A DNA stretch of 64,000 bases from Hymenobacter busanensis (GTDB lineage Bacteria > Bacteroidota > Bacteroidia > Cytophagales > Hymenobacteraceae), in contig NZ_VTWU01000006.1 of assembly GCF_008727865.1 (NCBI RefSeq), forward strand, positions 124,001-188,000, in the 5' to 3' direction. A program made the position numbers and the translations under genes. The notes under the pieces are model-generated. The model had not been told where the DNA came from. It made no database searches and saw only the letters and a list, made by a program, of their open reading frames with translations. This document shows, piece after piece, positions 1 to 64,000 of the stretch (position 1 is its first letter; each line of letters starts with the position of its first letter).

Positions 1-2193
1 AGCCGCGTGGATGGCCGCTTGAAAGTGACGGGTGCGGCTACCTATTCGGCCGAATACGCGCTGCCCAACCTTGTGCACGCGGTGCTGGTGGGCAGCACCA
101 TTGCCAAAGGGCGCATCCGCAGCATCGACACCAAGGCTGCCGAACGGGCTCCGGGGGTGCTGGCCGTCATTACGCACGTGAACTCGCCCAAAGTACCCGG
201 CTTTGCCGCCAAGCAGAACCCCGACGAGCCGCCCACCATCGGGCAGCCGTTGCGCGTGTTCTACGACGACAAAATCTACTTCAACGACCAGCCCATTGCG
301 GTGGTGGTGGCCGATACGCTCGAGCGGGCCCGCTACGCGGCCGGCCTGGTGAAGACGCAGTACGCAGCCGAACCGCACCAAACCAATTTCGAAGCCAACA
401 AGGCCCGTGGATTTCTGCCCACCCAGGCCAAGCGCAACCCCAAGTCCCCGCAGAACGACTACGACCGGGGCCAGAAAGACGGCTACCAGTCGGCGCCGGT
501 GAAGCTGGAGGCCGAGTACGTGCACGAGTCGGAAATGCACAACCCGATGGAGCTGCAAAGCATCATTGCACACTGGGAAGCCCCCGACCGGCTGACGGTG
601 TACGACAAGGTGCAGGCCGTGAAGGGCACCCAACGGGCCTTTGCCAAAGACTGGGCGCTGCCGGAAGAAAACGTGAAGGTCATTGCCACGTTTGTGGGCG
701 GGGCCTTCGGCAACGGGCTGCACAACTGGCCGCACGAAACGGCCGCCATTATTGCCGCCAAAGTCACCAACCGGCCGGTAAAGCTGGTGCTGACGCGCGA
801 GCAAATGTTTACGATGGTGGGCTACCGGCCCAAAACCTGGCAGCGCGTGGCCATGGGCGCTACCCGCGACGGAAAGCTGGTGGGCATCACCCACGAGTGC
901 ATCGGCCAAACCTCAAGCTACGAAGAGTTTACGGAGTCGTCGGTGCAGCAGACACGCATGATGTACGCCGCCCCGAACGTCTCCACCCGCTACCGCATTC
1001 TGGGGCTCGACATCAGCACGCCCATCTGGATGCGCGGGCCGGGTGAGGCTACCGGCGCCTTTGCCCTGGAATCGGCTATCGACGAAATGGCCCATTTGCT
1101 GAACCTCGACCCGCTGGAATTCCGCCTGCGCAACCACACCGACACCGACCCGGAAAAGAATAAGCCGTGGTCGACCAAGTACCTGAAGGAGTGCTTCCAG
1201 GCCGGGGCCGAGCGCATTGGCTGGAGCAAGCGGCGCATGCAGCCGGGCACGCTGCGCGAAGGCGACTGGCTGGTGGGCTACGGCATGGGCGTGGGCACTT
1301 TTGGCGCCAACCGCGGGGTGGCCAAAGTGCGCGCCGTGCTCCGCGCCGACGGCTCGGTGCTGCTGCAAAGCGCCACCACTGACATTGGCCCCGGCACCGG
1401 CACCGCCATGGTGCAGATTGCCGCCGATGCCCTAGGCCTGTCTCCCGACAAAATCCGTTTCGAGTTGGGCAATTCCACCTTTCCCACGGCCCCTTCGCAG
1501 GGTGGCTCGTCCACCGTCAACACCGTGGGCTCGGCCGTGCTGGCCGCCTGCACCGAGCTCAAGCAGAAACTGCAACAGTTGGGCGGCGCGGCTTTTGCCG
1601 GCGCCGCGCCCGATCAACTCACGCTGGCTGGTGGGCAGTTGGGCCTGAGAACCAACGCGGCGGCAAAAGCGTCGTTGGCCGATTTGCGCAAGCAAAACAA
1701 CGGGCAGGATATCGAGGTAACCACCGAAGCCAAGCCCGGCGACGCCCGCCAGAAGTATTCGATGTATTCGTTTTCGGTGCACTTTGCCGAAGTGCGGGTG
1801 CACGCCCTCACGGGCGAGGTCAGAGTAACGAAAATGGTGTCGTGTGCCGACGCCGGCACCATCGTCAACCAGAAAACCGCCGGCAGCCAGATGATTGGCG
1901 GCGCCATCGGCGGCATTGGCATGGCTCTGCACGAAGGTGCCTTGATGGACGACCGGTTTGGGCGCTACGTAACCAAGGACCTGGCCGATTACCACGTGCC
2001 CGTACACGCCGACGCCCCGCCCGTAGAAGTGTTCTTCGTGAACAAGCCCGATACCCTGGTCGACCCCATCGGCACCAAGGGCATCGGCGAAATTGCCATC
2101 ATCGGCGTGGCCCCGGCCATTGCCAACGCCATCTTCAATGCTACCGGCAAGCGCGTTCGGGAGCTTCCCATTACGCCTGACAAGCTGATCTGA
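1..2193 (+). CDS. Xanthine dehydrogenase/aldehyde oxidase family, molybdopterin-binding subunit (5' partial)
   Basis: The reading frame is open from base 1 (Ser-Arg-Val-Asp-Gly-Arg-Leu-Lys), so the start lies outside the window; about 730 residues are visible. Domain order is that of molybdenum hydroxylase large subunits: an a/b hammerhead domain in the first ~120 residues (VDGRLKVTGAATYSAEY), then the Moco-binding region (FVGGAFGNG, RGPGEATGAFALESAIDE). Near the C-terminus the motif KGIGEIAIIG carries the expected catalytic glutamate. It most resembles PaoC/YagR-type subunits, which oxidise aldehydes or N-heterocycles with separate FAD and 2Fe-2S subunits. Those partners should lie upstream, outside the window. 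Its substrate cannot be read from sequence. Xanthine is possible given the urate cluster at 29-37 kb, but the type argues for aldehydes. Confidence 0.9.
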   Translation, partial: SRVDGRLKVTGAATYSAEYALPNLVHAVLVGSTIAKGRIRSIDTKAAERAPGVLAVITHVNSPKVPGFAAKQNPDEPPTIGQPLRVFYDDKIYFNDQPIAVVVADTLERARYAAGLVKTQYAAEPHQTNFEANKARGFLPTQAKRNPKSPQNDYDRGQKDGYQSAPVKLEAEYVHESEMHNPMELQSIIAHWEAPDRLTVYDKVQAVKGTQRAFAKDWALPEENVKVIATFVGGAFGNGLHNWPHETAAIIAAKVTNRPVKLVLTREQMFTMVGYRPKTWQRVAMGATRDGKLVGITHECIGQTSSYEEFTESSVQQTRMMYAAPNVSTRYRILGLDISTPIWMRGPGEATGAFALESAIDEMAHLLNLDPLEFRLRNHTDTDPEKNKPWSTKYLKECFQAGAERIGWSKRRMQPGTLREGDWLVGYGMGVGTFGANRGVAKVRAVLRADGSVLLQSATTDIGPGTGTAMVQIAADALGLSPDKIRFELGNSTFPTAPSQGGSSTVNTVGSAVLAACTELKQKLQQLGGAAFAGAAPDQLTLAGGQLGLRTNAAAKASLADLRKQNNGQDIEVTTEAKPGDARQKYSMYSFSVHFAEVRVHALTGEVRVTKMVSCADAGTIVNQKTAGSQMIGGAIGGIGMALHEGALMDDRFGRYVTKDLADYHVPVHADAPPVEVFFVNKPDTLVDPIGTKGIGEIAIIGVAPAIANAIFNATGKRVRELPITPDKLI

Positions 2194-2212
2194 TACCCAA
2201 CCCGACCAAAAC

Positions 2213-2246
2213 AAAAAGGCCTCTGCGTTTCCGCAGAGGCCTTTTT
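2213..2246. terminator. Bidirectional rho-independent terminator
   Basis: A 15-bp stem (AAAAAGGCCTCTGCG with CGCAGAGGCCTTTTT) closes a 4-base loop, with an A tract on one side and a T tract on the other. It can stop both the molybdopterin oxidase on the plus strand and tRNA-Glu on the minus strand. Confidence 0.9.
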
Positions 2247-2262
2247 CAAAACGAGCAGGTTG

Positions 2263-2334
2263 TAGTCCGTAGGGGAATCGAACCCCTGTTGGCAGAATGA
2301 AAATCTGCAGTCCTAACCCCTAGACGAACGGACC
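2263..2334 (-). tRNA. tRNA-Glu (anticodon TTC)
   Basis: The minus strand folds as a cloverleaf. The acceptor is GGTCCGT paired with ACGGACT (first pair G-U). The D arm contains GTCTAGGGGTTAGGAC, the anticodon stem is GCAGA/TCTGC with loop TTTTCAT (anticodon TTC, glutamate), and the T arm is AGGGG-TTCGATT-CCCCT. CCA is not encoded. A perfect Bacteroidota promoter lies just upstream and a bidirectional terminator just downstream, so it is a single-gene unit. Confidence 0.93.
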
Positions 2335-2814
2335 AGATTACGTGCCGTGTTCGTTTTGATGATGCAAAGGTAGCAAGCCGAAGCTCTGACGCAATACCTG
2401 CTCCTCAAAAAAGTCTTAGCCCGGCAGGATATTTCTGATTTTCAGAAAGAAAAATTTCGGGCCGCTGCGAGCTACTGATAGCTATAGAAACTCCTGGCGG
2501 CAGGCTTTTGCCCGATTCTGCGCCGCTTTACGGCTCCTTTTGCAGTCCTGATAAAAAAATAGTCCGCTCGTCACGGCGCGATACCACACCAATGGCCGCG
2601 CCAGTTGCCGCTTTTAATGAGCAGCCTGTCGCCTGTACAACGCCTCCACAGCGCCACCTGCCGCAGCGCAAATACGGGTTTGCCCTCGTGCAAATACGGA
2701 TTTTGGTCACTCGACTGGCCTGATGAAGCCGCGTGCATTTTGGCGGCTGCACCCAAGCCCAACGGTATGCGTATACGGGCTACGCCGCGGCCACCAGCCC
2801 ACCGTTTCCCCGTC
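2335..2814. other. Intergenic stretch of about 480 bases without a convincing gene
   Basis: It holds the tRNA-Glu promoter. It also has a small inverted repeat TTTCTG-ATTTT-CAGAAA near 2429-2445 and two copies of GCAAATACGG (2668-2677 and 2690-2699) spaced exactly 22 bp, upstream of the STAS-like gene. Short open frames crossing it have no recognisable domain or start signal. Confidence 0.5.
2365..2394 (-). promoter_or_regulatory. Bacteroidota-type promoter of tRNA-Glu
   Basis: On the minus strand TTG (2394-2392) is followed after 19 bases by TACCTTTG (2372-2365). This fits the Bacteroidota housekeeping sigma consensus TTG-N19-TAnnTTTG. Transcription would start about 24 bases before the tRNA. 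Confidence 0.75.
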
Positions 2815-3153
2815 ATGAACGTTTTCCACGAAATATTGCCCGACCACTACTTGGTTCTGTTGGCCGATGACCAACCCGCTGCTTCCGCCGCCGATTCGCT
2901 GGAGCGCTGCCTGCTTCAGGCCTCGCGCAGCCGCAAACCCCGCGTGCTGGTCGATTGCAGCCGGTTGCAGGCTTTGGCCACATCGCACCGCGACGTGCTG
3001 CTGCGCTACCACGAACGGCTCCGCCGGCGGGGCGTGCAGCTGGTGCTGGTGCAACTGAGCCATGCGGTGCAACGGGCTTTCGAAAACCTGACCGAAGACG
3101 CCCGGCCCCTGATGCTGCCGGATGCGCCGAAATCGACCAGTTCGGCCGCCTAA
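2815..3153 (+). CDS. STAS-like small protein
   Basis: A protein of 112 residues starting at ATG 2815; an in-frame extension upstream looks like non-coding sequence. The pattern of short alternating hydrophobic strands and helices (HYLVLLADD, RKPRVLVDCSRL, RGVQLVLVQLSHAVQRAFE) resembles STAS/SpoIIAA-type domains as found in anti-sigma-factor antagonists and bacteriophytochrome-associated regulators. No conserved phosphorylatable serine is obvious. It lies 69 bases upstream of the ABC transporter gene and may be co-transcribed with it. The assignment rests on fold-like pattern only. Confidence 0.5.
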   Translation: MNVFHEILPDHYLVLLADDQPAASAADSLERCLLQASRSRKPRVLVDCSRLQALATSHRDVLLRYHERLRRRGVQLVLVQLSHAVQRAFENLTEDARPLMLPDAPKSTSSAA

Positions 3154-3222
3154 ACCAAACGCGTCTAAACTTCTGGGTTCCATGAGCGGTTGTTCGGGGT
3201 CTTTTCCCCTACTTGCCGCCCT

Positions 3223-5016
3223 ATGAAACTGCTCTACGGCTACCTCCGAAATTACTGGGGGTTGTTGGTGCTGGCTTTGCTGCTCGCCGCCATCAACCAG
3301 GTTTTTTCGCTGCTCGACCCCTACATTTTCCGCCAAATCATCGACCGGCACGTGGTGCCGATGGTGGGCGACGGTCCGCCCGTGGGCTTCTGGGCGTTTC
3401 TGAGCGGCGGTGCGGGCGTGCTAATTTTGAAGGCCATGGGCGTGGCCATGGTCAGCCGCATTGCCAAGAACTTCCAGGATTATTACGTGAACGTGATTAC
3501 CCAGCGGCTGGGCGCGCAGCTCTATACCGATGGGCTGCGGCACTCCTTGGAACTGCCTTATCAGGTTTTTGAGGATCAACGCTCGGGCGAAACTCTGGGC
3601 AAGCTGCAGAAAGTACGTTCCGACGTCGAGAAGCTCATTCAGTCGTTTGTGAACGTGCTATTTACCTCCATCGTGGGCATCGTGTTCGTGATGTGGTACG
3701 CGGCATCGGTGTACTGGCCCATTGCGCCGGCTTACTTCCTCACCATTCCGCTCCTGGGGTTCATCAGTTCGCTGCTGAGCAAGAAAATCAAGGTGGTGCA
3801 GAAAACCATTGTGGCCGAAACCACTGCGCTGGCCGGCTCCACCACCGAAAGCCTGCGCAACATTGAGTTGGTGAAAAGCCTTGGCCTGGCGCAGCAGGAA
3901 ACCGACCGGCTGAACGCCACCACCGACAAGATCCTGAAGCTGGAGCTCAAAAAAGTGCGCTACATCCGCTCCCTGTCGTTTGTGCAAGGCACGTTTGTGA
4001 ACCTGCTGCGCAATGCCATTCTGCTGATGATGCTGTTTCTGGTGGTGCAGCATCGCATCACGGTGGGCGAGTTTTTCTCGCTCTTTATCTACTCGTTCGC
4101 CATTTTCGGGCCGCTGCAGGAACTGGGCAACATCATCAACGTGTACCGCGAAACCGAGGCGTCGCTGGCCAACTTCCAGCAGATTCTCGATACGCCCCGC
4201 GACGTGAAGCCCGTGGCCCCCAAAGCCATCGGCCCGCTCCGCACCCTCGACTTCGACCACGTGCGGTTTAAGCACCAGTCGGCCGGCACGGCGGCGCTCG
4301 ACGGTATTTCCTTCCATACCGAGCTGGGCGAAACCATTGCTTTTGTAGGCCCTTCGGGCTCGGGCAAAACCACGCTCGTGAAGCTGCTGGTGGGGCTGTA
4401 CCCGCCCGCCGAGGGGCGGATTCTGTACAACGGCGTGGCCGGCAACGAACTGGACCTCGACGCGCTGCGCGAAGAAATTGGCTTTGTGACGCAGGACACG
4501 CAGCTCTTCGCCGGCACCATTCGCGACAACCTCCGTTTTGTAGCGCCCAATGCCACCGACGAAGAATGCCTGCGCGCCCTGCACCAAGCCGCCGCCGACA
4601 CGCTGCTGGCCCGCGCGCCACAGGGCCTCGATTCGGTCATTGGCGAAGGCGGCGTGAAGGTGTCGGGCGGCGAAAAGCAGCGCCTCAGCATTGCCCGCGC
4701 CTTGTTGCGCCGCCCTACCCTCCTGGTATTCGACGAGGCTACTTCGGCCCTCGACTCGCTCACCGAAGAGGAAATCAGCCGGACGGTGCGCGAGCTATCG
4801 GCCACGCGCCAGCACCTCACCATCCTGATTGCCCACCGCCTGAGCACCATTCTGCACGCCGACCGCATTTATGTGCTGGAGCGCGGCCGCGTAGCCGAGC
4901 AGGGTCGTCACGAGGAACTACTGGCCCAAAAAGGCCTCTACTACGCCATGTGGCGGCAGCAGATTGGCGAGCGGCCATCGGCGGCGCCCGCCGCTCGCAA
5001 GCTGGAAAAAGTATAG
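3223..5016 (+). CDS. ABC transporter, fused permease and ATP-binding protein (exporter type)
   Basis: Start chosen at ATG 3223 (MKLLYGYLRNYWG), directly before the first membrane helix; 597 residues. Residues ~1-310 form a six-helix exporter membrane domain (GLLVLALLLAAINQVF, VNVLFTSIVGIVFVMWYA, LLRNAILLMMLFLVV). The nucleotide-binding domain follows, with Walker A GPSGSGKTT (~377), Q-loop FVTQDTQLF, signature VSGGEKQR (~480), Walker B LLVFDEATSALD (~500) and switch histidine IAHRLST. The architecture is of the MsbA/multidrug/peptide exporter group, acting as a dimer in the inner membrane; the substrate is not predictable. A strong terminator follows. Confidence 0.92.
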   Translation: MKLLYGYLRNYWGLLVLALLLAAINQVFSLLDPYIFRQIIDRHVVPMVGDGPPVGFWAFLSGGAGVLILKAMGVAMVSRIAKNFQDYYVNVITQRLGAQLYTDGLRHSLELPYQVFEDQRSGETLGKLQKVRSDVEKLIQSFVNVLFTSIVGIVFVMWYAASVYWPIAPAYFLTIPLLGFISSLLSKKIKVVQKTIVAETTALAGSTTESLRNIELVKSLGLAQQETDRLNATTDKILKLELKKVRYIRSLSFVQGTFVNLLRNAILLMMLFLVVQHRITVGEFFSLFIYSFAIFGPLQELGNIINVYRETEASLANFQQILDTPRDVKPVAPKAIGPLRTLDFDHVRFKHQSAGTAALDGISFHTELGETIAFVGPSGSGKTTLVKLLVGLYPPAEGRILYNGVAGNELDLDALREEIGFVTQDTQLFAGTIRDNLRFVAPNATDEECLRALHQAAADTLLARAPQGLDSVIGEGGVKVSGGEKQRLSIARALLRRPTLLVFDEATSALDSLTEEEISRTVRELSATRQHLTILIAHRLSTILHADRIYVLERGRVAEQGRHEELLAQKGLYYAMWRQQIGERPSAAPAARKLEKV

Positions 5017-5037
5017 GCTTCTTCTCGCCTACCCAGC

Positions 5038-5081
5038 AAACGAAAAGGCCGTGCACTGCACAGTGCACGGCCTTTTCGTTT
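5038..5081. terminator. Bidirectional terminator between convergent genes
   Basis: A perfect 20-bp stem (5039-5058 with 5061-5080, ending GCACTG/CAGTGC) has a 2-base loop and A and T flanks. It serves both the ABC transporter and the convergent metalloprotease gene. Confidence 0.85.
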
Positions 5082-5095
5082 CCCGATTGATACAC

Positions 5096-7210
5096 TTAGT
5101 TCTTGGCCAGACGTGCCCGCAGTACGGTGTTGCCGTTCGACCACTCCACCCAGTACCAGCCCGGGCGCAGGCTGGCTACCGACACCTCGGTTTGGGAAGC
5201 CGGCAGCAGCCACTGCAACTGCCGCCGGCCGGCCAGGTCGTAGAAAGTCAGCTGCACGGTGCCTTCGGTGGCCGGGCCCAGCACTTGCAGTCGGTCGGTG
5301 GCGGGGTTGGGGTACACTTGCAGTTGGCTCGTCACGTCGCCGCGCACCGAAACGACCGGCGAAAACTGCGTGCTGCCGTCTTCATCTACTTGCCGAAGCC
5401 GGTAGTAGCGTATGCCGCTCAAGGGGGCTGCGTGCAGGGCTTCGTAGCGGCGCGGGGTGTTGCTGGAGCCGGCGGCCGGCACGCGTTGTACTTCGGCCCA
5501 GTCGTCGGAAGCAAGCAAGGCAGTGGTTTCCACCCCGAAATAGGCGCTGTTTTTTTCGCTGGCAGTGGTCCATACCAAGCGGGTGCCGTGGGATGGGTTG
5601 TGGGTTGCTGTGAAGCTGACCAGCTCCACCGGCAACACCCGCGGACACACCGCGGGCACGGCGGCAGCAACGGGTGGACTTAGTGCGGGGAAAAACGGCG
5701 TACACGGATTGGTGGCGCTGTAATTAAACACGTCTAATCCGGCCGCTACGTCGCTGTCGGCGCGCAGTCGGCGCTTGTTGGTTGCGTTGGCAATGGCAAA
5801 GTGCATGACGGCCGTGGGGTCGATGATGTGCGAGAGTTGCGTGCCGTGCCCCAGCTCGTGCAGCGCCACGCTCTCGAAATCGTATTGGCTGCCAGTGGCT
5901 TGCGCCGGCCCGAATTGCCAGTTGGTACCGCTGTTGAAGGTATAGTCCATTTCCACCAGCGAAAAAGCCGTGACGCCGTTTAGGGTGCAGCCCGAGTAAT
6001 ACGAACTGGCAAAGCCCAGCACGCCCGTGGGCACTTCCACTGCCGAGCCGAAGCGCACCGCGTTTACGCCGTCGTTGGCGGTAGCTTCGGGAGCCGGCGT
6101 GCTGCTCACAGCCCGCCGCAGCTGCGTGGCGCAGGTCCAGGTATTGAGGGCCCGCTCGAAGGACGCCGTGGCCCCGGCCTGGTTGGTAAAGCTGGGGCTG
6201 TATTGCAGGGTATAGCCGCCTTGCCCGTCGTCGTTGATGAGCCGCGGGCGGGTGGGCGTGGTCGAGCCGCTGGCCAACGCGTTGGTGAGGGCGTAAACGA
6301 CGGTCAGCGACGCCGGGCTGGTGCCCGTCTCACCATCGTTGTTGGTCACCCGAAACACGCCCGAGCCCGCAGTGCCGTTGGTGGCAATAATGAGCGACGG
6401 CACCCGCACCTGAATTTGGTTGTCGCTCCACAGCACGTAATCGGTAGGGTTGGCCGGCGCGTACATGAAGGGCGGTCCGCCTTGGTTGGCATCGGGAAAC
6501 AAAACTTGTCCGTTGCCCCGCGTTGCGCCAAAATTGGTCCCGTTGATGGTGAGAACCGCCCCCGTACCGGCCGTAATGGTAGTAGGTGCAAAGCCTGAAA
6601 CGACCGGCACCGCTGCGGGCCGGTGCTGCGGCAGCGGTTCGGCCAGCGCCGCATTTGCCAGCATCCGGCGCATGGGCTGCCGGGTGAGGGCGAGCAGCGC
6701 GGGGTACACCTCCGTTTCAATGGACGCGTAGCGGGTAAATGGATCGGCGGCGGTACGAGTGGTAAGGTCATAGCGGATTATCCCCTGCGGCCCGGCATAT
6801 AGCCGGAAAAAGCCGGAAGCAGGGTTGGCCGGGTCAGGCTCCAGAAAAAAGACGCCTTGCTGGCCCGGTTGCAGGTTCGCAGCGGTGCTTACCACCTCGC
6901 GCCGTCCCTCCAGAGAACCGCCAGGTTCGGCCAGCTGCAAGCGGCCAGCCGGCAGCTGCCCTTGCAGCACCTGGAATACCGTCAGTTGGCTCACTGTGAA
7001 AAGGTGCTGCCCGCTGGCTACGGGTTGTTGCGCCCCAATGCCGGCCTCCACCACCAGCGGTGCGCCAGCCACGCGTTCGGCAAGCGTAACTGGCCGGAGC
7101 AAACAGCCCGATTGGGCTAGGGCGGCCGAACTGTTGGTCAACAACAAGCCTGCGAATAAGGCAAGGCACTCCCACTCGGGCAGCAGGCGTATGCGTAGCA
7201 GTAGCTTCAT
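5096..7210 (-). CDS. Secreted metzincin-like metalloprotease with IPT/TIG domain and T9SS sorting domain
   Basis: 704 residues. A signal peptide covers ~1-32 (hydrophobic core LALFAGLLLTNSSAALAQ). An IPT/TIG immunoglobulin-like domain lies at ~205-305 (GFAPTTITAGTGAVLTINGTNFG). A zinc-protease core near 451 has HELGHGTQLSH (HExxHxxxxxH) followed by a Met-turn-like PTAVMHF. The last ~75 residues are a type A T9SS C-terminal sorting domain (QVYPNPATDRLQV, GWYWVEW, ending RARLAKN). It should be exported by Sec, cross the outer membrane through the type IX system and end up on the surface or outside the cell. Oddity: the glycine usual at the eighth position of the metzincin motif is glutamine. 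Substrate unknown. Confidence 0.85.
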   Translation of the reverse strand: MKLLLRIRLLPEWECLALFAGLLLTNSSAALAQSGCLLRPVTLAERVAGAPLVVEAGIGAQQPVASGQHLFTVSQLTVFQVLQGQLPAGRLQLAEPGGSLEGRREVVSTAANLQPGQQGVFFLEPDPANPASGFFRLYAGPQGIIRYDLTTRTAADPFTRYASIETEVYPALLALTRQPMRRMLANAALAEPLPQHRPAAVPVVSGFAPTTITAGTGAVLTINGTNFGATRGNGQVLFPDANQGGPPFMYAPANPTDYVLWSDNQIQVRVPSLIIATNGTAGSGVFRVTNNDGETGTSPASLTVVYALTNALASGSTTPTRPRLINDDGQGGYTLQYSPSFTNQAGATASFERALNTWTCATQLRRAVSSTPAPEATANDGVNAVRFGSAVEVPTGVLGFASSYYSGCTLNGVTAFSLVEMDYTFNSGTNWQFGPAQATGSQYDFESVALHELGHGTQLSHIIDPTAVMHFAIANATNKRRLRADSDVAAGLDVFNYSATNPCTPFFPALSPPVAAAVPAVCPRVLPVELVSFTATHNPSHGTRLVWTTASEKNSAYFGVETTALLASDDWAEVQRVPAAGSSNTPRRYEALHAAPLSGIRYYRLRQVDEDGSTQFSPVVSVRGDVTSQLQVYPNPATDRLQVLGPATEGTVQLTFYDLAGRRQLQWLLPASQTEVSVASLRPGWYWVEWSNGNTVLRARLAKN

Positions 7211-7399
7211 GAGACAGGCTGGTATTCGGGTTGACGATGGTTGACAAACAGGTGTGGCCCAGACAGTAGGATTTTACGGGACTAACAGCACGAAAAGTCG
7301 TTGGTCGACGTTCTACGTATGGCACCGAGGCTTAAAACACACTCCGTTTTTTTGGCCGGAAAGTTGCCTTCTGCCTCCTGATCCTTTGCTTTTTTTCGC

Positions 7400-8296
7400 A
7401 TGAGCTCCACCCGCATCCTCCGTCGCCTCGCAGGTTCGTTGCTTGCCGGCTGGCTTTTGTTCACTGGTCCTGCCTCCATGGCCCAATCGTCGCAACGCGA
7501 CGTATTGCGCGAAATAACCGACGTGGTGGGTCTCAAACCCCGCTTCGAGCTGCGGGCTACGTCGGACGTAGAAAACGCTGCCGCCGTGGTGTACGGCGGC
7601 AAACGATACCTGCTCTACAACCCTACTTTTGTGGCCGCCGTGAACCGCGCAGGCCGCACCGACTGGGCCGGCATCAGCATTTTGGCCCACGAAATGGGCC
7701 ACCACCTCAACGGCCATACCCTGCGCGCCGGCGGCTCCAACCCCTCGGATGAGCTGGAAGCCGACGAGTTTTCGGGCTTTGTGCTCCGCAAGATGGGTGC
7801 TAGCCTGGCCGAGTCGCAAACGGCAATGGCCGTGGTAGCGCAGGAAACCGATTCGCCTACGCACCCCGGCCGTACCACCCGCCTGGCTGCCATTGGGCGC
7901 GGCTGGCAGCAGGCCAACGGCCAAATTGTGGCCAGTGCCCGCACGTCGGCACCTTCGTCGGCGCCGGTAGCTGTAGCCCAGCGCCCGGTGGTACAGCCTG
8001 GTCGCCCCACCACGCCGGTGGTGCAGGCGTCGTCGGCCCCGGTTAGCGTGGTAGGCAAGCTCACGTTCCACAACAGCCCGCAGGATATGCTCTTCGTTAC
8101 CAATCGGCTGAGCGTGGTGCGTTTCGACCCAGCCGACCACACCACCGAGGTGGTGGGCCGCCTTACCCGTTCCACCAGCGCCGACTTCCCGTTTGTGCTC
8201 GTTGATGCCCAGCAGCGCCGCCTTTTTGTGAGTGCCCAAGGCGGCATCTACAACACGCAGGGCCAGCAAATTGGCCGTATGTCCGACCCGTCGTAA
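7400..8296 (+). CDS. Secreted M48-like (HEMGH) metalloprotease-family protein
   Basis: 298 residues. A signal peptide is at 1-28 (LAGSLLAGWLLFTGPASMAQS). The HExxH motif HEMGHH lies at ~97-102 and a candidate third ligand is in SDELEADEFSG about 20 residues later, as in peptidase family M48. The C-terminal third, after a Pro/Ser/Ala-rich linker, is a small beta-rich domain (GKLTFHNSPQDMLFVTNRLSVV) of unknown role. It is probably periplasmic or membrane-attached; whether it is active is not shown. It stands alone, with a terminator downstream. Confidence 0.75.
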   Translation: MSSTRILRRLAGSLLAGWLLFTGPASMAQSSQRDVLREITDVVGLKPRFELRATSDVENAAAVVYGGKRYLLYNPTFVAAVNRAGRTDWAGISILAHEMGHHLNGHTLRAGGSNPSDELEADEFSGFVLRKMGASLAESQTAMAVVAQETDSPTHPGRTTRLAAIGRGWQQANGQIVASARTSAPSSAPVAVAQRPVVQPGRPTTPVVQASSAPVSVVGKLTFHNSPQDMLFVTNRLSVVRFDPADHTTEVVGRLTRSTSADFPFVLVDAQQRRLFVSAQGGIYNTQGQQIGRMSDPS

Positions 8297-8320
8297 GCCG
8301 TTTGCAGCGGCGTTTGCTCA

Positions 8321-8353
8321 GCCGGCATCCGAATCTGGATGCCGGCTTTTTTT
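8321..8353 (+). terminator. Rho-independent terminator
   Basis: The stem GCCGGCATCC/GGATGCCGGC with loop GAATCT is followed by seven T. It ends the M48-like gene. Confidence 0.9.
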
Positions 8354-8478
8354 GCTTGCGCGCGGTGTTGGGGCACGTTTTTCGGCAGCGCGTTGGTGAA
8401 TGTTTGCAGCCGAAAAAGTGTTTTCAACCCACGGCAGCTGGCACACGGCCGCGCTGCACTCATCCTCAATTCGTTTCC

Positions 8479-9303
8479 GTGCCAGAGCTACCCGAAGTCG
8501 AAACCTACCGCCGCTTTCTCGACGAACTCGTATTGGGCCAGACCATTGCGGCCGTGGAAATCCTGGATGCCAAAGTGCTGGCCGTGGAAGCCGACACCCT
8601 GCGCCGCGAAGTTTCCGGGGCCGCCGTTACCGCCACGCGTCGCCTGGGTAAAAACTGTTTTCTGGAGTTGTCGACGGGCAAGGTGCTGGTGCTGCACTTT
8701 GGCATGACCGGCGACGTGGGCGCCTACCGCGACGACTACGACCGGCCCCGCTTCACGCGGGTGGCCCTGCACCTGGACAGTGGCTTGCGCATCGCCTTCA
8801 TCGACCCGCGCAAGTTTGGCCGTATTCGGCTGACCGACAGCGTAGCCGCTTTCCAGCTGGCCAAAAAGTTGGGACCCGATGCACTAGAGCTGACGGCCGC
8901 GGAGTTGCAGACGGCGCTGGCGCGCAAGAAAACCCTGCTCAAGCCGCTGCTGCTCGATCAGCGCCTAACGGCCGGCCTCGGCAACTGGATTGTCGACGAA
9001 GTCTTGTTTCAGGCGGCAGTGCACCCCGAGCGGCGGGCCAATACGCTGGAGCCGGCCGAGGTGGAACGGGTGCACGCGGCGGTGCAATTGGTATTGCACA
9101 CAGCCATCGAGCAAGAAGCCACCTACCGGCAGTTTCCGGCTTCGTTTCTGATTCATGCCCGCGAGTGGGACGAGTCGCCCGACCCGCACTCCGATGCCCA
9201 CGAGTATTGCCCGCGCGACCGAGCCCCAATTGTAAAAAAGTATGTCGGCGGGCGGGCCACCTATTATTGCCCGACTTGTCAGCCTACGCCATCGGAGGAA
9301 TAG
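8479..9303 (+). CDS. mutM: Formamidopyrimidine-DNA glycosylase (Fpg/MutM family)
   Basis: Start is GTG 8479, because the mature protein must begin (M)PELPEVE: Pro2 is the catalytic N-terminal nucleophile and Glu3 its partner. 274 residues. The N-terminal beta-sandwich contains LVLHFGMTGDVGAY and IDPRKFGRI. A helix-two-turn-helix segment is in LDQRLTAGLGNWIVDEVLFQAAVHP. The C-terminal zinc finger reads CPRD...GRATYYCPTCQ. The second cysteine of the first CxxC is aspartate here, so zinc coordination may differ (a nearby His precedes). It excises oxidised purines such as 8-oxoguanine in base-excision repair. An upstream in-frame extension lacks the catalytic N-terminus and is rejected. Confidence 0.92.
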   Translation: MPELPEVETYRRFLDELVLGQTIAAVEILDAKVLAVEADTLRREVSGAAVTATRRLGKNCFLELSTGKVLVLHFGMTGDVGAYRDDYDRPRFTRVALHLDSGLRIAFIDPRKFGRIRLTDSVAAFQLAKKLGPDALELTAAELQTALARKKTLLKPLLLDQRLTAGLGNWIVDEVLFQAAVHPERRANTLEPAEVERVHAAVQLVLHTAIEQEATYRQFPASFLIHAREWDESPDPHSDAHEYCPRDRAPIVKKYVGGRATYYCPTCQPTPSEE

Positions 9304-9321
9304 CCAATAGTAAATCAGCAT

Positions 9322-9356
9322 AAAAAGCCATCTACAGCATATGTAAATGGCTTTTT
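9322..9356 (+). terminator. Terminator after mutM
   Basis: The stem AAAAAGCCAT/ATGGCTTTTT extends further through TACA/TGTA, with T-rich sequence after it. Confidence 0.8.
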
Positions 9357-9597
9357 CCTTTTCCAAAGATTCCGCTATAGTCCGAAACCAGAATTTACTT
9401 TTACATATATAAAATTTCAATTATTGTCTTTTTCCGATATGTCCTGAACTAATCGGCATCGCCTCTAGGTTAGGCTTTCAACTTGAAGTACCGGACGAAC
9501 CGGGCGCTACGAGGAGGACTTGTGCTGCTGCTATCGAAAAGACGCCTACTGAGTAATGTCGCTCATCATTCTTCATCCAAAACCCCAACCGTTCTTC

Positions 9598-10104
9598 ATG
9601 AAGAAACTGTCTGTTTACCTGAGCTTGGCAATGGCCTTTGCGGGCCTGGCCGCATGTGAGAAGAATTTAGAGGAGGTAGCGCAGCCCAAAGCCCAATCGG
9701 TAGCGGCAGCAGCAACAGCTCAGTCGCCCAAGCAACTGCTGACGGCTTCGACCTGGCGCCAGACCGACTTCGCCACCACGCACCTGGATGCCGCGTCGCA
9801 ACAGGTAGTAACGTCGAGCCTGTTTGCCCGCTTCAAGCCGGCCCAGCGCGACAACATCACCCAGTTTACCACCGATGGTCGCTACGTACTCGATGAGGGT
9901 GCCAGCAAAGTCAACGATGCCGTTGCGCAGCAAAAGAATGGCACCTACTCGCTGAGCGAAGACGGCAAGACCCTGAACGTAACCTTGCCTGATATTCAGC
10001 GCCACTACACCGTGGAAGAGCTGTCGGACAACAAGTTGCGCCTGAAACTGACCGATGGTGAAGGCGCCAGCGCCGTGTCGTACATCACCACCTTCACGCA
10101 CTAA
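9598..10104 (+). CDS. Lipoprotein with lipocalin-like domain
   Basis: Start at ATG 9598 gives a classical lipoprotein signal (MKKLSVYLSLAMAFAGLAAC, lipidated Cys20); 168 residues. After a low-complexity Ala/Gln linker, the body (TWRQTDFATTHLD, ITQFTTDGRYVLDEG, NGTYSLSEDGKTLNVTLPD) has the strand pattern of Bacteroidota lipocalin-like proteins, which are small outer-membrane-anchored proteins of unknown ligand. A terminator lies immediately downstream and an AT-rich leader upstream. Function is not known. Confidence 0.7.
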   Translation: MKKLSVYLSLAMAFAGLAACEKNLEEVAQPKAQSVAAAATAQSPKQLLTASTWRQTDFATTHLDAASQQVVTSSLFARFKPAQRDNITQFTTDGRYVLDEGASKVNDAVAQQKNGTYSLSEDGKTLNVTLPDIQRHYTVEELSDNKLRLKLTDGEGASAVSYITTFTH

Positions 10105-10154
10105 CACCGAACCCCAGGGGCTGCCAAGCCCTGCTGCGTCCACCTGCAGCACCG

Positions 10155-10183
10155 ACGCCCGGCCCCCAAGGCCGGGCGTTTTG
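10155..10183 (+). terminator. Terminator after lipoprotein gene
   Basis: The stem ACGCCCGGCC/GGCCGGGCGT with a 5-base loop is followed by TTTT. Confidence 0.8.
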
Positions 10184-10234
10184 GCGTTTGGGCAAGGCCA
10201 CGTTGCGCGGGTTTGACAACCGAGCCGGCACACG

Positions 10235-10546
10235 CTAGTGCATGTTGCCCAGTCCGCCGCCTACCGAAAACATGGCGGCGCACGCTCCAAAACCGATAAT
10301 CAGGATCAGTAAGGCACTGAGGAAATACGGCGCCGCGCTGCGGCCGATTCTTTTGGGCGCAACCAATGCCACAGTGCCCAGCAGCAGGTTCACAAGCGCC
10401 TGAATGCTATAGCCCAGCGCAAATAATACGGTACTGCCGTTGTCGGTCATTTTTGCGAGGGCCCCCAGTAGAACCGCGGAGCCCAGCAAAATCAACAGGT
10501 TGTTGCGCAGCACATGGCTTTTGGGCGCGGGAGCATCGGGTTCCAT
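10235..10546 (-). CDS. Small integral membrane protein, unknown function
   Basis: 103 residues with three hydrophobic segments (NNLLILLGSAVLLGALA, VLFALGYSIQALVNLLLGTVALVA, APYFLSALLILIIGFGACAAMF) and a short charged N-terminus. No family recognised. It is the last gene of a minus-strand run, 67 bases after the radical SAM gene, and could be co-transcribed with it. Confidence 0.6.
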   Translation of the reverse strand: MEPDAPAPKSHVLRNNLLILLGSAVLLGALAKMTDNGSTVLFALGYSIQALVNLLLGTVALVAPKRIGRSAAPYFLSALLILIIGFGACAAMFSVGGGLGNMH

Positions 10547-10613
10547 GAGACTGTATGCTTGCCGTTTAACCGATGAATAGTCCTCTCCTTCAGTGGGTCC
10601 ATTACGCGAGTTG

Positions 10614-12011
10614 CTACACGCGCTCGGCGCGTAGTTCTTCCAGCCGCGCCAGCTTTTCCGGGTCGCGGTAGAAGATGTTCATGGTTTCGAAAGGAATGAT
10701 TTTGCGGTCCTTGGAAATGATGTGTACGCAGGACTTCTTCACGGCGCGCACGTCGAAATTCCAGGCGTCCATGAACTGCAGGATGATGACGCGAAACAGG
10801 TTTTCGTAGCGCAACTCGGGAGCCTTCACCAGCGGCAGGCAGCACAAAATCTGGTTTAGCTCGGGCGTGATGGTGTCCACGGTGTTGGCCGTGCTGAAGA
10901 GCCGCAGCAGGTGGTTGCGCAGGCCGGCGTCGCGTTCGTAGACGATGGTGTTGCCGGCGTTTTGGAGCAGGTCGGCGGGCTGAATGTAGCGCGTGAGCGG
11001 AAACACTTCGCCATCGAGCTTCAGGGCGTAGCCCATCACCAGCGCATCGGGGTTGCAGGGCACGGGCAGCAGGTCCTGGGCCGAGAAAACCGGGCTTTGA
11101 TCGAGGATGGCCTGGCGCACGTCGGTGAGGGAAAACCGGTCGGTTTCGGGGTCGAAGTGCTCGAGGCGGCCAGCGGCCTGCGTGGGCTGAAACGTGACGC
11201 CGCGCACGCACCGCTGCTGCAGCGCGAAGTCGATGATCTGGCCTACTTCGTCGTCGTTCAGCCCCTTTTGCAAGGTGGCCACCAGCGTGGTGCTCAGGTT
11301 GTACTTGTTCAGATGGGCCAAGGCATCGAGGCGCACCTGGCGCAGGTCGCGGCCGCGCATGGTTTCCAGTACCTCTTGCCGAAACGAGTCGAACTGCAAA
11401 TACACCTCAAAAGCCGGCATGTAGCTAGCCAGTCGCGCCACAAAGGCTTCGTCCTTGGCCAGCCGCACGCCGTTGGTATTCACCATCAGGTGCTTGATGG
11501 GCTTGCGCTTGCACATGTCCAGGATTTCCCAGAACTGCGGGTGCAGCGTCGGTTCGCCGCCCGAAATCTGCACCACGTCCGGCTCGCCTTCGTTGGCCAC
11601 CAGCACGTCAATCATGGCCTCCACTTCTTCCAGGGTGCGGTGCCGGCCGTGGGTGGGGCTGCTTTCGGCGTAGCAGGTGGGGCAGGTGAGGTTGCAGCGG
11701 TCGGTTATTTCCACCACCGTGAGGCAGGAGTGCTGCTCGTGGTCGGCGCAGAGGCCACAGTCGTAGGGGCAGCCGTAATGCGTGGCGGTGTTGAAGCGGC
11801 GCGGCACCTCGCTCGGCTTCACGTAGTTGCGGATGCTCTTGTAGTACTCCACATCGGACGCAATGCGCACTTTCTGCCGGCCGTGCTCGGGGCAGCGCTT
11901 GAGCATGTACACCGCGTTGTCTTCGAAGACAATCTTGGCCTCGATGCGCCGCAGGCAGTGCGGGCAAAGGCTCAGGGTGAAGTCGTAGTAGGTATAGGGG
12001 CGCTCGGGCAT
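10614..12011 (-). CDS. Radical SAM enzyme of the MJ0619/tetraether-synthase (Tes) type
   Basis: Start at ATG 12011 (MPERPYTYYD); a longer frame has no homologous look. 465 residues. Cysteines come in three groups. C16-x2-C19 with C40-P-E-H-G resembles the rubredoxin-like N-terminal domain of archaeal MJ0619. C81-x3-C85-x2-C88 looks like an auxiliary Fe-S site. C106-x3-C110-x2-C113 (DRCNLTCPTCYA) is the radical SAM [4Fe-4S] motif, followed by VVQISGGEPTLHP. More cysteines follow (PCNPDAL, NQILCCLP, SCVHI). MJ0619 joins archaeal lipid chains into tetraethers; archaeal-type substrates are not expected here, so the reaction is unknown. The neighbouring Lgt-like membrane protein fits a lipid-related role by inference. 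Confidence 0.75.
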   Translation of the reverse strand: MPERPYTYYDFTLSLCPHCLRRIEAKIVFEDNAVYMLKRCPEHGRQKVRIASDVEYYKSIRNYVKPSEVPRRFNTATHYGCPYDCGLCADHEQHSCLTVVEITDRCNLTCPTCYAESSPTHGRHRTLEEVEAMIDVLVANEGEPDVVQISGGEPTLHPQFWEILDMCKRKPIKHLMVNTNGVRLAKDEAFVARLASYMPAFEVYLQFDSFRQEVLETMRGRDLRQVRLDALAHLNKYNLSTTLVATLQKGLNDDEVGQIIDFALQQRCVRGVTFQPTQAAGRLEHFDPETDRFSLTDVRQAILDQSPVFSAQDLLPVPCNPDALVMGYALKLDGEVFPLTRYIQPADLLQNAGNTIVYERDAGLRNHLLRLFSTANTVDTITPELNQILCCLPLVKAPELRYENLFRVIILQFMDAWNFDVRAVKKSCVHIISKDRKIIPFETMNIFYRDPEKLARLEELRAERV

Positions 12012-12112
12012 GGGTAGGCCACGGGCGGAAAGGCGGCATCGACCCTGCGGCGGAGAAATATAGCGAGGTAAAATGGCAAGCCTACAAATGGCTGGCCCTA
12101 CTCGCCGTACCA

Positions 12113-12688
12113 CTACTTCGCCACCGAATACTTCAGCGCCTTGCTCACCTGCGGAAACGCCTGGCGCACGGTGTCGGCATCTTTTCCCGAAGTGTCGAGG
12201 AAGTACCAATTCTGACCTTTGTCCGCCGAAAACGCAATCAGCGTCGATTTTACGGTGGTGCCGCCGCTGGGCAGCTGCATATCTGTGATTTGCGGCACCG
12301 TGCATTGCAGCTCGCCATTGTTGGTGCTGATGACGGCAGAAGGTTCGCCGTAACGCACACCGCGCACCTTCATTCCTTGCCCTTCCATACCGGTAATGCC
12401 TTTGCGCAGCTCCTCGGCCATGGCCTGCGGCCCGCCGGCCATCTTCACCATATCGGGGTGCATAAAGCGCACGAACGATGCGTAATCGTGCTTCACGAAG
12501 GCCGTGCCCATGGCATTGACCTGCGTTTTGAGGCGCTGCCTGCGGCCAGCATCGTCGAGGGGCTTGCTTTGCGCGAAGCCCGCTGTGGCAGCTAGCAACA
12601 GCAGCAGCAGGTGGCCGAGCCAGAGCAGGCGTTTCTTCGAGTCAGCTGCTTGGGGAAGGAATAGGATTAGCGTCACAGTGGGGTTCAA
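12113..12688 (-). CDS. Secreted protein of unknown function (SnoaL/NTF2-like size)
   Basis: 191 residues from a TTG start that overlaps the stop of the upstream Lgt-like gene by 4 bases, so translation is probably coupled. A signal peptide is clear (LLWLGHLLLLLLAATAGFAQ). The mature part (VNAMGTAFVKHDYASFVRFMHPDMVK, STLIAFSADKGQNWYFLDTSG) has the helix-then-strand pattern of small NTF2-like domains, but no catalytic residues are evident. It is sandwiched between the Lgt-like gene and the radical SAM gene, so it may be the extracytoplasmic member of that group. The start codon is uncertain. Confidence 0.65.
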   Translation of the reverse strand: MNPTVTLILFLPQAADSKKRLLWLGHLLLLLLAATAGFAQSKPLDDAGRRQRLKTQVNAMGTAFVKHDYASFVRFMHPDMVKMAGGPQAMAEELRKGITGMEGQGMKVRGVRYGEPSAVISTNNGELQCTVPQITDMQLPSGGTTVKSTLIAFSADKGQNWYFLDTSGKDADTVRQAFPQVSKALKYSVAK

Positions 12689-13473
12689 CTAGGAGTGTTT
12701 CCTTCAAAGATAACAGCCGACGCGCCCGGTTTTCGGCGGCGGTCGGTGGCCCATAGCCAAGCGTAGTACGCCAGTCCCGCCACGCAGGCCCACTGAATGG
12801 CCGTCAGCCCCAGGCCCGGCAGCGGCGGGGTAGGCTTGATGGACTCCGCCCACAGCCGAAACAGCAGGTACGCCACCATCAGCAGCCGAAAACGCCAGCC
12901 GTCGGGCAACGGCCGGCGGCGCTCGGTCAGCCAGAGGGCGGCGACCAGCAGTAGCCAGAACCCGATTTCGTAGAGGTTGGTGGGGTGGCGCGGCACGCCG
13001 TCGCCGAAGTCAATGGCCCAGGGCAGCGCGGTGGCAGTACCGAAGGTGCCGTCGTCGAGGCCGGAGAGAAAACAACCGATTCGTCCCAGCACCATGCCCA
13101 GAATCAGCGGGTACACCATCAGGTCGCCCGACGACGCGGTGACGCCGAGCCGATTTTTGGTCAGCTCCACGCCTATCAAACCGCCGAGCAGGCCACCGAC
13201 GATGGTTTTGTTGGTGAAGTAGTAGAGCCAGCCGCCGGGCGGGTGCAACAGCTCGTGCGGGTGTTCCAGCAGCCCGAGCAGGCGCGACCCCAGCAAGGCA
13301 CCGGCGGCCGCGCCCACAAAAATCCAGAGGCGGTGCTCGGTGCTGATGCGGTCGGCGGCGTGCTGACGCAGGTGCGTGTAGAGGCGGTAGCCGAGCGAGT
13401 AGGCCAGCACCTCAAAGAGCAAATGCACCGGCAGCGTGAGCGGCCCGAGGGAAAGTTGAACGGGAAACGTCAA
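12685..13473 (-). CDS. Divergent Lgt-like (prolipoprotein diacylglyceryl transferase family) membrane protein
   Basis: 262 residues with seven or so membrane helices. Family landmarks remain: GPLTLP at the N-terminus, GRIGCFLSG in place of the Lgt GRxGNFxNG (keeping the equivalent of E. coli Arg143), LPWAIDFG, and RHPTNLYE for RHPSQLYE. Residues important in true Lgt are missing: the His of the H-G-G motif is replaced (TIVGGLLGG), and the EFFRxPD loop reads AESIKPTP, changing Arg to Lys. It is therefore unlikely to be the housekeeping Lgt. It starts an apparent operon with the secreted protein and the radical SAM enzyme, and a lipid-transferring role is inferred. Confidence 0.8.
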   Translation of the reverse strand: MTFPVQLSLGPLTLPVHLLFEVLAYSLGYRLYTHLRQHAADRISTEHRLWIFVGAAAGALLGSRLLGLLEHPHELLHPPGGWLYYFTNKTIVGGLLGGLIGVELTKNRLGVTASSGDLMVYPLILGMVLGRIGCFLSGLDDGTFGTATALPWAIDFGDGVPRHPTNLYEIGFWLLLVAALWLTERRRPLPDGWRFRLLMVAYLLFRLWAESIKPTPPLPGLGLTAIQWACVAGLAYYAWLWATDRRRKPGASAVIFEGNTPS

Positions 13474-13485
13474 ATGGCGGCGGGT

Positions 13486-13516
13486 TGGCGCCGGGCGCGA
13501 GGGGCGCCCGGCGCCA
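13486..13516 (-). terminator. GC-rich hairpin after phhA, without T tract
   Basis: A perfect 13-bp stem (TGGCGCCGGGCGC with its complement) closes a 5-base loop between phhA and the Lgt-like gene. There is no run of T after it on the minus strand, so it may be a partial terminator or an mRNA-stabilising hairpin. Confidence 0.5.
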
Positions 13517-13521
13517 TCAAG

Positions 13522-14271
13522 TTAGTCGGCCGATTCGGTCAGGCAAGCGGCCTGGCGCAGCTGTCGTTGCACGGCAGGCAGCGTGGGCAGCAGTTGCTCG
13601 AAGGAGTCGAGCACGAAGTAAGTGGTCTGGAACACGTCTTTGCGGAAAGCCGTGTCGAGCACCTGGGCTATGTCGAACGGCTGGCGCGTGGGCTCGGGAC
13701 CGAGGCTGTAACGGGTTTCGCCGGCCGACGACAGGATGCCCGCGCCGTAGATGCGCGCCGCGCCGCTGCCGGCGTCACGAATCAGGCCAAACTCCACCGT
13801 GAACCAGTACAGCCGGGCCAGCAGCTCCGCGGCTCCGGCATCGGAGGCGTGCAGCGTGCCGATGTGGCCGAGCTGGTGCAGGAAGCGGCAAAAGCTGAGG
13901 TTGGTGAGCAAGGGCACGTGGCCGAACACGTCGTGAAACATGTCGGGTTCTTCGAGGTAGTCCAGCTCGGAAAGCTTGCGCAGCCACGTGGTAGCGGGGA
14001 ATTTGCGGGCGGCCAGCAAGCCGAAGAACACGGCGTCGTCGACGATGCCGGGCACAGCCACCAACTCCCAGCCCGTGAGCCGGCGCAACACCTGGTTGGT
14101 CTGGCGGAAATCGGGGATGCGGTCGGCCGTGAAGCCGATGCGGGCCAAGCCTTCCATAAACTCGGGCGCCGCTCGACCGGGCAGGGCCTGGAGTTGGCGT
14201 TCGAACAAGAGCTGCCATACGTGGCGGTCTTCGGCGGTGTACTGGTCGTAGTGTTGTTGCAGAGCGTTCAT
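13522..14271 (-). CDS. phhA: Phenylalanine 4-hydroxylase (aromatic amino acid hydroxylase)
   Basis: Start at ATG 14271 (MNALQQHYDQY); 249 residues, the usual length of bacterial monomeric enzymes without a regulatory domain. The non-haem iron ligands are visible as H113 and H118 in EPDMFHDVFGH and E160 in LYWFTVEFGL. PGIVDD and GAGILSSAGE are further family landmarks. It converts phenylalanine to tyrosine with O2 and tetrahydropterin in the cytoplasm. It is preceded on the same strand by a leader peptide and terminator arranged as an attenuator, which should make its expression respond to tyrosyl-tRNA charging. Confidence 0.95.
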   Translation of the reverse strand: MNALQQHYDQYTAEDRHVWQLLFERQLQALPGRAAPEFMEGLARIGFTADRIPDFRQTNQVLRRLTGWELVAVPGIVDDAVFFGLLAARKFPATTWLRKLSELDYLEEPDMFHDVFGHVPLLTNLSFCRFLHQLGHIGTLHASDAGAAELLARLYWFTVEFGLIRDAGSGAARIYGAGILSSAGETRYSLGPEPTRQPFDIAQVLDTAFRKDVFQTTYFVLDSFEQLLPTLPAVQRQLRQAACLTESAD

Positions 14272-14301
14272 GGTGGTTCGCATTGGGGTTGGGAGAAAAC
14301 G

Positions 14302-14332
14302 AAAAAGCCCCATTCCGGAATCGGAATGGGGC
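14302..14332 (-). terminator. Attenuator terminator in the phhA leader
   Basis: On the minus strand the stem GCCCCATTCC/GGAATGGGGC with loop GATTCC is followed directly by TTTTTCGTTTTC. It lies between the stop codon of the leader peptide (14359) and the phhA start (14271), where an attenuator terminator belongs. Confidence 0.85.
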
Positions 14333-14358
14333 GAGTATGAGTCGGTTCTTCGGAGACG

Positions 14359-14463
14359 TTAGGGAGTCTGCTCAGGTGCCGTCGCGCATACACGACCGAT
14401 GCCGAAGCCGGAGGGCTGGCAGGTCGGGTAATAATAATAGAACGACTGGCGGAAGCGGGACAT
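14359..14463 (-). CDS. phhA leader peptide (34 residues, FYYYY)
   Basis: A short frame begins ATG 14463 (MSRFRQSFYYYYP) and ends at TAA 14359. Codons 8-12 are TTC-TAT-TAT-TAT-TAC, one Phe and four consecutive Tyr, a run typical of amino acid attenuator leaders. Right after the Tyr codons, segment 1 (CGACCTGCC, 14426-14418) pairs with segment 2 (GGCATCGGTCG, 14403-14393). Segment 2 (GGTCGTGTATG, 14397-14387) can instead pair 9 of 11 bases with CATACTCGCCC (14339-14329), which includes the foot of the terminator stem. CATCTTTG ends 4 bases before the ATG, suggesting a leaderless transcript. Ribosome stalling at Tyr codons would favour read-through into phhA. Confidence 0.82.
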   Translation of the reverse strand: MSRFRQSFYYYYPTCQPSGFGIGRVCATAPEQTP

Positions 14464-14467
14464 GCGG

Positions 14468-14475
14468 CAAAGATG
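14468..14475 (-). promoter_or_regulatory. Putative -7 element of the phhA attenuator transcript
   Basis: CATCTTTG on the minus strand matches seven of eight positions of TAnnTTTG, four bases before the leader ATG. No convincing TTG was found at the normal distance, so this is tentative. Confidence 0.4.
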
Positions 14476-14561
14476 GTGATTTTTGGCTGATAGTTAATAG
14501 CTATTGGCCATCGGATGTGAGCCAACAGCTAGCAGCCATCAGCTCATAGCTTTCAGCTGCC

Positions 14562-15602
14562 TCAAGCCGGGTAGGCCGGGTGGTTGCCCAGCTCGTTGTT
14601 CTGCTTTTCGGCTTTGCGGGTGAGGGCGGTTAGCCAGGAGCGCGTCACATCCGATTCGCTCTGGTAGCCGCGCTGGCGCACGTTGCCCAGGTCGCCGGCG
14701 TGGTCGGGCAGGGCGCGGTTGATCCAGCTCAGGGCGTTGATGGTGGTGCCCGGCGCCAGGCCATGCGCCAACGACAGCAGCTTGGCGGGCAGCCCCAGAA
14801 TCAGCTCGGCGTCGCCGCGGCGGCAGGCGTTCCAGATGCTGCGGGCGGCGTATTCGGCGCTGACGGTGAGCCCCGGCAACGAGTCGGCAATCATAAACCA
14901 GCCGAACTCCTTCTCGTGCTGGCCCTTCACCACGGCCTGGCGGGCCGAGCCGGTGCGCATCAGGCCGGGGCACACGGTGGTTACGTGCACGCCGTAGCGC
15001 AGCATTTCGGAGCGAAACCCTTCGGAGAGGCCCACGAGGGCAAATTTGCTGGCGCAGTAGGGCGCCATGTGCGGCACGGCCACTTTGCCGCCGAGCGAGG
15101 CCACGTTTACGATGCGGCCTTCGCGGCGGCTCATCATGTCGGGCAATACGGCGTGCATGGCGTGCAGCGGCGCCCAGAAGTGCGTATTCATCGACTCCTG
15201 GTAGTCGCGCTCTTCCATGTGCTCGAGCGGGCCGCCGGTAATGATGCCGGCGTTGTTGATCAGCACATCCACTGGCCCGAAAGCCTGCTTGACTTCGGCC
15301 ACGAGGGTGCGCACTTCCGTTTCGCTGGTCAGGTCGCGGGCCAGGGCCAGCACCTCGGCGCCGTCGGCGGCCAGCTCTTGGCGGGCGCGCTCCAGTTCGT
15401 CGGCGTCGCGGGCGCAAATGGCCACGCGGGCGCCCTCGGCCACGGCCTGGCGGGCCAGCACCAGCCCGAGGCCGCGCGAGCCGCCGGTGATGAGAACGAC
15501 GCGGCCGCTAAGGCGGTAGGAACCGCGGCGCGACGACCAGAGCGCGGCCGCCACGGCGGCCAAGCCAGCCGCAGCCAGCCAGGAAGTGCGGGTGTGCTTC
15601 AT
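14562..15602 (-). CDS. Short-chain dehydrogenase/reductase with N-terminal membrane anchor
   Basis: 346 residues. An N-terminal hydrophobic segment (WLAAAGLAAVAAALW) probably anchors it to the membrane. The Rossmann domain shows the SDR cofactor motif TGGSRGLG (~40), the NNAG motif (~115), the catalytic Ser in VNVASLGG and the Tyr-x3-Lys motif YCASK. A C-terminal tail of about 90 residues is longer than in minimal SDRs. Substrate unknown; membrane-anchored SDRs of this shape often act on lipids or retinoid-like compounds, but nothing in the sequence proves that here. It is divergent from the Spy-like gene at 15800 and upstream of the phhA leader. Confidence 0.85.
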   Translation of the reverse strand: MKHTRTSWLAAAGLAAVAAALWSSRRGSYRLSGRVVLITGGSRGLGLVLARQAVAEGARVAICARDADELERARQELAADGAEVLALARDLTSETEVRTLVAEVKQAFGPVDVLINNAGIITGGPLEHMEERDYQESMNTHFWAPLHAMHAVLPDMMSRREGRIVNVASLGGKVAVPHMAPYCASKFALVGLSEGFRSEMLRYGVHVTTVCPGLMRTGSARQAVVKGQHEKEFGWFMIADSLPGLTVSAEYAARSIWNACRRGDAELILGLPAKLLSLAHGLAPGTTINALSWINRALPDHAGDLGNVRQRGYQSESDVTRSWLTALTRKAEKQNNELGNHPAYPA

Positions 15603-15799
15603 GCTGCTATTCTATGGATGCGCGCCGGAAAGGTTACACCGGGGCCCCACGCCTGCCGCCAAACCCGCCCGCTGCGGGAATAAAACCGGCGCCGGTTGCG
15701 TTAGGGGCTGCGTGCATCGGTCTGGCACGCTATTTTCGTGCAACCGATTTCCGCCGGCGGACCGCCCGCTTGTTACCGCTCACCCTTCCCCACTTTGCC

Positions 15800-16285
15800 A
15801 TGAAACGCACCTTGTTCGCCGCCCTGCTGCTGCTCGCCGCACCCGCGGCGTGGGCGCAGACGACCACCGTCAAAACCAAAACCAAGTCGGACGCTGCCGG
15901 CACGTCGGTAAAAACCAAAGGGCCGGCCGCCGCGCCCGCTGCCCCGCCGCTCGACGACGCCAAAATCGAAGCCAAAGCCCGCGAGCTGACGCTGAACCTG
16001 AAGCAGGGCTTGAGCCTGACGCCGCAGCAGGAAGTGAAAGTGCAGGAGATTAACGTGCGCAGCATTCGGCAGGTGGAAACCGCCCGCGCCGAAAACCGCA
16101 CCGACCTGCGCAAGCTCAACCTCTTGATTGAGGACATTGGGCAGGCCCGCCTCGCGGCGCTGAAAGACGCCCTGACGCCGGCCCAGTTTGCGCGCTACCA
16201 GCAGCAGCGCGAAAAGAAAATGGGTATTCCCAACGTGCAGGGCGCCCAGGGCAACCCCGTGCCGGGCCTGCGCGGCGAAGAATAG
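15800..16285 (+). CDS. Periplasmic Spy/CpxP-like protein
   Basis: 161 residues from ATG 15800, with a signal peptide MKRTLFAALLLLAAPAAWAQ. A low-complexity Lys/Thr/Ala/Pro linker leads into an all-helical domain (LNLKQGLSLTPQQEVKVQEI, RLAALKDALTPAQFARYQQQREKK) with two LTPxQ motifs, as in the Spy/CpxP/heavy-metal-sensor family. Such proteins act as periplasmic chaperones or stress sensors in Proteobacteria; the role in Bacteroidota is not established. It is monocistronic with a terminator downstream. A second protein of this type is encoded at 62591. Confidence 0.7.
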   Translation: MKRTLFAALLLLAAPAAWAQTTTVKTKTKSDAAGTSVKTKGPAAAPAAPPLDDAKIEAKARELTLNLKQGLSLTPQQEVKVQEINVRSIRQVETARAENRTDLRKLNLLIEDIGQARLAALKDALTPAQFARYQQQREKKMGIPNVQGAQGNPVPGLRGEE

Positions 16286-16314
16286 CCGCCGCGCAAACCG
16301 CAGCTTTAGAAACG

Positions 16315-16351
16315 AAAGCAACCGTTGCACTGCGCTGCGACGGTTGCTTTT
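16315..16351 (+). terminator. Terminator after Spy-like gene
   Basis: AAAGCAACCGT pairs with ACGGTTGCTTT around a 14-base loop, followed by T. Confidence 0.75.
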
Positions 16352-16508
16352 GCGCTTCATGCAGCTTCCCGTTTTGCGGGAAGACTGATTTCGAACGTCA
16401 GGTGGACCTCTATTTCGCGGGGCGGCATCCGACGCTTTTCAGCATCCCTTGCGTCTCGCGGGATGGCGCATGACGGATGAAAGGTGGGCTTCCTGCGAAA
16501 CGGAAGCC

Positions 16509-17282
16509 TTAGTGGCCGAATGTGTCGAAGGCCAGTTTAGCAATGATGGCGCAGACGACCACCAGAAACAGCACCCGCACAAAGCCCACGCCGCTGCGCA
16601 CGGCCAGCCGGGCACCGAGCGTGGAGCCCAGCATGTTGCACACGGCCATGGGCACGGCAATGTGCCAGATGATTTGGCCGGTGTAGGCAAAAAACAGCAC
16701 GCTGGCGAAGTTGGTGGCCATGTTCACCAGCTTGGCCGAAGCCGAGGCACTCAGGAAATCGTACCCGAACAAGCCCACGAAAGCAAAGAGCAGAAAGCTG
16801 CCGGTACCGGGGCCGAAAAAGCCGTCGTAGAAGCCCAGCCCCACGCCCACCAGCACGCCGTAGAGCGGTTCGCGCTGCGCGGAGAGGCGCGGGGCGTGAA
16901 TCGAGCCGAAATCCTTGCGCCAGAAGGTGTAGACGGCAATGACCACCAGCAGGCCCAGCACCAGCGGCCGGAGCAGCTCGGAGGGCAGCAGGCTGACAAC
17001 CCTCGCCCCCAAAAACGAGAAAATGCCCGCCGCCACCGCTGCCGAACCCACGGCCGGCCACCGAATGGGCACGTGCCCGGCGTAGCGCCGAAACGCTGCC
17101 GTGGTGCCCGCCAACGACGATATTTTGCCGGTACCCAGCACCGTGGGCACCGGCACCCCCTTGAGCAGCAGCAGCATGGCCGGCAGCTGAATCAGCCCGC
17201 CGCCGCCCACGATGGAATCAATAAAGCCGGCCAGAAAAGCGGCGGCGCACAGCAGCAGAAGCGTGGTATCGAGAATCGACAT
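16509..17282 (-). CDS. TauE/SafE family membrane permease
   Basis: 257 residues from ATG 17282. About eight membrane helices contain the family hallmarks AGFIDSIVGGGGLIQLPAM near the N-terminus and the repeat-related GFYDGFFGPGTGSFLLF in the middle. Members move sulfite, sulfoacetate or other organosulfur anions and similar small anions across the inner membrane; the substrate is not predictable from sequence. It appears monocistronic and lies divergently next to the luciferase-like gene. Confidence 0.88.
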   Translation of the reverse strand: MSILDTTLLLLCAAAFLAGFIDSIVGGGGLIQLPAMLLLLKGVPVPTVLGTGKISSLAGTTAAFRRYAGHVPIRWPAVGSAAVAAGIFSFLGARVVSLLPSELLRPLVLGLLVVIAVYTFWRKDFGSIHAPRLSAQREPLYGVLVGVGLGFYDGFFGPGTGSFLLFAFVGLFGYDFLSASASAKLVNMATNFASVLFFAYTGQIIWHIAVPMAVCNMLGSTLGARLAVRSGVGFVRVLFLVVVCAIIAKLAFDTFGH

Positions 17283-17409
17283 GGGCGGCGAAGATAACAG
17301 GCGCCGCGCCGCGTATGGGCCGCAACTTCTGCGCTTGCCGCCACGCCGGTGTAACAACCCGGGCCGGTTGGGGGTTGATAGGCTTCACCTCGTGCTGTCA
17401 TAGCTTATC

Positions 17410-18441
17410 ATGGATTCCCTTTCCCATCGCCCGCTCCGCCTGAGTGTGCTCGATCAGTCTCCCATTCGGCAGGGCGCCACGGCCCGGCAGGCGCTGCAGG
17501 AAACCCTGCAGCTGGCCCAGCTCTGCGACCGGCTCGGCTACCACCGCTTCTGGGTATCGGAGCACCACAACACGGCTTTCTTGGCCGGCTCGTCGCCCGA
17601 AGTGCTCATTGCCCACCTGGCAGGCCACACCCAGCACATTCGGGTGGGCTCGGGCGGCGTGATGCTGCCGCACTATTCGGCCCTGAAGGTGGCGGAGAAT
17701 TTCCGCCTGCTCGAAGCCCTCTTTCCCGGCCGCATCGACCTGGGCATGGGCCGTGCCCCCGGCGCCGACCGCCTCACGGCCCACGTGCTGAACCCCGCCA
17801 ACACCTTCCGCGACGAAGATTTTGCCGAGCAGTTGATGGACCTGCGGGCCTACCTGCGCGACGAGCAAGTGCCCGACACGGTGCACATGAAAGTGCAGGC
17901 GCACCCCCAAACCGATACCGCGCCCGAGCTGTGGCTGCTGAGCTCCAGCGGACAGAGCGGGCTGTTTGCGGCGCACTTGGGCATGGGCTTTTCGTTTGCG
18001 CAGTTCATCAACCCCCACGGCGGTCCGGCCATGATGCAGCTCTACCGGGAGCGGTTTCAGCCCTCGGCCGAACTGGCCGTGCCCACCGCCAACGTGGCGC
18101 TGTTCGTGCTCTGCGCCGATACCGACGAGAAGGCCCGGCAGCTACAAGCCTCGCTCGATTTGCAGCTGCTGCGCATCGGCCGGGCCGACCGCACCGGCTT
18201 CCCCACCTACGAGGAAGCCCGCCGCTACGACTACTCCGTGGAGGAGCTGGGCCAACTTCAGCACAACCGCCAGCGCTACGTGTGCGGCACGCCCGAACAG
18301 GTGAAAAAGCAGCTCGAAAACCTGGCCCGCAGCTACGGCGTCGACGAGGTGGTGGCCACCACCATTACCGCCGATTTTGCCGACCGGCTGCGCTCCTACG
18401 AGCTGCTGGCTGAGGTATTTGCCGTGCCGGCGCACCACTAG
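17410..18441 (+). CDS. LLM-class flavin-dependent oxidoreductase (luciferase-like)
   Basis: 343 residues. LSVLDQSPIRQG at the N-terminus, GYHRFWVSEHHN and RVGSGGVMLPHYSALKVAENFRLL are landmarks of the bacterial luciferase-like TIM-barrel family, close to the MsnO8/YhbW group. It would use reduced FMN to oxidise an organic substrate that cannot be named. No luciferase beta subunit is nearby. It is followed by a terminator and forms a single-gene unit. Confidence 0.88.
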   Translation: MDSLSHRPLRLSVLDQSPIRQGATARQALQETLQLAQLCDRLGYHRFWVSEHHNTAFLAGSSPEVLIAHLAGHTQHIRVGSGGVMLPHYSALKVAENFRLLEALFPGRIDLGMGRAPGADRLTAHVLNPANTFRDEDFAEQLMDLRAYLRDEQVPDTVHMKVQAHPQTDTAPELWLLSSSGQSGLFAAHLGMGFSFAQFINPHGGPAMMQLYRERFQPSAELAVPTANVALFVLCADTDEKARQLQASLDLQLLRIGRADRTGFPTYEEARRYDYSVEELGQLQHNRQRYVCGTPEQVKKQLENLARSYGVDEVVATTITADFADRLRSYELLAEVFAVPAHH

Positions 18442-18461
18442 CATTCGTTCACGTCACCATC

Positions 18462-18498
18462 AAAGCCCGCGCTCCGCCACGGCGGAACCGCGGGCTTT
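18462..18498 (+). terminator. Terminator after luciferase-like gene
   Basis: The outer stem AAAGCCCGCG/CGCGGGCTTT encloses an inner hairpin CCGCC/GGCGG. Confidence 0.75.
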
Positions 18499-18537
18499 GC
18501 CGTACACTTGCTTTTTGCGCGCCTGCCCCTTGCTGCC

Positions 18538-18798
18538 ATGAACCGCCCCACTCCCACTCGCTCCGCGTTCCTGTATTGGCTTGCGGCCGCTGCCTGCCTG
18601 CTGGTGGTGGGGGCCGATGTGGTAGCGGGCAATGGCAGTAAAATCGTTGGTTCGCTGGCGCTGTTTGGCTCGTTTCTGCTGCTGGCTTTCTTCCCCAACG
18701 GAGCCAGTCGCCCGCGCTGGGTGGGCTGGGTATCAATGGGCCTGGTGTTGGTGGCCCTGGTGAGCCTCGCCTACCGCCTCGCCCGCCCGACCAGCTAA
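18538..18798 (+). CDS. Small membrane protein, unknown function
   Basis: 86 residues from ATG 18538, with three predicted hydrophobic helices (FLYWLAAAACLLVVGADVVA, IVGSLALFGSFLLLAFF, WVGWVSMGLVLVALVSLAY). No family recognised. It lies 57 bases before the SBF-like transporter and may belong to the same transcript, although a CATCTTTG element sits between them. Confidence 0.6.
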   Translation: MNRPTPTRSAFLYWLAAAACLLVVGADVVAGNGSKIVGSLALFGSFLLLAFFPNGASRPRWVGWVSMGLVLVALVSLAYRLARPTS

Positions 18799-18854
18799 CC
18801 TCCGCGCTGTTACGGCCGCGTCCAGCTGCATCTTTGGTTTCGCTTTCAGTTCGC

Positions 18855-19907
18855 ATGACTCCTGCCCCGCCCATCACTACTTCCACATCCGCTGTCTCGC
18901 CACCCTCGGCTTCGCTGCTCCAGCGCCTGGGCCTCGACTGGTTTCTGCTGGCGCTGCTAGCCGTGGTGGGGCTGGCGTACCTGCAGCCGGGCATCGGCAG
19001 CAAGGCCAGCGCGGTGCCGTGGGGCAGCATCACCACCGGCGGCGTGGCCCTCATTTTCTTTTCGTACGGGCTGCGCTTGAGCCCCGAAAAGCTACGAGCC
19101 GGCATGCGCAACTGGCGCCTGCACGCGGTGGTGCAGCTCAGCACGTTCGTGCTTTTTCCGTTGCTGGCGCTGGCAGTCAGGCCCCTGTTTGCCGGCGCAC
19201 CTGAAGACGCGCTTTGGGCCAGCATTTTCTTTCTCTGCACGCTGCCCAGCACGGTTTCTACCTCGGTGGTGATGGTCAGCATTGCGGGCGGCAACATGCC
19301 GGCAGCCATCTTCAACGCCAGCATTTCCAGCCTGCTGGGCATCCTGCTCACGCCCATTTGGGTGAGCCTGGTGCTGCATACCGGCGCGGCCGACGGCAAC
19401 CTGGGCGGCCTGGTACTCGATCTGGCTCTGCAGGTGCTGCTGCCGGTGGTGCTGGGCGTGCTGCTGCACCCGCGTTTCGGTGCCTGGGCCGAGGCCCACA
19501 AGGCCGGTCTGCGCGTGTTCGACCAAATCATCATCCTGCTGATGGTATTCACCTCATTTTGCGAGTCGTTTGCGCAGGGCGTGTTCCGCAGCTACGGCTG
19601 GGGCGAGGTACTGGGCCTGGGCGCGGGCATGGTGGCGCTGTTCCTGCTTGTGTTTGGCCTCATTACGCTGGTGTGCCGCCTGCTGGGCTTCTCGGCCGAA
19701 GACCGGATTGCGGCCGTGTTCTGCGGCTCCAAAAAATCGTTGGTGCACGGCACGGTGCTGGCCAAGGTGCTGTTTGCCGGCACCGTGGCTACCGGCGCGC
19801 TGCTGCTGCCGCTGATGCTCTACCACGCCCTGCAAATTGTGCTGGCCAGCAGCATTGCGCAGGCCCAAGGCCGCCGAATGGCCGCCGCGGTTTCAGCCGC
19901 CGGCTAG
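18855..19907 (+). CDS. Bile acid:sodium symporter family transporter (SBF-like)
   Basis: 350 residues from ATG 18855; nine or ten membrane helices. Landmarks include ALIFFSYGLRLSPEKLRAG, the core FFLCTLPSTVSTSVVMVSIAGGNMPAAIFNASISS split across two helices, and FCGSKKSLVHGTVLAKVLF near the C-terminus. These match the bacterial SBF-like (YfeH/PF13593) group, distant relatives of bile acid transporters whose substrates are mostly unknown. The first ~20 residues are Thr/Ser/Pro-rich and may be a flexible cytoplasmic tail. Confidence 0.85.
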   Translation: MTPAPPITTSTSAVSPPSASLLQRLGLDWFLLALLAVVGLAYLQPGIGSKASAVPWGSITTGGVALIFFSYGLRLSPEKLRAGMRNWRLHAVVQLSTFVLFPLLALAVRPLFAGAPEDALWASIFFLCTLPSTVSTSVVMVSIAGGNMPAAIFNASISSLLGILLTPIWVSLVLHTGAADGNLGGLVLDLALQVLLPVVLGVLLHPRFGAWAEAHKAGLRVFDQIIILLMVFTSFCESFAQGVFRSYGWGEVLGLGAGMVALFLLVFGLITLVCRLLGFSAEDRIAAVFCGSKKSLVHGTVLAKVLFAGTVATGALLLPLMLYHALQIVLASSIAQAQGRRMAAAVSAAG

Positions 19908-20081
19908 GTATGCCAGCAGCGGCAAAGTGTTCCAGCAAGGCATAGGCATTGAAGTCGCCACTTTCATCCCATTTTTCCGGTCATTCGTCCCAACTCGTTT
20001 CGGCCGCACGGTGGGCGCAGTATTCTTGCTGGCGAAAGGCCTCTGGCGGATGAGCGCCAAGGCCCGGTTGTTTCACTTGCC

Positions 20082-21167
20082 TTGCTGCTCTGTATGCTTG
20101 CCGTGCCCGTCTTTGCCAAAATCCTGAACGTTTTCGCGCCCGGCGCCGATCCGCTGCCTTCCGATTCGCGCAGCATCGTGCGCGACCTACTGCTGGGCGG
20201 GGCGCTGTGGTTTATGAGCCTGCTGCTGCTGGTAGCAGCAGAGGCCCCCAACGAGCTGCGCGTGTTCTGGGGGACGCTGGCGCCCGTTGCCATTCTGCTG
20301 CACGTGCTGGCCAGCCGCTACCTCATTCCATCGTCGCTGGGCAGTTCGCGGCCGTTCTGGAATTACCTGCTGAAAACCTTTCTCGTGCTGGTGGGCTCGG
20401 TGCTGCCGGTGGGGCTGGTCATCGTCATCATCACCAGCAACACCGACGCCGCTATTGCCTTCAACCTCTTTCAGGTGGCTTTTAACCTGGTCGTTACGGC
20501 GCCGCTTTCGTGGCTGGTGTTTCGCCGCCGCCTGCGCCGCCACCAGGCCGTGACGGGGCTGCAGCAGGAGTTGGGGCAGTCGACGGCCAACCTCGATTTG
20601 CTTCGCTCCCAGATCAACCCGCACTTTCTGTTCAACGCCCTGAACACGCTCTACGGCACGGCGCTGCAGGAAAACGGCGAACGAACGGCCCAGGGCATTC
20701 AGATGCTCGGCGACATGATGCGCTTCATGCTGCACGAAAACCACCAGCCGCGCATTCTGCTGGCCCGCGAAATCGAATACCTGCGCAACTACATCGACCT
20801 GCAAAGCCTGCGCACCGCCACCTCGCCCGGCATCAGCATCGACGCCCACCTGCTGGAGGTGCCGGCCGGCGTGCAGATTGCCCCCATGCTGCTGATTCCG
20901 TTCGTGGAAAACGCTTTCAAGCACGGCATCAGCCTCCAGCACAAGTCCTGGATTAAGGTAACGCTGCACTGCGAAGGCCACACCCTGTACTTCGATGTGT
21001 ACAACAGCACCCACGAGCGGCCCGCGCCCGGCCTGGCCGATGATGCCTCGGGCATTGGGCTGGCCAACGTGCAGCAGCGCCTGGCCTTGCTCTACCCCGA
21101 GCGCCACGAGCTGCTCATTCGCCAAACCAAGGAAGAGTATTTTGTGCACCTGACCGTGCAGCTCTAG
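20082..21167 (+). CDS. LytS-like sensor histidine kinase
   Basis: About 361 residues; the start is uncertain (TTG 20082 or ATG 20094). The N-terminal half has four to five membrane helices. The cytoplasmic half is a His_kinase (PF06580) module: the phosphoacceptor is in RSQINPHFLFNALNTL, and the ATPase part has IPFVENAFKHGI (N-box) and SGIGLANVQQRLALLY (G-box). This class signals to LytTR response regulators. The gene for such a regulator starts 49 bases downstream, so the two form one two-component system. The signal sensed is unknown. Confidence 0.88.
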   Translation: MLLCMLAVPVFAKILNVFAPGADPLPSDSRSIVRDLLLGGALWFMSLLLLVAAEAPNELRVFWGTLAPVAILLHVLASRYLIPSSLGSSRPFWNYLLKTFLVLVGSVLPVGLVIVIITSNTDAAIAFNLFQVAFNLVVTAPLSWLVFRRRLRRHQAVTGLQQELGQSTANLDLLRSQINPHFLFNALNTLYGTALQENGERTAQGIQMLGDMMRFMLHENHQPRILLAREIEYLRNYIDLQSLRTATSPGISIDAHLLEVPAGVQIAPMLLIPFVENAFKHGISLQHKSWIKVTLHCEGHTLYFDVYNSTHERPAPGLADDASGIGLANVQQRLALLYPERHELLIRQTKEEYFVHLTVQL

Positions 21168-21216
21168 TCTGCTGCACCGACCGCCTTATCTTGCCCGCTT
21201 CACCTTTCCTGCATCC

Positions 21217-21900
21217 ATGAAGGCCATTGCCATCGACGACGAACCCATTGCCCTGGACGTGGTGCGGGCTTTGGCGGCCAAAGTGCCGTTTGTGGAGCTG
21301 ACAGCGTGCTTCACCGATGCTTTTGAGGCCCTGGCTTACCTGCAGCGGGAACCGGTGGAGTTGCTCTTCCTCGACATAAACATGCCTGATATTTCCGGGC
21401 TGGAACTGGTGGGCAGCCTGCCCCGCCGGCCGCTGGTGGTTTTCACGACGGCCTACGCCGAGCACGCCGTGCAGGGCTTTGAGCTTGACGCTATTGATTA
21501 CCTGCTCAAGCCTTTTTCGCTGGCCCGTTTTGTGAAAGCCTGCAACAAGGCCCAGGAGCTACTGCAGCTGCGCGCGGCGGCCCCTGCCCCCACCCCGGCG
21601 CGCGACTACCTTTTCCTGAAAACCGGCTACGAGCAGGTAAAGGTGCGCTTCGCCGAAATACTGTACCTGGAAGCAGCCGGCAACTACATTACCGTCGTGC
21701 TGCCCGACCAACGCCTGCTCACCCGCATGACCATGCAGGAGGTGTTGGCCCTGTTGCCGGCCGAGCAGTTTGCGCGGGTGCACCGCTCCTACGTCGTCAA
21801 TACCGCCCGCATCGACCGGATTGAGCGGCACCAAGTGGGCGTGCAAGGCCACCCGGTGCCGCTGGGCGCCGCCTACCAGGACCAGTTGCGGCTGGGTTGA
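21217..21900 (+). CDS. LytTR-family response regulator
   Basis: 227 residues. The receiver domain (1-~115) has acidic residues in IDDEP, phosphoacceptor D53 in FLDINMPD, Thr in VFTTAYAEHA and Lys in LLKPF. The C-terminal LytTR DNA-binding domain (~130-225) carries the typical ILYLEAAGNYITVVL and FARVHRSYVVNTARIDRIE. It is the partner of the kinase immediately upstream. Targets are unknown; LytTR proteins bind pairs of direct repeats. Confidence 0.92.
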   Translation: MKAIAIDDEPIALDVVRALAAKVPFVELTACFTDAFEALAYLQREPVELLFLDINMPDISGLELVGSLPRRPLVVFTTAYAEHAVQGFELDAIDYLLKPFSLARFVKACNKAQELLQLRAAAPAPTPARDYLFLKTGYEQVKVRFAEILYLEAAGNYITVVLPDQRLLTRMTMQEVLALLPAEQFARVHRSYVVNTARIDRIERHQVGVQGHPVPLGAAYQDQLRLG

Positions 21901-21910
21901 ACCGCCGCCC

Positions 21911-23482
21911 TCAACGGCCTAGGTAACGCCCCAGCTCCGACAACGACCCAATGCCCAGCTCCCGCGCCTGCCGCTGCCGCATGAGCAAGGCGTAGGTGTT
22001 GTTGAAGCCCAACGGCGGCAGCCACTCCAGCCCGTAGCGCCGCCGAAACTCCCGCTGCACGTAGTCGAACACCGCGGCGGGCTGCCCTCCCAGCGAATCG
22101 AGCGTAGCCACCGACGGCTGCAGCAGCACTTGCAGGCCGGTGCCGGTGTATTCCGGGTACATATCGATGGCGCCGCTGCGCAGGGCTTCGAAGCAGATGG
22201 TAGTGCCGCCGAGGCCGGTTTTGGTTTGCACGTCGAGGTCCGTCGCGCCGCGGATGAGGGCCGCGTACATTTCTACCAGAATGTACTGCTCGGCAAAGAT
22301 TTTGGAGCCCAGCCGCACCACGGCCGCGCCCGGCACTAGCGTCCGTGGGGCACGCCACAGGCCGCGCCGCCGCAGAAACGCTTCGGCCACAGCGCGCGGC
22401 GGCTCGTGCAGGTAATCGACGCGGTAGTTCAGCTCGGTCATCACCGAATCGGAGAGCTGGCCGGCCAGTTGGTTGAGCACCGGTAGCAGCCCGGGGTGTG
22501 CCCGCAGCACAGTCGGGCGCACCACCGGGGCGGCGAAGTAGGGCGGAAACACGCGCCGGTCGTCGCGCAGCACCTGCAGGTCGTAGGCCCGAATGCGGCC
22601 GTCGGTGGAATAGCCGTCGATAACGTCGACATCGGCGTGGCGGGCGGCCTCGTACACCAGCGCCGGGGCCAGCACTACGCTGGGCAGGCGGCGCAGACCG
22701 TAGGCGCGCTGCAGGCTGGGCAGGCCATCGGCGCGGCCCACAAACTCGGGGCTGAAGCCGGCTTGCAGCTTGCCGCCCGCCCGTGGCAACAGGTAGAGCA
22801 CACCCAGCAGCGGCAACAGCACCAGCAGCCCCACGCCCACGCGCACCAGGCGGCGGGCGCTCAGCCGCTGCAAGCCGGCCAGTGCGGCATCAAAAGCCAC
22901 GGCTAGCGCCGCAGCCGGCAATGCTCCGGCCAGAATCATAACGGGGTTGTTCAGGGCAATGCCCCCGAAAATGAACTCGCCCAGCCCACCGGCCGCCACG
23001 TAGGCTGCCAGTGTGGCCACGCCCACCCCAATAACCGTGGCCGTGCGGATGCCCGCAAAGAGCACCGGCAAAGCCAGCGGCAGTTCCACGCGGCGCAGTA
23101 TCTGGCCGTTGGTAAGGCCCAGGCCACGGGCCGCTTCTACCACGGCGGGGTTTACGCCCTGAATGCCGGCCACGGTGTTGCGAATGATGGGCAGCAGCGA
23201 ATAGAGCAGCAGCGCCACAATGGCCGGCGTGGCCCCAATGCCGAGCAGCGGAATCAGGAAACCGAGCAGGGCAATGCTGGGCACGGTCTGGAGCACGCCC
23301 GCAAACCCCAACACCGCCGGTGCCCAGCGCGGGCGACGCGTGAGCCAGAGGCCCAGCGGCACGCCCAGTAGCACAGCCAGCAGCAGCGCGGCCGCCGTCA
23401 GGCCAATGTGCTGCAAGGTTTGCTCACCGAGCTTGCCGGCCTGTAGGCGCCAGAATTCCAGCAGTTCGGTCAGCGTGTCCAT
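21911..23482 (-). CDS. Compatible-solute ABC transporter, fused permease and substrate-binding protein (OpuB/OsmF-like)
   Basis: 523 residues. Residues 1-~235 are a binding-protein-dependent permease with the EAA loop (VVEAARGLGLTNGQILRRVELPLALP). The rest is an OpuAC-type substrate-binding domain whose halves are in reversed order. The part that normally comes second (GFSPEFVGRADGLPSL, DVIDGYSTDGRI, PPYFAAPVVR, LNYRVD; 242-356) precedes the part that normally comes first (VVRLGSKIFAEQYIL, MYPEYTGTGL, GFNNTYALLMR; 388-502). The protein then ends at SELGRYLGR, just where the other half would normally continue. It imports quaternary amines such as glycine betaine or choline by family analogy. 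It overlaps the ATPase gene by 13 bases. Confidence 0.88.
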   Translation of the reverse strand: MDTLTELLEFWRLQAGKLGEQTLQHIGLTAAALLLAVLLGVPLGLWLTRRPRWAPAVLGFAGVLQTVPSIALLGFLIPLLGIGATPAIVALLLYSLLPIIRNTVAGIQGVNPAVVEAARGLGLTNGQILRRVELPLALPVLFAGIRTATVIGVGVATLAAYVAAGGLGEFIFGGIALNNPVMILAGALPAAALAVAFDAALAGLQRLSARRLVRVGVGLLVLLPLLGVLYLLPRAGGKLQAGFSPEFVGRADGLPSLQRAYGLRRLPSVVLAPALVYEAARHADVDVIDGYSTDGRIRAYDLQVLRDDRRVFPPYFAAPVVRPTVLRAHPGLLPVLNQLAGQLSDSVMTELNYRVDYLHEPPRAVAEAFLRRRGLWRAPRTLVPGAAVVRLGSKIFAEQYILVEMYAALIRGATDLDVQTKTGLGGTTICFEALRSGAIDMYPEYTGTGLQVLLQPSVATLDSLGGQPAAVFDYVQREFRRRYGLEWLPPLGFNNTYALLMRQRQARELGIGSLSELGRYLGR

Positions 23483-24450
23483 GCGTGTTCGGTTTGCAGG
23501 GCTTGTTCGAAGGCTTCCATCAGCGGCCGCATTACCGGTGCGGTTGGCTGCGGTAGTTGTTGGAGCGGGTCGGCGGCCTGTGTGTCCGTCAGCGCTTCCA
23601 GCGCCGCGTGCACCGAGGTTTCCGGGGGCCAGGCGTCAAAGGCTGTTGGTTCCAACAAAAACGGGCGTATGTCTTTCAGCGTGAGGGTGCGCATCTGTAG
23701 CTGCAGGCGCTCGGCGGCAAAAAACCGGCGCACAAAGTCGGTGGCGGGCCGAAACAGCAGCTCCCGCGGCGTGCCCAGTTGTTGCACGCGGCCGGCGTCG
23801 AGCAGCAAAATGCGGTCGGCCAACTCGAAGGCTTCAGCCACGTCGTGGGTGACGAGGACGATGGTTTTGTCGCGCAACTCTTCCAGCTCTCGAAACTCGC
23901 GGCGAATCCGGGCCCGCGTGACCGGGTCGAGGGCGCCGAAGGGCTCGTCGAGCAGCACGATGGGCGGATCGGCAGCCAGGGCACGGGCCAATCCCACACG
24001 CTGCTGCTGCCCGCCCGACAGCTCGTGCGGAAAGCGCGCCGCGTACCGCTCGGGCGGCAGGTGCAGGCGCGTGAGCAACTCGTGGGTGCGCGCCGCAATG
24101 GCAGCAGGCGCGTGGCCGAGCAGCCGCGGCACCACGGCCACGTTGTCGGCCACGGAATAGTGCGGCAGCAGGCCCACCTGCTGAATGACGTAACCGATAC
24201 CGCGCCGCAGCTCTTCGGGGCGCTGTTGGCGCACGTCGCGGCCGTTGATTTCCACGGTGCCGGCGTCGGGTTCCACCAAGCGGTTGAGCATCTTGAGCAG
24301 CGTGGTTTTGCCGCAGCCCGAGGGCCCGAGCAGTACCAGTGTTTCGCCGGCAGGCAGCGAAAAAGAAACGTCGTGTACGGCGGCGTGCGCGCCGAAATGC
24401 TTGGTGAGGCCGCTGACGCGGATAGCGGGTTCGGGGAGGATTTCGGGCAT
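23470..24450 (-). CDS. Compatible-solute ABC transporter ATP-binding protein (OpuBA/ProV-like)
   Basis: 326 residues from ATG 24450. Walker A is GPSGCGKTTLLKMLN (~38), the signature LSGGQQQRVGLARAL, Walker B IVLLDEPFGALD and the switch histidine VTHDVAEAFELADR. The C-terminal ~75 residues (TLTLKDIRPFLLEPTAFDAW onward) take the place of the CBS domains of ProV/OpuAA and are divergent. It is translationally coupled to the permease/binding-protein gene. The longer upstream frame has no family resemblance and is rejected. Confidence 0.9.
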   Translation of the reverse strand: MPEILPEPAIRVSGLTKHFGAHAAVHDVSFSLPAGETLVLLGPSGCGKTTLLKMLNRLVEPDAGTVEINGRDVRQQRPEELRRGIGYVIQQVGLLPHYSVADNVAVVPRLLGHAPAAIAARTHELLTRLHLPPERYAARFPHELSGGQQQRVGLARALAADPPIVLLDEPFGALDPVTRARIRREFRELEELRDKTIVLVTHDVAEAFELADRILLLDAGRVQQLGTPRELLFRPATDFVRRFFAAERLQLQMRTLTLKDIRPFLLEPTAFDAWPPETSVHAALEALTDTQAADPLQQLPQPTAPVMRPLMEAFEQALQTEHAWTR

Positions 24451-24732
24451 AGTTGAGGCCGGTAATGTACGGCTTGCGGGTGGTTTCGGCGGCGCCCGCC
24501 GGCGTCTGTCGGCGGCCGAAGTAGCCGGAGCCTCAGCAGGTGTTAGCGCCCAGACCAGCGAACTGGCCTCAGGGCGGCCGGTATGCTGGCCGGCAGCAGG
24601 CAACCCTGCGGGCGGCTCGGGCCGAGTGAGGCGGCAGTGCGCTGCCCAATAGGCGCCCCGTTGTATCTTGCCTGTTGGCCGCGGGCCCGGCACTGGACCG
24701 GCAGCCCCTCTCCTTCTTCTCTCTCCACCCAC

Positions 24733-25383
24733 ATGAAAAAACTCGTTTACTCGCTGCTCGTCGCCAGCACCCTGCTTGCGCTGCCTGCCTTTACGCCCGC
24801 TCCCGCCCCGGCCGGCGCCCCCACGGCTACCGGCCGCAAAGACGCCGCCGAAACCTACACCGTACAAACCCAGCTGAGCAGCCTGGGCTGGCTGGCCAAG
24901 AAAGTAGGCGGCCAGCACCACGGGGCAGTGCCCGTGAAAGAGGGTGCGGTGCAGGTAAAGGGCAAGCAGATTGTGGGCGGCAGCTTCACCTTCGACATGG
25001 CAGGTTTAGTTGTGGAAGACACTGAAAGCCCGCGCCTGCTGGCTCACCTGAAATCCGACGATTTTTTCAGCACTGAGAAGAATCCTACGGCCACCTTCGT
25101 CATCACCAGCCTGAAACCCATCAAGAACGATGACCGGGGCAACAACGCCGAGGTGACGGGCAACCTCACCGTCAAGGGCATCACGAAATCGATAACCTTT
25201 CCGGCCAAAACCGGCGTGAAAGACGGCCTGGCTTCGGCCACGGGCACCACCACCATCGACCGTACCCAGTTCGACATCAAATACCGCTCAAAGTCCCTGC
25301 TCGATACGGCCGCCGATAAGGTCATCGACGACCTGTTCATCATCAGCTTCAACATCATTGCCAAGAAAGAAGCTCGCAGCTAG
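24733..25383 (+). CDS. YceI family protein
   Basis: 216 residues from ATG 24733 with a signal peptide (KKLVYSLLVASTLLALPAF). The mature domain has the YceI pattern: FTFDMAGLVVEDTES, LLAHLKSDDFFSTEKNPTATF and NLTVKGITKSITFPA. Family members are periplasmic lipocalin-like beta-barrels that bind polyisoprenoids or other lipophilic molecules. It is a single gene with a strong terminator. TATCTTG about 65 bases upstream resembles a -7 element. Confidence 0.9.
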   Translation: MKKLVYSLLVASTLLALPAFTPAPAPAGAPTATGRKDAAETYTVQTQLSSLGWLAKKVGGQHHGAVPVKEGAVQVKGKQIVGGSFTFDMAGLVVEDTESPRLLAHLKSDDFFSTEKNPTATFVITSLKPIKNDDRGNNAEVTGNLTVKGITKSITFPAKTGVKDGLASATGTTTIDRTQFDIKYRSKSLLDTAADKVIDDLFIISFNIIAKKEARS

Positions 25384-25407
25384 GCTGGCTGCTGGTGGTA
25401 AGCACCC

Positions 25408-25448
25408 GCGCCCGGGCTGCCTGTCGGCGGCCCGGGCGCTTGGTTTTT
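25408..25448. terminator. Terminator after yceI-like gene
   Basis: GCGCCCGGGC pairs with GCCCGGGCGC around a 12-base loop, followed by TTGGTTTTT; it lies between convergent genes. Confidence 0.8.
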
Positions 25449-25478
25449 AGGCGTGTTTCGCGAAGATGCTTAGGTCGG

Positions 25479-28169
<2,691 letters not shown>

Positions 28170-28667
28170 GGATATATGGGCCAGAAGCCCGCCGCGGCGG
28201 GTGCTGAGTCGTTGGTTGGGAGAGCGGCTGCATGGCTAATCCGTCGTCACTGAATCCTGGGGAGAGGGCTCTTTCGCGTCTGCGCTACATGCAGCTGACC
28301 GGCAAGTGTACGTAATGCCCCGCACAGATTGTTGGAACAGCCGAGCACAAGCACCGCGCCAACAACTTCTGCAAACGTTTGCACTTAAGCCAGTTAACAA
28401 CTTTACACCACAGCCAACACGCTTACTATCCGCCCTGCTTTCGGCGCAAGCAAACCGACTGCAACCTAGCCTGACGCCGTGCTAACCAAGGTTTTCGTGC
28501 CGTTGCGGAACCGGGAACCAAGTGGCGTAGGGAGCCCGCGGTGAGCGACTGGAAAACTTTTATGTAAATATTTCGCGCTCAGCAAAATCGGGGCGGATTA
28601 TATTGTCTGTATCTGGAACTATCCGAGGACGCATTTGGCTTATGCGGCCGAACATTTCCCATTCAAT
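28170..28667. other. Intergenic region of about 500 bases
   Basis: It contains the LacI-type operator at 28370-28383 and an AT-rich stretch near 28560-28670 in front of the small plus-strand gene. I see no RNA gene, riboswitch core or further coding region in it. Confidence 0.5.
28370..28383. promoter_or_regulatory. LacI-family operator palindrome
   Basis: TGCAAACGTTTGCA is a perfect 14-bp palindrome with the central CG and GCAAACGTTTGC core typical of LacI/GalR operators. It includes AACGTTTG, close to the Bacteroidota -7 consensus, with TTG about 19 bases upstream on the minus strand. It may therefore cover the promoter of the glucosidase. No LacI regulator is in the window. Confidence 0.65.
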
Positions 28668-28940
28668 ATGCTTGATGTGCAGTTGGCCGACGCTGGCTTT
28701 TTCCCCATCTCGTGGCCCGAGGCACCCGACCAGCTTCCTGGCACCACCTACGTGCGGCCCGGCCGGCGCGAACTGGTGCGGGTATTTCTGGCCCACAACC
28801 GCTCGGAGGTGGCTATCTACACCGGCCGCGACTTACGCAGCACCCAACTGGTGTACCGCGGCCCAACCGCCGACGCCGCGCTTCTGCAGCAGCTCTGCGC
28901 GCCATTCGCCAACTCCAGTCCGCAGCCTATCGAAAACTAA
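28668..28940 (+). CDS. Small hypothetical protein
   Basis: 90 residues from ATG 28668 (MLDVQLADAGFFPIS). Content is mixed alpha/beta (RRELVRVFLAHNRSEVAIYTGRD, STQLVYRG) with no membrane segment and no recognised family. Codon use is like that of the neighbours, which supports it being real. A 13-bp GC-rich inverted repeat follows. Confidence 0.55.
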   Translation: MLDVQLADAGFFPISWPEAPDQLPGTTYVRPGRRELVRVFLAHNRSEVAIYTGRDLRSTQLVYRGPTADAALLQQLCAPFANSSPQPIEN

Positions 28941-28967
28941 TACATTCTCGTGCTTCGCTGCCCAATA

Positions 28968-29007
28968 CAACGGCGCCCCGCTGGCAGTAGCCAACGGGGC
29001 GCCGTTG
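28968..29007. terminator. Inverted repeat between convergent genes
   Basis: CAACGGCGCCCCG pairs perfectly with CGGGGCGCCGTTG around a 14-base loop; no T tract on either side, so terminator function is uncertain. Confidence 0.45.
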
Positions 29008-29045
29008 CGTGGTATAAGTGCGGCAACTACTTACGCTAAGAGCAA

Positions 29046-30482
29046 TTAAGCCAGCTGCTTGCGGCGGCCTTCCAGAATGCGGAAGAACGAACGGGTGTTG
29101 ATTTCCTCCTTGGTAAGGCCAGTCGCTACAATTTCCTCCTCCGAAATGGCGCCGCAGTTCAGGGCTTTCAGGAAAAAGTTGAGCAAGCCCTGGCCGGTGG
29201 CGGCGTCGTCGAAAATGTCGCCCGTCAGCGTCGAAATGGCGGCACGCTCCACGAAGGTCTTCAGGCGGTGCACCGCGTCGTCGTAGCTGCTCAGGAAGAA
29301 GTTGTAGGTAGCCGCGTAGCGCATGGGCAGCTGCGCGGGGTTCAGGTCCCAGCCTTGGTAGAGGCCGTTGATGAGCGAGTGGGTGGTGTGGTGGAAACCC
29401 TGGCGCCAGGCGTTGTGCACGGCAGCGCGGTTTTCCTTCATCTGCTCAAACGTGAGGTTGTCGCCGCGGTGCGGACCGATGGGCATCACGTTGGTGGCGC
29501 CGTCGGAGAGAAAAATGCCGGTGCCGCCGAGGGCCACCTTGGTCATGTGGTGGGCAAAGTCGCACACCGGGTGGGCCATGGTCTGGTACTTGGCCGTGAT
29601 GCCCGCCGAGGCCGTGTAATCGTAGGTGCCGAAGTGCGCGGCCACGCAGCGCCCCTCGCTGGCCCGGATGATGCGCATGAGCGGATTGCGGCCTTCCTCG
29701 TCCATGATGATCTGGGTGGCCTCCACCATTGTCTCCATTTTCAGGGTGCCGGGCGCGAGGTTGTTGGCCTGCTCGATCAGCTCGAAGAGGCGCACCATCG
29801 TGGTCATCTGCTCCGGAATGGTCACTTTGGGCAGCATCACCACGAAGTTGTCGGGCAGCTTGCCGCCGGTTTTTTCCAGCAGCGTGGTCAGGAAGATATC
29901 GAGCGTGCGCACGCCCCGGCCCTTCAAATCTTCGGTGAAGGGCTTGATGCGAATGCCGATGAAGGGCGAAATTGTGCCGTTCTGCATGCCCAAAGCCAGC
30001 TCGCCGGCGGCCTGCACGGCCGTGGCGTCTTCCTCGGCATCGGGCCGGTTGCCGAAACCGTCTTCAAAGTCGATGCGGAAGTCTTCCACCGGCTCGCGCT
30101 GCAGCTTGCTCACGATTTTGTTGTAAACCGAGTAGGCCAGCCACGCCGGTTCCTGCTTGCGCTCCTCCGCCGACATAGCATCGAGCTTGGCCGTGAGGGC
30201 CGCAATGTCCTTTTCCGAGGTGGGCAGGTATTCGTGGTTTTTCAACTGCAGCACGTTGGCCAGCTCCACAAAGTTGGGCGCGTAGGTACGCAGGTTGTTG
30301 AGGGCAATGTCGCCCATGCGCACGCAGGTATCGGCCTTGAAGAGGTTGGCGCCGCCGTACACGGTGTGCACCGGCTGGCGGTCGGGTTTGTCGCCGGGGT
30401 AGGTTTGCTGGAAACGCCGGTTGGCCTCGCCGAGTTGGTCGAGCAGTTGGGTTTTGGCGGCGTCCTGGAGGCTAAGCTTCAT
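29046..30482 (-). CDS. DUF6986-type citrate lyase/aldolase-like protein of the purine cluster
   Basis: 478 residues. The sequence has features of the HpcH/HpaI aldolase-citrate lyase-malate synthase superfamily: DFRIDFEDGFGNRPDAEED with the acidic pair expected at a metal site, FIGIRIKPF with a conserved Arg, and LKMETMVEATQIIMDE in place of the citrate-lyase glutamate strand. HFGTYDYTASAGI is another conserved block. I place it in the DUF6986 group, recalled from actinobacterial and other ureide-degradation clusters. It is the last gene of the minus-strand urate operon, so it may act on glyoxylate released by ureide breakdown; that is inference. Confidence 0.7.
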   Translation of the reverse strand: MKLSLQDAAKTQLLDQLGEANRRFQQTYPGDKPDRQPVHTVYGGANLFKADTCVRMGDIALNNLRTYAPNFVELANVLQLKNHEYLPTSEKDIAALTAKLDAMSAEERKQEPAWLAYSVYNKIVSKLQREPVEDFRIDFEDGFGNRPDAEEDATAVQAAGELALGMQNGTISPFIGIRIKPFTEDLKGRGVRTLDIFLTTLLEKTGGKLPDNFVVMLPKVTIPEQMTTMVRLFELIEQANNLAPGTLKMETMVEATQIIMDEEGRNPLMRIIRASEGRCVAAHFGTYDYTASAGITAKYQTMAHPVCDFAHHMTKVALGGTGIFLSDGATNVMPIGPHRGDNLTFEQMKENRAAVHNAWRQGFHHTTHSLINGLYQGWDLNPAQLPMRYAATYNFFLSSYDDAVHRLKTFVERAAISTLTGDIFDDAATGQGLLNFFLKALNCGAISEEEIVATGLTKEEINTRSFFRILEGRRKQLA

Positions 30483-30506
30483 GGTTGGGGAAAGCGGAAA
30501 AGTGGG

Positions 30507-31055
30507 CTATTCTTCAATCTGGGCAAACTGGGCAATGTGTTGTTCCACATGCGCCCGAACAATGGCCGTCTGGCCGTCGATGATGTCGTAGAAACGATTT
30601 TCCAGCGGCACAAACTCCTGAAAATCTTGGTAGAGAGCTGAAAATTCAGGAATGGTGCGCTGCCGCTCCAGGTACTCCCGATGAGCCTGGTAAATGCGTT
30701 TGGCGTGGTTTACTAGTTCGGCAAGGTCACTTGCGCCCCACCCGGCCAAATCCTTCGCAAGAGGAGTCTCAAACAGATGCGGGCCGTAGCCATTTTGGAT
30801 GAGCTGGATAAAACCGCCGTTGGTTACCTCCCCATACAAAACGTTAAACAAGATCAATATGCACGCCGCGTTCGAGAACTTATCCATGCGGGTTTCGGGT
30901 GTTTCCGGCCGCACATGTCGGTAATAGGCTTGGATAAAGACGTACAAATACTGCCAATCATTGGCCTTGGCCTGTTCCAATTCGGCGGCCGACACCGCAG
31001 GCAATGTGACCCACTTGATGCCAATGAGTTCCTGTAGCCTAGATAGAAGCTTCAT
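30507..31055 (-). CDS. DMP19-domain (DUF4375) protein
   Basis: 182 residues from ATG 31055, which overlaps the stop of uraH by 4 bases (ATGA), implying coupled translation. ILFNVLYGEVTNGGFIQLIQNGYGPHLFETPLAKDL is the core of the DMP19/DUF4375 family. That family is named after a neisserial DNA-mimic protein, but its general function is unknown. Its presence inside a purine-catabolism operon may be incidental or may reflect a regulatory role. Confidence 0.75.
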   Translation of the reverse strand: MKLLSRLQELIGIKWVTLPAVSAAELEQAKANDWQYLYVFIQAYYRHVRPETPETRMDKFSNAACILILFNVLYGEVTNGGFIQLIQNGYGPHLFETPLAKDLAGWGASDLAELVNHAKRIYQAHREYLERQRTIPEFSALYQDFQEFVPLENRFYDIIDGQTAIVRAHVEQHIAQFAQIEE

Positions 31056-31393
31056 GAGCCGCGGTAGGTACTGTAGCCGAAGGGGTTCAGCAGCAGCGGA
31101 ATGTGGTAGTGCTCGGCGGCGCTCAGGTGAAACACGATTTCCACGAACGGGTAGAAATTGGGCGTGCCCTGCCGCTCGAAATACGCCTGCGTGAAGAACT
31201 TCATCTTGTACACGCCCGGCGGCAGTTGCTGCTCCTTCGGCAGCAAATCGGGAATGCGGCCGTCCTGGTTGGTGGTGCCACGGGCCAGCTCCTGCCAGGT
31301 GTCGCCGGCCTGCTGCGCCGACAAGGCAATGGTGACACCGGCCGCCGGCTTGCCCAGTGTGGTATCGAGAATGTGGGTCGTTATCTGACTCAT
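31052..31393 (-). CDS. uraH: 5-hydroxyisourate hydrolase
   Basis: 113 residues, the normal length of the transthyretin-like hydrolase. ITTHILDTTLGKPAAGV at the N-terminus, the central TNQDGRIPDLL and the diagnostic C-terminal YRGS motif (ending STYRGS) are present, including the active-site His and Arg positions. It hydrolyses 5-hydroxyisourate to OHCU, the step after urate oxidation. It overlaps uraD by 4 bases and the DMP19 gene by 4 bases. Confidence 0.95.
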   Translation of the reverse strand: MSQITTHILDTTLGKPAAGVTIALSAQQAGDTWQELARGTTNQDGRIPDLLPKEQQLPPGVYKMKFFTQAYFERQGTPNFYPFVEIVFHLSAAEHYHIPLLLNPFGYSTYRGS

Positions 31394-31899
31394 GCAGCCA
31401 ACAGCTTTTCCAGCCGGATTCGGGTGATTTTATTCTGCTCGCGGGCCGCAATCAGGATTTCGTCGTCGGGCTTGTTGAGCAGGCGCGCTTGCAGCAAAGC
31501 CAGCATTTCCTCGGCCGTTTTGCCGGTGGCAAACACGATGAAGATGTAGCCGAATTTCTGCTCGTAGGCGCGGTTGCCGTCGGCCAGCGCCTGCAGCACG
31601 TCTTCGGAGGCGTTTTTCACAGCTGCCTGCTCGCCTTCAGCCCAGTCGCTGGTGCTGGCAAACTTGGCCCGGAGCGACGCCACGTCGCTACCGATTTTGG
31701 GGTGGTGCGCAAATGCCTCGCGCCAGTCGTCTTCCGAGAGGCTGTTCCACACGGTGTTGGCGTGGTCCATCAGCGTGTCCGCGTCGGCCACGGGAAACAC
31801 GGCCAGCATCTGCTGCACCCAGGCCTGCGAGCCGCAGCACTTCTGCAGCGCCTCGGCCAACGCAGGCTTATCGAGTTGGTTGAGTTCGTCTAGGGTCAT
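31390..31899 (-). CDS. uraD: 2-oxo-4-hydroxy-4-carboxy-5-ureidoimidazoline (OHCU) decarboxylase
   Basis: 169 residues, all-helical. The catalytic region FAHHPKIGSD with its active-site histidine, FGYIFIVFATGKTAEEMLALLQ and the C-terminal KITRIRLEKLL are typical of UraD. It converts OHCU to S-allantoin, following UraH in the pathway. Translation is coupled to uraH by a 4-base overlap. A long inverted repeat separates it from the ureidoglycine aminohydrolase gene upstream. Confidence 0.95.
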   Translation of the reverse strand: MTLDELNQLDKPALAEALQKCCGSQAWVQQMLAVFPVADADTLMDHANTVWNSLSEDDWREAFAHHPKIGSDVASLRAKFASTSDWAEGEQAAVKNASEDVLQALADGNRAYEQKFGYIFIVFATGKTAEEMLALLQARLLNKPDDEILIAAREQNKITRIRLEKLLAA

Positions 31900-31933
31900 G
31901 GGTTGGGGGAAGGCGTCTTATGGTCAATCGGCC

Positions 31934-32037
31934 GTCATCCTGAGGCGCAGCCGAAGGACCTTATGCCCGCTGAATGGCCGGTATTATAATGCCTCTTTCT
32001 ATTGTGAGAAGGTCCTTCGGCTGCGCCTCAAGATGAC
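31934..32037. repeat. REP-like long inverted repeat, copy 1
   Basis: Arms of 29 bases (31934-31962 and 32009-32037, beginning GTCATCCTGAGGCGCAGCC) are complementary with one mismatch around a 46-base loop. It lies between uraD and the ureidoglycine aminohydrolase gene. Confidence 0.85.
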
Positions 32038-32046
32038 AGAATGAGC

Positions 32047-32793
32047 TTACATCACCGTCGGAAAACGGTTGACGTTTTTGTAGTAGATGTACACCGAATC
32101 TTCCTGGCCCATGGCCGTGGCCCACTGCTGGCAGTAGGGCGCCATCCAAATGGAGTCGCCTTTTTTCACCGGGTACCAGTGCTGGTCGAGCATGTAAATG
32201 GCCTTGCCTTCGAGGTACATCAGGCCGTGCTCCATGATGTGGGTTTCCACCATCGGCAGGTTGCCGCCGGTGCTGTAAGTGAAGATGTTCACCGCCATGT
32301 CGAAGCCCAGCTCGTTGGGCAGCAGCTCCTGAATGCGCAGCGCGGGGTCGTTCATGTACACGGGCGCCTTGGCAATGTCCCGCTCGCCGAAGTGCACGCC
32401 CGGCACTGCCTGGCCTTCCAGCGGCTCGTACACTTTGTGGAAGGTGAGCAGCTGCGTGCCCTCGGTGGGCCCGGTAAACAAGTAGTCCTTCTCGATGGGC
32501 ACGTACACGAACTGCCCCTGTGTGAGGCGCCGCTCCTGGCCATCGACGGCCACCTGCACCTGCCCTTCCACCACGTAGAAGAAGATTTGCGCGGCTTTGG
32601 TCTGGCCTTCGAGGCGGCCGCCGTCGCGCAGCGTGATGAGCGTTTGGGCCAGGCGGGCGCCCATTTGCTCGTTGATGATGACGTTGACGGTGCAGTTGGT
32701 CCAGCCCGGCACGTTGCTGTTGATGTAGCCATCGGGCGCGATGATGGCGTGGTTGCGCTTGACGACGGACCGGGTAAGGGCGGAAATTTCCAT
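32047..32793 (-). CDS. allE: (S)-ureidoglycine aminohydrolase (bicupin)
   Basis: 248 residues from ATG 32793. Two cupin domains are visible: the first around QIFFYVVEGQVQVAVDGQERRL, the second around THIMEHGLMYLEGKAIYML with Glu and His metal-ligand candidates, preceded by NIFTYSTGGNLPMVE. This is the manganese enzyme that releases ammonia from S-ureidoglycine to give S-ureidoglycolate after AllC. It is flanked on both sides by REP-like inverted repeats. Family identity is strong; the gene symbol follows the E. coli naming. Confidence 0.92.
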   Translation of the reverse strand: MEISALTRSVVKRNHAIIAPDGYINSNVPGWTNCTVNVIINEQMGARLAQTLITLRDGGRLEGQTKAAQIFFYVVEGQVQVAVDGQERRLTQGQFVYVPIEKDYLFTGPTEGTQLLTFHKVYEPLEGQAVPGVHFGERDIAKAPVYMNDPALRIQELLPNELGFDMAVNIFTYSTGGNLPMVETHIMEHGLMYLEGKAIYMLDQHWYPVKKGDSIWMAPYCQQWATAMGQEDSVYIYYKNVNRFPTVM

Positions 32794-32830
32794 GTGGGGA
32801 AAGGGAACTGGGAGCTTATGAATCGGGGCT

Positions 32831-32934
32831 GTCATCCTAAAGCGCAGCCGAGGGACCTGCTCACGTCGGAACGAGTCGTTGCTTCAATGGTCGTTCAGCA
32901 GAGGAAAGGTCCTTCGGCTGCGCCTTAGGATGAC
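32831..32934. repeat. REP-like long inverted repeat, copy 2
   Basis: Arms of 28 bases (32831-32858 and 32907-32934, core GCGCAGCCGAGGGACCT) pair with few mismatches around a 48-base loop. The right arm overlaps the 3' end of allC and supplies its stop codon. Confidence 0.85.
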
Positions 32935-34178
32935 AATTTCTCCTTCGTTAATAATTGAAGAAGAAACCGCTCGGAAACCTCCAGAGCGGCGGCAATATCG
33001 GGCTGCTCCGCGTTTTCGAGCGGGTTGTGGCTGATGCCTTTGTAGCACCGCACGAACAGCATGGTGGCGGGGGCCACGGCCGAAATCGGCACCGCGTCGT
33101 GGCCAGCGCCGCTGACCAGCTCGACGACCGGGTGCCCCGCCTCGGCTATGGCTTGGGCCAGCAATTTATTCATTTCGGCATCGCACGCAACCGGCGCGGT
33201 CTGCTGAATGGGGTTCCAGGCCACGGTGAGGCCGCGGCGCTGGGCAATGGCTTCGGCTTGGCGGTGCAGTTCGTCGTAGGCCGCGGCCAGGCGGGCGGCG
33301 TCGGCGCTGCGCAGGTCGAGGCTGCAGGTGGCTTCGCCCGAAATGACGTTGCTTGCGCTGTGGCGCATATCCAGCTTGCCCACGGTGGCGACGAGGTGCG
33401 CTTTGTGGTCAAGGCCGAATTGCTCGACGGCCAGCACAAACTCGGCGCAGCCGGCCAGGGCATCCTGGCGCATGTCCATGGGCACGGTGCCGGCGTGGCC
33501 GGCCATGCCGGTAAAGGTGAGGCCCACGCGGCGCTGCCCGGCAATAGCCGTTACCAGCGCCACCGGAATGTTCCGCTCCCAGAGTACCGGCCCTTGCTCG
33601 ATGTGCGCCTCGAAGTAGCCCAGCCACTGGTCGGCGGGCAGCGCATCGGCGGCCAGCTGCCCGGCGTCGCCGCCCATTGTGGCAATGGCTTCGGCGAGGC
33701 TGATGCCGGCGGCGTCGGTACGGGGCAGCAGCGCTTGGTCGAAGGAGCCGGCGGCTACTTTGCTGCCGAGGTAGGTGGTGTGAAACCGCACGCCTTCCTC
33801 GTCGCTGAAGGCCATCAGCTCGAAGTGGAAGGGCAACTCCGCCTGCTTTTCGCCTAAATGTTCCAGCAAATCAAGGCCCAGCAGCACGCCCAGCGGCCCG
33901 TCGAAGCGGCCGGCGTTTACCACCGTGTCGATGTGCGAGCCGATGACGAAGGTTTTGGCGCCAGGCCGCGGGTTCAGGAGCCGCCCGCGCACGTTGCCGA
34001 TGCTGTCGATGCGGGTTTGGAGGCCGGCGGCTTCCATCCAGGCGCGCACCAGGGCGCTGCCGCGCAGAAACGCGGGCGTGCCGAAGGTGCGGGTGACGCC
34101 GTCGGCGTCTTCGCTGATGGCGGCCAGTTCGTGAATGCGTTGCAGCAACCGGGCTGCGCGTGCGTGGTACTCCTGCAT
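32925..34178 (-). CDS. allC: Allantoate amidohydrolase (M20 family)
   Basis: 417 residues. Metal-site motifs of the M20/AllC type: GSHIDTVVNAGRFDGPLGV, AFSDEEGVRF, the dimerisation-domain GMAGHAGTVPMDMRQDA, and SGAGHDAVPIS near the C-terminus. It splits allantoate into ureidoglycine, ammonia and CO2. Start ATG 34178 lies 5 bases after the allantoinase stop, so the genes are one operon. Its last codons and TAA stop fall inside the right arm of a REP-like repeat, so the C-terminus (LSS) has been altered by that element. Confidence 0.93.
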   Translation of the reverse strand: MQEYHARAARLLQRIHELAAISEDADGVTRTFGTPAFLRGSALVRAWMEAAGLQTRIDSIGNVRGRLLNPRPGAKTFVIGSHIDTVVNAGRFDGPLGVLLGLDLLEHLGEKQAELPFHFELMAFSDEEGVRFHTTYLGSKVAAGSFDQALLPRTDAAGISLAEAIATMGGDAGQLAADALPADQWLGYFEAHIEQGPVLWERNIPVALVTAIAGQRRVGLTFTGMAGHAGTVPMDMRQDALAGCAEFVLAVEQFGLDHKAHLVATVGKLDMRHSASNVISGEATCSLDLRSADAARLAAAYDELHRQAEAIAQRRGLTVAWNPIQQTAPVACDAEMNKLLAQAIAEAGHPVVELVSGAGHDAVPISAVAPATMLFVRCYKGISHNPLENAEQPDIAAALEVSERFLLQLLTKEKLSS

Positions 34179-34183
34179 TCCGA

Positions 34184-35518
34184 CTAGCGGGTTAGAATTT
34201 GGCCCTGGTTAAGATGGGTGAACTGCGGATTGGCGTAGACCTGAACGCCGTTCAGAAAAGTCTGCTCCACCACGCCGCGCAGCTCCCAGCCAAGGTACGG
34301 CGACACTTTGTGTTTGTGGTGCACCGCCTCGGCCTGCACAATGAAGGCCTTTTCGGGGTCGAGCACCAGCAAATCGGCGTCGTAGCCCTTGGCAATCTGG
34401 CCTTTTCGGTGCGCCATGCCGATGAGCCTGGCCGGGTTCGTGCTCAGCCACTTCGCCAGCTCCAAGAGCGAGGTGCCGCGCGGCTGGGCGGCAGTCCAGA
34501 GCACGGGCAGGGCCAGCTGCAGCGAAGCAATACCGCCCCAGGCCGTAGTGAAGTCGCCGGAGTCGAGCTGCTTTAGGTCGGGCGGCGCGGGCGAGTGGTC
34601 GGTGGCCACGAAGTCGATGAGGCCCGACTCCAGAGCCTGCCAGAGCTGCTCGTTGTTGCGCCGCTCCCGAATGGGCGGCGCGCACTTGAACTGCGTCTGG
34701 CCGTCGGGAATGTCTTCGGCGTTGAAAAACAGGTAGTGCTGGCCCGTCTCCACTGTCAGCGGCAGGCCTTCGGCTTTGGCGGCGGCTATCTGCGCCAGCG
34801 AGTCGGCCGACGACAAGTGCACGATGTGCGTGCGGCAGCCGGTGTCGCGGCACAGCCGAATCATCAGGGCCACGGCGGCGTCTTCCCAGGCTTTGGGGCG
34901 CGAGGCGAGATAGTTCGGGTACGAGCGTTTGTCGCGCTGCTTCCACGCGTCGTCGTCCTGGCTCAGCTCGCAGTGCACCAGCAGCGGCAGGCCGTGGCGG
35001 GCCAGCAGCGGCATCACCTGGCGCAAGTCGGCCTCCGAGGCGTTCGGAAAATCGTCGATGCCGGAGTGCGTAAGAAAGGCTTTGAAACCGAGTACGCCGG
35101 CTTCAACCAAGCCTTCTACATCGGCCGCGTTGCCGGGCACGATACCGCCCCAGAAGCCGCAGTTGGTGTGCATCTGGCCTTCGGTGGCGGCCAGCTTCTG
35201 GCGGAAGTTGGCTACCGAGGTCGTCACCGGCGCCGAGTTCAGCGGCATGTCCACGAGCGTAGTCAGGCCGCCGGCAATGGCGGCGCGAGTGGCCGTGTCA
35301 AAGCCTTCCCAGTCGGTGCGGCCGGGCTCGTTGATGTGCACGTGCGGATCGATGACGCCCGGCAGAATGGCGTGGTCGCCGAAGTCAACGACGGGGCAAT
35401 CGACAGCAGTATCGGTGGGCACCACGTCGGCAATGCGGCCGGCTTGCAGCAGCACCAGGGCAGGGCGCACGCCATCGGGCGTTACCACGCGGCGGCTTTT
35501 CAGGGCTTGATGTAGCAT
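34184..35518 (-). CDS. allB: Allantoinase
   Basis: 444 residues, amidohydrolase fold. DPHVHINEPGRTDWEGF gives the HxH metal pair, LGFKAFLTHSGIDDF the likely carboxylated lysine, LLVHCELSQ and THIVHLSSADS the further histidines, and VATDHSPAPP the metal-bound Asp. It opens the allantoin ring to allantoate. It is the first gene of the minus-strand urate operon, and is divergent from puuD across a 210-base control region. Confidence 0.95.
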   Translation of the reverse strand: MLHQALKSRRVVTPDGVRPALVLLQAGRIADVVPTDTAVDCPVVDFGDHAILPGVIDPHVHINEPGRTDWEGFDTATRAAIAGGLTTLVDMPLNSAPVTTSVANFRQKLAATEGQMHTNCGFWGGIVPGNAADVEGLVEAGVLGFKAFLTHSGIDDFPNASEADLRQVMPLLARHGLPLLVHCELSQDDDAWKQRDKRSYPNYLASRPKAWEDAAVALMIRLCRDTGCRTHIVHLSSADSLAQIAAAKAEGLPLTVETGQHYLFFNAEDIPDGQTQFKCAPPIRERRNNEQLWQALESGLIDFVATDHSPAPPDLKQLDSGDFTTAWGGIASLQLALPVLWTAAQPRGTSLLELAKWLSTNPARLIGMAHRKGQIAKGYDADLLVLDPEKAFIVQAEAVHHKHKVSPYLGWELRGVVEQTFLNGVQVYANPQFTHLNQGQILTR

Positions 35519-35728
35519 TCGGGGAAAGTTTCTGTTTACATTGGTAGCCCTTTTAGGGCCAATCGGCTACGGCACATTCGGCGCGGAGGTCAGCTGCGTG
35601 GCTGACTGGCCCGCGGCTCCGGCGGCTTGGTCAGCGTGCTTCGGCGGCGCTCAGGCCCTGAAATCTGCTACCACAACCACCTCCCCTTTCCCCGAAGGCG
35701 CCGTTTCGGCGCTGCTGCTCCTGTTTGC

Positions 35729-37135
35729 ATGATTCCGTTTCTTACCCTGGCCGTTGTTTTACTCGTTTTTGGTTTGCTGCTGGCCGGCAGCGCTTTTCTT
35801 CACCGCCTCGGCGCTGCCGACAAAAAGGGCGGTAATCTAGGTGAAAATGGCTTGACCATGCAAGGTTTTGGCTATGGCCTCACTTTGCTGGCTTTCATCT
35901 TCCTATTGGCGGTAATCTACCTCTTCATCGAAGGCACGCCGTGGGAAGGCCACCTGATGGAATGGCTCAACATTGTGGTGCGCCTGATGCACATCACCTT
36001 CGGCATTGCCTGGATCGGCGCCTCGTTCTATTTCGTGTTCCTCGAAAACGCCCTCAACCGCACCGACAACGTGCGCGAGGAGCTGGCCGGCAACCTCTGG
36101 GCCGTGCACGGCGGCGGCTTCTACTACCTCGAAAAATACAAGCTCGCGCCCAAGCAAATACCCAAAAGCCTGCACTGGTTTAAGTACGAGGCCTACTTCA
36201 CGTGGCTGTCGGGTTTCAGCCTGCTGTTCGTGGTGTACTACTTCAACGCCGGCTCCATGCTCATCGACCCGAAGGTGCTCGACGTGAGCCCCTTGGCGGG
36301 CGTGGGCATCGGCATCGGCTCGTTTGTGGTGGCTTGGCTGATTTATGATTTGCTCTGCAAAACCTCGTTGGTGAAGCGCGGGCTGCTGTTTGCGGTGCTG
36401 GGCCTGGTGCTGGCTACGGCCTTTGCCTGGTTCTACTGCCAGGTGTTCAGCGCGCGGGCGGCCTACATTCATTTCGGCGCCATGCTCGGCACGCTGATGG
36501 TGGCCAACGTGTTTTTCATCATCATCCCGGCCCAGAAAGCCATGGTGAAGGCCGCCACCCTGGGCCAGCCCCTCGACCCGACGCTGGGCAAAAACGCGCT
36601 CAACCGCTCCCTGCACAACAACTACTTCACCCTGCCGGTGCTGTTTGTGATGGTGAGCAACCACTTTCCCAGCACCTTCGGCCATGCCTACCCGTGGGCC
36701 ATTCTGGCCGCCATTGCGCTGGGCACCGCCGGCGTGAAGCACTGGCTGAACCTGCGCGAAAAGCACCAACCCAGCGGCCTCGTGCTGCCGCTCTCGGCCG
36801 GCCTGCTGCTGGCCGTGGCCTTTGTTTCGGCCCCCAAAAACGACGCCGGCGCAGCTGCAGCCTGCACGCCCAACGTGAGCATGGCGCAGGTGCAGGGCAT
36901 CGTGCAGCAGCGCTGCGTCCGCTGCCACTCCTCCTCCCCCACCGACGACGTGTTCAAGTCGCCGCCCAACGGGGTGGTGTACGATACGCCCGAAGACATT
37001 ATCCGGCTGAAGGACAAAATCATGCAGCGTGTGGTCGTCACCAAAACAATGCCCCAGAACAACAAAACCGGCATGACGCAGGAAGAGCGGGACCTGATTC
37101 GCTGCTGGATTGAGCAAGGCGCTAAGAATCAATAA
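35729..37135 (+). CDS. puuD: Membrane urate hydroxylase PuuD with C-terminal cytochrome c domain
   Basis: 468 residues from ATG 35729. Residues ~1-380 are a multi-helix membrane domain of the urate hydroxylase type (VVRLMHITFGIAWIGASFYFVFLENALNR, NLWAVHGGGFYYLEKYK). Residues ~390-468 are a c-type cytochrome with CVRCH (~396) and candidate axial Met in TKTMPQNNKTGM. It oxidises urate to 5-hydroxyisourate and passes electrons to the respiratory chain rather than to O2 as soluble uricase does. It is transcribed divergently from allB and is followed by a REP-like repeat. Confidence 0.93.
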   Translation: MIPFLTLAVVLLVFGLLLAGSAFLHRLGAADKKGGNLGENGLTMQGFGYGLTLLAFIFLLAVIYLFIEGTPWEGHLMEWLNIVVRLMHITFGIAWIGASFYFVFLENALNRTDNVREELAGNLWAVHGGGFYYLEKYKLAPKQIPKSLHWFKYEAYFTWLSGFSLLFVVYYFNAGSMLIDPKVLDVSPLAGVGIGIGSFVVAWLIYDLLCKTSLVKRGLLFAVLGLVLATAFAWFYCQVFSARAAYIHFGAMLGTLMVANVFFIIIPAQKAMVKAATLGQPLDPTLGKNALNRSLHNNYFTLPVLFVMVSNHFPSTFGHAYPWAILAAIALGTAGVKHWLNLREKHQPSGLVLPLSAGLLLAVAFVSAPKNDAGAAAACTPNVSMAQVQGIVQQRCVRCHSSSPTDDVFKSPPNGVVYDTPEDIIRLKDKIMQRVVVTKTMPQNNKTGMTQEERDLIRCWIEQGAKNQ

Positions 37136-37148
37136 CCGATTACAAAAC

Positions 37149-37248
37149 GTCATCCTGAGCAACGCGAAGGACCTTCTCACCGCTGGACGAGTCATTGCAA
37201 CGACATTCGTTCTGGCGGGAGAAGGTCCTTCGCGTTGCTCAGGATAAC
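37149..37248. repeat. REP-like long inverted repeat, copy 3
   Basis: Arms of 30 bases (37149-37178 and 37219-37248, beginning GTCATCCTGAGCAACGCGAA) pair with one mismatch around a 40-base loop, between the convergent puuD and DOPA-dioxygenase-like genes. Confidence 0.85.
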
Positions 37249-37263
37249 GGGGCCTTATTCCTA

Positions 37264-38151
37264 TCAGCCGACGGCCAGCGTGCGCATGCTCAGACCACCA
37301 AAGCTGACTTCCTCGAAGGCGTGCGTAATCGGCTCGTCTTTGTCGGCCAGGGCCAAGGTGTAGAGCAGCGGCCAGTAGTGGTCGGGGGTGGGCACGGCCA
37401 GCGGGCCGCTGGCGCCGGCTTTTTGCACATCGAAGAGGCTGCGGAAGTCGCGCTGGTCGATGCGGGTTTTCACCCATTCGTCGAACTCGGTGGCCCAGTC
37501 GTAAGGCGTCGCGTCGCCGGCCATCAGCTTGGGCATGCTCTGGCGCAGGTTGTGCACCACGTTGCCCGAGCCGATGATGAGCACGCCCCGCTCGCGCAGC
37601 TTCTGCAGCTGGGCCGCCAAGGCGAAGTGCTGTTCGGGTGTTTTGTAAAAATCGAGGCTTAGCTGGAACACGGGCACGTCGGCGGCCGGGAACAGGTGGT
37701 GCAGCACCGTCCAGGTGCCGTGGTCAAGACCCCACTCGTCGGAGCCGTGCAAATCGGGCACCATGTCGATGACCTGTTGAGCGTAAGCCGGGGCGCCGGG
37801 CGCGGGGTACTGCATGGCAAACAGCTCGGCCGGGAAGCCGCCGAAATCGTGAATGGTTTCGGGCCGCTCGTTCATGGTCACGAACGAGCCGCGCGTGAGC
37901 CAGTGCGCCGACACCACCAAGATGGCGTTGGGCTTCTGGCGCTGGCGAATGTCTTCGCCCAGTTTCTTGATGCGACGGGTAAAGGCGTTGTCTTCCAGCG
38001 CGTTCATGGGCGAGCCGTGCCCGATAAAGAGCACGGGCATCTTCTCGCTTTTTTTAAACGACGTGGCAACGGTATGGAGGTCTTGCAGGTTCATGGCAGC
38101 AGCGGTAAGCGGAAGCAGGGCCAGGGTTTTCAGAAAGGCTTTGCGGTCCAT
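37264..38151 (-). CDS. ygiD: 4,5-DOPA dioxygenase extradiol-like protein (LigB family)
   Basis: 295 residues from ATG 38151. The N-terminus (RKAFLKTLALLPLTAAAM) looks like a signal or membrane segment, unlike most YgiD proteins. Zinc/iron-site motifs of the LigB superfamily are FIGHGSPMNAL, LVVSAHWLTRGSFV, WGLDHGTWTVLHHLFP and IGSGNVVHNLR. Members cleave catechol rings such as DOPA between the hydroxylated and adjacent carbon; the physiological substrate is usually unknown. It is not obviously part of the purine pathway. Confidence 0.88.
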   Translation of the reverse strand: MDRKAFLKTLALLPLTAAAMNLQDLHTVATSFKKSEKMPVLFIGHGSPMNALEDNAFTRRIKKLGEDIRQRQKPNAILVVSAHWLTRGSFVTMNERPETIHDFGGFPAELFAMQYPAPGAPAYAQQVIDMVPDLHGSDEWGLDHGTWTVLHHLFPAADVPVFQLSLDFYKTPEQHFALAAQLQKLRERGVLIIGSGNVVHNLRQSMPKLMAGDATPYDWATEFDEWVKTRIDQRDFRSLFDVQKAGASGPLAVPTPDHYWPLLYTLALADKDEPITHAFEEVSFGGLSMRTLAVG

Positions 38152-38267
38152 TGTTGGCTTCCTTGAGTACACCACAAAAGTACCGTAGCCCCAAGCCCGG
38201 CGCCTTGATGTATGGTAAGAAATGCGCCGCCAAAAGCTCTTCTGGAATGCAAACCTGGCCGGCATGC

Positions 38268-39815
38268 CTACTCCAAAGCGGCATCAATTATTCGCACATC
38301 CGGCCCCTGCAAATAGGCCGGCAGCTGCGGCACGCCCCGCCCGGAAAATGCCGCCATTCGCATGCCTTGCCCGCGCAGCAAGCGGTACTCTTCTTCGGTG
38401 GGCCACCAGGAATACACGTTGCGGTGAGAGTAGAACATGGCCTCGGTGTCTTCCAGAGCCGGCACGTTGAACACCACGTACCCGGCCGGCACCAGCGCAT
38501 CGAGCCGGCGGTACACGGCGGTGCGCACCAGTTTGTGCTGCCGCTCAGGCAGCAGCCGGGCGGAGGCAAACCGCTCGGTGTGATGCTTGAGCAAACCCAA
38601 CGGGCGCAAATCGGCCAGCACCACGGCCACGGCAAGCCCGGCCACGGCCCATTTGCCCCAAGCCCCGCGCCGGCGCAACCACCGCGAGGTTTCTACCCAG
38701 CCTAACGCCGCCAGTAGTAGCAGTGCCGGAGCCACCACATAGGTGTAGGAAACCATTTTGGTGGCCGCTGCCGAGAAGAATACAAACACGATCAGACAGG
38801 TGGTGAGCAGCAGGCGCACAGGGCGCGGGCGCAGCCGGGGCGTGGCGGTCCAGCCGATGCCGGCCGCAATCAGCAGCACCAGCCATTGGTATTGGTACCA
38901 GAGGTTGTTGAGGTAGTAGTACCACGGCCCGGCTTTGTCTTCCAGCGCCTGGGTGAAGTGCAGCGCGGCATAGTGCCGCTCAAAAGTGCTTTCCAGCGGA
39001 AACGCACGGTTGATATACAGCTGCCACGGCAGCACCAGCAGCGCCGCAACGGCCACGGCCAAGCCGTAACGGGCGTATTCCCCGCGGCTCCGCAACTTGG
39101 GGTTCAGTAGCATTTCCAGGGCCCAACCGGCGTACACCACCGCGCCCGGCAGCCATTTGCACAGCACCGCCGCCCCCGAGAATACCCCCACCAGCAGTGC
39201 CCAGCGTCCTTTGCCTGACGTGCTGCACTGGCCTTCATACCAGGCCCAAATGCTGGCCGTCACGTAGGCCATAAAGGCCACGTCGCTGTGGTCGACGCTT
39301 TGGCGGCCGGTGGTGAGGCCCAATTGGTAGTAGGCAAACGTGAGCAGCACCGCAGCGCAATACCCGACGGCCGGCGAGAAGACGAGGCGCCCCAGCCGGT
39401 ACACGGGCCACAGCAGCAGGGCACCGAGCAAGGCGCTGGGCAGACGCAACGCCAACTCGTTGACACCGAACAGCTTGAAGCTAGCCGCAATCTGCCACAG
39501 AAACAGCGGCTGCTTGTGCACCCAAACGTGGTTGCAGCACCACGCCCGGTAGTCGTAAGGCAGCACGGGGTGTTGCCGGAGCACCGGCCTCAGCCAGTCG
39601 ACCATGAGGTTTTTGGCGACCAGCGCGTGGAAACGTTCATCCCAATCGTGCAGAAATGGGTCGAGGCTGGCCAGCGCGAGGCGCAGACACAGCGCCGCAG
39701 CCATCAGCCACCACACTGCTTTGCTCGGGGAATAGCGGCTGAACACGAATACGCTGACGCCCGCCAGCAGTGCGCTCAGCACCAACAATACGTTCAGGAG
39801 GAAGGGAGCTAACAA
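38268..39815 (-). CDS. ArnT-like glycosyltransferase family 39 protein
   Basis: 515 residues, TTG start. It has about a dozen membrane helices and the GT39 hallmark DWDERFHALVAKNL in the first periplasmic loop, where an acidic residue binds the polyprenyl-phosphate sugar donor. HKQPLFLWQIA and GRQSVDHSDVAFMAYVTASIWAWY also fit the ArnT/PMT family. It would transfer a sugar from a lipid carrier to a lipid or protein on the outer face of the inner membrane; acceptor unknown. No lipid A operon genes are adjacent. Confidence 0.85.
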   Translation of the reverse strand: MLAPFLLNVLLVLSALLAGVSVFVFSRYSPSKAVWWLMAAALCLRLALASLDPFLHDWDERFHALVAKNLMVDWLRPVLRQHPVLPYDYRAWCCNHVWVHKQPLFLWQIAASFKLFGVNELALRLPSALLGALLLWPVYRLGRLVFSPAVGYCAAVLLTFAYYQLGLTTGRQSVDHSDVAFMAYVTASIWAWYEGQCSTSGKGRWALLVGVFSGAAVLCKWLPGAVVYAGWALEMLLNPKLRSRGEYARYGLAVAVAALLVLPWQLYINRAFPLESTFERHYAALHFTQALEDKAGPWYYYLNNLWYQYQWLVLLIAAGIGWTATPRLRPRPVRLLLTTCLIVFVFFSAAATKMVSYTYVVAPALLLLAALGWVETSRWLRRRGAWGKWAVAGLAVAVVLADLRPLGLLKHHTERFASARLLPERQHKLVRTAVYRRLDALVPAGYVVFNVPALEDTEAMFYSHRNVYSWWPTEEEYRLLRGQGMRMAAFSGRGVPQLPAYLQGPDVRIIDAALE

Positions 39816-39943
39816 AATGACAGTACCCAGGCGGCAAAACGGATGCGACTAAACGATGGGCCGGCCCAACCACGCCTTTCGAGCCTGCAAGATATTTACC
39901 GTCGTGCTACTCTGCCGGGAATCCCGGCCACGCGCTTTCCTCA

Positions 39944-40534
39944 TCAGGCCCCAGCCAGTTCCCGCCGAATCCGACTCAGCGACTCCGGCGTGACACCTAA
40001 GTACCCGGCAATCATGCGCTGCGGCAGACGCAGGGCCAGCGTGGGGTACGTCTGCACGAAATCGAGGTAGCGTTCCTCGGCCGAGGCGCTGAGCGTGAGA
40101 ACCAGCCGCTTCTGCATGGCATGCATGCTGTTTTGCAGCAGCCGATGAAAGAAGGCGGGAAAATCGGGGGTGAGGTGGGGGAGTTTGCGGTAGAAGGTGG
40201 CATCGAACAGCAGCACCTCGGCGTCTTCCACGGCGTCGATGGCAAACAGGGCGGGCGTGTGCTGCAAGAGGCTGTGCTGATCGGACACCCACCACTGCTC
40301 GGGCGCAAACTGCAGGATGTGCTCCTTGCCTTTGTCATCGACGACGAAGCTGCGCAGGCAGCCGCGCACCACGAACGCCCCAAAACGTGCCACCTCGCCG
40401 GCCGGCTGCAGCACCTCGTGCCGCCGCAGCTGCCGGGGCTCAAACAGCGCTTCGATGGCGGCCACCTGCTGGTCGGAAACGGGCAGCCGCTGCCGGAAAT
40501 ACTGCCGAAGCACATCGTACCCAGTGTCATTCAT
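39944..40534 (-). CDS. Crp/Fnr family transcriptional regulator
   Basis: 196 residues. An N-terminal cyclic-nucleotide-type beta-roll (RRHEVLQPAGEVARFGAFVVRGCLRSFVVDDKGKEHILQF) is followed by a dimerisation helix and a helix-turn-helix with recognition helix in QRMIAGYLGVTPESLSRIRREL. This layout is typical of the many Bacteroidota Crp-like proteins without an evident cAMP pocket. It is divergent from the siderophore receptor gene across 300 bases, so it could regulate it. Confidence 0.88.
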   Translation of the reverse strand: MNDTGYDVLRQYFRQRLPVSDQQVAAIEALFEPRQLRRHEVLQPAGEVARFGAFVVRGCLRSFVVDDKGKEHILQFAPEQWWVSDQHSLLQHTPALFAIDAVEDAEVLLFDATFYRKLPHLTPDFPAFFHRLLQNSMHAMQKRLVLTLSASAEERYLDFVQTYPTLALRLPQRMIAGYLGVTPESLSRIRRELAGA

Positions 40535-40835
40535 GGGCTCAATATCGGCAACGGGCGAAGATCAGCCACAGCTTGGCTCACGGTCTGTTTCCGCAATTGA
40601 CTCCCCGCTTTACCAGCTTGATTTGAGTTGTCACTTGCTTCCCATAAACCCCATTGCACCCTATCCTCAATAGAATACTTGAGGCAGTCGATGAATTGTT
40701 ACCAGTAATCGTGCTGATACTTCATCGGTTAATACTCCTCAACATCCTTATCTGGACAAATTCTAAAGTTTATTTGGACCCGTTCTAAACAGGCCTTTAC
40801 TTTGCGTCAGATTTGAATCTGTCTAAACAACGCAG
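40535..40835. other. AT-rich control region between the Crp-type regulator and the TonB receptor
   Basis: 300 bases. It contains a small hairpin CCTCAA/TTGAGG at 40665-40684, the pair of 19-base direct repeats at 40749-40789, a TTACTTTG -7-like element at 40797-40804 and the short palindrome CAGATT-TG-AATCTG near 40808-40821. I find no riboswitch core (no B12 box). Confidence 0.5.
40749..40789. promoter_or_regulatory. Tandem operator upstream of the TonB receptor
   Basis: Two direct repeats, TATCTGGACAAATTCTAAA (40749-40767) and TATTTGGACCCGTTCTAAA (40771-40789), match at 15 of 19 positions with a 22-bp period. They overlap the expected -33 region of a promoter whose -7 element is TTACTTTG at 40797-40804. 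Two helical turns apart, they fit an AraC-type or other tandem-binding activator, or an iron regulator recognising TCTAAA. Confidence 0.6.
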
Positions 40836-43388
40836 ATGAGCCGCACGCTTCCCTTCCTCCTCCTCACCATCCTGCCCTGGGCCGCTACTGCCAAGCCCGT
40901 TCGCTTGGCCCACCGCCATTCCGGCGACGAAAACCCCACGACGACGCAGCCGGCCCATGGCCAGGCAGTAGGCCGTGTGGTGCTGGCCGACGGCCAGCCG
41001 GCCGAGCAGGTATCGGTGATGGTGAAGGGTACCACGATTGGTACCAGCACGGAGGCTGACGGCTCGTTCCGGTTGCGGCTGCCCGCGGGCAAGCAGACCC
41101 TAGCCATTGCCTACCTGGGCTACGTGACGCAGGAAATTGAAGTGGACGTGCCCAACCGCGCGACCGTAACAATACCGGCTGTGACGCTGGCCAAGAGCGC
41201 CCAGCAGCTGAGCGAGGTGAAAGTAACGGCGGGCCGCACCATCAACCAGCGCCCGACGAGCGTAAGCAAAATGCCCATTCGCCCGCTGGATTTGCCCCAG
41301 GCCGTGGTGACGGTGAACCAGGAAACCTTGGAAAAGCAGCAGGTACTGCGTTTAAGCGACGCCTTGGTGAACGTGCCGGGCCTGTACGTGACCAGCACAA
41401 CCGGCGGCACGCAGGAAGAGCTGGGCAGCCGCGGCTTCGCCTACGGCTCCAACAACACCTTCAAGAACGGGGTGCGCTTCAACAACGGCATCATGCCCGA
41501 AACCTCGTCGCTGGAGAGCATGGAAGTGCTCAAGGGCAGCGCGGCCATTCTGTACGGCAACGTGGCCGCCGGCGGCGTGCTGAACCTGGTGACCAAGAAG
41601 CCTAAGTTTGAGCAGGGCGGCTCGGCAGCCCTGCGCGTGGGCTCGTTCGGTTTCTGGAAGCCGATGGTGGACGTGTACGGTGCCGTGGGAAAGAGCGACA
41701 AGGTGGCCTACCGCCTGAACACCAGCTACGAACAGGCCAACAGCTACCGCGACGAGGTGAAGTCGGACCGCTTCTACGTGAACCCCTCGCTGCTCTTCAA
41801 GCTCACGCCCAAAACCGACATGCTGGTGGAAGGCGACTACCTGCGCGACAACCGCACGCCGGACTTCGGCATCGGTGCCGTTGATTACGTGATTATTCCC
41901 TCGCGCAGCCGCTTCCTGAACGTGCCCGGCGCGCTGAATGCTACCTCCCAAACCAGCACCACCGCCACGCTCACCAGCCGCCTGAACGACACCTGGCAGG
42001 TGCGCGCCGTAACCGGCTTCCAGCACTACGACAACGAGTTGCGCTCGGCCTCGCGCCCCACGGGCAGCATTGTGCAAGGCCCCGCCTACGGCAACTGGAA
42101 CCGCGGCCTGCAGCGCACCGAAACCTCGGAGAATTACTTCCTGGCCCAGCTGGACCTGACCGGCAACTTCCACACCGGCTTCCTGGGCCACACCCTGCTC
42201 GTGGGTGCCGACGCCGACCAGTACCAAACCAACACGCTGGCCTACACCAACCCGGCCAGCCCCACCAGCGCCAGCACCGCCGTATCGACTTACGACGTTA
42301 TCAACCTGCTGGACCTGAACCGGGAAGTGGCGCAACCCGCGCTGCGCCTGAAGGGCTTTGGTGACCTGGAGCGCAACATCAACACCCAAGCCAACACCCG
42401 CCGCGCCGGTTTCTACGCCCAGGATCTGCTGAGCTTCAGCGAGAAGGTGAAGGCCCTGGTGGGCTTGCGTTGGAGCTACCAAGAAACGCCCAGCGACGTG
42501 TACTACTACAACACGGTAGTCAACCGTCAGCCCCAGGCAAACGGGCAGGTGCTGGCCGGCACCTTCAAGCAGAACCGCCGCTACGACAACGCCTTCTCGC
42601 CGCGCCTGGGCTTGATTTACCAGCCCCTCAAGACGATGTCGGTGTTTGCTTCGTACTCGAACTCCTTCTCGCCGCAGGCTAACACCGTGGCCGACTTGAA
42701 TGGCCAGCCGCTGCCGCCTTCGGTAATTGACCAATACGAGGTGGGGGTGAAAAACGACCTGTTCAACGGTGCGCTGTCGGCAAACGTGACGGCCTACCGC
42801 ATCGTCAACAGCAACCAGATTCAGAGCGTGCTGCCCACCGACCCGCGTTTTGCTACGGCTTCCAACCAGAACAGTCCGCAGGAGCTGGCCGGCGAGGTAA
42901 CCAGCAAGGGCGTGGAAGTAGACGTGCAAAGCAAGCCCTACCTGGGCTGGGCGGTAATTGCCGGCTACAGCTACAACAACACGGCCTACACCAACAGCAA
43001 CATTTACACGAACGGCAGCCGCCTGCGCTACAACCCCGCCCACACCGCCAACGCGAGCCTGTTCTACACCCTGGAAACCGGCGCGCTGAAAGGCCTGACC
43101 GCCGGCGTAACCGGCTACTACGTGGGCGACAAGCTGGCCGGCCGCAACCCGCGCCTCCTCAACCCCGCCGACGGCAAGCCCTGGGCCACCGCCGACGCCA
43201 ACAAGTTCATTTCCATCCCCGACTACCTGCTGTTCGATGCCTCGCTGGGCTACACCCACAACCGCTTCGGGCTGCGCGTGAAACTGGCCAACCTTCTCGA
43301 CGAGTTGAGCTACAACATGCACGACGACAACAGCGTGAACCCCATTGCCCCGCGCACTTTCGCGGCCACGTTCAGCTACAAGCTCTAA
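40836..43388 (+). CDS. TonB-dependent siderophore receptor with carboxypeptidase-like N-terminal domain
   Basis: 850 residues. A signal peptide (RTLPFLLLTILPWAATA) is followed by a CarboxypepD_reg-like domain (GRVVLADGQPAEQVSVMVKG, AYLGYVTQEIEV; ~45-125). Next come the plug with LPQAVVTVNQETLEKQQ and SLESMEVLKGSAAILYGN (~140-270), and a 22-stranded barrel ending in FAATFSYKL with C-terminal hydrophobic residues. The plug resembles ferrichrome/FhuA-type receptors. It imports a ferric siderophore across the outer membrane using TonB energy. The PepSY gene downstream is a likely partner, and the tandem operator upstream suggests iron- or siderophore-dependent expression. Confidence 0.92.
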   Translation: MSRTLPFLLLTILPWAATAKPVRLAHRHSGDENPTTTQPAHGQAVGRVVLADGQPAEQVSVMVKGTTIGTSTEADGSFRLRLPAGKQTLAIAYLGYVTQEIEVDVPNRATVTIPAVTLAKSAQQLSEVKVTAGRTINQRPTSVSKMPIRPLDLPQAVVTVNQETLEKQQVLRLSDALVNVPGLYVTSTTGGTQEELGSRGFAYGSNNTFKNGVRFNNGIMPETSSLESMEVLKGSAAILYGNVAAGGVLNLVTKKPKFEQGGSAALRVGSFGFWKPMVDVYGAVGKSDKVAYRLNTSYEQANSYRDEVKSDRFYVNPSLLFKLTPKTDMLVEGDYLRDNRTPDFGIGAVDYVIIPSRSRFLNVPGALNATSQTSTTATLTSRLNDTWQVRAVTGFQHYDNELRSASRPTGSIVQGPAYGNWNRGLQRTETSENYFLAQLDLTGNFHTGFLGHTLLVGADADQYQTNTLAYTNPASPTSASTAVSTYDVINLLDLNREVAQPALRLKGFGDLERNINTQANTRRAGFYAQDLLSFSEKVKALVGLRWSYQETPSDVYYYNTVVNRQPQANGQVLAGTFKQNRRYDNAFSPRLGLIYQPLKTMSVFASYSNSFSPQANTVADLNGQPLPPSVIDQYEVGVKNDLFNGALSANVTAYRIVNSNQIQSVLPTDPRFATASNQNSPQELAGEVTSKGVEVDVQSKPYLGWAVIAGYSYNNTAYTNSNIYTNGSRLRYNPAHTANASLFYTLETGALKGLTAGVTGYYVGDKLAGRNPRLLNPADGKPWATADANKFISIPDYLLFDASLGYTHNRFGLRVKLANLLDELSYNMHDDNSVNPIAPRTFAATFSYKL

Positions 43389-43479
43389 CAATCCACACCT
43401 GATTGCCTGCCGCCAACCCATCGGGCCTCTCGACCATCGGAGGTTCGGTGGGTTCGGCATACCCCGCCACCGTTTCGTC

Positions 43480-44724
43480 ATGAAGATCTTCTTTCGCACC
43501 ATTCACCTCTACCTGAGCCTGGCCGCCGGCCTCGTCATTGCCATCGTGTGCTTTACCGGCGCGGTGCTGGTGTTCGAGAAGGAGTTGGAGCAAGGCCTGC
43601 ACCCCGAGCGGTACTTCGTGACGGAGGCCGGCCCGCAGCGCCTCTCGCCCGAGCAGTTGGCACAGGCCGTAACCAACCAAGTACCCAAGGCCAAGGTCAC
43701 GGGCCTGAAGCTGTATGCCGACCCGCTACGCACTGCCGAAGTAAGCCTAGCAGGCGGCCCCGAAGGCGGCCAGAAAGAAGGTGGTGCCCGTACCGGCGGC
43801 GGTGAGCAGCGCCGCGACGGCGCGGCCGGCAAGGGTGAGAAAGGCGGCAAGGAAGGCAAAGGCGGAAAAGGCGGTGGCGAAGGTGGCCGCGGGCCCACGT
43901 ATTTTGTGAACCCCTACACCGGCGCCGTGGTGGGGCCCTACAACTACCGCGACACGTTTTTCTTCACCATGATGGCCCTGCACCGCGGCATGGTGGGCGG
44001 CCCCGTAGGCAAGTGGATTGTGGGCACCAGCACGCTGCTGTTCCTGTTCATCATCGTCACCGGCTTGGTGCTGTGGGTGCCCGCCACCGGCAAGGTGCTC
44101 AAGCAGCGCCTGGCGGTGAAGTGGGACGCCAGTTGGAAGCGCCTCAACCACGATTTGCACATCGTGCTGGGCTTCTACGCCGCGCTGTTTTTGTTCGTCT
44201 TCGCCTTCACCGGCCTGGCGTGGTCGTTTGAGTGGTTCAACAACGGCATCTTCGCCGTCACCAGCTCCGACCCCAAAGGCCCCGAAGCGCCGAAGTCGAC
44301 GCTGGCCCTCAACGGCGCCAAGCTCGGCTACGACCAAGCCTACACCATTGCCCAACAGCAGGTGCCCGGCGCCCTCTCCTACGCCATTTCGCTGCCCAAG
44401 GACTCGGCCGAAGCCGTGCGGGTGAATACCACCTCGGCCAACGCCGCCTACGAAGGTGCCACCGACGAGCTGTACCTCGACCAGTACACCGGCCAGCCGC
44501 TGGGCAAGCTCCGCTTCGCCGACCGCAACCTCGGCCAACGCGTGCGCCGCACCTTCAAGCCCGTGCACACCGGCGCCATCTACGGCACGCCTTCCAAAAT
44601 CGTGGCCCTGATTGTCTGCATGCTCGGCGTTACGTTCCCCGTCACCGGCACCATCATGTGGCTGAACCGGCAGAAAAAGGAACGCAAGAAGCAGCGGAAG
44701 CAGGCCGTGGCTAAAGCGGCGTAA
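43480..44724 (+). CDS. PepSY-associated membrane protein, probable siderophore-linked reductase
   Basis: 414 residues from ATG 43480 with four main membrane helices: IHLYLSLAAGLVIAIVCFTGAVLVFEK, the central FLFIIVTGLVLWVP, LHIVLGFYAALFLFVFAFTGLAWSFEW, and the C-terminal IVALIVCMLGVTFPVTGTIMWL. PepSY-type periplasmic segments lie between them. Histidines in these helices are candidates for haem ligation. In Bacteroidota such genes accompany siderophore receptors and are thought to reduce or help process ferric complexes. Residues ~90-140 are an unusual Gly/Lys/Glu low-complexity insert (GKGEKGGKEGKGGKGGG). It lies 91 bases after the receptor gene. Confidence 0.82.
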   Translation: MKIFFRTIHLYLSLAAGLVIAIVCFTGAVLVFEKELEQGLHPERYFVTEAGPQRLSPEQLAQAVTNQVPKAKVTGLKLYADPLRTAEVSLAGGPEGGQKEGGARTGGGEQRRDGAAGKGEKGGKEGKGGKGGGEGGRGPTYFVNPYTGAVVGPYNYRDTFFFTMMALHRGMVGGPVGKWIVGTSTLLFLFIIVTGLVLWVPATGKVLKQRLAVKWDASWKRLNHDLHIVLGFYAALFLFVFAFTGLAWSFEWFNNGIFAVTSSDPKGPEAPKSTLALNGAKLGYDQAYTIAQQQVPGALSYAISLPKDSAEAVRVNTTSANAAYEGATDELYLDQYTGQPLGKLRFADRNLGQRVRRTFKPVHTGAIYGTPSKIVALIVCMLGVTFPVTGTIMWLNRQKKERKKQRKQAVAKAA

Positions 44725-44751
44725 GGTTTAGAACCATAAAGCAGTTAGCAA

Positions 44752-44825
44752 GTCATGCTGAGCTTGTCGAAGCATCTCTACCGCGTCGTCATTCGGTAGA
44801 GATGCTTCGACAAGCTCAGCATGAC
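44752..44825. repeat. REP-like inverted repeat, copy 4 (perfect 32-bp arms)
   Basis: Arms 44752-44783 and 44794-44825 (GTCATGCTGAGCTTGTCGAA at one end) are perfectly complementary around a 10-base loop. It lies between the PepSY gene and dnaB and shares the GTCAT-CTGAG terminus of the other three copies but has a different arm sequence. Confidence 0.85.
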
Positions 44826-44833
44826 ACACAAGC

Positions 44834-44867
44834 AAAACGCCCGCTGGAATTCCGGCGGGCGTTTTTG
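44834..44867. terminator. Bidirectional terminator downstream of dnaB
   Basis: AAAACGCCCGC pairs with GCGGGCGTTTT, with A and T flanks on both sides. Confidence 0.8.
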
Positions 44868-44886
44868 TTTACGACAGTACCAAAGT

Positions 44887-46503
44887 TTAAAACGGCGGGT
44901 CTTCGTTGGCGAAGTTGCTGCGGGGGAACGGTTGCGGCGGAGGCGGCGCGTCGTTCATGCGCGAGCCCAGCCGGATGGTGTTCGGCGCGAAGCCGGGGTC
45001 GGGCTCGTCGAAGTTGCTGGGCGGCAGCTGGCCGGTGTTGTAGCTCATGCCCGCGTCGTCGAAGCCCCCGCCGCCGTCCAGGTCGCCGAACTTGGTGAAG
45101 CGGCCGATGAACTTGAGCTGCACGTTTTCCAAGGAGCCGTTTCGGTGCTTGGCAATGATGACCTCGCCCATGCCCTGGGTGGGGTTGCCCATTTCGTCCT
45201 CGGTAATCTTGTAGTACTCGGGGCGGTACAAGAAGATTACCATGTCGGCGTCCTGCTCGATGGAGCCCGATTCGCGCAGGTCACTCAGCTGCGGACGTTT
45301 GTCGCCGCCGCGGGTTTCCACCGAGCGCGAGAGCTGCGACAGCGCCAGCACGGGCACGTTCAGTTCCTTGGCAATGCCTTTCAGGGCCCGCGAAATCGAG
45401 GCAATTTCTTGTTCGCGGTTGCCGGCGCCCTTGCCCCCGTCCGAGTTACCGGTCATCAACTGCAGGTAGTCGATGATGATCATCTGGATGTCGTGGTGGG
45501 CCTTCAGGCGGCGGCATTTGGTGCGCAACTCGCGGATGCTGAGCGCGGGCGTGTCGTCGATGAAAATAGGCGCGGCCGACAAGGAGGCAATCTTGTGGTT
45601 GAGCTGCGCCCACTCGTAGTCGGCCAGGTTGCCTTTCTTGATTTTCTCCGAGTCCAGCTCCGCCTCCGCCGAAATCAGGCGGTTGACGAGTTGAATCGAG
45701 GACATTTCCAGCGAGAAAATGGCGACCGGTTTCTTGAATTCCACGGCCGCATTGCGCATGGCCGATACCACGAAAGCGGTTTTGCCCATACCGGGACGAG
45801 CCGCAATAATGACCAAGTCAGAAGGCTGCCAGCCCGACGTAACGCGGTCCAGCGCCGTGAAGCCGGAGGGCACGCCGGTGAGGCCGTCTTTCTGGTTTTT
45901 CTTTTCTTCCAGTTCCTTGATGGCCTTGCCCATCAAGCTGCGCATGTCGTCGAAGTTCTTGCGAATGTTCGACTCCGACACTTCAAACAACGATTGCTCG
46001 GTCTGGTCAAGCAGGTTGAACACGTCGGTGGTGTCCTCAAACGCCTCGCGCTGAATGTCCGACGCAATGCGGATCAGCTCACGCTTGATGGCGTTTTCGG
46101 TGATGATGCGGGCGTGGTATTCCACGTTGGCCGCCGAGTTTACCTTGAAGGTCAGCTGGGCCACGTAGGGCGGGCCGCCGGCTGCTTCCAGCTCGCCCCG
46201 CTCGCGCAGCTCCTGGGTAACCGTCAGAATGTCAATCGGTTCCGACTTATCAAACAAACCCAAGATGGCCTGAAAGATGCGCTGGTGCCGGTCGTCGTAG
46301 AAGCTCTGGGGCTTCAGGATGTCGATAACGGTGGTGAGGGCGTCCTTTTCGAGCATGAGCGCGCCCAGCACGGCGGCTTCCAGCTCGCGGGCTTGCGGAG
46401 GCAGCTTGCCGGTCGGGCTCGTCGGGAAAACCGGCTTGGATTTCCAAGCGGTTTGGGCCCGCGCGGCCAGTTGTTTTACGCGGCTATTGCTCTCATCCAT
46501 CAT
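44887..46503 (-). CDS. dnaB: Replicative DNA helicase DnaB
   Basis: 538 residues. The N-terminal DnaB domain (PPQARELEAAVLGALMLEKDAL) is followed by the RecA-like helicase core with Walker A AARPGMGKTAF (~232), FSLEMSSIQLVNRL, Walker B IIIDYLQLM, the DnaB motif LSRSVETRGGDKRPQLSDLRESG and the arginine-finger region VIIAKHRNG. No intein is present. The C-terminal ~70 residues are Pro/Asp/Gly-rich and likely disordered, longer than in E. coli. It unwinds DNA ahead of the replication fork. Single-gene unit, divergent from mpl. Confidence 0.97.
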   Translation of the reverse strand: MMDESNSRVKQLAARAQTAWKSKPVFPTSPTGKLPPQARELEAAVLGALMLEKDALTTVIDILKPQSFYDDRHQRIFQAILGLFDKSEPIDILTVTQELRERGELEAAGGPPYVAQLTFKVNSAANVEYHARIITENAIKRELIRIASDIQREAFEDTTDVFNLLDQTEQSLFEVSESNIRKNFDDMRSLMGKAIKELEEKKNQKDGLTGVPSGFTALDRVTSGWQPSDLVIIAARPGMGKTAFVVSAMRNAAVEFKKPVAIFSLEMSSIQLVNRLISAEAELDSEKIKKGNLADYEWAQLNHKIASLSAAPIFIDDTPALSIRELRTKCRRLKAHHDIQMIIIDYLQLMTGNSDGGKGAGNREQEIASISRALKGIAKELNVPVLALSQLSRSVETRGGDKRPQLSDLRESGSIEQDADMVIFLYRPEYYKITEDEMGNPTQGMGEVIIAKHRNGSLENVQLKFIGRFTKFGDLDGGGGFDDAGMSYNTGQLPPSNFDEPDPGFAPNTIRLGSRMNDAPPPPQPFPRSNFANEDPPF

Positions 46504-46657
46504 GCGTGCGGCAGGGTCTCTAAGTCCGAAGATACGGCGAAGGGGCTACAAAACTACGGGCCACGGCGCGAATAAGTGCCGTTGATTGCCGACAGAGTTT
46601 TCGCTACTTTGCCTCAATTGGCTGAGGGCAAGCAGCCCCGGCTTTGGGAGCGTTCGT

Positions 46658-46665
46658 TACCTTTG
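46658..46665 (+). promoter_or_regulatory. Putative -7 element of mpl
   Basis: TACCTTTG matches TAnnTTTG exactly, 62 bases before the mpl start. No TTG at the ideal spacing, so tentative; another candidate, TACTTTG at 46605-46611 with TTG 20 bases upstream, is also possible. Confidence 0.4.
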
Positions 46666-46726
46666 CCGCCCGGCCCCGCCTACATTTCGGGCCGAAATTA
46701 TTCGCGTAGCGTCTCTTTCTGCCCGC

Positions 46727-48109
46727 ATGGCCCAACCTTCGTACCGGCGCGTCCACCTTATTGCGGTGGGCGGCAGCATTATGCACAACCTGGCCCTGGC
46801 CCTGCACCGCCAAGGCGTGCACGTCACCGGCTCCGACGACGAGATATTTGACCCGGCCCGCACCCGCCTGGCGGCCGCCGGCCTGCTGCCTGACGAGGAA
46901 GGCTGGAATGCCGAGCGCATTACGTCCGACCTCGACGCGGTGATTGTGGGCATGCACGCCCACCCCGACAACCCCGAGCTGCACCGCGCCCAGGAGCTGG
47001 GCGTGCGCATCTTTTCCTTCCCCGAGTTCATTTACGAGGCCTCGAAAGACAAGCAGCGCATCGTCATCGGCGGCTCGCACGGCAAAACCAGCATCACCTC
47101 GCTCATTTTGCACGTGCTGCGCCACCACGGCCGCGAGTTCGACTTCGCCGTGGGCGCCCAGCTGGAAGGGTTCGATTTGATGGTGAAGCTGACCGATTCG
47201 GCGCCCATCATCATCATCGAAGGCGACGAGTACCTCTCCTCGCCGGTGGACCGGCGGCCCAAGTTTCACCTCTACCAGCACCACATCGGCGTTATTTCGG
47301 GCATCAGCTGGGACCACATCAACGTGTTTCCCACGGAGGAAAACTACCGCGAGCAGTTCGCCATTTTCGCCCGCATGACGCCCAAAGCCGGCGCCCTCAT
47401 CTTCGACCAGGACGACGAGCAGGCCCAGCTGGTGAGCGTGCCCTCGAACCCCGACGTGAAGTACATCGGCTACCGCCCGCACGAGCACGTCATCAAAAAC
47501 GGCATCACGTCGCTGGTCACGAAGAAGGACGAGCTGGTGCCGATTCAGGTGTTTGGCGAGCATAACCTGCGCAACATCTCGGCCGCCAAGGAGGTCTGCA
47601 AGCAGCTCGGCATCAAGGGCAAGGACTTCTACGAAGCCGTGGCCACGTTTAAGGGCGCCGCGCGCCGGCTGGAGCTGGTGAAGCAGAGCAACACGTCGGT
47701 GGTATACAAGGACTTTGCCCACGCGCCTTCCAAGCTCAAAGCCACCGCCAACGCCCTGAAGCAGCAGTTTCCGAAGCGCAAGCTGGTGGCCTGCTTGGAG
47801 CTACACACGTTCAGCTCGCTCAATCCCGCGTTTCTGCCCCAGTACGAAGGCACCTTTGACGCGCCCGACGTAGCCGTGGTATACTTCAACCCCCACGTGC
47901 TGGAGCACAAGCGCCTGCCGCCGCTCAGCCCGGCGCAGGTAGCCGAGGCCTTCCAGCGGCCCGACGTGCAGGTATTTACCGACAGCAAGCAGCTGGCCAC
48001 GTTTCTGCAGCAGCAGGACTGGCACGACGCGAACCTGCTGATGATGTCGTCGGGCACGTTTGACGGGCTGGATTTGGCGCAGCTGGCCGCACAGGTGACC
48101 AACGGCTAG
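46727..48109 (+). CDS. mpl: UDP-N-acetylmuramate:L-alanyl-gamma-D-glutamyl-meso-diaminopimelate ligase (murein peptide recycling)
   Basis: 460 residues from ATG 46727. It is a Mur-ligase: VHLIAVGGSIMHNLALALHRQG at the N-terminal UDP-binding domain, ATP-binding GGSHGKTSIT (K120), IIEGDEYLSS and ISWDHINVFPT in the central domain, and DFAHAPSKLKAT with HTFSSL in the C-terminal domain. GGSIMHNLA instead of the MurC GGxGMSGIA and the DFAHAP motif point to Mpl. It reattaches the tripeptide from recycled cell wall to UDP-MurNAc in the cytoplasm. Confidence 0.93.
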   Translation: MAQPSYRRVHLIAVGGSIMHNLALALHRQGVHVTGSDDEIFDPARTRLAAAGLLPDEEGWNAERITSDLDAVIVGMHAHPDNPELHRAQELGVRIFSFPEFIYEASKDKQRIVIGGSHGKTSITSLILHVLRHHGREFDFAVGAQLEGFDLMVKLTDSAPIIIIEGDEYLSSPVDRRPKFHLYQHHIGVISGISWDHINVFPTEENYREQFAIFARMTPKAGALIFDQDDEQAQLVSVPSNPDVKYIGYRPHEHVIKNGITSLVTKKDELVPIQVFGEHNLRNISAAKEVCKQLGIKGKDFYEAVATFKGAARRLELVKQSNTSVVYKDFAHAPSKLKATANALKQQFPKRKLVACLELHTFSSLNPAFLPQYEGTFDAPDVAVVYFNPHVLEHKRLPPLSPAQVAEAFQRPDVQVFTDSKQLATFLQQQDWHDANLLMMSSGTFDGLDLAQLAAQVTNG

Positions 48110-48128
48110 CCCAACCTCAGCAACGACA

Positions 48129-48165
48129 GCGGGCCGGCAAGCTCTGCTTGCCGGCCCGCTTCGGT
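48129..48165 (+). terminator. Hairpin after mpl
   Basis: A perfect 14-bp stem (GCGGGCCGGCAAGC with complement) closes a 3-base loop TCT, followed by TTCGGTT. Confidence 0.65.
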
Positions 48166-48296
48166 TAGTGCCGTTTCGTAAGTGAAGCTTTCAACGACTG
48201 TGGTACTTCGACTACGAATTGTAGTACCACTGCTGCCTGTGCTGCCGTGGCTTCTTCTTTTGTGGAGAGAGGCTAAGGCAGGTTTTGCTCATGTGC

Positions 48297-48304
48297 TACT
48301 TTTA
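48297..48304 (+). promoter_or_regulatory. Putative -7 element abutting the hydrolase start codon
   Basis: TACTTTTA is followed by GCGCC and the ATG at 48310, so the transcript would be leaderless or nearly so. Confidence 0.4.
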
Positions 48305-48309
48305 GCGCC

Positions 48310-49008
48310 ATGAAACCGAACTTGCTACTTCTCCACGGCGCCTTGGGCTCGGCGCAGCAATTGCAGCCGCTGGCGCAGCTTTTGGCCGCACAGTTCACCG
48401 TCCACACGCTCGATTTTGCCGGGCATGGCGGACGGGCATTGGAGCCTGCGGCGTTTACCATGCCCCATTTCGCGCAGGAAATCAGCCGGTTCATAGCAGA
48501 AAAAGGCCTGACGGCGGTGCATGTGTTTGGCTACAGCATGGGCGGCTACGCGGCGCTGGTAGCGGCAACCAAGCAACCCCAAATCTTCCGCTCCATCACC
48601 ACGCTGGGCACCAAGTTCGATTGGTCGCCGGAGGGCGCAGCCGCGGAAACGCAGCTGCTCAACCCCGAGAAAATTGAAGTCAAGGTGCCGCAGTTTGCCG
48701 AGCACCTACAGCGCCTGCACGCGCCCACTCCCTGGGCCGAGGTAGTCACGGCCACCGCCGCCATGATGCGGGCCTTGGGCGAAACGCCCGCCCTGCACGA
48801 ACTGAATATGTCACAGCTCACGGTGCCGGTGCAGGTGCTCGTCGGGGAGCTAGACAAAACGGCGGGCGTGGAGGATTCCCGGCAGTTTGCCACCTACCTC
48901 ACCAACGGCACGCTCGAAGTACTGCCCGCCACTCCGCACCCGCTCGACCGGGCCGATACGGCGGCGCTGGCGCAGCGGATCGAGCAATTTGCTACGGCCC
49001 ACGCCTAG
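48310..49008 (+). CDS. Alpha/beta hydrolase
   Basis: 232 residues. LLLLHGALGS with the oxyanion-hole HG, the nucleophile elbow GYSMGG (Ser76), acidic residue in VLVGELDKTAG and a late histidine in PATPHPLDRAD give a full Ser-Asp-His triad. Typical small cytoplasmic esterase/lipase-like enzyme; substrate unknown. It appears to have a promoter element directly next to its start codon. A perfect inverted repeat (48200-48230) lies upstream. Confidence 0.88.
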   Translation: MKPNLLLLHGALGSAQQLQPLAQLLAAQFTVHTLDFAGHGGRALEPAAFTMPHFAQEISRFIAEKGLTAVHVFGYSMGGYAALVAATKQPQIFRSITTLGTKFDWSPEGAAAETQLLNPEKIEVKVPQFAEHLQRLHAPTPWAEVVTATAAMMRALGETPALHELNMSQLTVPVQVLVGELDKTAGVEDSRQFATYLTNGTLEVLPATPHPLDRADTAALAQRIEQFATAHA

Positions 49009-49021
49009 TTTGGCACCCACG

Positions 49022-49052
49022 AAAAAAGCCCGCCGGATTGGCGGGCTTTTTT
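49022..49052. terminator. Bidirectional terminator
   Basis: AAAAAAGCCCGCC pairs with GGCGGGCTTTTTT around a 5-base loop, between convergent genes. Confidence 0.92.
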
Positions 49053-49055
49053 CAT

Positions 49056-49163
49056 TCAGTCTTTCTGGCTGGGCAAGGGCGGTGCGGGCCGCTTGCGGTC
49101 GGATACAACCAGCACGGCTACGGCCGTGAGGGCCAGGCGCCAGAGCCATTTGCGGGAGTTCAT
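49056..49163 (-). CDS. Putative 35-residue membrane peptide coupled to the upstream lipoprotein gene
   Basis: ATG 49163 overlaps the stop of the preceding gene in an ATGA arrangement. The peptide starts MNSRKWLWRLALTAVAVLV (one hydrophobic helix) and ends in a basic, Pro-rich tail. It stops just before the terminator. Too small to assign to a family; the coupling is the main reason to consider it real. Confidence 0.45.
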   Translation of the reverse strand: MNSRKWLWRLALTAVAVLVVSDRKRPAPPLPSQKD

Positions 49164-49753
49164 CGGCGGGCGGCGGTGGCCGCGAAAAAGGTGTTTTTGC
49201 GCTCTACGGTCAGGTCGCAGCTGGCGCCGCCGCCGTTTTCCTCGCAGCTGGTGCCCATAATCTGGTTGTTCTCGAAGTTGAAGAAGCAAAACTGGCAGCC
49301 GGAGCTTTCGATGATGTACCGCTCGGCGGCTGAACTTAGATACAGGCTGTTGTCGGTAGACTGCTGCAGCGGCAGGGCCATAGCCCGAAACTGCCCGTTA
49401 CGGAGGCCCAGCCCCACCAGGAAATACGCGGGCTTGTCCTTCGGCGTCGACTGGACCTTGCGAATCATGGCCTTGTCGATAACGGTGCCGTCGTTGAACT
49501 GCCGGATGAAATTCTGCGCCAGTTGTTCTTTGGGAATGGTGTACTGCACCTTGCCTTCGGTAATTTCGGCCACCAGCTTGCTGGGCGAGTCGAGGGTGCC
49601 GATGCCAGCGTCGGCGTCTTTGGTGGGGGCGCCCACTTCGGGGAAACCGCGCTTACTGGTTTCGCAGGCGCCCAGGGCAATCAGGAGCAGGAAGAAGGCC
49701 AGGCGCCCCAGCAGCGGCGAACCGCGGCGAAACCTGGAGAAGGAATGGTGCAT
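49160..49753 (-). CDS. Lipoprotein of unknown function
   Basis: 197 residues. The signal (RLAFFLLLIALGAC) has a lipobox with Cys30. The mature part has no known domain; features are DSPSKLVAEITEGKVQYTIPKEQLAQNFIRQF and a Cys-rich C-terminal half (GCQFCFF, TSCEENGGGASCDL). It follows the M48 peptidase gene by 3 bases and is thus in the same operon; it may be a partner or substrate of that protease in the envelope. Confidence 0.7.
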   Translation of the reverse strand: MHHSFSRFRRGSPLLGRLAFFLLLIALGACETSKRGFPEVGAPTKDADAGIGTLDSPSKLVAEITEGKVQYTIPKEQLAQNFIRQFNDGTVIDKAMIRKVQSTPKDKPAYFLVGLGLRNGQFRAMALPLQQSTDNSLYLSSAAERYIIESSGCQFCFFNFENNQIMGTSCEENGGGASCDLTVERKNTFFAATAARR

Positions 49754-49756
49754 GCG

Positions 49757-50551
49757 TTAGCGGGCGGTGTAGTATTTGCGCGCCTCGGGCAGCTCGCGCT
49801 GGATGTCGGCAATGCGCGTGTCGTTGGAGGGGTGCGTGGAGAGGAATTCGGGCGGCGTACCGGCCGATTCGCGGGCCGCCATGCGCTGCCAGAACGAGAC
49901 GGCGCCGTCGGGGTTGTAGCCGGCCATGGCCATGAAAATCAGCCCCAGGTGGTCGGCTTCCGATTCTTGGCTGCGGCCGTATTTCAGAATGCCCAGCTGG
50001 GAACCCACGCCCACCACCTGCAGAAACACGTTGGACGTAGCCGACGGATTTTGCCCCGCGGCGGCCGAAACGGCCGTGCCCAGGCCCTGCGCAGCCAGCT
50101 GCTGGCTCATGCGCTCGGAGCTGTGCTTGGCCACGGCGTGGGCAATTTCGTGGCCCATAACCACGGCAAGGCCCGTTTCGTCCTGCGTGATGGGCAGAAT
50201 GCCGGTGTACACGGCCACTTTGCCGCCGGGCATGCACCAGGCGTTTTCCTGCTTGTCGTTGATCAGGTTAAACTCCCATTGGTAGCCGGCCAACTGGTCC
50301 TGCTGGTTTTGCTGGCGGAAATACTGCTCCACGGCCTGCTGAATGCGCTGGCCCACGCGCTGGACCATGGCGCCCTGGCTGGTGTTGGTGGCCAGACTAC
50401 TGGAAGCCAGCACCTTTTGGTATTCGGAGGCAGCCATGGTGTTCATTTCCTGGTCGGAAACAACGTTGAACTGGCGCCGGCCGGTTATCGGGACGGTGGA
50501 GCAGCTGACGGCCGTGAACAGGGCCGCGGCGAGCATGCATTTCTTGAACAT
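49757..50551 (-). CDS. M48 family metallopeptidase lipoprotein (LoiP/BepA-like)
   Basis: 264 residues. Lipobox FTAVSC with Cys17; the envelope-protease N-terminal signature TGRRQFNVVSDQEMN; zinc motif GHEIAHAVAKHSSERM (H134, E135, H138) with third ligand in SQESEADHLGLIFMAMAGY; C-terminal FLSTHPSNDTRIADI. These are the landmarks of periplasmic/outer-membrane M48 proteases involved in envelope protein quality control. First gene of a three-gene minus-strand operon with the lipoprotein and the 35-residue peptide. Confidence 0.92.
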   Translation of the reverse strand: MFKKCMLAAALFTAVSCSTVPITGRRQFNVVSDQEMNTMAASEYQKVLASSSLATNTSQGAMVQRVGQRIQQAVEQYFRQQNQQDQLAGYQWEFNLINDKQENAWCMPGGKVAVYTGILPITQDETGLAVVMGHEIAHAVAKHSSERMSQQLAAQGLGTAVSAAAGQNPSATSNVFLQVVGVGSQLGILKYGRSQESEADHLGLIFMAMAGYNPDGAVSFWQRMAARESAGTPPEFLSTHPSNDTRIADIQRELPEARKYYTAR

Positions 50552-50751
50552 GGACGTAGAGGGCTTCTTGGGAAAACGAACGGCGAAGGGGCCGCGGGCA
50601 GCAGCGAAAAACGAGGCCGAAACCGCCCGGCGGCGCTGCCTGCTATACGACGGCGGCCGGGGAAAATGTTATATCTGCTATTAACGGGCTGAGGGCTTTT
50701 GCGTAAGCTGCCGCAACCCCGCGCCGGGTTTTTCGCCTATGGTGAATCCTG

Positions 50752-50759
50752 TACTTTTG
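50752..50759 (+). promoter_or_regulatory. -7 element of the FAH-family gene
   Basis: TACTTTTG matches TAnnTTTG, 44 bases before the start codon at 50804. The -33 region is not clear. Confidence 0.45.
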
Positions 50760-50803
50760 TTTAGGCCGCCTCCCGGCTCTTTTTTCGCCTCTCTCCTTCC
50801 GAT

Positions 50804-51418
50804 ATGAAAATCATCTGCATCGGTCGCAACTACGCCGAGCACATTGCCGAGCTGCACAACGAAACGCCCGACGAGCCCGTCATCTTTCTGAAGCCCGATA
50901 CGGCCTTGCTGCAACGCAACCAGCCGTTTTTTCACCCCGAGTTTACCCAGGACATTCACCACGAAGTGGAGCTGGTGCTGCGCGTGAGCAAAAACGGCCG
51001 CCACATCGAGGAGCCCTTTGCCCACACCTACTTCGACGCCATCGGCCTGGGCCTCGACCTGACGGCCCGCGACCTGCAAAGCAAGCTCAAAAGCAAAGGC
51101 CTGCCCTGGGAGCTGGCCAAAGGCTTCGACGGCTCGGCACCGCTGTCGGAAACTTTCAAGCCCGTAGCCGATTTCGCCGACCTGAAAAACATCAGCTTCC
51201 ACCTCGATGTGAACGGCGAGACGCGCCAAAAAGGCAATTCCTCGCTGATGCTCCACGATTTCAGCCGCATCATCAGCTACGTGTCGCGCTTCATTACCCT
51301 GAAAATGGGCGACCTGATTTTCACCGGCACGCCCAGCGGCGTGGGGCCAATCAAAGTCGGCGACCGGCTGGAAGGCTACCTCGAAGACGAGAAGCTGCTC
51401 GACCTGAACGTGAAGTAA
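50804..51418 (+). CDS. Fumarylacetoacetate hydrolase family protein
   Basis: 204 residues, a complete small FAH domain. ICIGRNYAEHIAELHN at the N-terminus, the divalent-metal glutamates in DIHHEVELVLRV, AIGLGLDLTARDLQ, and the C-terminal LKMGDLIFTGTPSGVGPIKVGDRLEG are typical. Small FAH proteins include oxaloacetate decarboxylases, acylpyruvate hydrolases and oxaloacetate tautomerases; the reaction here cannot be fixed. It is a single gene upstream of the M23 peptidase. Confidence 0.9.
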   Translation: MKIICIGRNYAEHIAELHNETPDEPVIFLKPDTALLQRNQPFFHPEFTQDIHHEVELVLRVSKNGRHIEEPFAHTYFDAIGLGLDLTARDLQSKLKSKGLPWELAKGFDGSAPLSETFKPVADFADLKNISFHLDVNGETRQKGNSSLMLHDFSRIISYVSRFITLKMGDLIFTGTPSGVGPIKVGDRLEGYLEDEKLLDLNVK

Positions 51419-51434
51419 TATTCTGGCAGGCCCC

Positions 51435-51466
51435 GCGGCGCTACGCTCACCCAGCCGTAGCGCCGC
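51435..51466 (+). terminator. GC-rich hairpin after FAH-family gene
   Basis: GCGGCGCTACG pairs with CGTAGCGCCGC around a 10-base loop; no T tract. Confidence 0.5.
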
Positions 51467-51504
51467 GCGGGCGTGTCGTTCCATTCCACCCCGTTGTTGT
51501 CTCT

Positions 51505-53496
51505 GTGTTGTTGAAACGTCCCCTGAACTCCTGGCTGCTGGCCCCGCCCGCTCTGCTGCTGCTCATATCGGCCTCGCTGCCGCCCGCCTGCTCCACCGAC
51601 ACCGGCAAAACCGACAAGCCCGCGGCCGCCAAGGCCAAACCCGCCCAAACTCCGGCAGACAGCTCCTTGCGCGGCTATTTCCAGTTTCCCATCAAGCCCG
51701 GCCAGCCCAACCTGCTGGCCGCCAGCATGGGCGAGTTGCGCCCGAACCACTTCCACGGCGGCCTCGACATCAAGACCGACGGCGGCGTGGACCGGCCCGT
51801 GTACGCGGCCGCCGAGGGCTACATCTCGCGACTCAAGCAGTCGTCGTTTGGCTACGGCAACGTGCTTTATATCACTCACCCCAACGGGCTGACGACGGTG
51901 TACGGGCACCTGAACCACTTCCGCGGGCCGGTGGCTGCCGAGCTGCTCAAGCGCCAGTACGAAAAGCAAACCTACGAGCTGGAACTGCATTTCCAGCCCG
52001 GCCAGTTTCCGGTGCAGAAGGGTGAAGTCGTGGCTTTGTCGGGCAATACCGGGGGCTCGGCGGGCCCGCACCTGCACTGGGAAGTGCGCGACGCCAAAGA
52101 CAACCAGCTGAACCCCTTGCAGTGGGGCGGGTTCGCCGAAATTCAGGACCACGTGCCGCCCACAGCCCTCATGACGGCGGTGGAGCCGCTGAGCATCGAC
52201 GCCCGCGTGCAGGGCCGCTTCGAGAAGCGCCTCTTCGCGCCCACCGGCACGCCCGCCACCGGTTTTGTAGTGCCCGACACCATCCCGGCCTACGGCACGG
52301 TGGGGCTGCTGCTGCAGGCTTTCGACCGGTTCGACAACGCCTGGAACAAGAACGGGCTGCAGCGCGTGGAGGTGCTGGTGAACGGCAAGCCCTGGCACGA
52401 GCACTTTATCAACGGCATCGGCTTTCCCGATGACACCCGGCAGGTGAACCACTTCACCGACTACGATTACACGATGTCGGCGGGCCGCACGCTGCAAAAG
52501 CTCTGGATTGACGACGGCAACACCCTGCCCATTTATCGCACCGGCCCCTTGCGCGGCAAGCTGCGCGTGGAGCCCGGCCAGGTATACACCGTCGAGATTC
52601 GCATGGCCGACTCCTACGGCAACACCACGCCGCTGCGCATGGTGCTGCGCGGCGAACAGCCGGCCTACTGGCAAACCCGCTCGGCCACGGTGCGCAAGCC
52701 CACCTTGCGCTACGACGTGCTGCGCAACATTCTGCGCGTGACCGTGGACGACACCGCCCGCCAAGCGCCCAACCTCACGCTGCTGCGCACCGGCCGCCAA
52801 CTGCAACTCAAGGCCAGCTACACCGATCAGTCGCGCACCGTGTACCTCTACGACCTGCGCGCCGGCCTGCCCGACTCCCTCCGCTTCCCCGGCATCCGCA
52901 CTGCCCAGCGCTTCGACCGACAAGCCATGATTCCGGCCGGTACCGAGCAGTTGTTTGCCAATCAGTACCTGAGCTTAGCCTTTGCCCCGCGCAGCATCTA
53001 CGACACCCTGTATCTGCAAACCAGCTACAAAGACGGCCTCTGGACCATCCAGAACGCCCGCACGCCCGTTCAGGAGGCCTTGCGCGTCACGCTCAAACCG
53101 CCCGTGCCGGTGGTCGATAAGGCCCGCTCGGCGGTGTACATGGTGCGCGGCAACGCCAAGATCTGGCAGGGCAATAGATGGGACGGCGAAAACATCACCT
53201 TCGCCACCCGCATCTTCGGCCAGTTCCGCATCCTCACCGACACCATTCCGCCCTCGGCCCGCCTCGTCAGCAAAAGCGCGGCTGGGCTGGTGTTCAAAGT
53301 CGGCGACGACCTGTCGGGCCTGGCTAGTTACGCCCTTACTGTGGGGGGCCAGTGGCGCCGCCTGCGCTTCGAGCACAAAAACTCCACGCTGTTCACCGAA
53401 AACCAGGATACCCTCGGCCCGCGCCTGCGCGGCCCGGCTTCGCTGCGCATCACCGACCAGGCCGGCAACGAGAAGGTCATCAACTTCAATTTGTAG
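51505..53496 (+). CDS. Secreted M23 family metallopeptidase
   Basis: 663 residues, GTG start (or one of the two following TTG codons). An N-terminal signal (LLAPPALLLLISASLPPAC) may be a lipoprotein signal. The LytM/M23 domain lies at ~60-205: NHFHGGLDIKT with zinc His and Asp, HLHWEVRD with the C-terminal pair, and GYGNVLYITHPNGLTTVYGHL between. The remaining ~450 residues are beta-rich repeats without a known domain, perhaps involved in substrate or partner binding. Such proteins cleave or bind peptidoglycan cross-links; LytM domains with long C-termini are common in Bacteroidota. Confidence 0.88.
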   Translation: MLLKRPLNSWLLAPPALLLLISASLPPACSTDTGKTDKPAAAKAKPAQTPADSSLRGYFQFPIKPGQPNLLAASMGELRPNHFHGGLDIKTDGGVDRPVYAAAEGYISRLKQSSFGYGNVLYITHPNGLTTVYGHLNHFRGPVAAELLKRQYEKQTYELELHFQPGQFPVQKGEVVALSGNTGGSAGPHLHWEVRDAKDNQLNPLQWGGFAEIQDHVPPTALMTAVEPLSIDARVQGRFEKRLFAPTGTPATGFVVPDTIPAYGTVGLLLQAFDRFDNAWNKNGLQRVEVLVNGKPWHEHFINGIGFPDDTRQVNHFTDYDYTMSAGRTLQKLWIDDGNTLPIYRTGPLRGKLRVEPGQVYTVEIRMADSYGNTTPLRMVLRGEQPAYWQTRSATVRKPTLRYDVLRNILRVTVDDTARQAPNLTLLRTGRQLQLKASYTDQSRTVYLYDLRAGLPDSLRFPGIRTAQRFDRQAMIPAGTEQLFANQYLSLAFAPRSIYDTLYLQTSYKDGLWTIQNARTPVQEALRVTLKPPVPVVDKARSAVYMVRGNAKIWQGNRWDGENITFATRIFGQFRILTDTIPPSARLVSKSAAGLVFKVGDDLSGLASYALTVGGQWRRLRFEHKNSTLFTENQDTLGPRLRGPASLRITDQAGNEKVINFNL

Positions 53497-53517
53497 CCGG
53501 TTACCGGTATGGTCTTG

Positions 53518-53545
53518 AAAAGGCGGACTTCGGTTCGCCTTTTTT
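53518..53545 (+). terminator. Terminator after M23 gene
   Basis: AAAAGGCGGA pairs with TTCGCCTTTT around CTTCGG, followed by T. Confidence 0.85.
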
Positions 53546-53621
53546 GCGTTTCGGTTGTCGTAGTAACGCCTGGGTGCGGCTTGCGTAGAACCTTCCGCAC
53601 ACCCACACCTTCGCTCTTTCG

Positions 53622-54191
53622 ATGCCAACGCCGCCCAAAACCCGCCGCCCCGCCCTGCTCGGCGCGGCCCTTGCCGCCGTAGCCACTGGCGCTGCCGTCT
53701 ACGCCTACGCCCGCCGGCGGCCGCCGCTGGCCACCGTTTCGCACGTGGATTTGCACCGCTACGCTGGCCTCTGGTACGAAATAGCCCGCCTGCCGCAGCG
53801 CTTCGAGCGCAGCTGCGCCCACGTTACGGCCGAGTACCGCCCCCTGGCCGACGGCCGTATTGAGGTGCGCAACACCTGCCACAAAGGCGCCGTGGAGGGC
53901 CCGACCGAAGTAGCCCGCGGTGTGGCCCGCGTGGTTGATACGGCCACCAACGCCAAGCTCAAAGTGCAGTTTCAGTGGCCTTTCGAGGGCGACTACTGGA
54001 TTCTGTTTCTCGACGCCGACTACAAATATGCCCTCGTCGGTTCGCCCGACCGCAAAGGCCTCTGGATTTTGAGCCGTGAGCCGCACATGCCGCTGCCCAC
54101 CCGCCAGAACCTGGTGAAACTGGCCCGCGAGAAAGGCTTCGACGTCGAAAAGCTCATCTACACCTTGCAGCCCGTCACCGACCAACCCTAG
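53622..54191 (+). CDS. Bacterial lipocalin (Blc-like)
   Basis: 189 residues. The first ~30 residues contain a hydrophobic segment (ALLGAALAAVATGAAVYAYA) that could anchor or export it. The lipocalin fold is evident: YAGLWYEIARLPQRFERSC (GxW motif), TAEYRPLADGRIEVRNTC, YWILFLDADYKYALVGSPDRKGLWILSRE. Bacterial lipocalins bind lysophospholipids or fatty acids at the envelope, typically under stress. Two nearby cysteines could form the conserved disulphide. It is followed 44 bases later by bcp. Confidence 0.9.
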   Translation: MPTPPKTRRPALLGAALAAVATGAAVYAYARRRPPLATVSHVDLHRYAGLWYEIARLPQRFERSCAHVTAEYRPLADGRIEVRNTCHKGAVEGPTEVARGVARVVDTATNAKLKVQFQWPFEGDYWILFLDADYKYALVGSPDRKGLWILSREPHMPLPTRQNLVKLAREKGFDVEKLIYTLQPVTDQP

Positions 54192-54235
54192 CAGCGGCCC
54201 GGGCCGTTTCGGCCGCACCCCGTAACTTGCGGCCC

Positions 54236-54688
54236 ATGATTACGCTGCAACCCGGCGACGCCGCCCCCGCCTTCGAAGCCCTCGACCAACACGGTAATGC
54301 CATTCGCCTGGCCGATTTGCGCGGCCAGCGCGTGGCCCTGTATTTCTACCCAAAAGACGACACGCCCGGCTGCACCGCCCAGGCCTGCTCCCTGCGCGAC
54401 AACGAAGCCCAGCTGAAAGCCGCCGGCGTAACGGTGCTCGGCGTGAGCACCGACGACGTGGCCTCGCACCAGCGCTTCGCCCAGAAATACGAACTGCCCT
54501 TCTCGCTGCTAGCCGACCCCGACCGCAAACTGGTAGAAGCCTACGACGTGTGGCAGGAAAAGAAAAACTACGGCAAAACCTATTGGGGCACTGTCCGAAC
54601 TACCTTTCTCATCGACGCCGAAGGGAAAATAGAGCGAATCATTCGCCGCCCCGACACCAAGGAACACGCCGCTCAACTGCTGAAATAG
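54236..54688 (+). CDS. bcp: Thioredoxin-dependent thiol peroxidase (Bcp-type peroxiredoxin)
   Basis: 150 residues from ATG 54236. Peroxidatic Cys46 and resolving Cys51 are in DDTPGCTAQAC; LYFYPKDD, STDDVASHQRFAQKYELPFSLLAD and GTVRTTFLIDAEGKI are family landmarks. It reduces hydrogen peroxide and organic hydroperoxides in the cytoplasm with thioredoxin. TAACTTG, 6 bases before the ATG, resembles a -7 element. Confidence 0.95.
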   Translation: MITLQPGDAAPAFEALDQHGNAIRLADLRGQRVALYFYPKDDTPGCTAQACSLRDNEAQLKAAGVTVLGVSTDDVASHQRFAQKYELPFSLLADPDRKLVEAYDVWQEKKNYGKTYWGTVRTTFLIDAEGKIERIIRRPDTKEHAAQLLK

Positions 54689-54694
54689 CCCGAG

Positions 54695-54733
54695 CCGCCG
54701 GCGGTCCTGCTTCAGGCCCGCCGGTTTTGTTTT
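54695..54733 (+). terminator. Terminator after bcp
   Basis: CCGGCGG pairs with CCGCCGG around a 13-base loop, followed by TTTTGTTTTT. Confidence 0.8.
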
Positions 54734-54816
54734 TGGTGGCCCCGCGCCGAATGCCGAATTTTACCCCGCCCCTGCCGGGTGCGTCGCTTTCTCTTTGCAA
54801 CTCCTTTCCTCTTTAT

Positions 54817-55710
54817 ATGCATCATTTTTCCCAACCCGTTGAAGCCAAGGCCGCGCCCCAAGTGGAGTCGGTAGACGAGCTGAAGCAGATTGCCAGCCAA
54901 GTACGCCGCGACATCGTGCGCATGGTTCACGCCGTCAATTCGGGTCACCCCGGCGGCTCGCTCGGCTGCACTGACTTGCTGGTGGCCCTGTACTTCAAGG
55001 TGATGAAGCACACGCCCGCGCCCTTCGACATGAACGGTACCGGCCAGGACCTGTTTTTCCTCTCCAACGGGCACATTTCGCCGGTGTTCTACTCGGTGCT
55101 GGCCCGCTCGGGCTACTTCCCGGTGAGCGAGCTGAGCACCTTCCGCAAACTGAACTCGCGCCTGCAAGGCCACCCCGCCACCCACGAGTACCTGCCCGGT
55201 GTGCGCATTGCCTCGGGCTCGTTGGGCCAGGGCCTGAGCGTGGCCGCCGGTGCCGCGCAAGCCAAAAAGCTCAACGGCGACGACCGCACCGTGTTTGTGC
55301 TGATGGGGGACGGTGAGCTGGAAGAAGGCCAGGTGTGGGAAGCTGCTCTGTACGCTGCTCACCACAAAATCGACAACCTTATTGCTTTTGTTGACCGCAA
55401 TGGCCAGCAGATTGATGGCTCGACCGATGAAATCGGCGGCCTCGGCGACCTGCGCGCCAAGTTCGAAGCCTTTGGCTGGAAGGTGCTGGAAGCTGATGGC
55501 AACCAGTTCGAAACCCTGCTCCCCGCGTTGGAAGAAGCCCAGTCGCTGACCGGCCAAGGCAAGCCCGTGATGGTGCTGATGGACACGCAGATGGGCTACG
55601 GCGTCGACTTCATGATGGGCAGCCACAAGTGGCACGGCGTGGCCCCGAACGACGAGCAGCTGGAAAAAGCCTTGCAGCAGCTGGAGGTCAAGGAAAACTC
55701 TGACTACTAA
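54817..55710 (+). CDS. Transketolase, N-terminal subunit
   Basis: 297 residues from ATG 54817. It covers the thiamine-diphosphate-binding half of transketolase: NSGHPGGSLGCTDLLVALYF, FFLSNGHISPVFYSVLARSGYF, GSLGQGLSVAAGAA, and the TPP motif MGDGELEEGQVWEAALYAAHHKIDNL. The matching C-terminal subunit is at 57775. Together they form transketolase of the pentose phosphate pathway. In most Bacteroidota the two genes are adjacent; here 2 kb with a VWA gene and an AT-rich gene lies between them. Confidence 0.95.
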   Translation: MHHFSQPVEAKAAPQVESVDELKQIASQVRRDIVRMVHAVNSGHPGGSLGCTDLLVALYFKVMKHTPAPFDMNGTGQDLFFLSNGHISPVFYSVLARSGYFPVSELSTFRKLNSRLQGHPATHEYLPGVRIASGSLGQGLSVAAGAAQAKKLNGDDRTVFVLMGDGELEEGQVWEAALYAAHHKIDNLIAFVDRNGQQIDGSTDEIGGLGDLRAKFEAFGWKVLEADGNQFETLLPALEEAQSLTGQGKPVMVLMDTQMGYGVDFMMGSHKWHGVAPNDEQLEKALQQLEVKENSDY

Positions 55711-55860
55711 GCGGCGCTGCTGATTTTTCGCGGCGTAAGTTTTGGGACTCTGGCGCGTTAGCAACCGAAGTGTGGTCGGGAGTCGAATAACCGTTTCGGC
55801 CCCGGCCCACACGCCTTGCTACGCCCTCAGCCGCTTATGCCACACCCTTTTGCATTCTCC

Positions 55861-57267
55861 ATGATTCCTTTCGGGCGCGTATTGTTTGCTGTGCTGGTTG
55901 CCTTTGGGCTACTGGCTGCGCCCGCGCGTGCCCAGCCGAGCACCGCCCCGGAAAAGCCCCGCGTCACGCGCATCCTGTTTCTGCTCGACGCTTCGGGCTC
56001 GATGAATGCGCCCTGGGAAGGCAAGCCACGCATGGAGGTGGCCAAGGCGCTGCTAGCTAAGATGGTCGATTCGCTCAACGCCTACCCCAACCTGGAACTG
56101 GGCCTGCGCGCCTACGGCCACCTGCACGACAAGGACGAAAACAACTGCGAAGATTCGCGGCTGGAAGTGCCGTTTGCGCGCAAAAACGCCGGCCCTATCA
56201 AGGATAAGCTCAAGCAGATTGAGCCCAAAGGCAACACACCCATCACCTACTCCCTGCTGCAATCGGCCGCCGACTTTCCGGCCGACAAAACCGCACGCAA
56301 CGTGCTCATTCTGATTACCGACGGGCTGGAATCGTGCAAGGGCGACCCGTGCGCTACTTCGGTGGCGCTGCAGCGCAAGCGCGTGTTTCTGAAGCCGTTC
56401 GTCATTGGTATCGGGGCTGAGCGGGAGTTTGGCAAGCAGCTCGAATGCCTCGGGCAGTACTACAACGCGGCCGAGGTGAAGACCTTCCGCACCATTCTCA
56501 ACGACGTCATTGCCCAAACCCTGGCCAAGACGACGGTGTCGGTGAACCTGACCGACGAGAACGGCCGCCCGGTGGAGACGAACGTGAACATGACGTTCAT
56601 CAACAACGTGACCGAGCAGCCGGAGTACAACTACGTGCACTACCGCGACGCCAAAGGCCAGCCCGACGTGCTCGACGTGGACGCGCTGCAGAGCTACGAC
56701 CTCGTCATCAACACTGTGCCGCCGGTGCGCCAGCAGAACCTCGCCATCAAGCCCGGTAAGGCCAACGTGCTGACTTACAAAACGCCGCAGGGCACGCTCA
56801 ACCTGCAGAATCCGCAGCTCACGCCCAACCCCTACGGCACGGTGCAGGCCGTGGTGCGCGCCCAGGCCAGCCCGGCCACGGTGGTGGCTCGCGCTTTTGG
56901 GGGCAAGCAAAAGCTGCTGGCCGGCAACTACGAGGTGGAAATCCTGACCCTGCCGCGTATCGTGCGACGCATCAGCATCAAGCAGGGCCAGGAAACGGTG
57001 GTGACCTACGACGCGCCCGGCACGCTCAACATTATCAGCGACCTGAAAGGCTACGGCAGCATCTACCGCCTCAATCAGGACGATTCGCAAACCTGGGTGT
57101 ACAACCTGCCCGACGGCGGCTCGTCGAAAATCAACCTGCCGATGCAGCCGGGCACCTACCGTCTGGTGTTCCGCACCGCCACGGCCACCGGCAGCAAGTT
57201 CACCGATGCGCGCACGTTCACCATTCGGAGCGGGCAGACGACGTCAGTTAGCATTTTTGGGAAATGA
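55861..57267 (+). CDS. Secreted VWA-domain protein
   Basis: 468 residues from ATG 55861, the start that gives a standard signal peptide (MIPFGRVLFAVLVAFGLLAA; ATG 55837 also possible). The VWA domain (~35-225) has an intact MIDAS: FLLDASGSMNA (D43, S45, S47), the distal Thr in GNTPITYSL and Asp in LITDGLESC. The C-terminal ~240 residues are beta-sandwich repeats (KTTVSVNLTDENGRPVETNVNMTF) without known identity. Probably a periplasmic or surface protein binding other proteins through metal. It sits between the transketolase subunit genes. Confidence 0.85.
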   Translation: MIPFGRVLFAVLVAFGLLAAPARAQPSTAPEKPRVTRILFLLDASGSMNAPWEGKPRMEVAKALLAKMVDSLNAYPNLELGLRAYGHLHDKDENNCEDSRLEVPFARKNAGPIKDKLKQIEPKGNTPITYSLLQSAADFPADKTARNVLILITDGLESCKGDPCATSVALQRKRVFLKPFVIGIGAEREFGKQLECLGQYYNAAEVKTFRTILNDVIAQTLAKTTVSVNLTDENGRPVETNVNMTFINNVTEQPEYNYVHYRDAKGQPDVLDVDALQSYDLVINTVPPVRQQNLAIKPGKANVLTYKTPQGTLNLQNPQLTPNPYGTVQAVVRAQASPATVVARAFGGKQKLLAGNYEVEILTLPRIVRRISIKQGQETVVTYDAPGTLNIISDLKGYGSIYRLNQDDSQTWVYNLPDGGSSKINLPMQPGTYRLVFRTATATGSKFTDARTFTIRSGQTTSVSIFGK

Positions 57268-57749
57268 ACATGTATCTAATTCCTCTTCTTATTATGCTTG
57301 TTCAGCCTATAAAAGCTGAATGTATCAAAGGGCGAATTAATACAGAAGCAGACCTTGCCTACGGGGTTCTGATTTCCAAATCAGTAAATTCTAACCAAGT
57401 AAAATCATTGCTAATCAAAGCTCCTAAGTCATTCGATTTTGAATTGTGTGACCTGACTGCTAGCACTTATAAGTACGAGCTCTACATAAACCGAGGACCC
57501 AATACCGATACACTCTACATTGGCTCAAGTCTGGTTGGTGCGTCTAATATTAAAATTACATACCCGCTCAAACTCCGCAAAAATGTGCTAGGCCATTGGA
57601 TTTGCCCCAAGTGCAATCGGGCTGATCAAACGCTGGAAATGGTATACGGCGACGGTATTCCAGAGAACTTGGCCTCTCGCAAACGCCCGCAGGGGTGCAT
57701 CAATCATGGCACCAGAGGCTACTGCAACCGCGACCGAATCCACTTCTAA
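57264..57749 (+). CDS. AT-rich gene for a small secreted protein, probable foreign insertion
   Basis: 161 residues. Its ATG overlaps the VWA stop (ATGA). A signal peptide is visible (MYLIPLLIMLVQPIKAE). The C-terminal part has a CxxC (WICPKCNRADQ) and two more cysteines (GCINHGTRGYC), suggesting a small metal- or disulphide-stabilised fold. No family recognised. Base composition is far more AT-rich than its neighbours and codon use is different, which points to recent transfer. Its 3' end approaches the start of the transketolase C-terminal subunit gene. Confidence 0.7.
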   Translation: MNMYLIPLLIMLVQPIKAECIKGRINTEADLAYGVLISKSVNSNQVKSLLIKAPKSFDFELCDLTASTYKYELYINRGPNTDTLYIGSSLVGASNIKITYPLKLRKNVLGHWICPKCNRADQTLEMVYGDGIPENLASRKRPQGCINHGTRGYCNRDRIHF

Positions 57750-57774
57750 CCAGAAAACTCTCCTCCCTTCATAC

Positions 57775-58731
57775 ATGAAAGATTTCCCCTACACCGAATC
57801 CAAAGACACCCGCTCGGGCTTCGGCGCCGGCCTGCACGAGCTGGGCAAAACCAACCCCAATGTGGTGGCCCTCTGCGCCGACCTCACCGGCTCGCTCAAG
57901 ATGGACGCCTTCAAGAAGGACTTCCCCGAGCGGTTTTTCCAGGTAGGTATTGCCGAGGCCAACATGATGGGCTTGGCCGCCGGCATGACCATCGGGGGCA
58001 AGATTCCCTTCACGGGCACCTTCGCCAACTTCTCGACCGGCCGCGTCTACGACCAGATTCGCCAGAGCATTGCCTACTCGGGCAAAAACGTGAAAATCTG
58101 CGCCTCGCACGCCGGCGTGACGCTGGGTGAAGACGGCGCCACGCACCAGATTCTGGAAGACGTGGGCATGATGAAGATGCTGCCGCACATGACGGTCATC
58201 AACCCCTGCGACTTCAACCAGACCAAAGCTGCCACCATTGCCATTGCCGACTACGAAGGCCCGGTGTACTTACGCTTCGGTCGCCCGGTGGTGCCCAACT
58301 TCACGCCCGCCGACCAAACGTTTGAGATTGGCAAGGCCGTGATGCTGAACGAAGGCACCGACGTGAGCATCTTCGCCACCGGCCACTTGGTGTGGAAGGC
58401 CATTCTGGCCGGCAAGCTCCTGGAGGCCAAAGGCATCAACGCCGAAATCATCAACATTCACACCATCAAGCCGCTCGACGCGGAGGCCATCCTCGCCTCG
58501 GCCCGCAAAACCGGCTGCGTGGTAACGGCCGAAGAGCACCAGATGAACGGCGGCCTCGGCGACGCCGTGGCTCAGCTGCTGGCCCGCCACGAGCCGCTGC
58601 CCCTGGAAATGGTAGCCATCGACGACTCCTTCGGCGAATCGGGCACGCCCGACCAGCTGATGGAGAAATACGGCCTGACCGAGCACGACGTTGTGAAAGC
58701 CGTGGAAGCGGTAATAAAGCGTCGGAAATAG
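57775..58731 (+). CDS. Transketolase, C-terminal subunit
   Basis: 318 residues from ATG 57775 (MKDFPYTESKDTRSGFGAGL); an in-frame ATG 57706 would add 23 residues overlapping the AT-rich gene. It has the pyrimidine-binding half: VGIAEANMMGLAAGMTIGGKIPFTGTFANF with the catalytic Glu, SHAGVTLGEDGATHQILED, and the C-terminal VVTAEEHQMNGGLGDAVAQLL. Partner of the subunit at 54817. Normal GC content, followed by a strong terminator. Confidence 0.95.
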   Translation: MKDFPYTESKDTRSGFGAGLHELGKTNPNVVALCADLTGSLKMDAFKKDFPERFFQVGIAEANMMGLAAGMTIGGKIPFTGTFANFSTGRVYDQIRQSIAYSGKNVKICASHAGVTLGEDGATHQILEDVGMMKMLPHMTVINPCDFNQTKAATIAIADYEGPVYLRFGRPVVPNFTPADQTFEIGKAVMLNEGTDVSIFATGHLVWKAILAGKLLEAKGINAEIINIHTIKPLDAEAILASARKTGCVVTAEEHQMNGGLGDAVAQLLARHEPLPLEMVAIDDSFGESGTPDQLMEKYGLTEHDVVKAVEAVIKRRK

Positions 58732-58748
58732 TATCTACTCTAAATGTT

Positions 58749-58785
58749 AAAAGCCCCCGCAGCTTCAAGTTGCGGGGGCTTTTTT
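58749..58785 (+). terminator. Terminator after transketolase C-subunit gene
   Basis: AAAAGCCCCCGCA pairs with TGCGGGGGCTTTT around a 9-base loop, followed by T. Confidence 0.9.
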
Positions 58786-58910
58786 ATATCGGCATTATTT
58801 GGAATCAGCACGGTGGATTTGGCAGGCATTATTTCAACTGCCAATTGCAGCAAGTCATATCACATGTTGTCTATTTCGACAAAGCGTTAATTCATGGTGA
58901 CTTTATCCAC

Positions 58911-59336
58911 TTATTGTCTTACATGCTTAATTATAGCTGGCAAGTTAGCAATTGGTGAAAACCAGCCGTTCAGCTCATTCATTCTCATGCCATAAACCCC
59001 TTTCGTAAACAAGTCCATAACATAATCAATAGCGCCTTCAATACCCATGGATATAACCATTAGATTCCCTTCGGCATCAACAAACCCTCCATCTTTTATG
59101 GCTTTTCCGTATTCGTGAGCCTTTTGTCGGTCGGTAAATACAAATACCCATCCTTTATTATCCATGACTCCAACAAATGGCTTCCTATCTTCTAGTCTCT
59201 CGGTATGCTTGGTAATAAAATGCCACTGTGGAAGATTAAGTGCCGCCTTCCATAGCTCGGATAAATCTTCCTTGCTTCCGCTTGTCTTGGCTTTTTCCAA
59301 GAGCGTGTCGATGTCATTCTGAGCAGGTTGTTGCAT
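58911..59336 (-). CDS. SseB-like protein encoded by an AT-rich gene
   Basis: 141 residues from ATG 59336. The centre (KPFVGVMDNKGWVFVFTDRQKAHEYGKAI) has the pattern of the SseB protein N-terminal domain, common in small bacterial proteins including immunity-like proteins. LWKAALNLPQWHFITK precedes it. No signal peptide. The gene and its flanks are much more AT-rich than the surroundings, indicating transfer. No toxin gene is adjacent, so an immunity role is not supported. Confidence 0.6.
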   Translation of the reverse strand: MQQPAQNDIDTLLEKAKTSGSKEDLSELWKAALNLPQWHFITKHTERLEDRKPFVGVMDNKGWVFVFTDRQKAHEYGKAIKDGGFVDAEGNLMVISMGIEGAIDYVMDLFTKGVYGMRMNELNGWFSPIANLPAIIKHVRQ

Positions 59337-59600
59337 ATTTTTCTTCACGTTCAAAGTTTATTGATTCTTTTTTTTATTTCGCGCTCAAATCATATAACAT
59401 TCAAATGCCTTTCACCCGGCGTTAATAACCCGCAGCAGCAATACAACCAGTATGTATTTGATATTTTACAATTATTATGACATTATCTAATAATAGATTA
59501 ATGTCAGTCATTGGAATACTCCATTAATGGCCGGATTTGTGAACCGGCGTTGTCTGCTCAACTGGGTTTTGGGAAGTACTTACCATTTTCTGATGAACCG
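59337..59600. other. AT-rich intergenic region
   Basis: 264 bases between two minus-strand genes, with a near-palindrome TTATCTA-ATAA-TAGATTAA around 59483-59500. No gene is visible; it marks the edge of the AT-rich segment. Confidence 0.4.
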
Positions 59601-60314
59601 CTAGTTCTTCGCACCGCACTCAGCGCAGAACCGCTGCTCGGGCTTCATCGAGGCGCCGCAGTCGCCGCAGAATTTCTCCTTGGCCTGGGCCGCTGCGTTG
59701 GGCGTGCCGCACTCGGGGCAGAACTTCTGGCCGGGGTTGAGCTTGGCGTTGCAGCTGGTGCACTGCACAATACCGGCGCGGTTGGTGAAGTCCAGGTCCT
59801 TGGTGTAGTTCTGCTCGCGGGTTTTGGTGTAAATCTGCTCGCGGGCGGCCTGCGACTGTTGCGCGGCCAGTTCTTCGTGCTCGTCGGGGGCGCAGTCTTC
59901 GCAGAGGCCGGCCTTGCTGTTCCAGCACACATCGGGGCACACCCAGTGGCCGCAGCGGGTGCACTGCTTGAAGTACTGTTTGCCTTCCTGCACGGCCTTT
60001 TCCAGGGCTTCGTCGTGGGCTTTGCCGCCGATGGCGCGCTGCACGTGGTAGGCAGCGTTGCCGGCATCGGAGAAGTAGCCGCCGAAGAGGCTGCCAGCGG
60101 CACGCATCAGTTCACCGGCAATGCCCACGCTGTTCGGCTGAAACCGGGACATATGGCCGTTGCGGCACTTGTCGCAGTAAAACTTAAACTGGAAGCCTTT
60201 GTCGGTGGAAAGGTCGTCTTGGTTGGCGACGAACTGAATCAGGTTGCTCACGGTGCGCGGTATGAAGGTGCGGACGTAAATATCACTACTGCTTGTCGGC
60301 GCTGGCAATAGCAT
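59601..60314 (-). CDS. Zinc-ribbon protein
   Basis: 237 residues with at least four CxxC-type zinc sites: YCDKC near residue 47, QCTRCGHWVCPDVC in the middle with LCEDC, then a C-terminal pair of double zinc ribbons (VQCTSCNAKLNPGQKFCPECG and FCGDCGASMKPEQRFCAECG). A glycine/alanine-rich segment (AGSLFGGYFSDAGNAAYHV) lies between. No catalytic domain; probably a scaffold or nucleic-acid/protein-binding factor. Function unknown. Confidence 0.8.
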   Translation of the reverse strand: MLLPAPTSSSDIYVRTFIPRTVSNLIQFVANQDDLSTDKGFQFKFYCDKCRNGHMSRFQPNSVGIAGELMRAAGSLFGGYFSDAGNAAYHVQRAIGGKAHDEALEKAVQEGKQYFKQCTRCGHWVCPDVCWNSKAGLCEDCAPDEHEELAAQQSQAAREQIYTKTREQNYTKDLDFTNRAGIVQCTSCNAKLNPGQKFCPECGTPNAAAQAKEKFCGDCGASMKPEQRFCAECGAKN

Positions 60315-60350
60315 GTAGATGTGAGGCCCGCCATTGAGGCCGGCAGGGCG

Positions 60351-60857
60351 TTATCGGAGGCGAAGTACTTCGATGCACAATGGCACCAGAGCTATTGACA
60401 CGGCGATAAATATAGCTACTCGCACATAGTTCAGGGTTTGCCAATGCGCGGCGCGGCGCCCCAATTCGCTACGGGCATCCGCTCCTTCGGCGGTGGCAAT
60501 GCGCTCAAAGGCCATGATGTTCGGCGCGAAATACACAATCGTCCAAACCCTTACGGCGAAGTGCACGGCAAACAACACCAACAGCCAGTTGCGCACGAAA
60601 TCCAACTGCCAGCAGAACGCAATGGCGAGCATAAACGCCACTTCGTGCAGGGAATGAAATGCAATCCAAAAAGTTTTTAGGCTCACCCCGTTTTTGTCGG
60701 CCAGCAGGCCGAGCGTTTCGGGCGGGCTGGCCGCCCATTTTGGCACGAACACAATGGTTTCGAATACCTGGGCGCCGTTCATCAGAAAGTACACCAGCGT
60801 AGTGACGCAAAGCCATATTTCGGCCCTGACGAGGTAGTCCGTCGTGACGTTTTCCAT
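60351..60857 (-). CDS. DUF1772-like membrane protein
   Basis: 168 residues with four membrane helices (AEIWLCVTTLVYFLMNGAQVFE, EVAFMLAIAFCWQL, WLLVLFAVHFAVRVWTIVYF, VRVAIFIAVSIALVPLCIEVL). The N-terminal helix with FMNGAQVFETIVFVPKW resembles DUF1772/anthrone-oxygenase-like proteins. Function unknown. It follows the MarR gene by 5 bases, so the regulator probably controls it. Confidence 0.65.
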   Translation of the reverse strand: MENVTTDYLVRAEIWLCVTTLVYFLMNGAQVFETIVFVPKWAASPPETLGLLADKNGVSLKTFWIAFHSLHEVAFMLAIAFCWQLDFVRNWLLVLFAVHFAVRVWTIVYFAPNIMAFERIATAEGADARSELGRRAAHWQTLNYVRVAIFIAVSIALVPLCIEVLRLR

Positions 60858-60862
60858 CGTGG

Positions 60863-61312
60863 TTATTGTGCGTTGATGCGTTCGGTGGTTTCGGTCATCA
60901 GGGCAATAGCCGCCTGGAAATACCGCTCGATTACCTCGATTTCACGCTCCGAAAAGGAGGCTATCAGCTTGGAGGTTTCTTCCTGCAGGCCGGCGAAAAG
61001 AGGCGTCAATAGCCGGAGGGCATTTTCGGTGTTGGGCACAATGATGACCTTGCGGCGGTCGGTGCTATCGAACTGCCGTCTGACCAAGTCTTTTTTCTCC
61101 AGCCGGTCGATCAGGCCCGTTACCGCTCCGGTGGTCAACCCCGTGATTTTCGCCAGCTCGCCCGCCGTCAGCTCTCCTCGCTGCATAATCAGCCCCAGGT
61201 ACTTGTGGTCGGTGCCCGACAGGCCGGCTTTGCGGGCAATGGCTTCGTGCATCAGGATGGAGGCATCCGAATAGCGCCGGCTGATTGCGCGGAAATGCTC
61301 GATGTTGCGCAT
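60863..61312 (-). CDS. MarR family transcriptional regulator
   Basis: 149 residues. The winged helix-turn-helix is in GELTAGELAKITGLTTGAVTGLIDRLEKKDLVRRQFDSTDRRKVII, with the DxRxK wing (DSTDRRK). First gene of an operon with the DUF1772-like membrane protein. An inverted repeat overlapping its own promoter suggests autoregulation. Ligand unknown. Confidence 0.92.
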   Translation of the reverse strand: MRNIEHFRAISRRYSDASILMHEAIARKAGLSGTDHKYLGLIMQRGELTAGELAKITGLTTGAVTGLIDRLEKKDLVRRQFDSTDRRKVIIVPNTENALRLLTPLFAGLQEETSKLIASFSEREIEVIERYFQAAIALMTETTERINAQ

Positions 61313-61334
61313 GGTGCTTGTTTCTGAAGTCTAT

Positions 61335-61372
61335 TTATCTTTTTGTGCCAATTATCTTATCAGCAAAGATAA
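61335..61372 (-). promoter_or_regulatory. Promoter and probable operator of the MarR operon
   Basis: TATCTTTG on the minus strand (61371-61364) matches TAnnTTTG exactly, about 50 bases before the MarR start. It lies in one arm of an inverted repeat, TTATCTTT (61335-61342) with AAAGATAA (61365-61372), as expected for an autoregulated MarR gene. Confidence 0.55.
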
Positions 61373-61513
61373 AAGCAAGTTTGAAAATTGCTGCTTGATG
61401 CTCAGCAAATAATGCCTTGCACCCGCTAGTTTCGGCGCGGGTATTAAACCCTGCATTGGTGGGGTCATCTAAGCCCTTGCGCTACCCGCCTCCACCCCTA
61501 CCCACTCCCCTGC

Positions 61514-62059
61514 TTGGAAGACCAGGAGATACTCGCCAAGTTCGGCGACCCCAGCAGCCGCAACCTCGCTTTCAACCAACTGGTGCGCAAGTACCAGACG
61601 AAGGTGTATTGGCACGTGCGCAAGATGGTGGTCGACCACGACGACGCCGACGACCTGGTGCAGGAGGTGTTCATCAAGGTGTGGAAGCATCTGGAGAACT
61701 TTCGGCAGGATGCCTCCCTCTACACCTGGATTTACCGCATTGCCACCAACGAATGCCTGAACTTTCTGCAGAGCAAGCGGCGTAAGTTTTTTCTGCCCAT
61801 CAACGACGTGAGTGCCGAGCTGGCCCAGAAGCTGGAGGCCGACGAAAGCCTGACCGGTGACGCGGTGGAGAAAAAGCTTCAGCAAGCCATTCTGCGCCTG
61901 CCCGACAAGCAGCGCCTCGTGTTTAACCTGCGCTACTACGACGAAATGCCCTACGAGCAGATGGCCGAAGTAACCGGCACCAGCGTAGGGGCGCTGAAAG
62001 CGTCGTACCACCACGCGGCCAAGAAAATTGAGCAGTACGTAAACGAAGCTCCCGATTAA
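61514..62059 (+). CDS. ECF-type RNA polymerase sigma factor
   Basis: 181 residues, TTG start. Region 2 reads NQLVRKYQTKVYWHVRKMVVDHDDADDLVQEVFIKVWKHL and SLYTWIYRIATNECLNFL; region 4 has LRLPDKQRLVFNLRYYDEMPYEQMAEVTGTSVGALKASYHHAAKKI. First gene of an operon with a membrane protein (probable anti-sigma) and a Spy-like periplasmic protein, so it likely controls an envelope-stress response. Confidence 0.93.
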   Translation: MEDQEILAKFGDPSSRNLAFNQLVRKYQTKVYWHVRKMVVDHDDADDLVQEVFIKVWKHLENFRQDASLYTWIYRIATNECLNFLQSKRRKFFLPINDVSAELAQKLEADESLTGDAVEKKLQQAILRLPDKQRLVFNLRYYDEMPYEQMAEVTGTSVGALKASYHHAAKKIEQYVNEAPD

Positions 62060-62083
62060 ACTTCGCGGCCCCGGCCGCCTCCA

Positions 62084-62572
62084 ATGCATATGAAAACGCC
62101 TTTCCGCTTGGACGAGCACCCGCGGCGCCCCCAGCCGCTGGCCCCGCCGCCCGACGCCTATTTCGATAAACTCCCGCTGCGCATCATGCAGCGCGTGCAG
62201 CCGGCCCCGCAGGCCGAAAGCCTGCCGGCATTTGGCTGGCTGCTGGCTTGGCCGGCGCCGCTGCGCACGGCCCTGGCTTCCGTTGTGGTACTGCTGGGCT
62301 TTGTGGGGGCGTTTTGGCTCACCAACGACCCGCTGACTTTTTCCCACCCGGTGGCAGTGCAACGTGCCTCGGCCTCCCAGGCCCTGGCCGCCGTGCCCCG
62401 CGCCGAACTGGTGCAGTACCTGACTTCCGACGCCGCGCCGCAAGTGGCCCTCACCGACCTGGCCGAAACCGCCGTGGCCGACCAGGATTTGACGCACGTC
62501 TTCCTGCCCGGTTCGCCAGCCGACATTCAGGCTGCCCTCGACGAACAGCCCACCGAAGACGTTTACCTATAA
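62084..62572 (+). CDS. Single-pass membrane protein, probable anti-sigma-type partner
   Basis: 162 residues. A Pro-rich cytoplasmic N-terminus (~55 residues) with DAYFDKLPLRIMQRV, one membrane helix (LRTALASVVVLLGFVGAFWL) and a ~75-residue periplasmic tail. The topology and the position 24 bases after the ECF sigma gene fit an anti-sigma factor. The CHC2/zinc anti-sigma motif is absent; PDAYFDKLPLRI recalls the short segment seen in Bacteroidota anti-sigma proteins. Role inferred from context. Confidence 0.65.
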   Translation: MHMKTPFRLDEHPRRPQPLAPPPDAYFDKLPLRIMQRVQPAPQAESLPAFGWLLAWPAPLRTALASVVVLLGFVGAFWLTNDPLTFSHPVAVQRASASQALAAVPRAELVQYLTSDAAPQVALTDLAETAVADQDLTHVFLPGSPADIQAALDEQPTEDVYL

Positions 62573-62590
62573 GTTTCCCTGCTCCTTCCC

Positions 62591-63088
62591 ATGTCTACTC
62601 CACTCTTTTCTATCCGTCGCCCGTTGCCGCACGTGGCATGGGCGTTGCTGCTCGCCTTGCTGAGTTTTGGCGCAGCCCAGGCCCAACAGCACGGCGGCGG
62701 CCACCCGCGCTCCGAGCGCCTCGAAGCTGCTCGCGTGGCCTACATCACCGAAAAACTGGCCCTCACCACCGACCAGTCGCAACGGTTCTGGCCGCTCTAC
62801 AACGAGTTTACCGACAAGCGCCGCAGCCTGCGCAAGCAGGCCCGTGGCGAGATGCGCAACCAAGACGTGGCCACCATGAGCGACAAAGACCTGCGCGAGT
62901 CCATCAACAACCAGTTTGCCATGCGCCAGAGCGAGCTGAACTTGGAGAAGGAATACCTCGACAAGTTTCAGAAGGTCATCACGCTGCGCCAGGTGGCCCT
63001 GCTCTACCAAGCCGAGCGCGACTTCACCAAAGAGTTGCTGAAGCGCTTGGATGGCCGCCCTGCCATGAGCAAATCGATTGAACAGTAG
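62591..63088 (+). CDS. Periplasmic Spy/CpxP-like stress protein
   Basis: 165 residues with a signal peptide (HVAWALLLALLSFGAAQAQ). The mature domain is all-helical: ERLEAARVAYITEKLALTTDQSQRFWPLYNEF, then coiled segments ending in FQKVITLRQVALLYQAERDFTKELL, as in CpxP/Spy-like proteins of Bacteroidota ECF sigma operons. It probably senses or chaperones unfolded envelope proteins. Third gene of the operon, with a terminator downstream. Confidence 0.8.
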   Translation: MSTPLFSIRRPLPHVAWALLLALLSFGAAQAQQHGGGHPRSERLEAARVAYITEKLALTTDQSQRFWPLYNEFTDKRRSLRKQARGEMRNQDVATMSDKDLRESINNQFAMRQSELNLEKEYLDKFQKVITLRQVALLYQAERDFTKELLKRLDGRPAMSKSIEQ

Positions 63089-63112
63089 TCCGACTGCTGT
63101 TGCCGGTTTTCG

Positions 63113-63141
63113 AAAAGCCCGCCGCATTGGCGGGCTTTTTT
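63113..63141 (+). terminator. Terminator of the ECF sigma operon
   Basis: AAAAGCCCGCC pairs with GGCGGGCTTTT around a 5-base loop, followed by T. Confidence 0.9.
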
Positions 63142-63155
63142 GTGCCCGATGGCGG

Positions 63156-63163
63156 TACTTTTG
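63156..63163 (+). promoter_or_regulatory. -7 element abutting the aminotransferase start codon
   Basis: TACTTTTG matches TAnnTTTG exactly and ends 4 bases before the ATG (63168), implying a leaderless mRNA. Confidence 0.5.
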
Positions 63164-63167
63164 CGCC

Positions 63168-64000
63168 ATGCTTACGCCCCGCCAACTCTTCCTGCGCCAC
63201 CAAGCTCAAACCTCCGACACGCCCCTTCTGCTCGAAGTAGAGCGGGCCGAGGGCGTGTGGATGTACGGCCCCGCTGGTCAGCGCTACCTCGATTTGATTT
63301 CGGGCATTGGCGTAAGCAACGTGGGGCACCGCCACCCGCGCGTGCTGGCCGCCATTCAGCAGCAGCTCGATAAGTACCTGCACCTGATGGTGTACGGCGA
63401 ACTGGTGCAAACGCCACAAGCCGAACTGGCCCACGCCTTGCACCACACCCTGCCCGCCCACCTCGACAATGTGTACCTCGTCAACTCCGGCACCGAGGCC
63501 GTGGAGGGCGCCCTGAAACTGGCCAAGCGCCACACCGGCCGCACCGAGCTGGTGAGCTGCCTGAACGCCTACCACGGCTCCACGCAGGGCGCCCTGTCCG
63601 TCAGCGGCTCCGAAAACTTCAAGCGCAGCTTCCGCCCCCTGCTGCCCGACGTGCGCCACATTCGCTACAATGCGACGGAAGACTTGGCGCAGATTACCGA
63701 GCGTACGGCAGCCGTCATCGTCGAAACGGTGCAGGGCGAAGCCGGTATTCGCGTGCCCGAAAACGACTACTTGCAGCACCTGCGCCGCCGCTGCACCGAA
63801 GTGGGCGCGCTGCTCATTCTGGACGAAATACAGTGCGGCTTTGGGCGCACCGGCACCTTTTGGGCCTTTGAGCAATTCGGCATTGCGCCCGATATCCTGC
63901 TCTGTGCCAAGGGTATGGGCGGCGGCATGCCCATCGGCGCTTTCATTGCGCCTCAAGCCATGATGCACGGCTTCAAATCGGACCCTGTGCTGGGCCACCT
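63168..64000 (+). CDS. Class-III aminotransferase, acetylornithine/aspartate aminotransferase family (3' partial)
   Basis: 277 residues are visible; the gene runs off the window. Fold-type I PLP enzyme: GPAGQRYLDLISGIGVSNVGHRHP, NSGTEAVEGALKLAKRHTGR, the aromatic stacking region NAYHGSTQGALS, the PLP-binding Asp in LILDEIQCGFGRTG, and the Schiff-base Lys in LLCAKGMGGGMPIGAF (~248). Related to ArgD, gamma-aminobutyrate and similar aminotransferases; the substrate cannot be fixed from the part seen. Confidence 0.9.
   Translation, partial: MLTPRQLFLRHQAQTSDTPLLLEVERAEGVWMYGPAGQRYLDLISGIGVSNVGHRHPRVLAAIQQQLDKYLHLMVYGELVQTPQAELAHALHHTLPAHLDNVYLVNSGTEAVEGALKLAKRHTGRTELVSCLNAYHGSTQGALSVSGSENFKRSFRPLLPDVRHIRYNATEDLAQITERTAAVIVETVQGEAGIRVPENDYLQHLRRRCTEVGALLILDEIQCGFGRTGTFWAFEQFGIAPDILLCAKGMGGGMPIGAFIAPQAMMHGFKSDPVLGH

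Follow-up and report, generated by a model that had tools for sequence, protein, structure and literature searches.

In Hymenobacter busanensis, phhA1, which encodes a phenylalanine 4-hydroxylase, is very probably controlled by a ribosome-mediated transcription attenuator sensing charged tRNA-Tyr. The gene lies on the minus strand (13522..14271) of the window, the whole stretch of 64,000 nucleotides that was analysed, and its product belongs to the biopterin-dependent aromatic amino acid hydroxylases (PF00351, E=3.9e-45), the ATG at 14271 being its most likely start. This reading draws on the parts of the switch, their conservation, the way they are arranged in folding models and the association of the gene with loss of the standard tyrosine pathway. 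Judged from sequence comparison and modeling, this is a real and widely conserved candidate tyrosine-sensing attenuator with a coherent physiological role. While the class of mechanism is known, the sensed amino acid, the target and the lineage appear to be new.

Upstream of phhA1, a leader ORF of 34 codons (14359..14463, minus strand; ATG at 14463, stop at 14361-14359) encodes the peptide MSRFRQSFYYYYPTCQPSGFGIGRVCATAPEQTP. As described in the initial annotation, codons 8-12 of this frame read Phe-Tyr-Tyr-Tyr-Tyr (TTC TAT TAT TAT TAC). The leader contains several codons for Tyr, the amino acid expected from the family assignment of the gene, and Tyr codons 9-12 (TAT TAT TAT TAC; 14428..14439, minus strand) are the putative sensor. 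Four nucleotides before the leader ATG, a -7 promoter-like box, CATCTTTG (14468..14475, minus strand), differs by one mismatch from TAnnTTTG, the Bacteroidetes -7 promoter consensus. The same position is occupied by CATCTTTG, CATCTTTA or CATATTTA in 9/9 genus-level leaders, and an exact TAnnTTTG box is found a few bases before the leader ATG in 44 of 90 leaders. From these motifs, leaderless initiation at or next to the leader AUG is plausible.

Between the leader ORF and phhA1 lies an intrinsic terminator, GCCCCATTCCG-ATTC-CGGAATGGGGC followed by a T tract (14302..14332, minus strand), whose stem (14332-14307) comprises 11 pairs. The terminator scan confirmed that this hairpin sits just before phhA1, and it is the sole terminator-like site on the minus strand within 13000-15500, the scan alone being not significant (two sites on both strands of this interval versus 1.8 expected by chance). 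In an alignment of nine genus-level sequences, namely those of eight genus genomes and of Hymenobacter gummosus, which came from another search, 100% of the terminator cells are paired and two pairs are compensatory, with three pair types each. The terminator hence covaries within the genus.

Two other helices are predicted on the same strand. In the protector (1:2) helix (14389..14430), 14430-14414 pairs with 14409-14389, the first strand taking in the last Tyr codon. The antiterminator is predicted to join a 5' strand (14385..14404), which includes GGTCGTGTATG, to a 3' strand (14322..14341), which carries CATACTCGCCCCATTCCG and contains the 5' arm of the terminator. The pairing segments proposed at the outset, CGACCTGCC with GGCATCGGTCG and GGTCGTGTATG with CATACTCGCCC, were found at the positions initially proposed for them. 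Among the nine sequences, 12 of 16 protector pairs are invariant and 89.6% of cells are paired; for the antiterminator, 12 of 15 pairs are invariant and 91.8% of cells are paired between strands, one pair failing in 8/9 sequences and another in 3/9. Neither helix shows covariation beyond shuffles in this alignment. Since both hardly vary, genus-level covariation is uninformative for them, and their near-invariance is compatible with constraint.

The leader and the terminator precede phhA1 in 8/8 genus genomes searched (leader examples: MHLFSQSYYYYYPTCQPTGFGNGRVCTTASEQTL and MLTRFSSRYYYRSCQPTGFGSGRVCATAPEQTT), while the ATG, the in-frame Tyr run and the stop are present in all nine genus-level sequences. 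The run spans three to five codons and changes by whole codons. Outside it, protein-level conservation of the leader was not found, with 74 nonsynonymous versus 11 synonymous codon differences against the window. As the rest of the peptide is unconserved, support for its coding nature comes from the start, the stop, the in-frame length changes and the Tyr run, and not from dN/dS. Of the FYYYY run named in the initial annotation, the sensed residue is Tyr, the Phe that heads the run being private to the window and absent from the run in the other eight sequences. A leader responding to aromatic amino acids in general, or to Phe, the substrate of the enzyme, would account for this residue, and relatives carry pheA leaders in which Phe and Tyr codons are mixed. 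With a Phe private to the window, and with leaders of other clades having only Tyr in common, this explanation is very unlikely, and Phe sensing was rejected in favor of a sensor for Tyr.

Beyond the genus, a fixed rule (an ORF of 10-80 codons with at least three Tyr in eight, followed by a terminator within 90 nt) was applied to 150 phhA loci, the closest relatives of the window protein, made up of 8 genus loci, 22 further loci that the family search gave, 80 belonging to named genomes and another 40 that were fetched, ten pairs being duplicate sequences. The Tyr cluster and terminator were found by this rule at 101 of the 150 loci, or at 92 of the 140 with distinct upstream sequence. No match occurred in any of five dinucleotide-shuffled sets of 150, nor at the 28 loci of the paralogue phhA2, and among 79 other long ORFs of the window a single one satisfied the rule, with a poor and unconvincing terminator. 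A Tyr leader with its terminator precedes phhA in Hymenobacter, Pontibacter, Fulvivirga, Marivirga, Roseivirga and Echinicola. The leaders of these clades, exemplified by MTRFTSRYYAYAYYAPQGSGAAAACRNQE (Hymenobacter), ...CYRAAYYCYGYYYRC... (Pontibacter), MTNMNSKYYYYYYYRITPFGVGVVCS (Fulvivirga), MNFTHNTYYYYYQAPKGIGNGSVMHMM (Marivirga) and MKNQIAQYHSYYYHYFPVKD (Echinicola), have only in-frame Tyr codons in common, with runs such as YYYYYYY in Fulvivirga and YYAYAYY in Hymenobacter. In the class-level search, a hydroxylase match was obtained in 67 of 247 genomes. Among 29 of these loci looked at (L193-L221, where L214 is a phhA2 locus already in the set, and L194 and L198 resemble L087 and L106, respectively), 10 carry a Tyr leader and a terminator, and nine of these ten belong to genomes labelled as the same class, not the same order.

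The rule missed 49 of the 150 loci. At 29 of them no terminator was found within 620 nt, and 11, of which three overlap with these 29, have a short Algoriphagus-type leader (MNPTPRTYVHHSYHLLR type) with one or two Tyr. Two other loci (L109 and L130) do possess a Tyr leader and a terminator and fail on distance alone. With these limits, the conservation of the Tyr run and of the pairing segments in Hymenobacter and other Cytophagales, which the initial annotation had named as a check of its reading, is borne out. Algoriphagus-type phhA loci (e.g., L078, L083, L095, L104 and L111) form a pattern of their own, with a very conserved 17-residue leader, MNPTPRT[YF][VI]HHS.., containing one to three Tyr and adjacent His; several have a terminator after the leader, and several a DAHP synthase-like gene upstream.

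These data also bear on a simpler account, in which the terminator merely ends the transcript of the SDR gene upstream, the Tyr-rich ORF is due to chance and the phhA promoter lies downstream. In the window, 98 nt separate the end of the SDR gene from the leader, and gene-end terminators are common. However, while an SDR gene end lies upstream of the leader in five of the nine genus-level loci, the leader and the terminator persist in the other four (L003, L006, L007 and L039), where no SDR end was found within 700 upstream bases. The arrangement is also present in other families with unrelated upstream genes, it never arose from the shuffles, and only 35 nt separate the terminator stem from the phhA1 ATG in the window. 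This account is therefore extremely unlikely, a chance ORF with a plain gene-end terminator being rejected on the basis of conservation and shuffles.

Under the attenuator model, transcription would start at or next to the leader AUG. When charged tRNA-Tyr is ample, the ribosome would clear the Tyr run and proceed to the stop codon, where it would mask the 5' strand of the antiterminator, unless the upstream protector holds that strand instead. With this strand blocked, the terminator would form and phhA1 would be left untranscribed. When charged tRNA-Tyr is scarce, the ribosome would stall on the Tyr codons and cover the protector strand, freeing the downstream antiterminator strand to pair with the 5' arm of the terminator. 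PhhA1 would then be made and would convert Phe to Tyr.

For 90 distinct leader-to-terminator sequences, this scheme was modeled with a ribosome set on each codon in turn, the RNA being freed 13 nt beyond the first base of the A-site codon and the readout being the pairing of the terminator 5' arm with upstream RNA. On average, sequestration of the arm peaks at 0.71 (sd 0.08) with the ribosome on the last Tyr codon and declines to 0.43 three codons and 0.25 five codons further on; it amounts to 0.25 when the A site holds the stop codon and 0.42 without ribosome. The average for the Tyr codons (0.66) is higher than at the stop in 88/90 leaders and higher than without ribosome in 79/90. For the window, the values at the four successive Tyr codons are 0.07, 0.29, 0.33 and 0.69, compared with 0.07 at the stop and 0.13 without ribosome; as strong sequestration of the arm is confined to a stall at the last of these codons, this codon matters most. 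An antiterminator excluding the terminator is thus available upon stalling in silico, in the window strongly so only at this position.

The antiterminator duplex averages -18.4 kcal/mol with its own terminator arm versus -12.6 kcal/mol with the arms of other clades. The own arm is better than a swapped one in 85/90 leaders, the gain being nil for g5 (three leaders) and small for 20 leaders of other clades. From clade to clade the helices change in sequence, with complementarity mostly retained. When the spacer is shuffled, sequestration drops from 0.71 to 0.47, only 28 of the 90 loci exceeding all 20 of their shuffles. Together, the stall scan and the arm swaps indicate that, as in classical attenuation, the position of the Tyr run is such that a stall there opens the antiterminator. 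The protector is the less uniform element: without ribosome it is clear in the window (0.13), and ribosome-free sequestration ranges from 0.13 to 0.39 in the eight genus leaders. Many leaders of Hymenobacter and Pontibacter form the antiterminator already with the ribosome upstream of the Tyr run or absent. The protector step is consequently weak in these leaders, and it is the ribosome at the stop codon, rather than the protector helix, which would have to cause termination there. Conservation and folding models thus support the tyrosine-sensing attenuation initially proposed, in which a stall for want of charged tRNA-Tyr would favor the antiterminator and phhA expression in vivo.

The RNA from the Tyr run to the terminator is highly conserved within the genus, as might be expected if a ligand-binding riboswitch, or a sensor based on nascent-peptide arrest, controlled the same terminator. 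Nevertheless, at the gathering threshold no Rfam family other than a tRNA was matched in the window, leader peptides across clades share no sequence beyond their Tyr codons, and the helices vary in sequence by clade while mostly keeping their complementarity, so that the probability of either alternative to a tRNA-Tyr-responsive attenuator is close to negligible. At a relaxed threshold (E<=1), six loci gave eight Rfam matches, all far below the family thresholds and none to a T-box. Two of them overlap the leader region, a viral CRE model (L017) and an Enterococcus sRNA model (L067), and look like chance matches. Rfam leader families (Phe_leader, Trp_leader and similar) gave no covariance-model match at the leader, and a known RNA family, including the T-box riboswitch, was rejected on the same ground.

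The initial annotation had considered it unusual that a usually catabolic enzyme should be controlled by its product. This logic is not odd when the distribution of tyrA is considered. Of 204 family genomes, 40 have no prephenate dehydrogenase (PF02153) match or only one below the cut-off, and tyrA is lacking in 37 of the 93 which carry phhA1, compared with 3 of the 111 which do not, these three being one 78%-complete genome and two genomes of another genus. With shared ancestry ignored, the Fisher p value is 4e-9 (no match) or 5e-11 (no or weak match). The trend appears separately in each of three genera: when weak tyrA matches are taken as lacking, the counts for phhA1-bearing versus other genomes are 8/40 versus 1/80 in g4, 2/3 versus 0/13 in g5 and 23/42 versus 0/8 in g6. 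Here, phhA1 was called present by a best E up to 2.2e-80 and tyrA absent by subtraction from the PF02153 results; the weak tyrA match of genome G023 was taken to be over the cut-off from the number of genomes over it (164/204), which changes 4/111 to 3/111. Two genomes of genus g3 of the family (G016 and G017), given as 100% complete, have neither a hydroxylase nor a tyrA match and may be Tyr auxotrophs or use another Tyr route.

Within the genus, no match to TyrA, its neighboring aminotransferase or prephenate dehydratase was found in the genome of the window (G000) or in G003, G004 and G007, except for one PF02153 match under the cut-off in G004 (E=6e-4). All eight genus genomes have both chorismate synthase and pterin carbinolamine dehydratase. 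With neither tyrA nor pheA found, the window organism has no visible Phe route, and Tyr, if made, would come from Phe via PhhA; possibly, all four organisms are Phe auxotrophs which make Tyr from Phe. A catabolic role of PhhA is also possible, since HPD is present in all eight genus genomes and a weak hmgA-like match, under the cut-off, occurs in all eight. In several Cytophagales phhA lies downstream of DAHP synthase, tyrA or trpA: at 15 of 22 hand-picked loci, the upstream gene is DAHP synthase-like (11), tyrA-like (1) or trpA-like (3), one call of each kind being checked by Pfam. In this lineage phhA1 looks like a Tyr-biosynthetic gene. In its available text, GapMind (PMC7311316) proposes PAH as a Tyr-biosynthetic enzyme in Dyella, Legionella and Echinicola, the same role as for phhA1, and reports mutant-fitness evidence that PAH serves Echinicola vietnamensis as a second route to Tyr; that text describes no attenuator, and its fitness data agree with a Tyr-biosynthetic phhA1. 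Two other Echinicola species (L073 and L117) carry a Tyr leader before phhA.

An internal check of this logic is provided by the pheA operons. In the four tyrA-bearing genus members, two tandem leaders, each with its own terminator, precede a pheA-aminotransferase-tyrA operon, as in G006 where MLTSQAQYFFSYYFYYAHA is followed by MLRTARFFYGFYYFFYRKKRGPVCAV. Among 24 fetched pheA-region stretches, 13 have both leaders (L222-L225, from G005, G006, G001 and G002, L226, L228, L230-L234, L239 and L245), one has a single leader and ten have none, some of the latter perhaps because the guessed place missed the start of the operon. A terminator was called after both leaders in 11 of the 13 tandem regions; in L230 and L239, that of one leader was uncalled, though a G+C-rich repeat and a T run are visible. 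The downstream genes tested from other genera encode prephenate dehydratase (3/3). The pheA operon leaders are rich in Phe and Tyr codons, and the phhA leaders in Tyr codons, so that in each case the leader codons match the products of the operon or gene (Phe and Tyr versus Tyr only), which supports the proposed logic. The prephenate dehydratase match of G002 falls in two overlapping pieces in different frames (C13:32681-33198), a frameshift or an assembly error.

We give about even chances to a broader view, in which Bacteroidia possess an attenuation regulon for aromatic amino acids: phhA1 would be controlled by an attenuator with Tyr codons alone, and the pheA-aminotransferase-tyrA operon by two attenuators in tandem, both rich in Phe and Tyr. 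Lineages such as that of the window would have lost the entire operon, leaving PhhA1, fed by imported Phe as in animals, as the only visible source of Tyr, under the control of Tyr through the leader peptide of a leaderless transcript.

Ribosome-mediated attenuators of amino acid operons are well known from the trp, his and phe leaders of Proteobacteria. The phhA system resembles them by its short ORF in which codons for the product are clustered in a run, the terminator before the structural gene and the mutually exclusive antiterminator and protector. In contrast, it senses Tyr, controls a hydroxylase instead of a chorismate-branch enzyme and is found in Bacteroidota; its leader probably starts at the 5' end of the transcript, and its protector step is weak in several clades. 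In Gram-positive bacteria, Tyr genes are regulated by T-box elements, which also respond to tRNA-Tyr charging and control termination but bind the tRNA directly without a leader peptide, and the phhA leader has no T-box match. Among the papers listed, a review on E. coli and Corynebacterium (PMC11802643) is the only one with all of the terms phenylalanine hydroxylase, leader peptide and attenuat.

In the portions of the literature available, tyrosine genes are described under T-boxes elsewhere (PMC1262725), and attenuators are predicted for tyrA operons, with no leader codons given (PMC1173090). In the same phylum, clues to leader-peptide attenuation of amino acid operons, together with a conserved 5' element upstream of pheA, are described for Flavobacterium psychrophilum (PMC9723704); the words "tyrosine" and "phenylalanine" are absent from the main text of that article. 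Neither a Tyr-codon leader nor attenuation of a hydroxylase gene appears in the accessible text of PMC9723704, PMC7366714, PMC7311316, PMC2965389, PMC1173090, PMC1262725 and PMC4833913. A literature search likewise returned no Tyr-codon leader and no attenuation of phenylalanine hydroxylase, though the survey of Lopatovskaya and colleagues (2010) could hold a prior mention. If this negative result holds, the phhA1 leader would be the first described attenuator with a Tyr-codon leader, and one widespread in its class. The leader provides independent, regulatory evidence that a bacterial phenylalanine hydroxylase, usually called catabolic, is Tyr-biosynthetic in many Bacteroidota, helps to predict the true auxotrophs among genomes seemingly devoid of Tyr synthesis and offers a natural test of attenuation in bacteria largely without Shine-Dalgarno signals.

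All eight genus genomes searched contain two hydroxylases, and close homologs of phhA1 (84-88% identity) are present in the other 7/7. In a tree of 136 hydroxylases, the Tyr-leader rows stand apart from the eight phhA2 rows of the genus, 64 rows without a detected leader being left out of this count. Since the phhA2 rows form long branches nested among those of Hymenobacteraceae, the hydroxylases of L034-L036 group with Fulvivirga, apart from the rest of their family, and these 64 rows are uncounted, "phhA1" is a label by sequence similarity, orthology being not proven and no date of origin being claimed. L034-L036 (G199, G195 and G143) carry Tyr leaders despite this grouping, and a transfer which moved the gene and the switch together is possible. 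Another hydroxylase, from a record named Thalassovita sp., a proteobacterium (L091), groups with Bacteroidota sequences, and its contig is probably misbinned.

With no match to the fixed rule, phhA2 was rejected as another gene with a Tyr leader. A different conserved leader ORF, of the MMNQTAKCFCLNIRPVMDGVGPFCRYGS type and without a codon run, lies about 75-200 nt upstream of it (L009-L016 and L165-L184). A terminator was called in 25 of the 28 phhA2 loci, and in 24 of the 27 folded the terminator arm is mostly sequestered without ribosome, the predicted antiterminator being lost only after the ribosome passes approximately codon 16.
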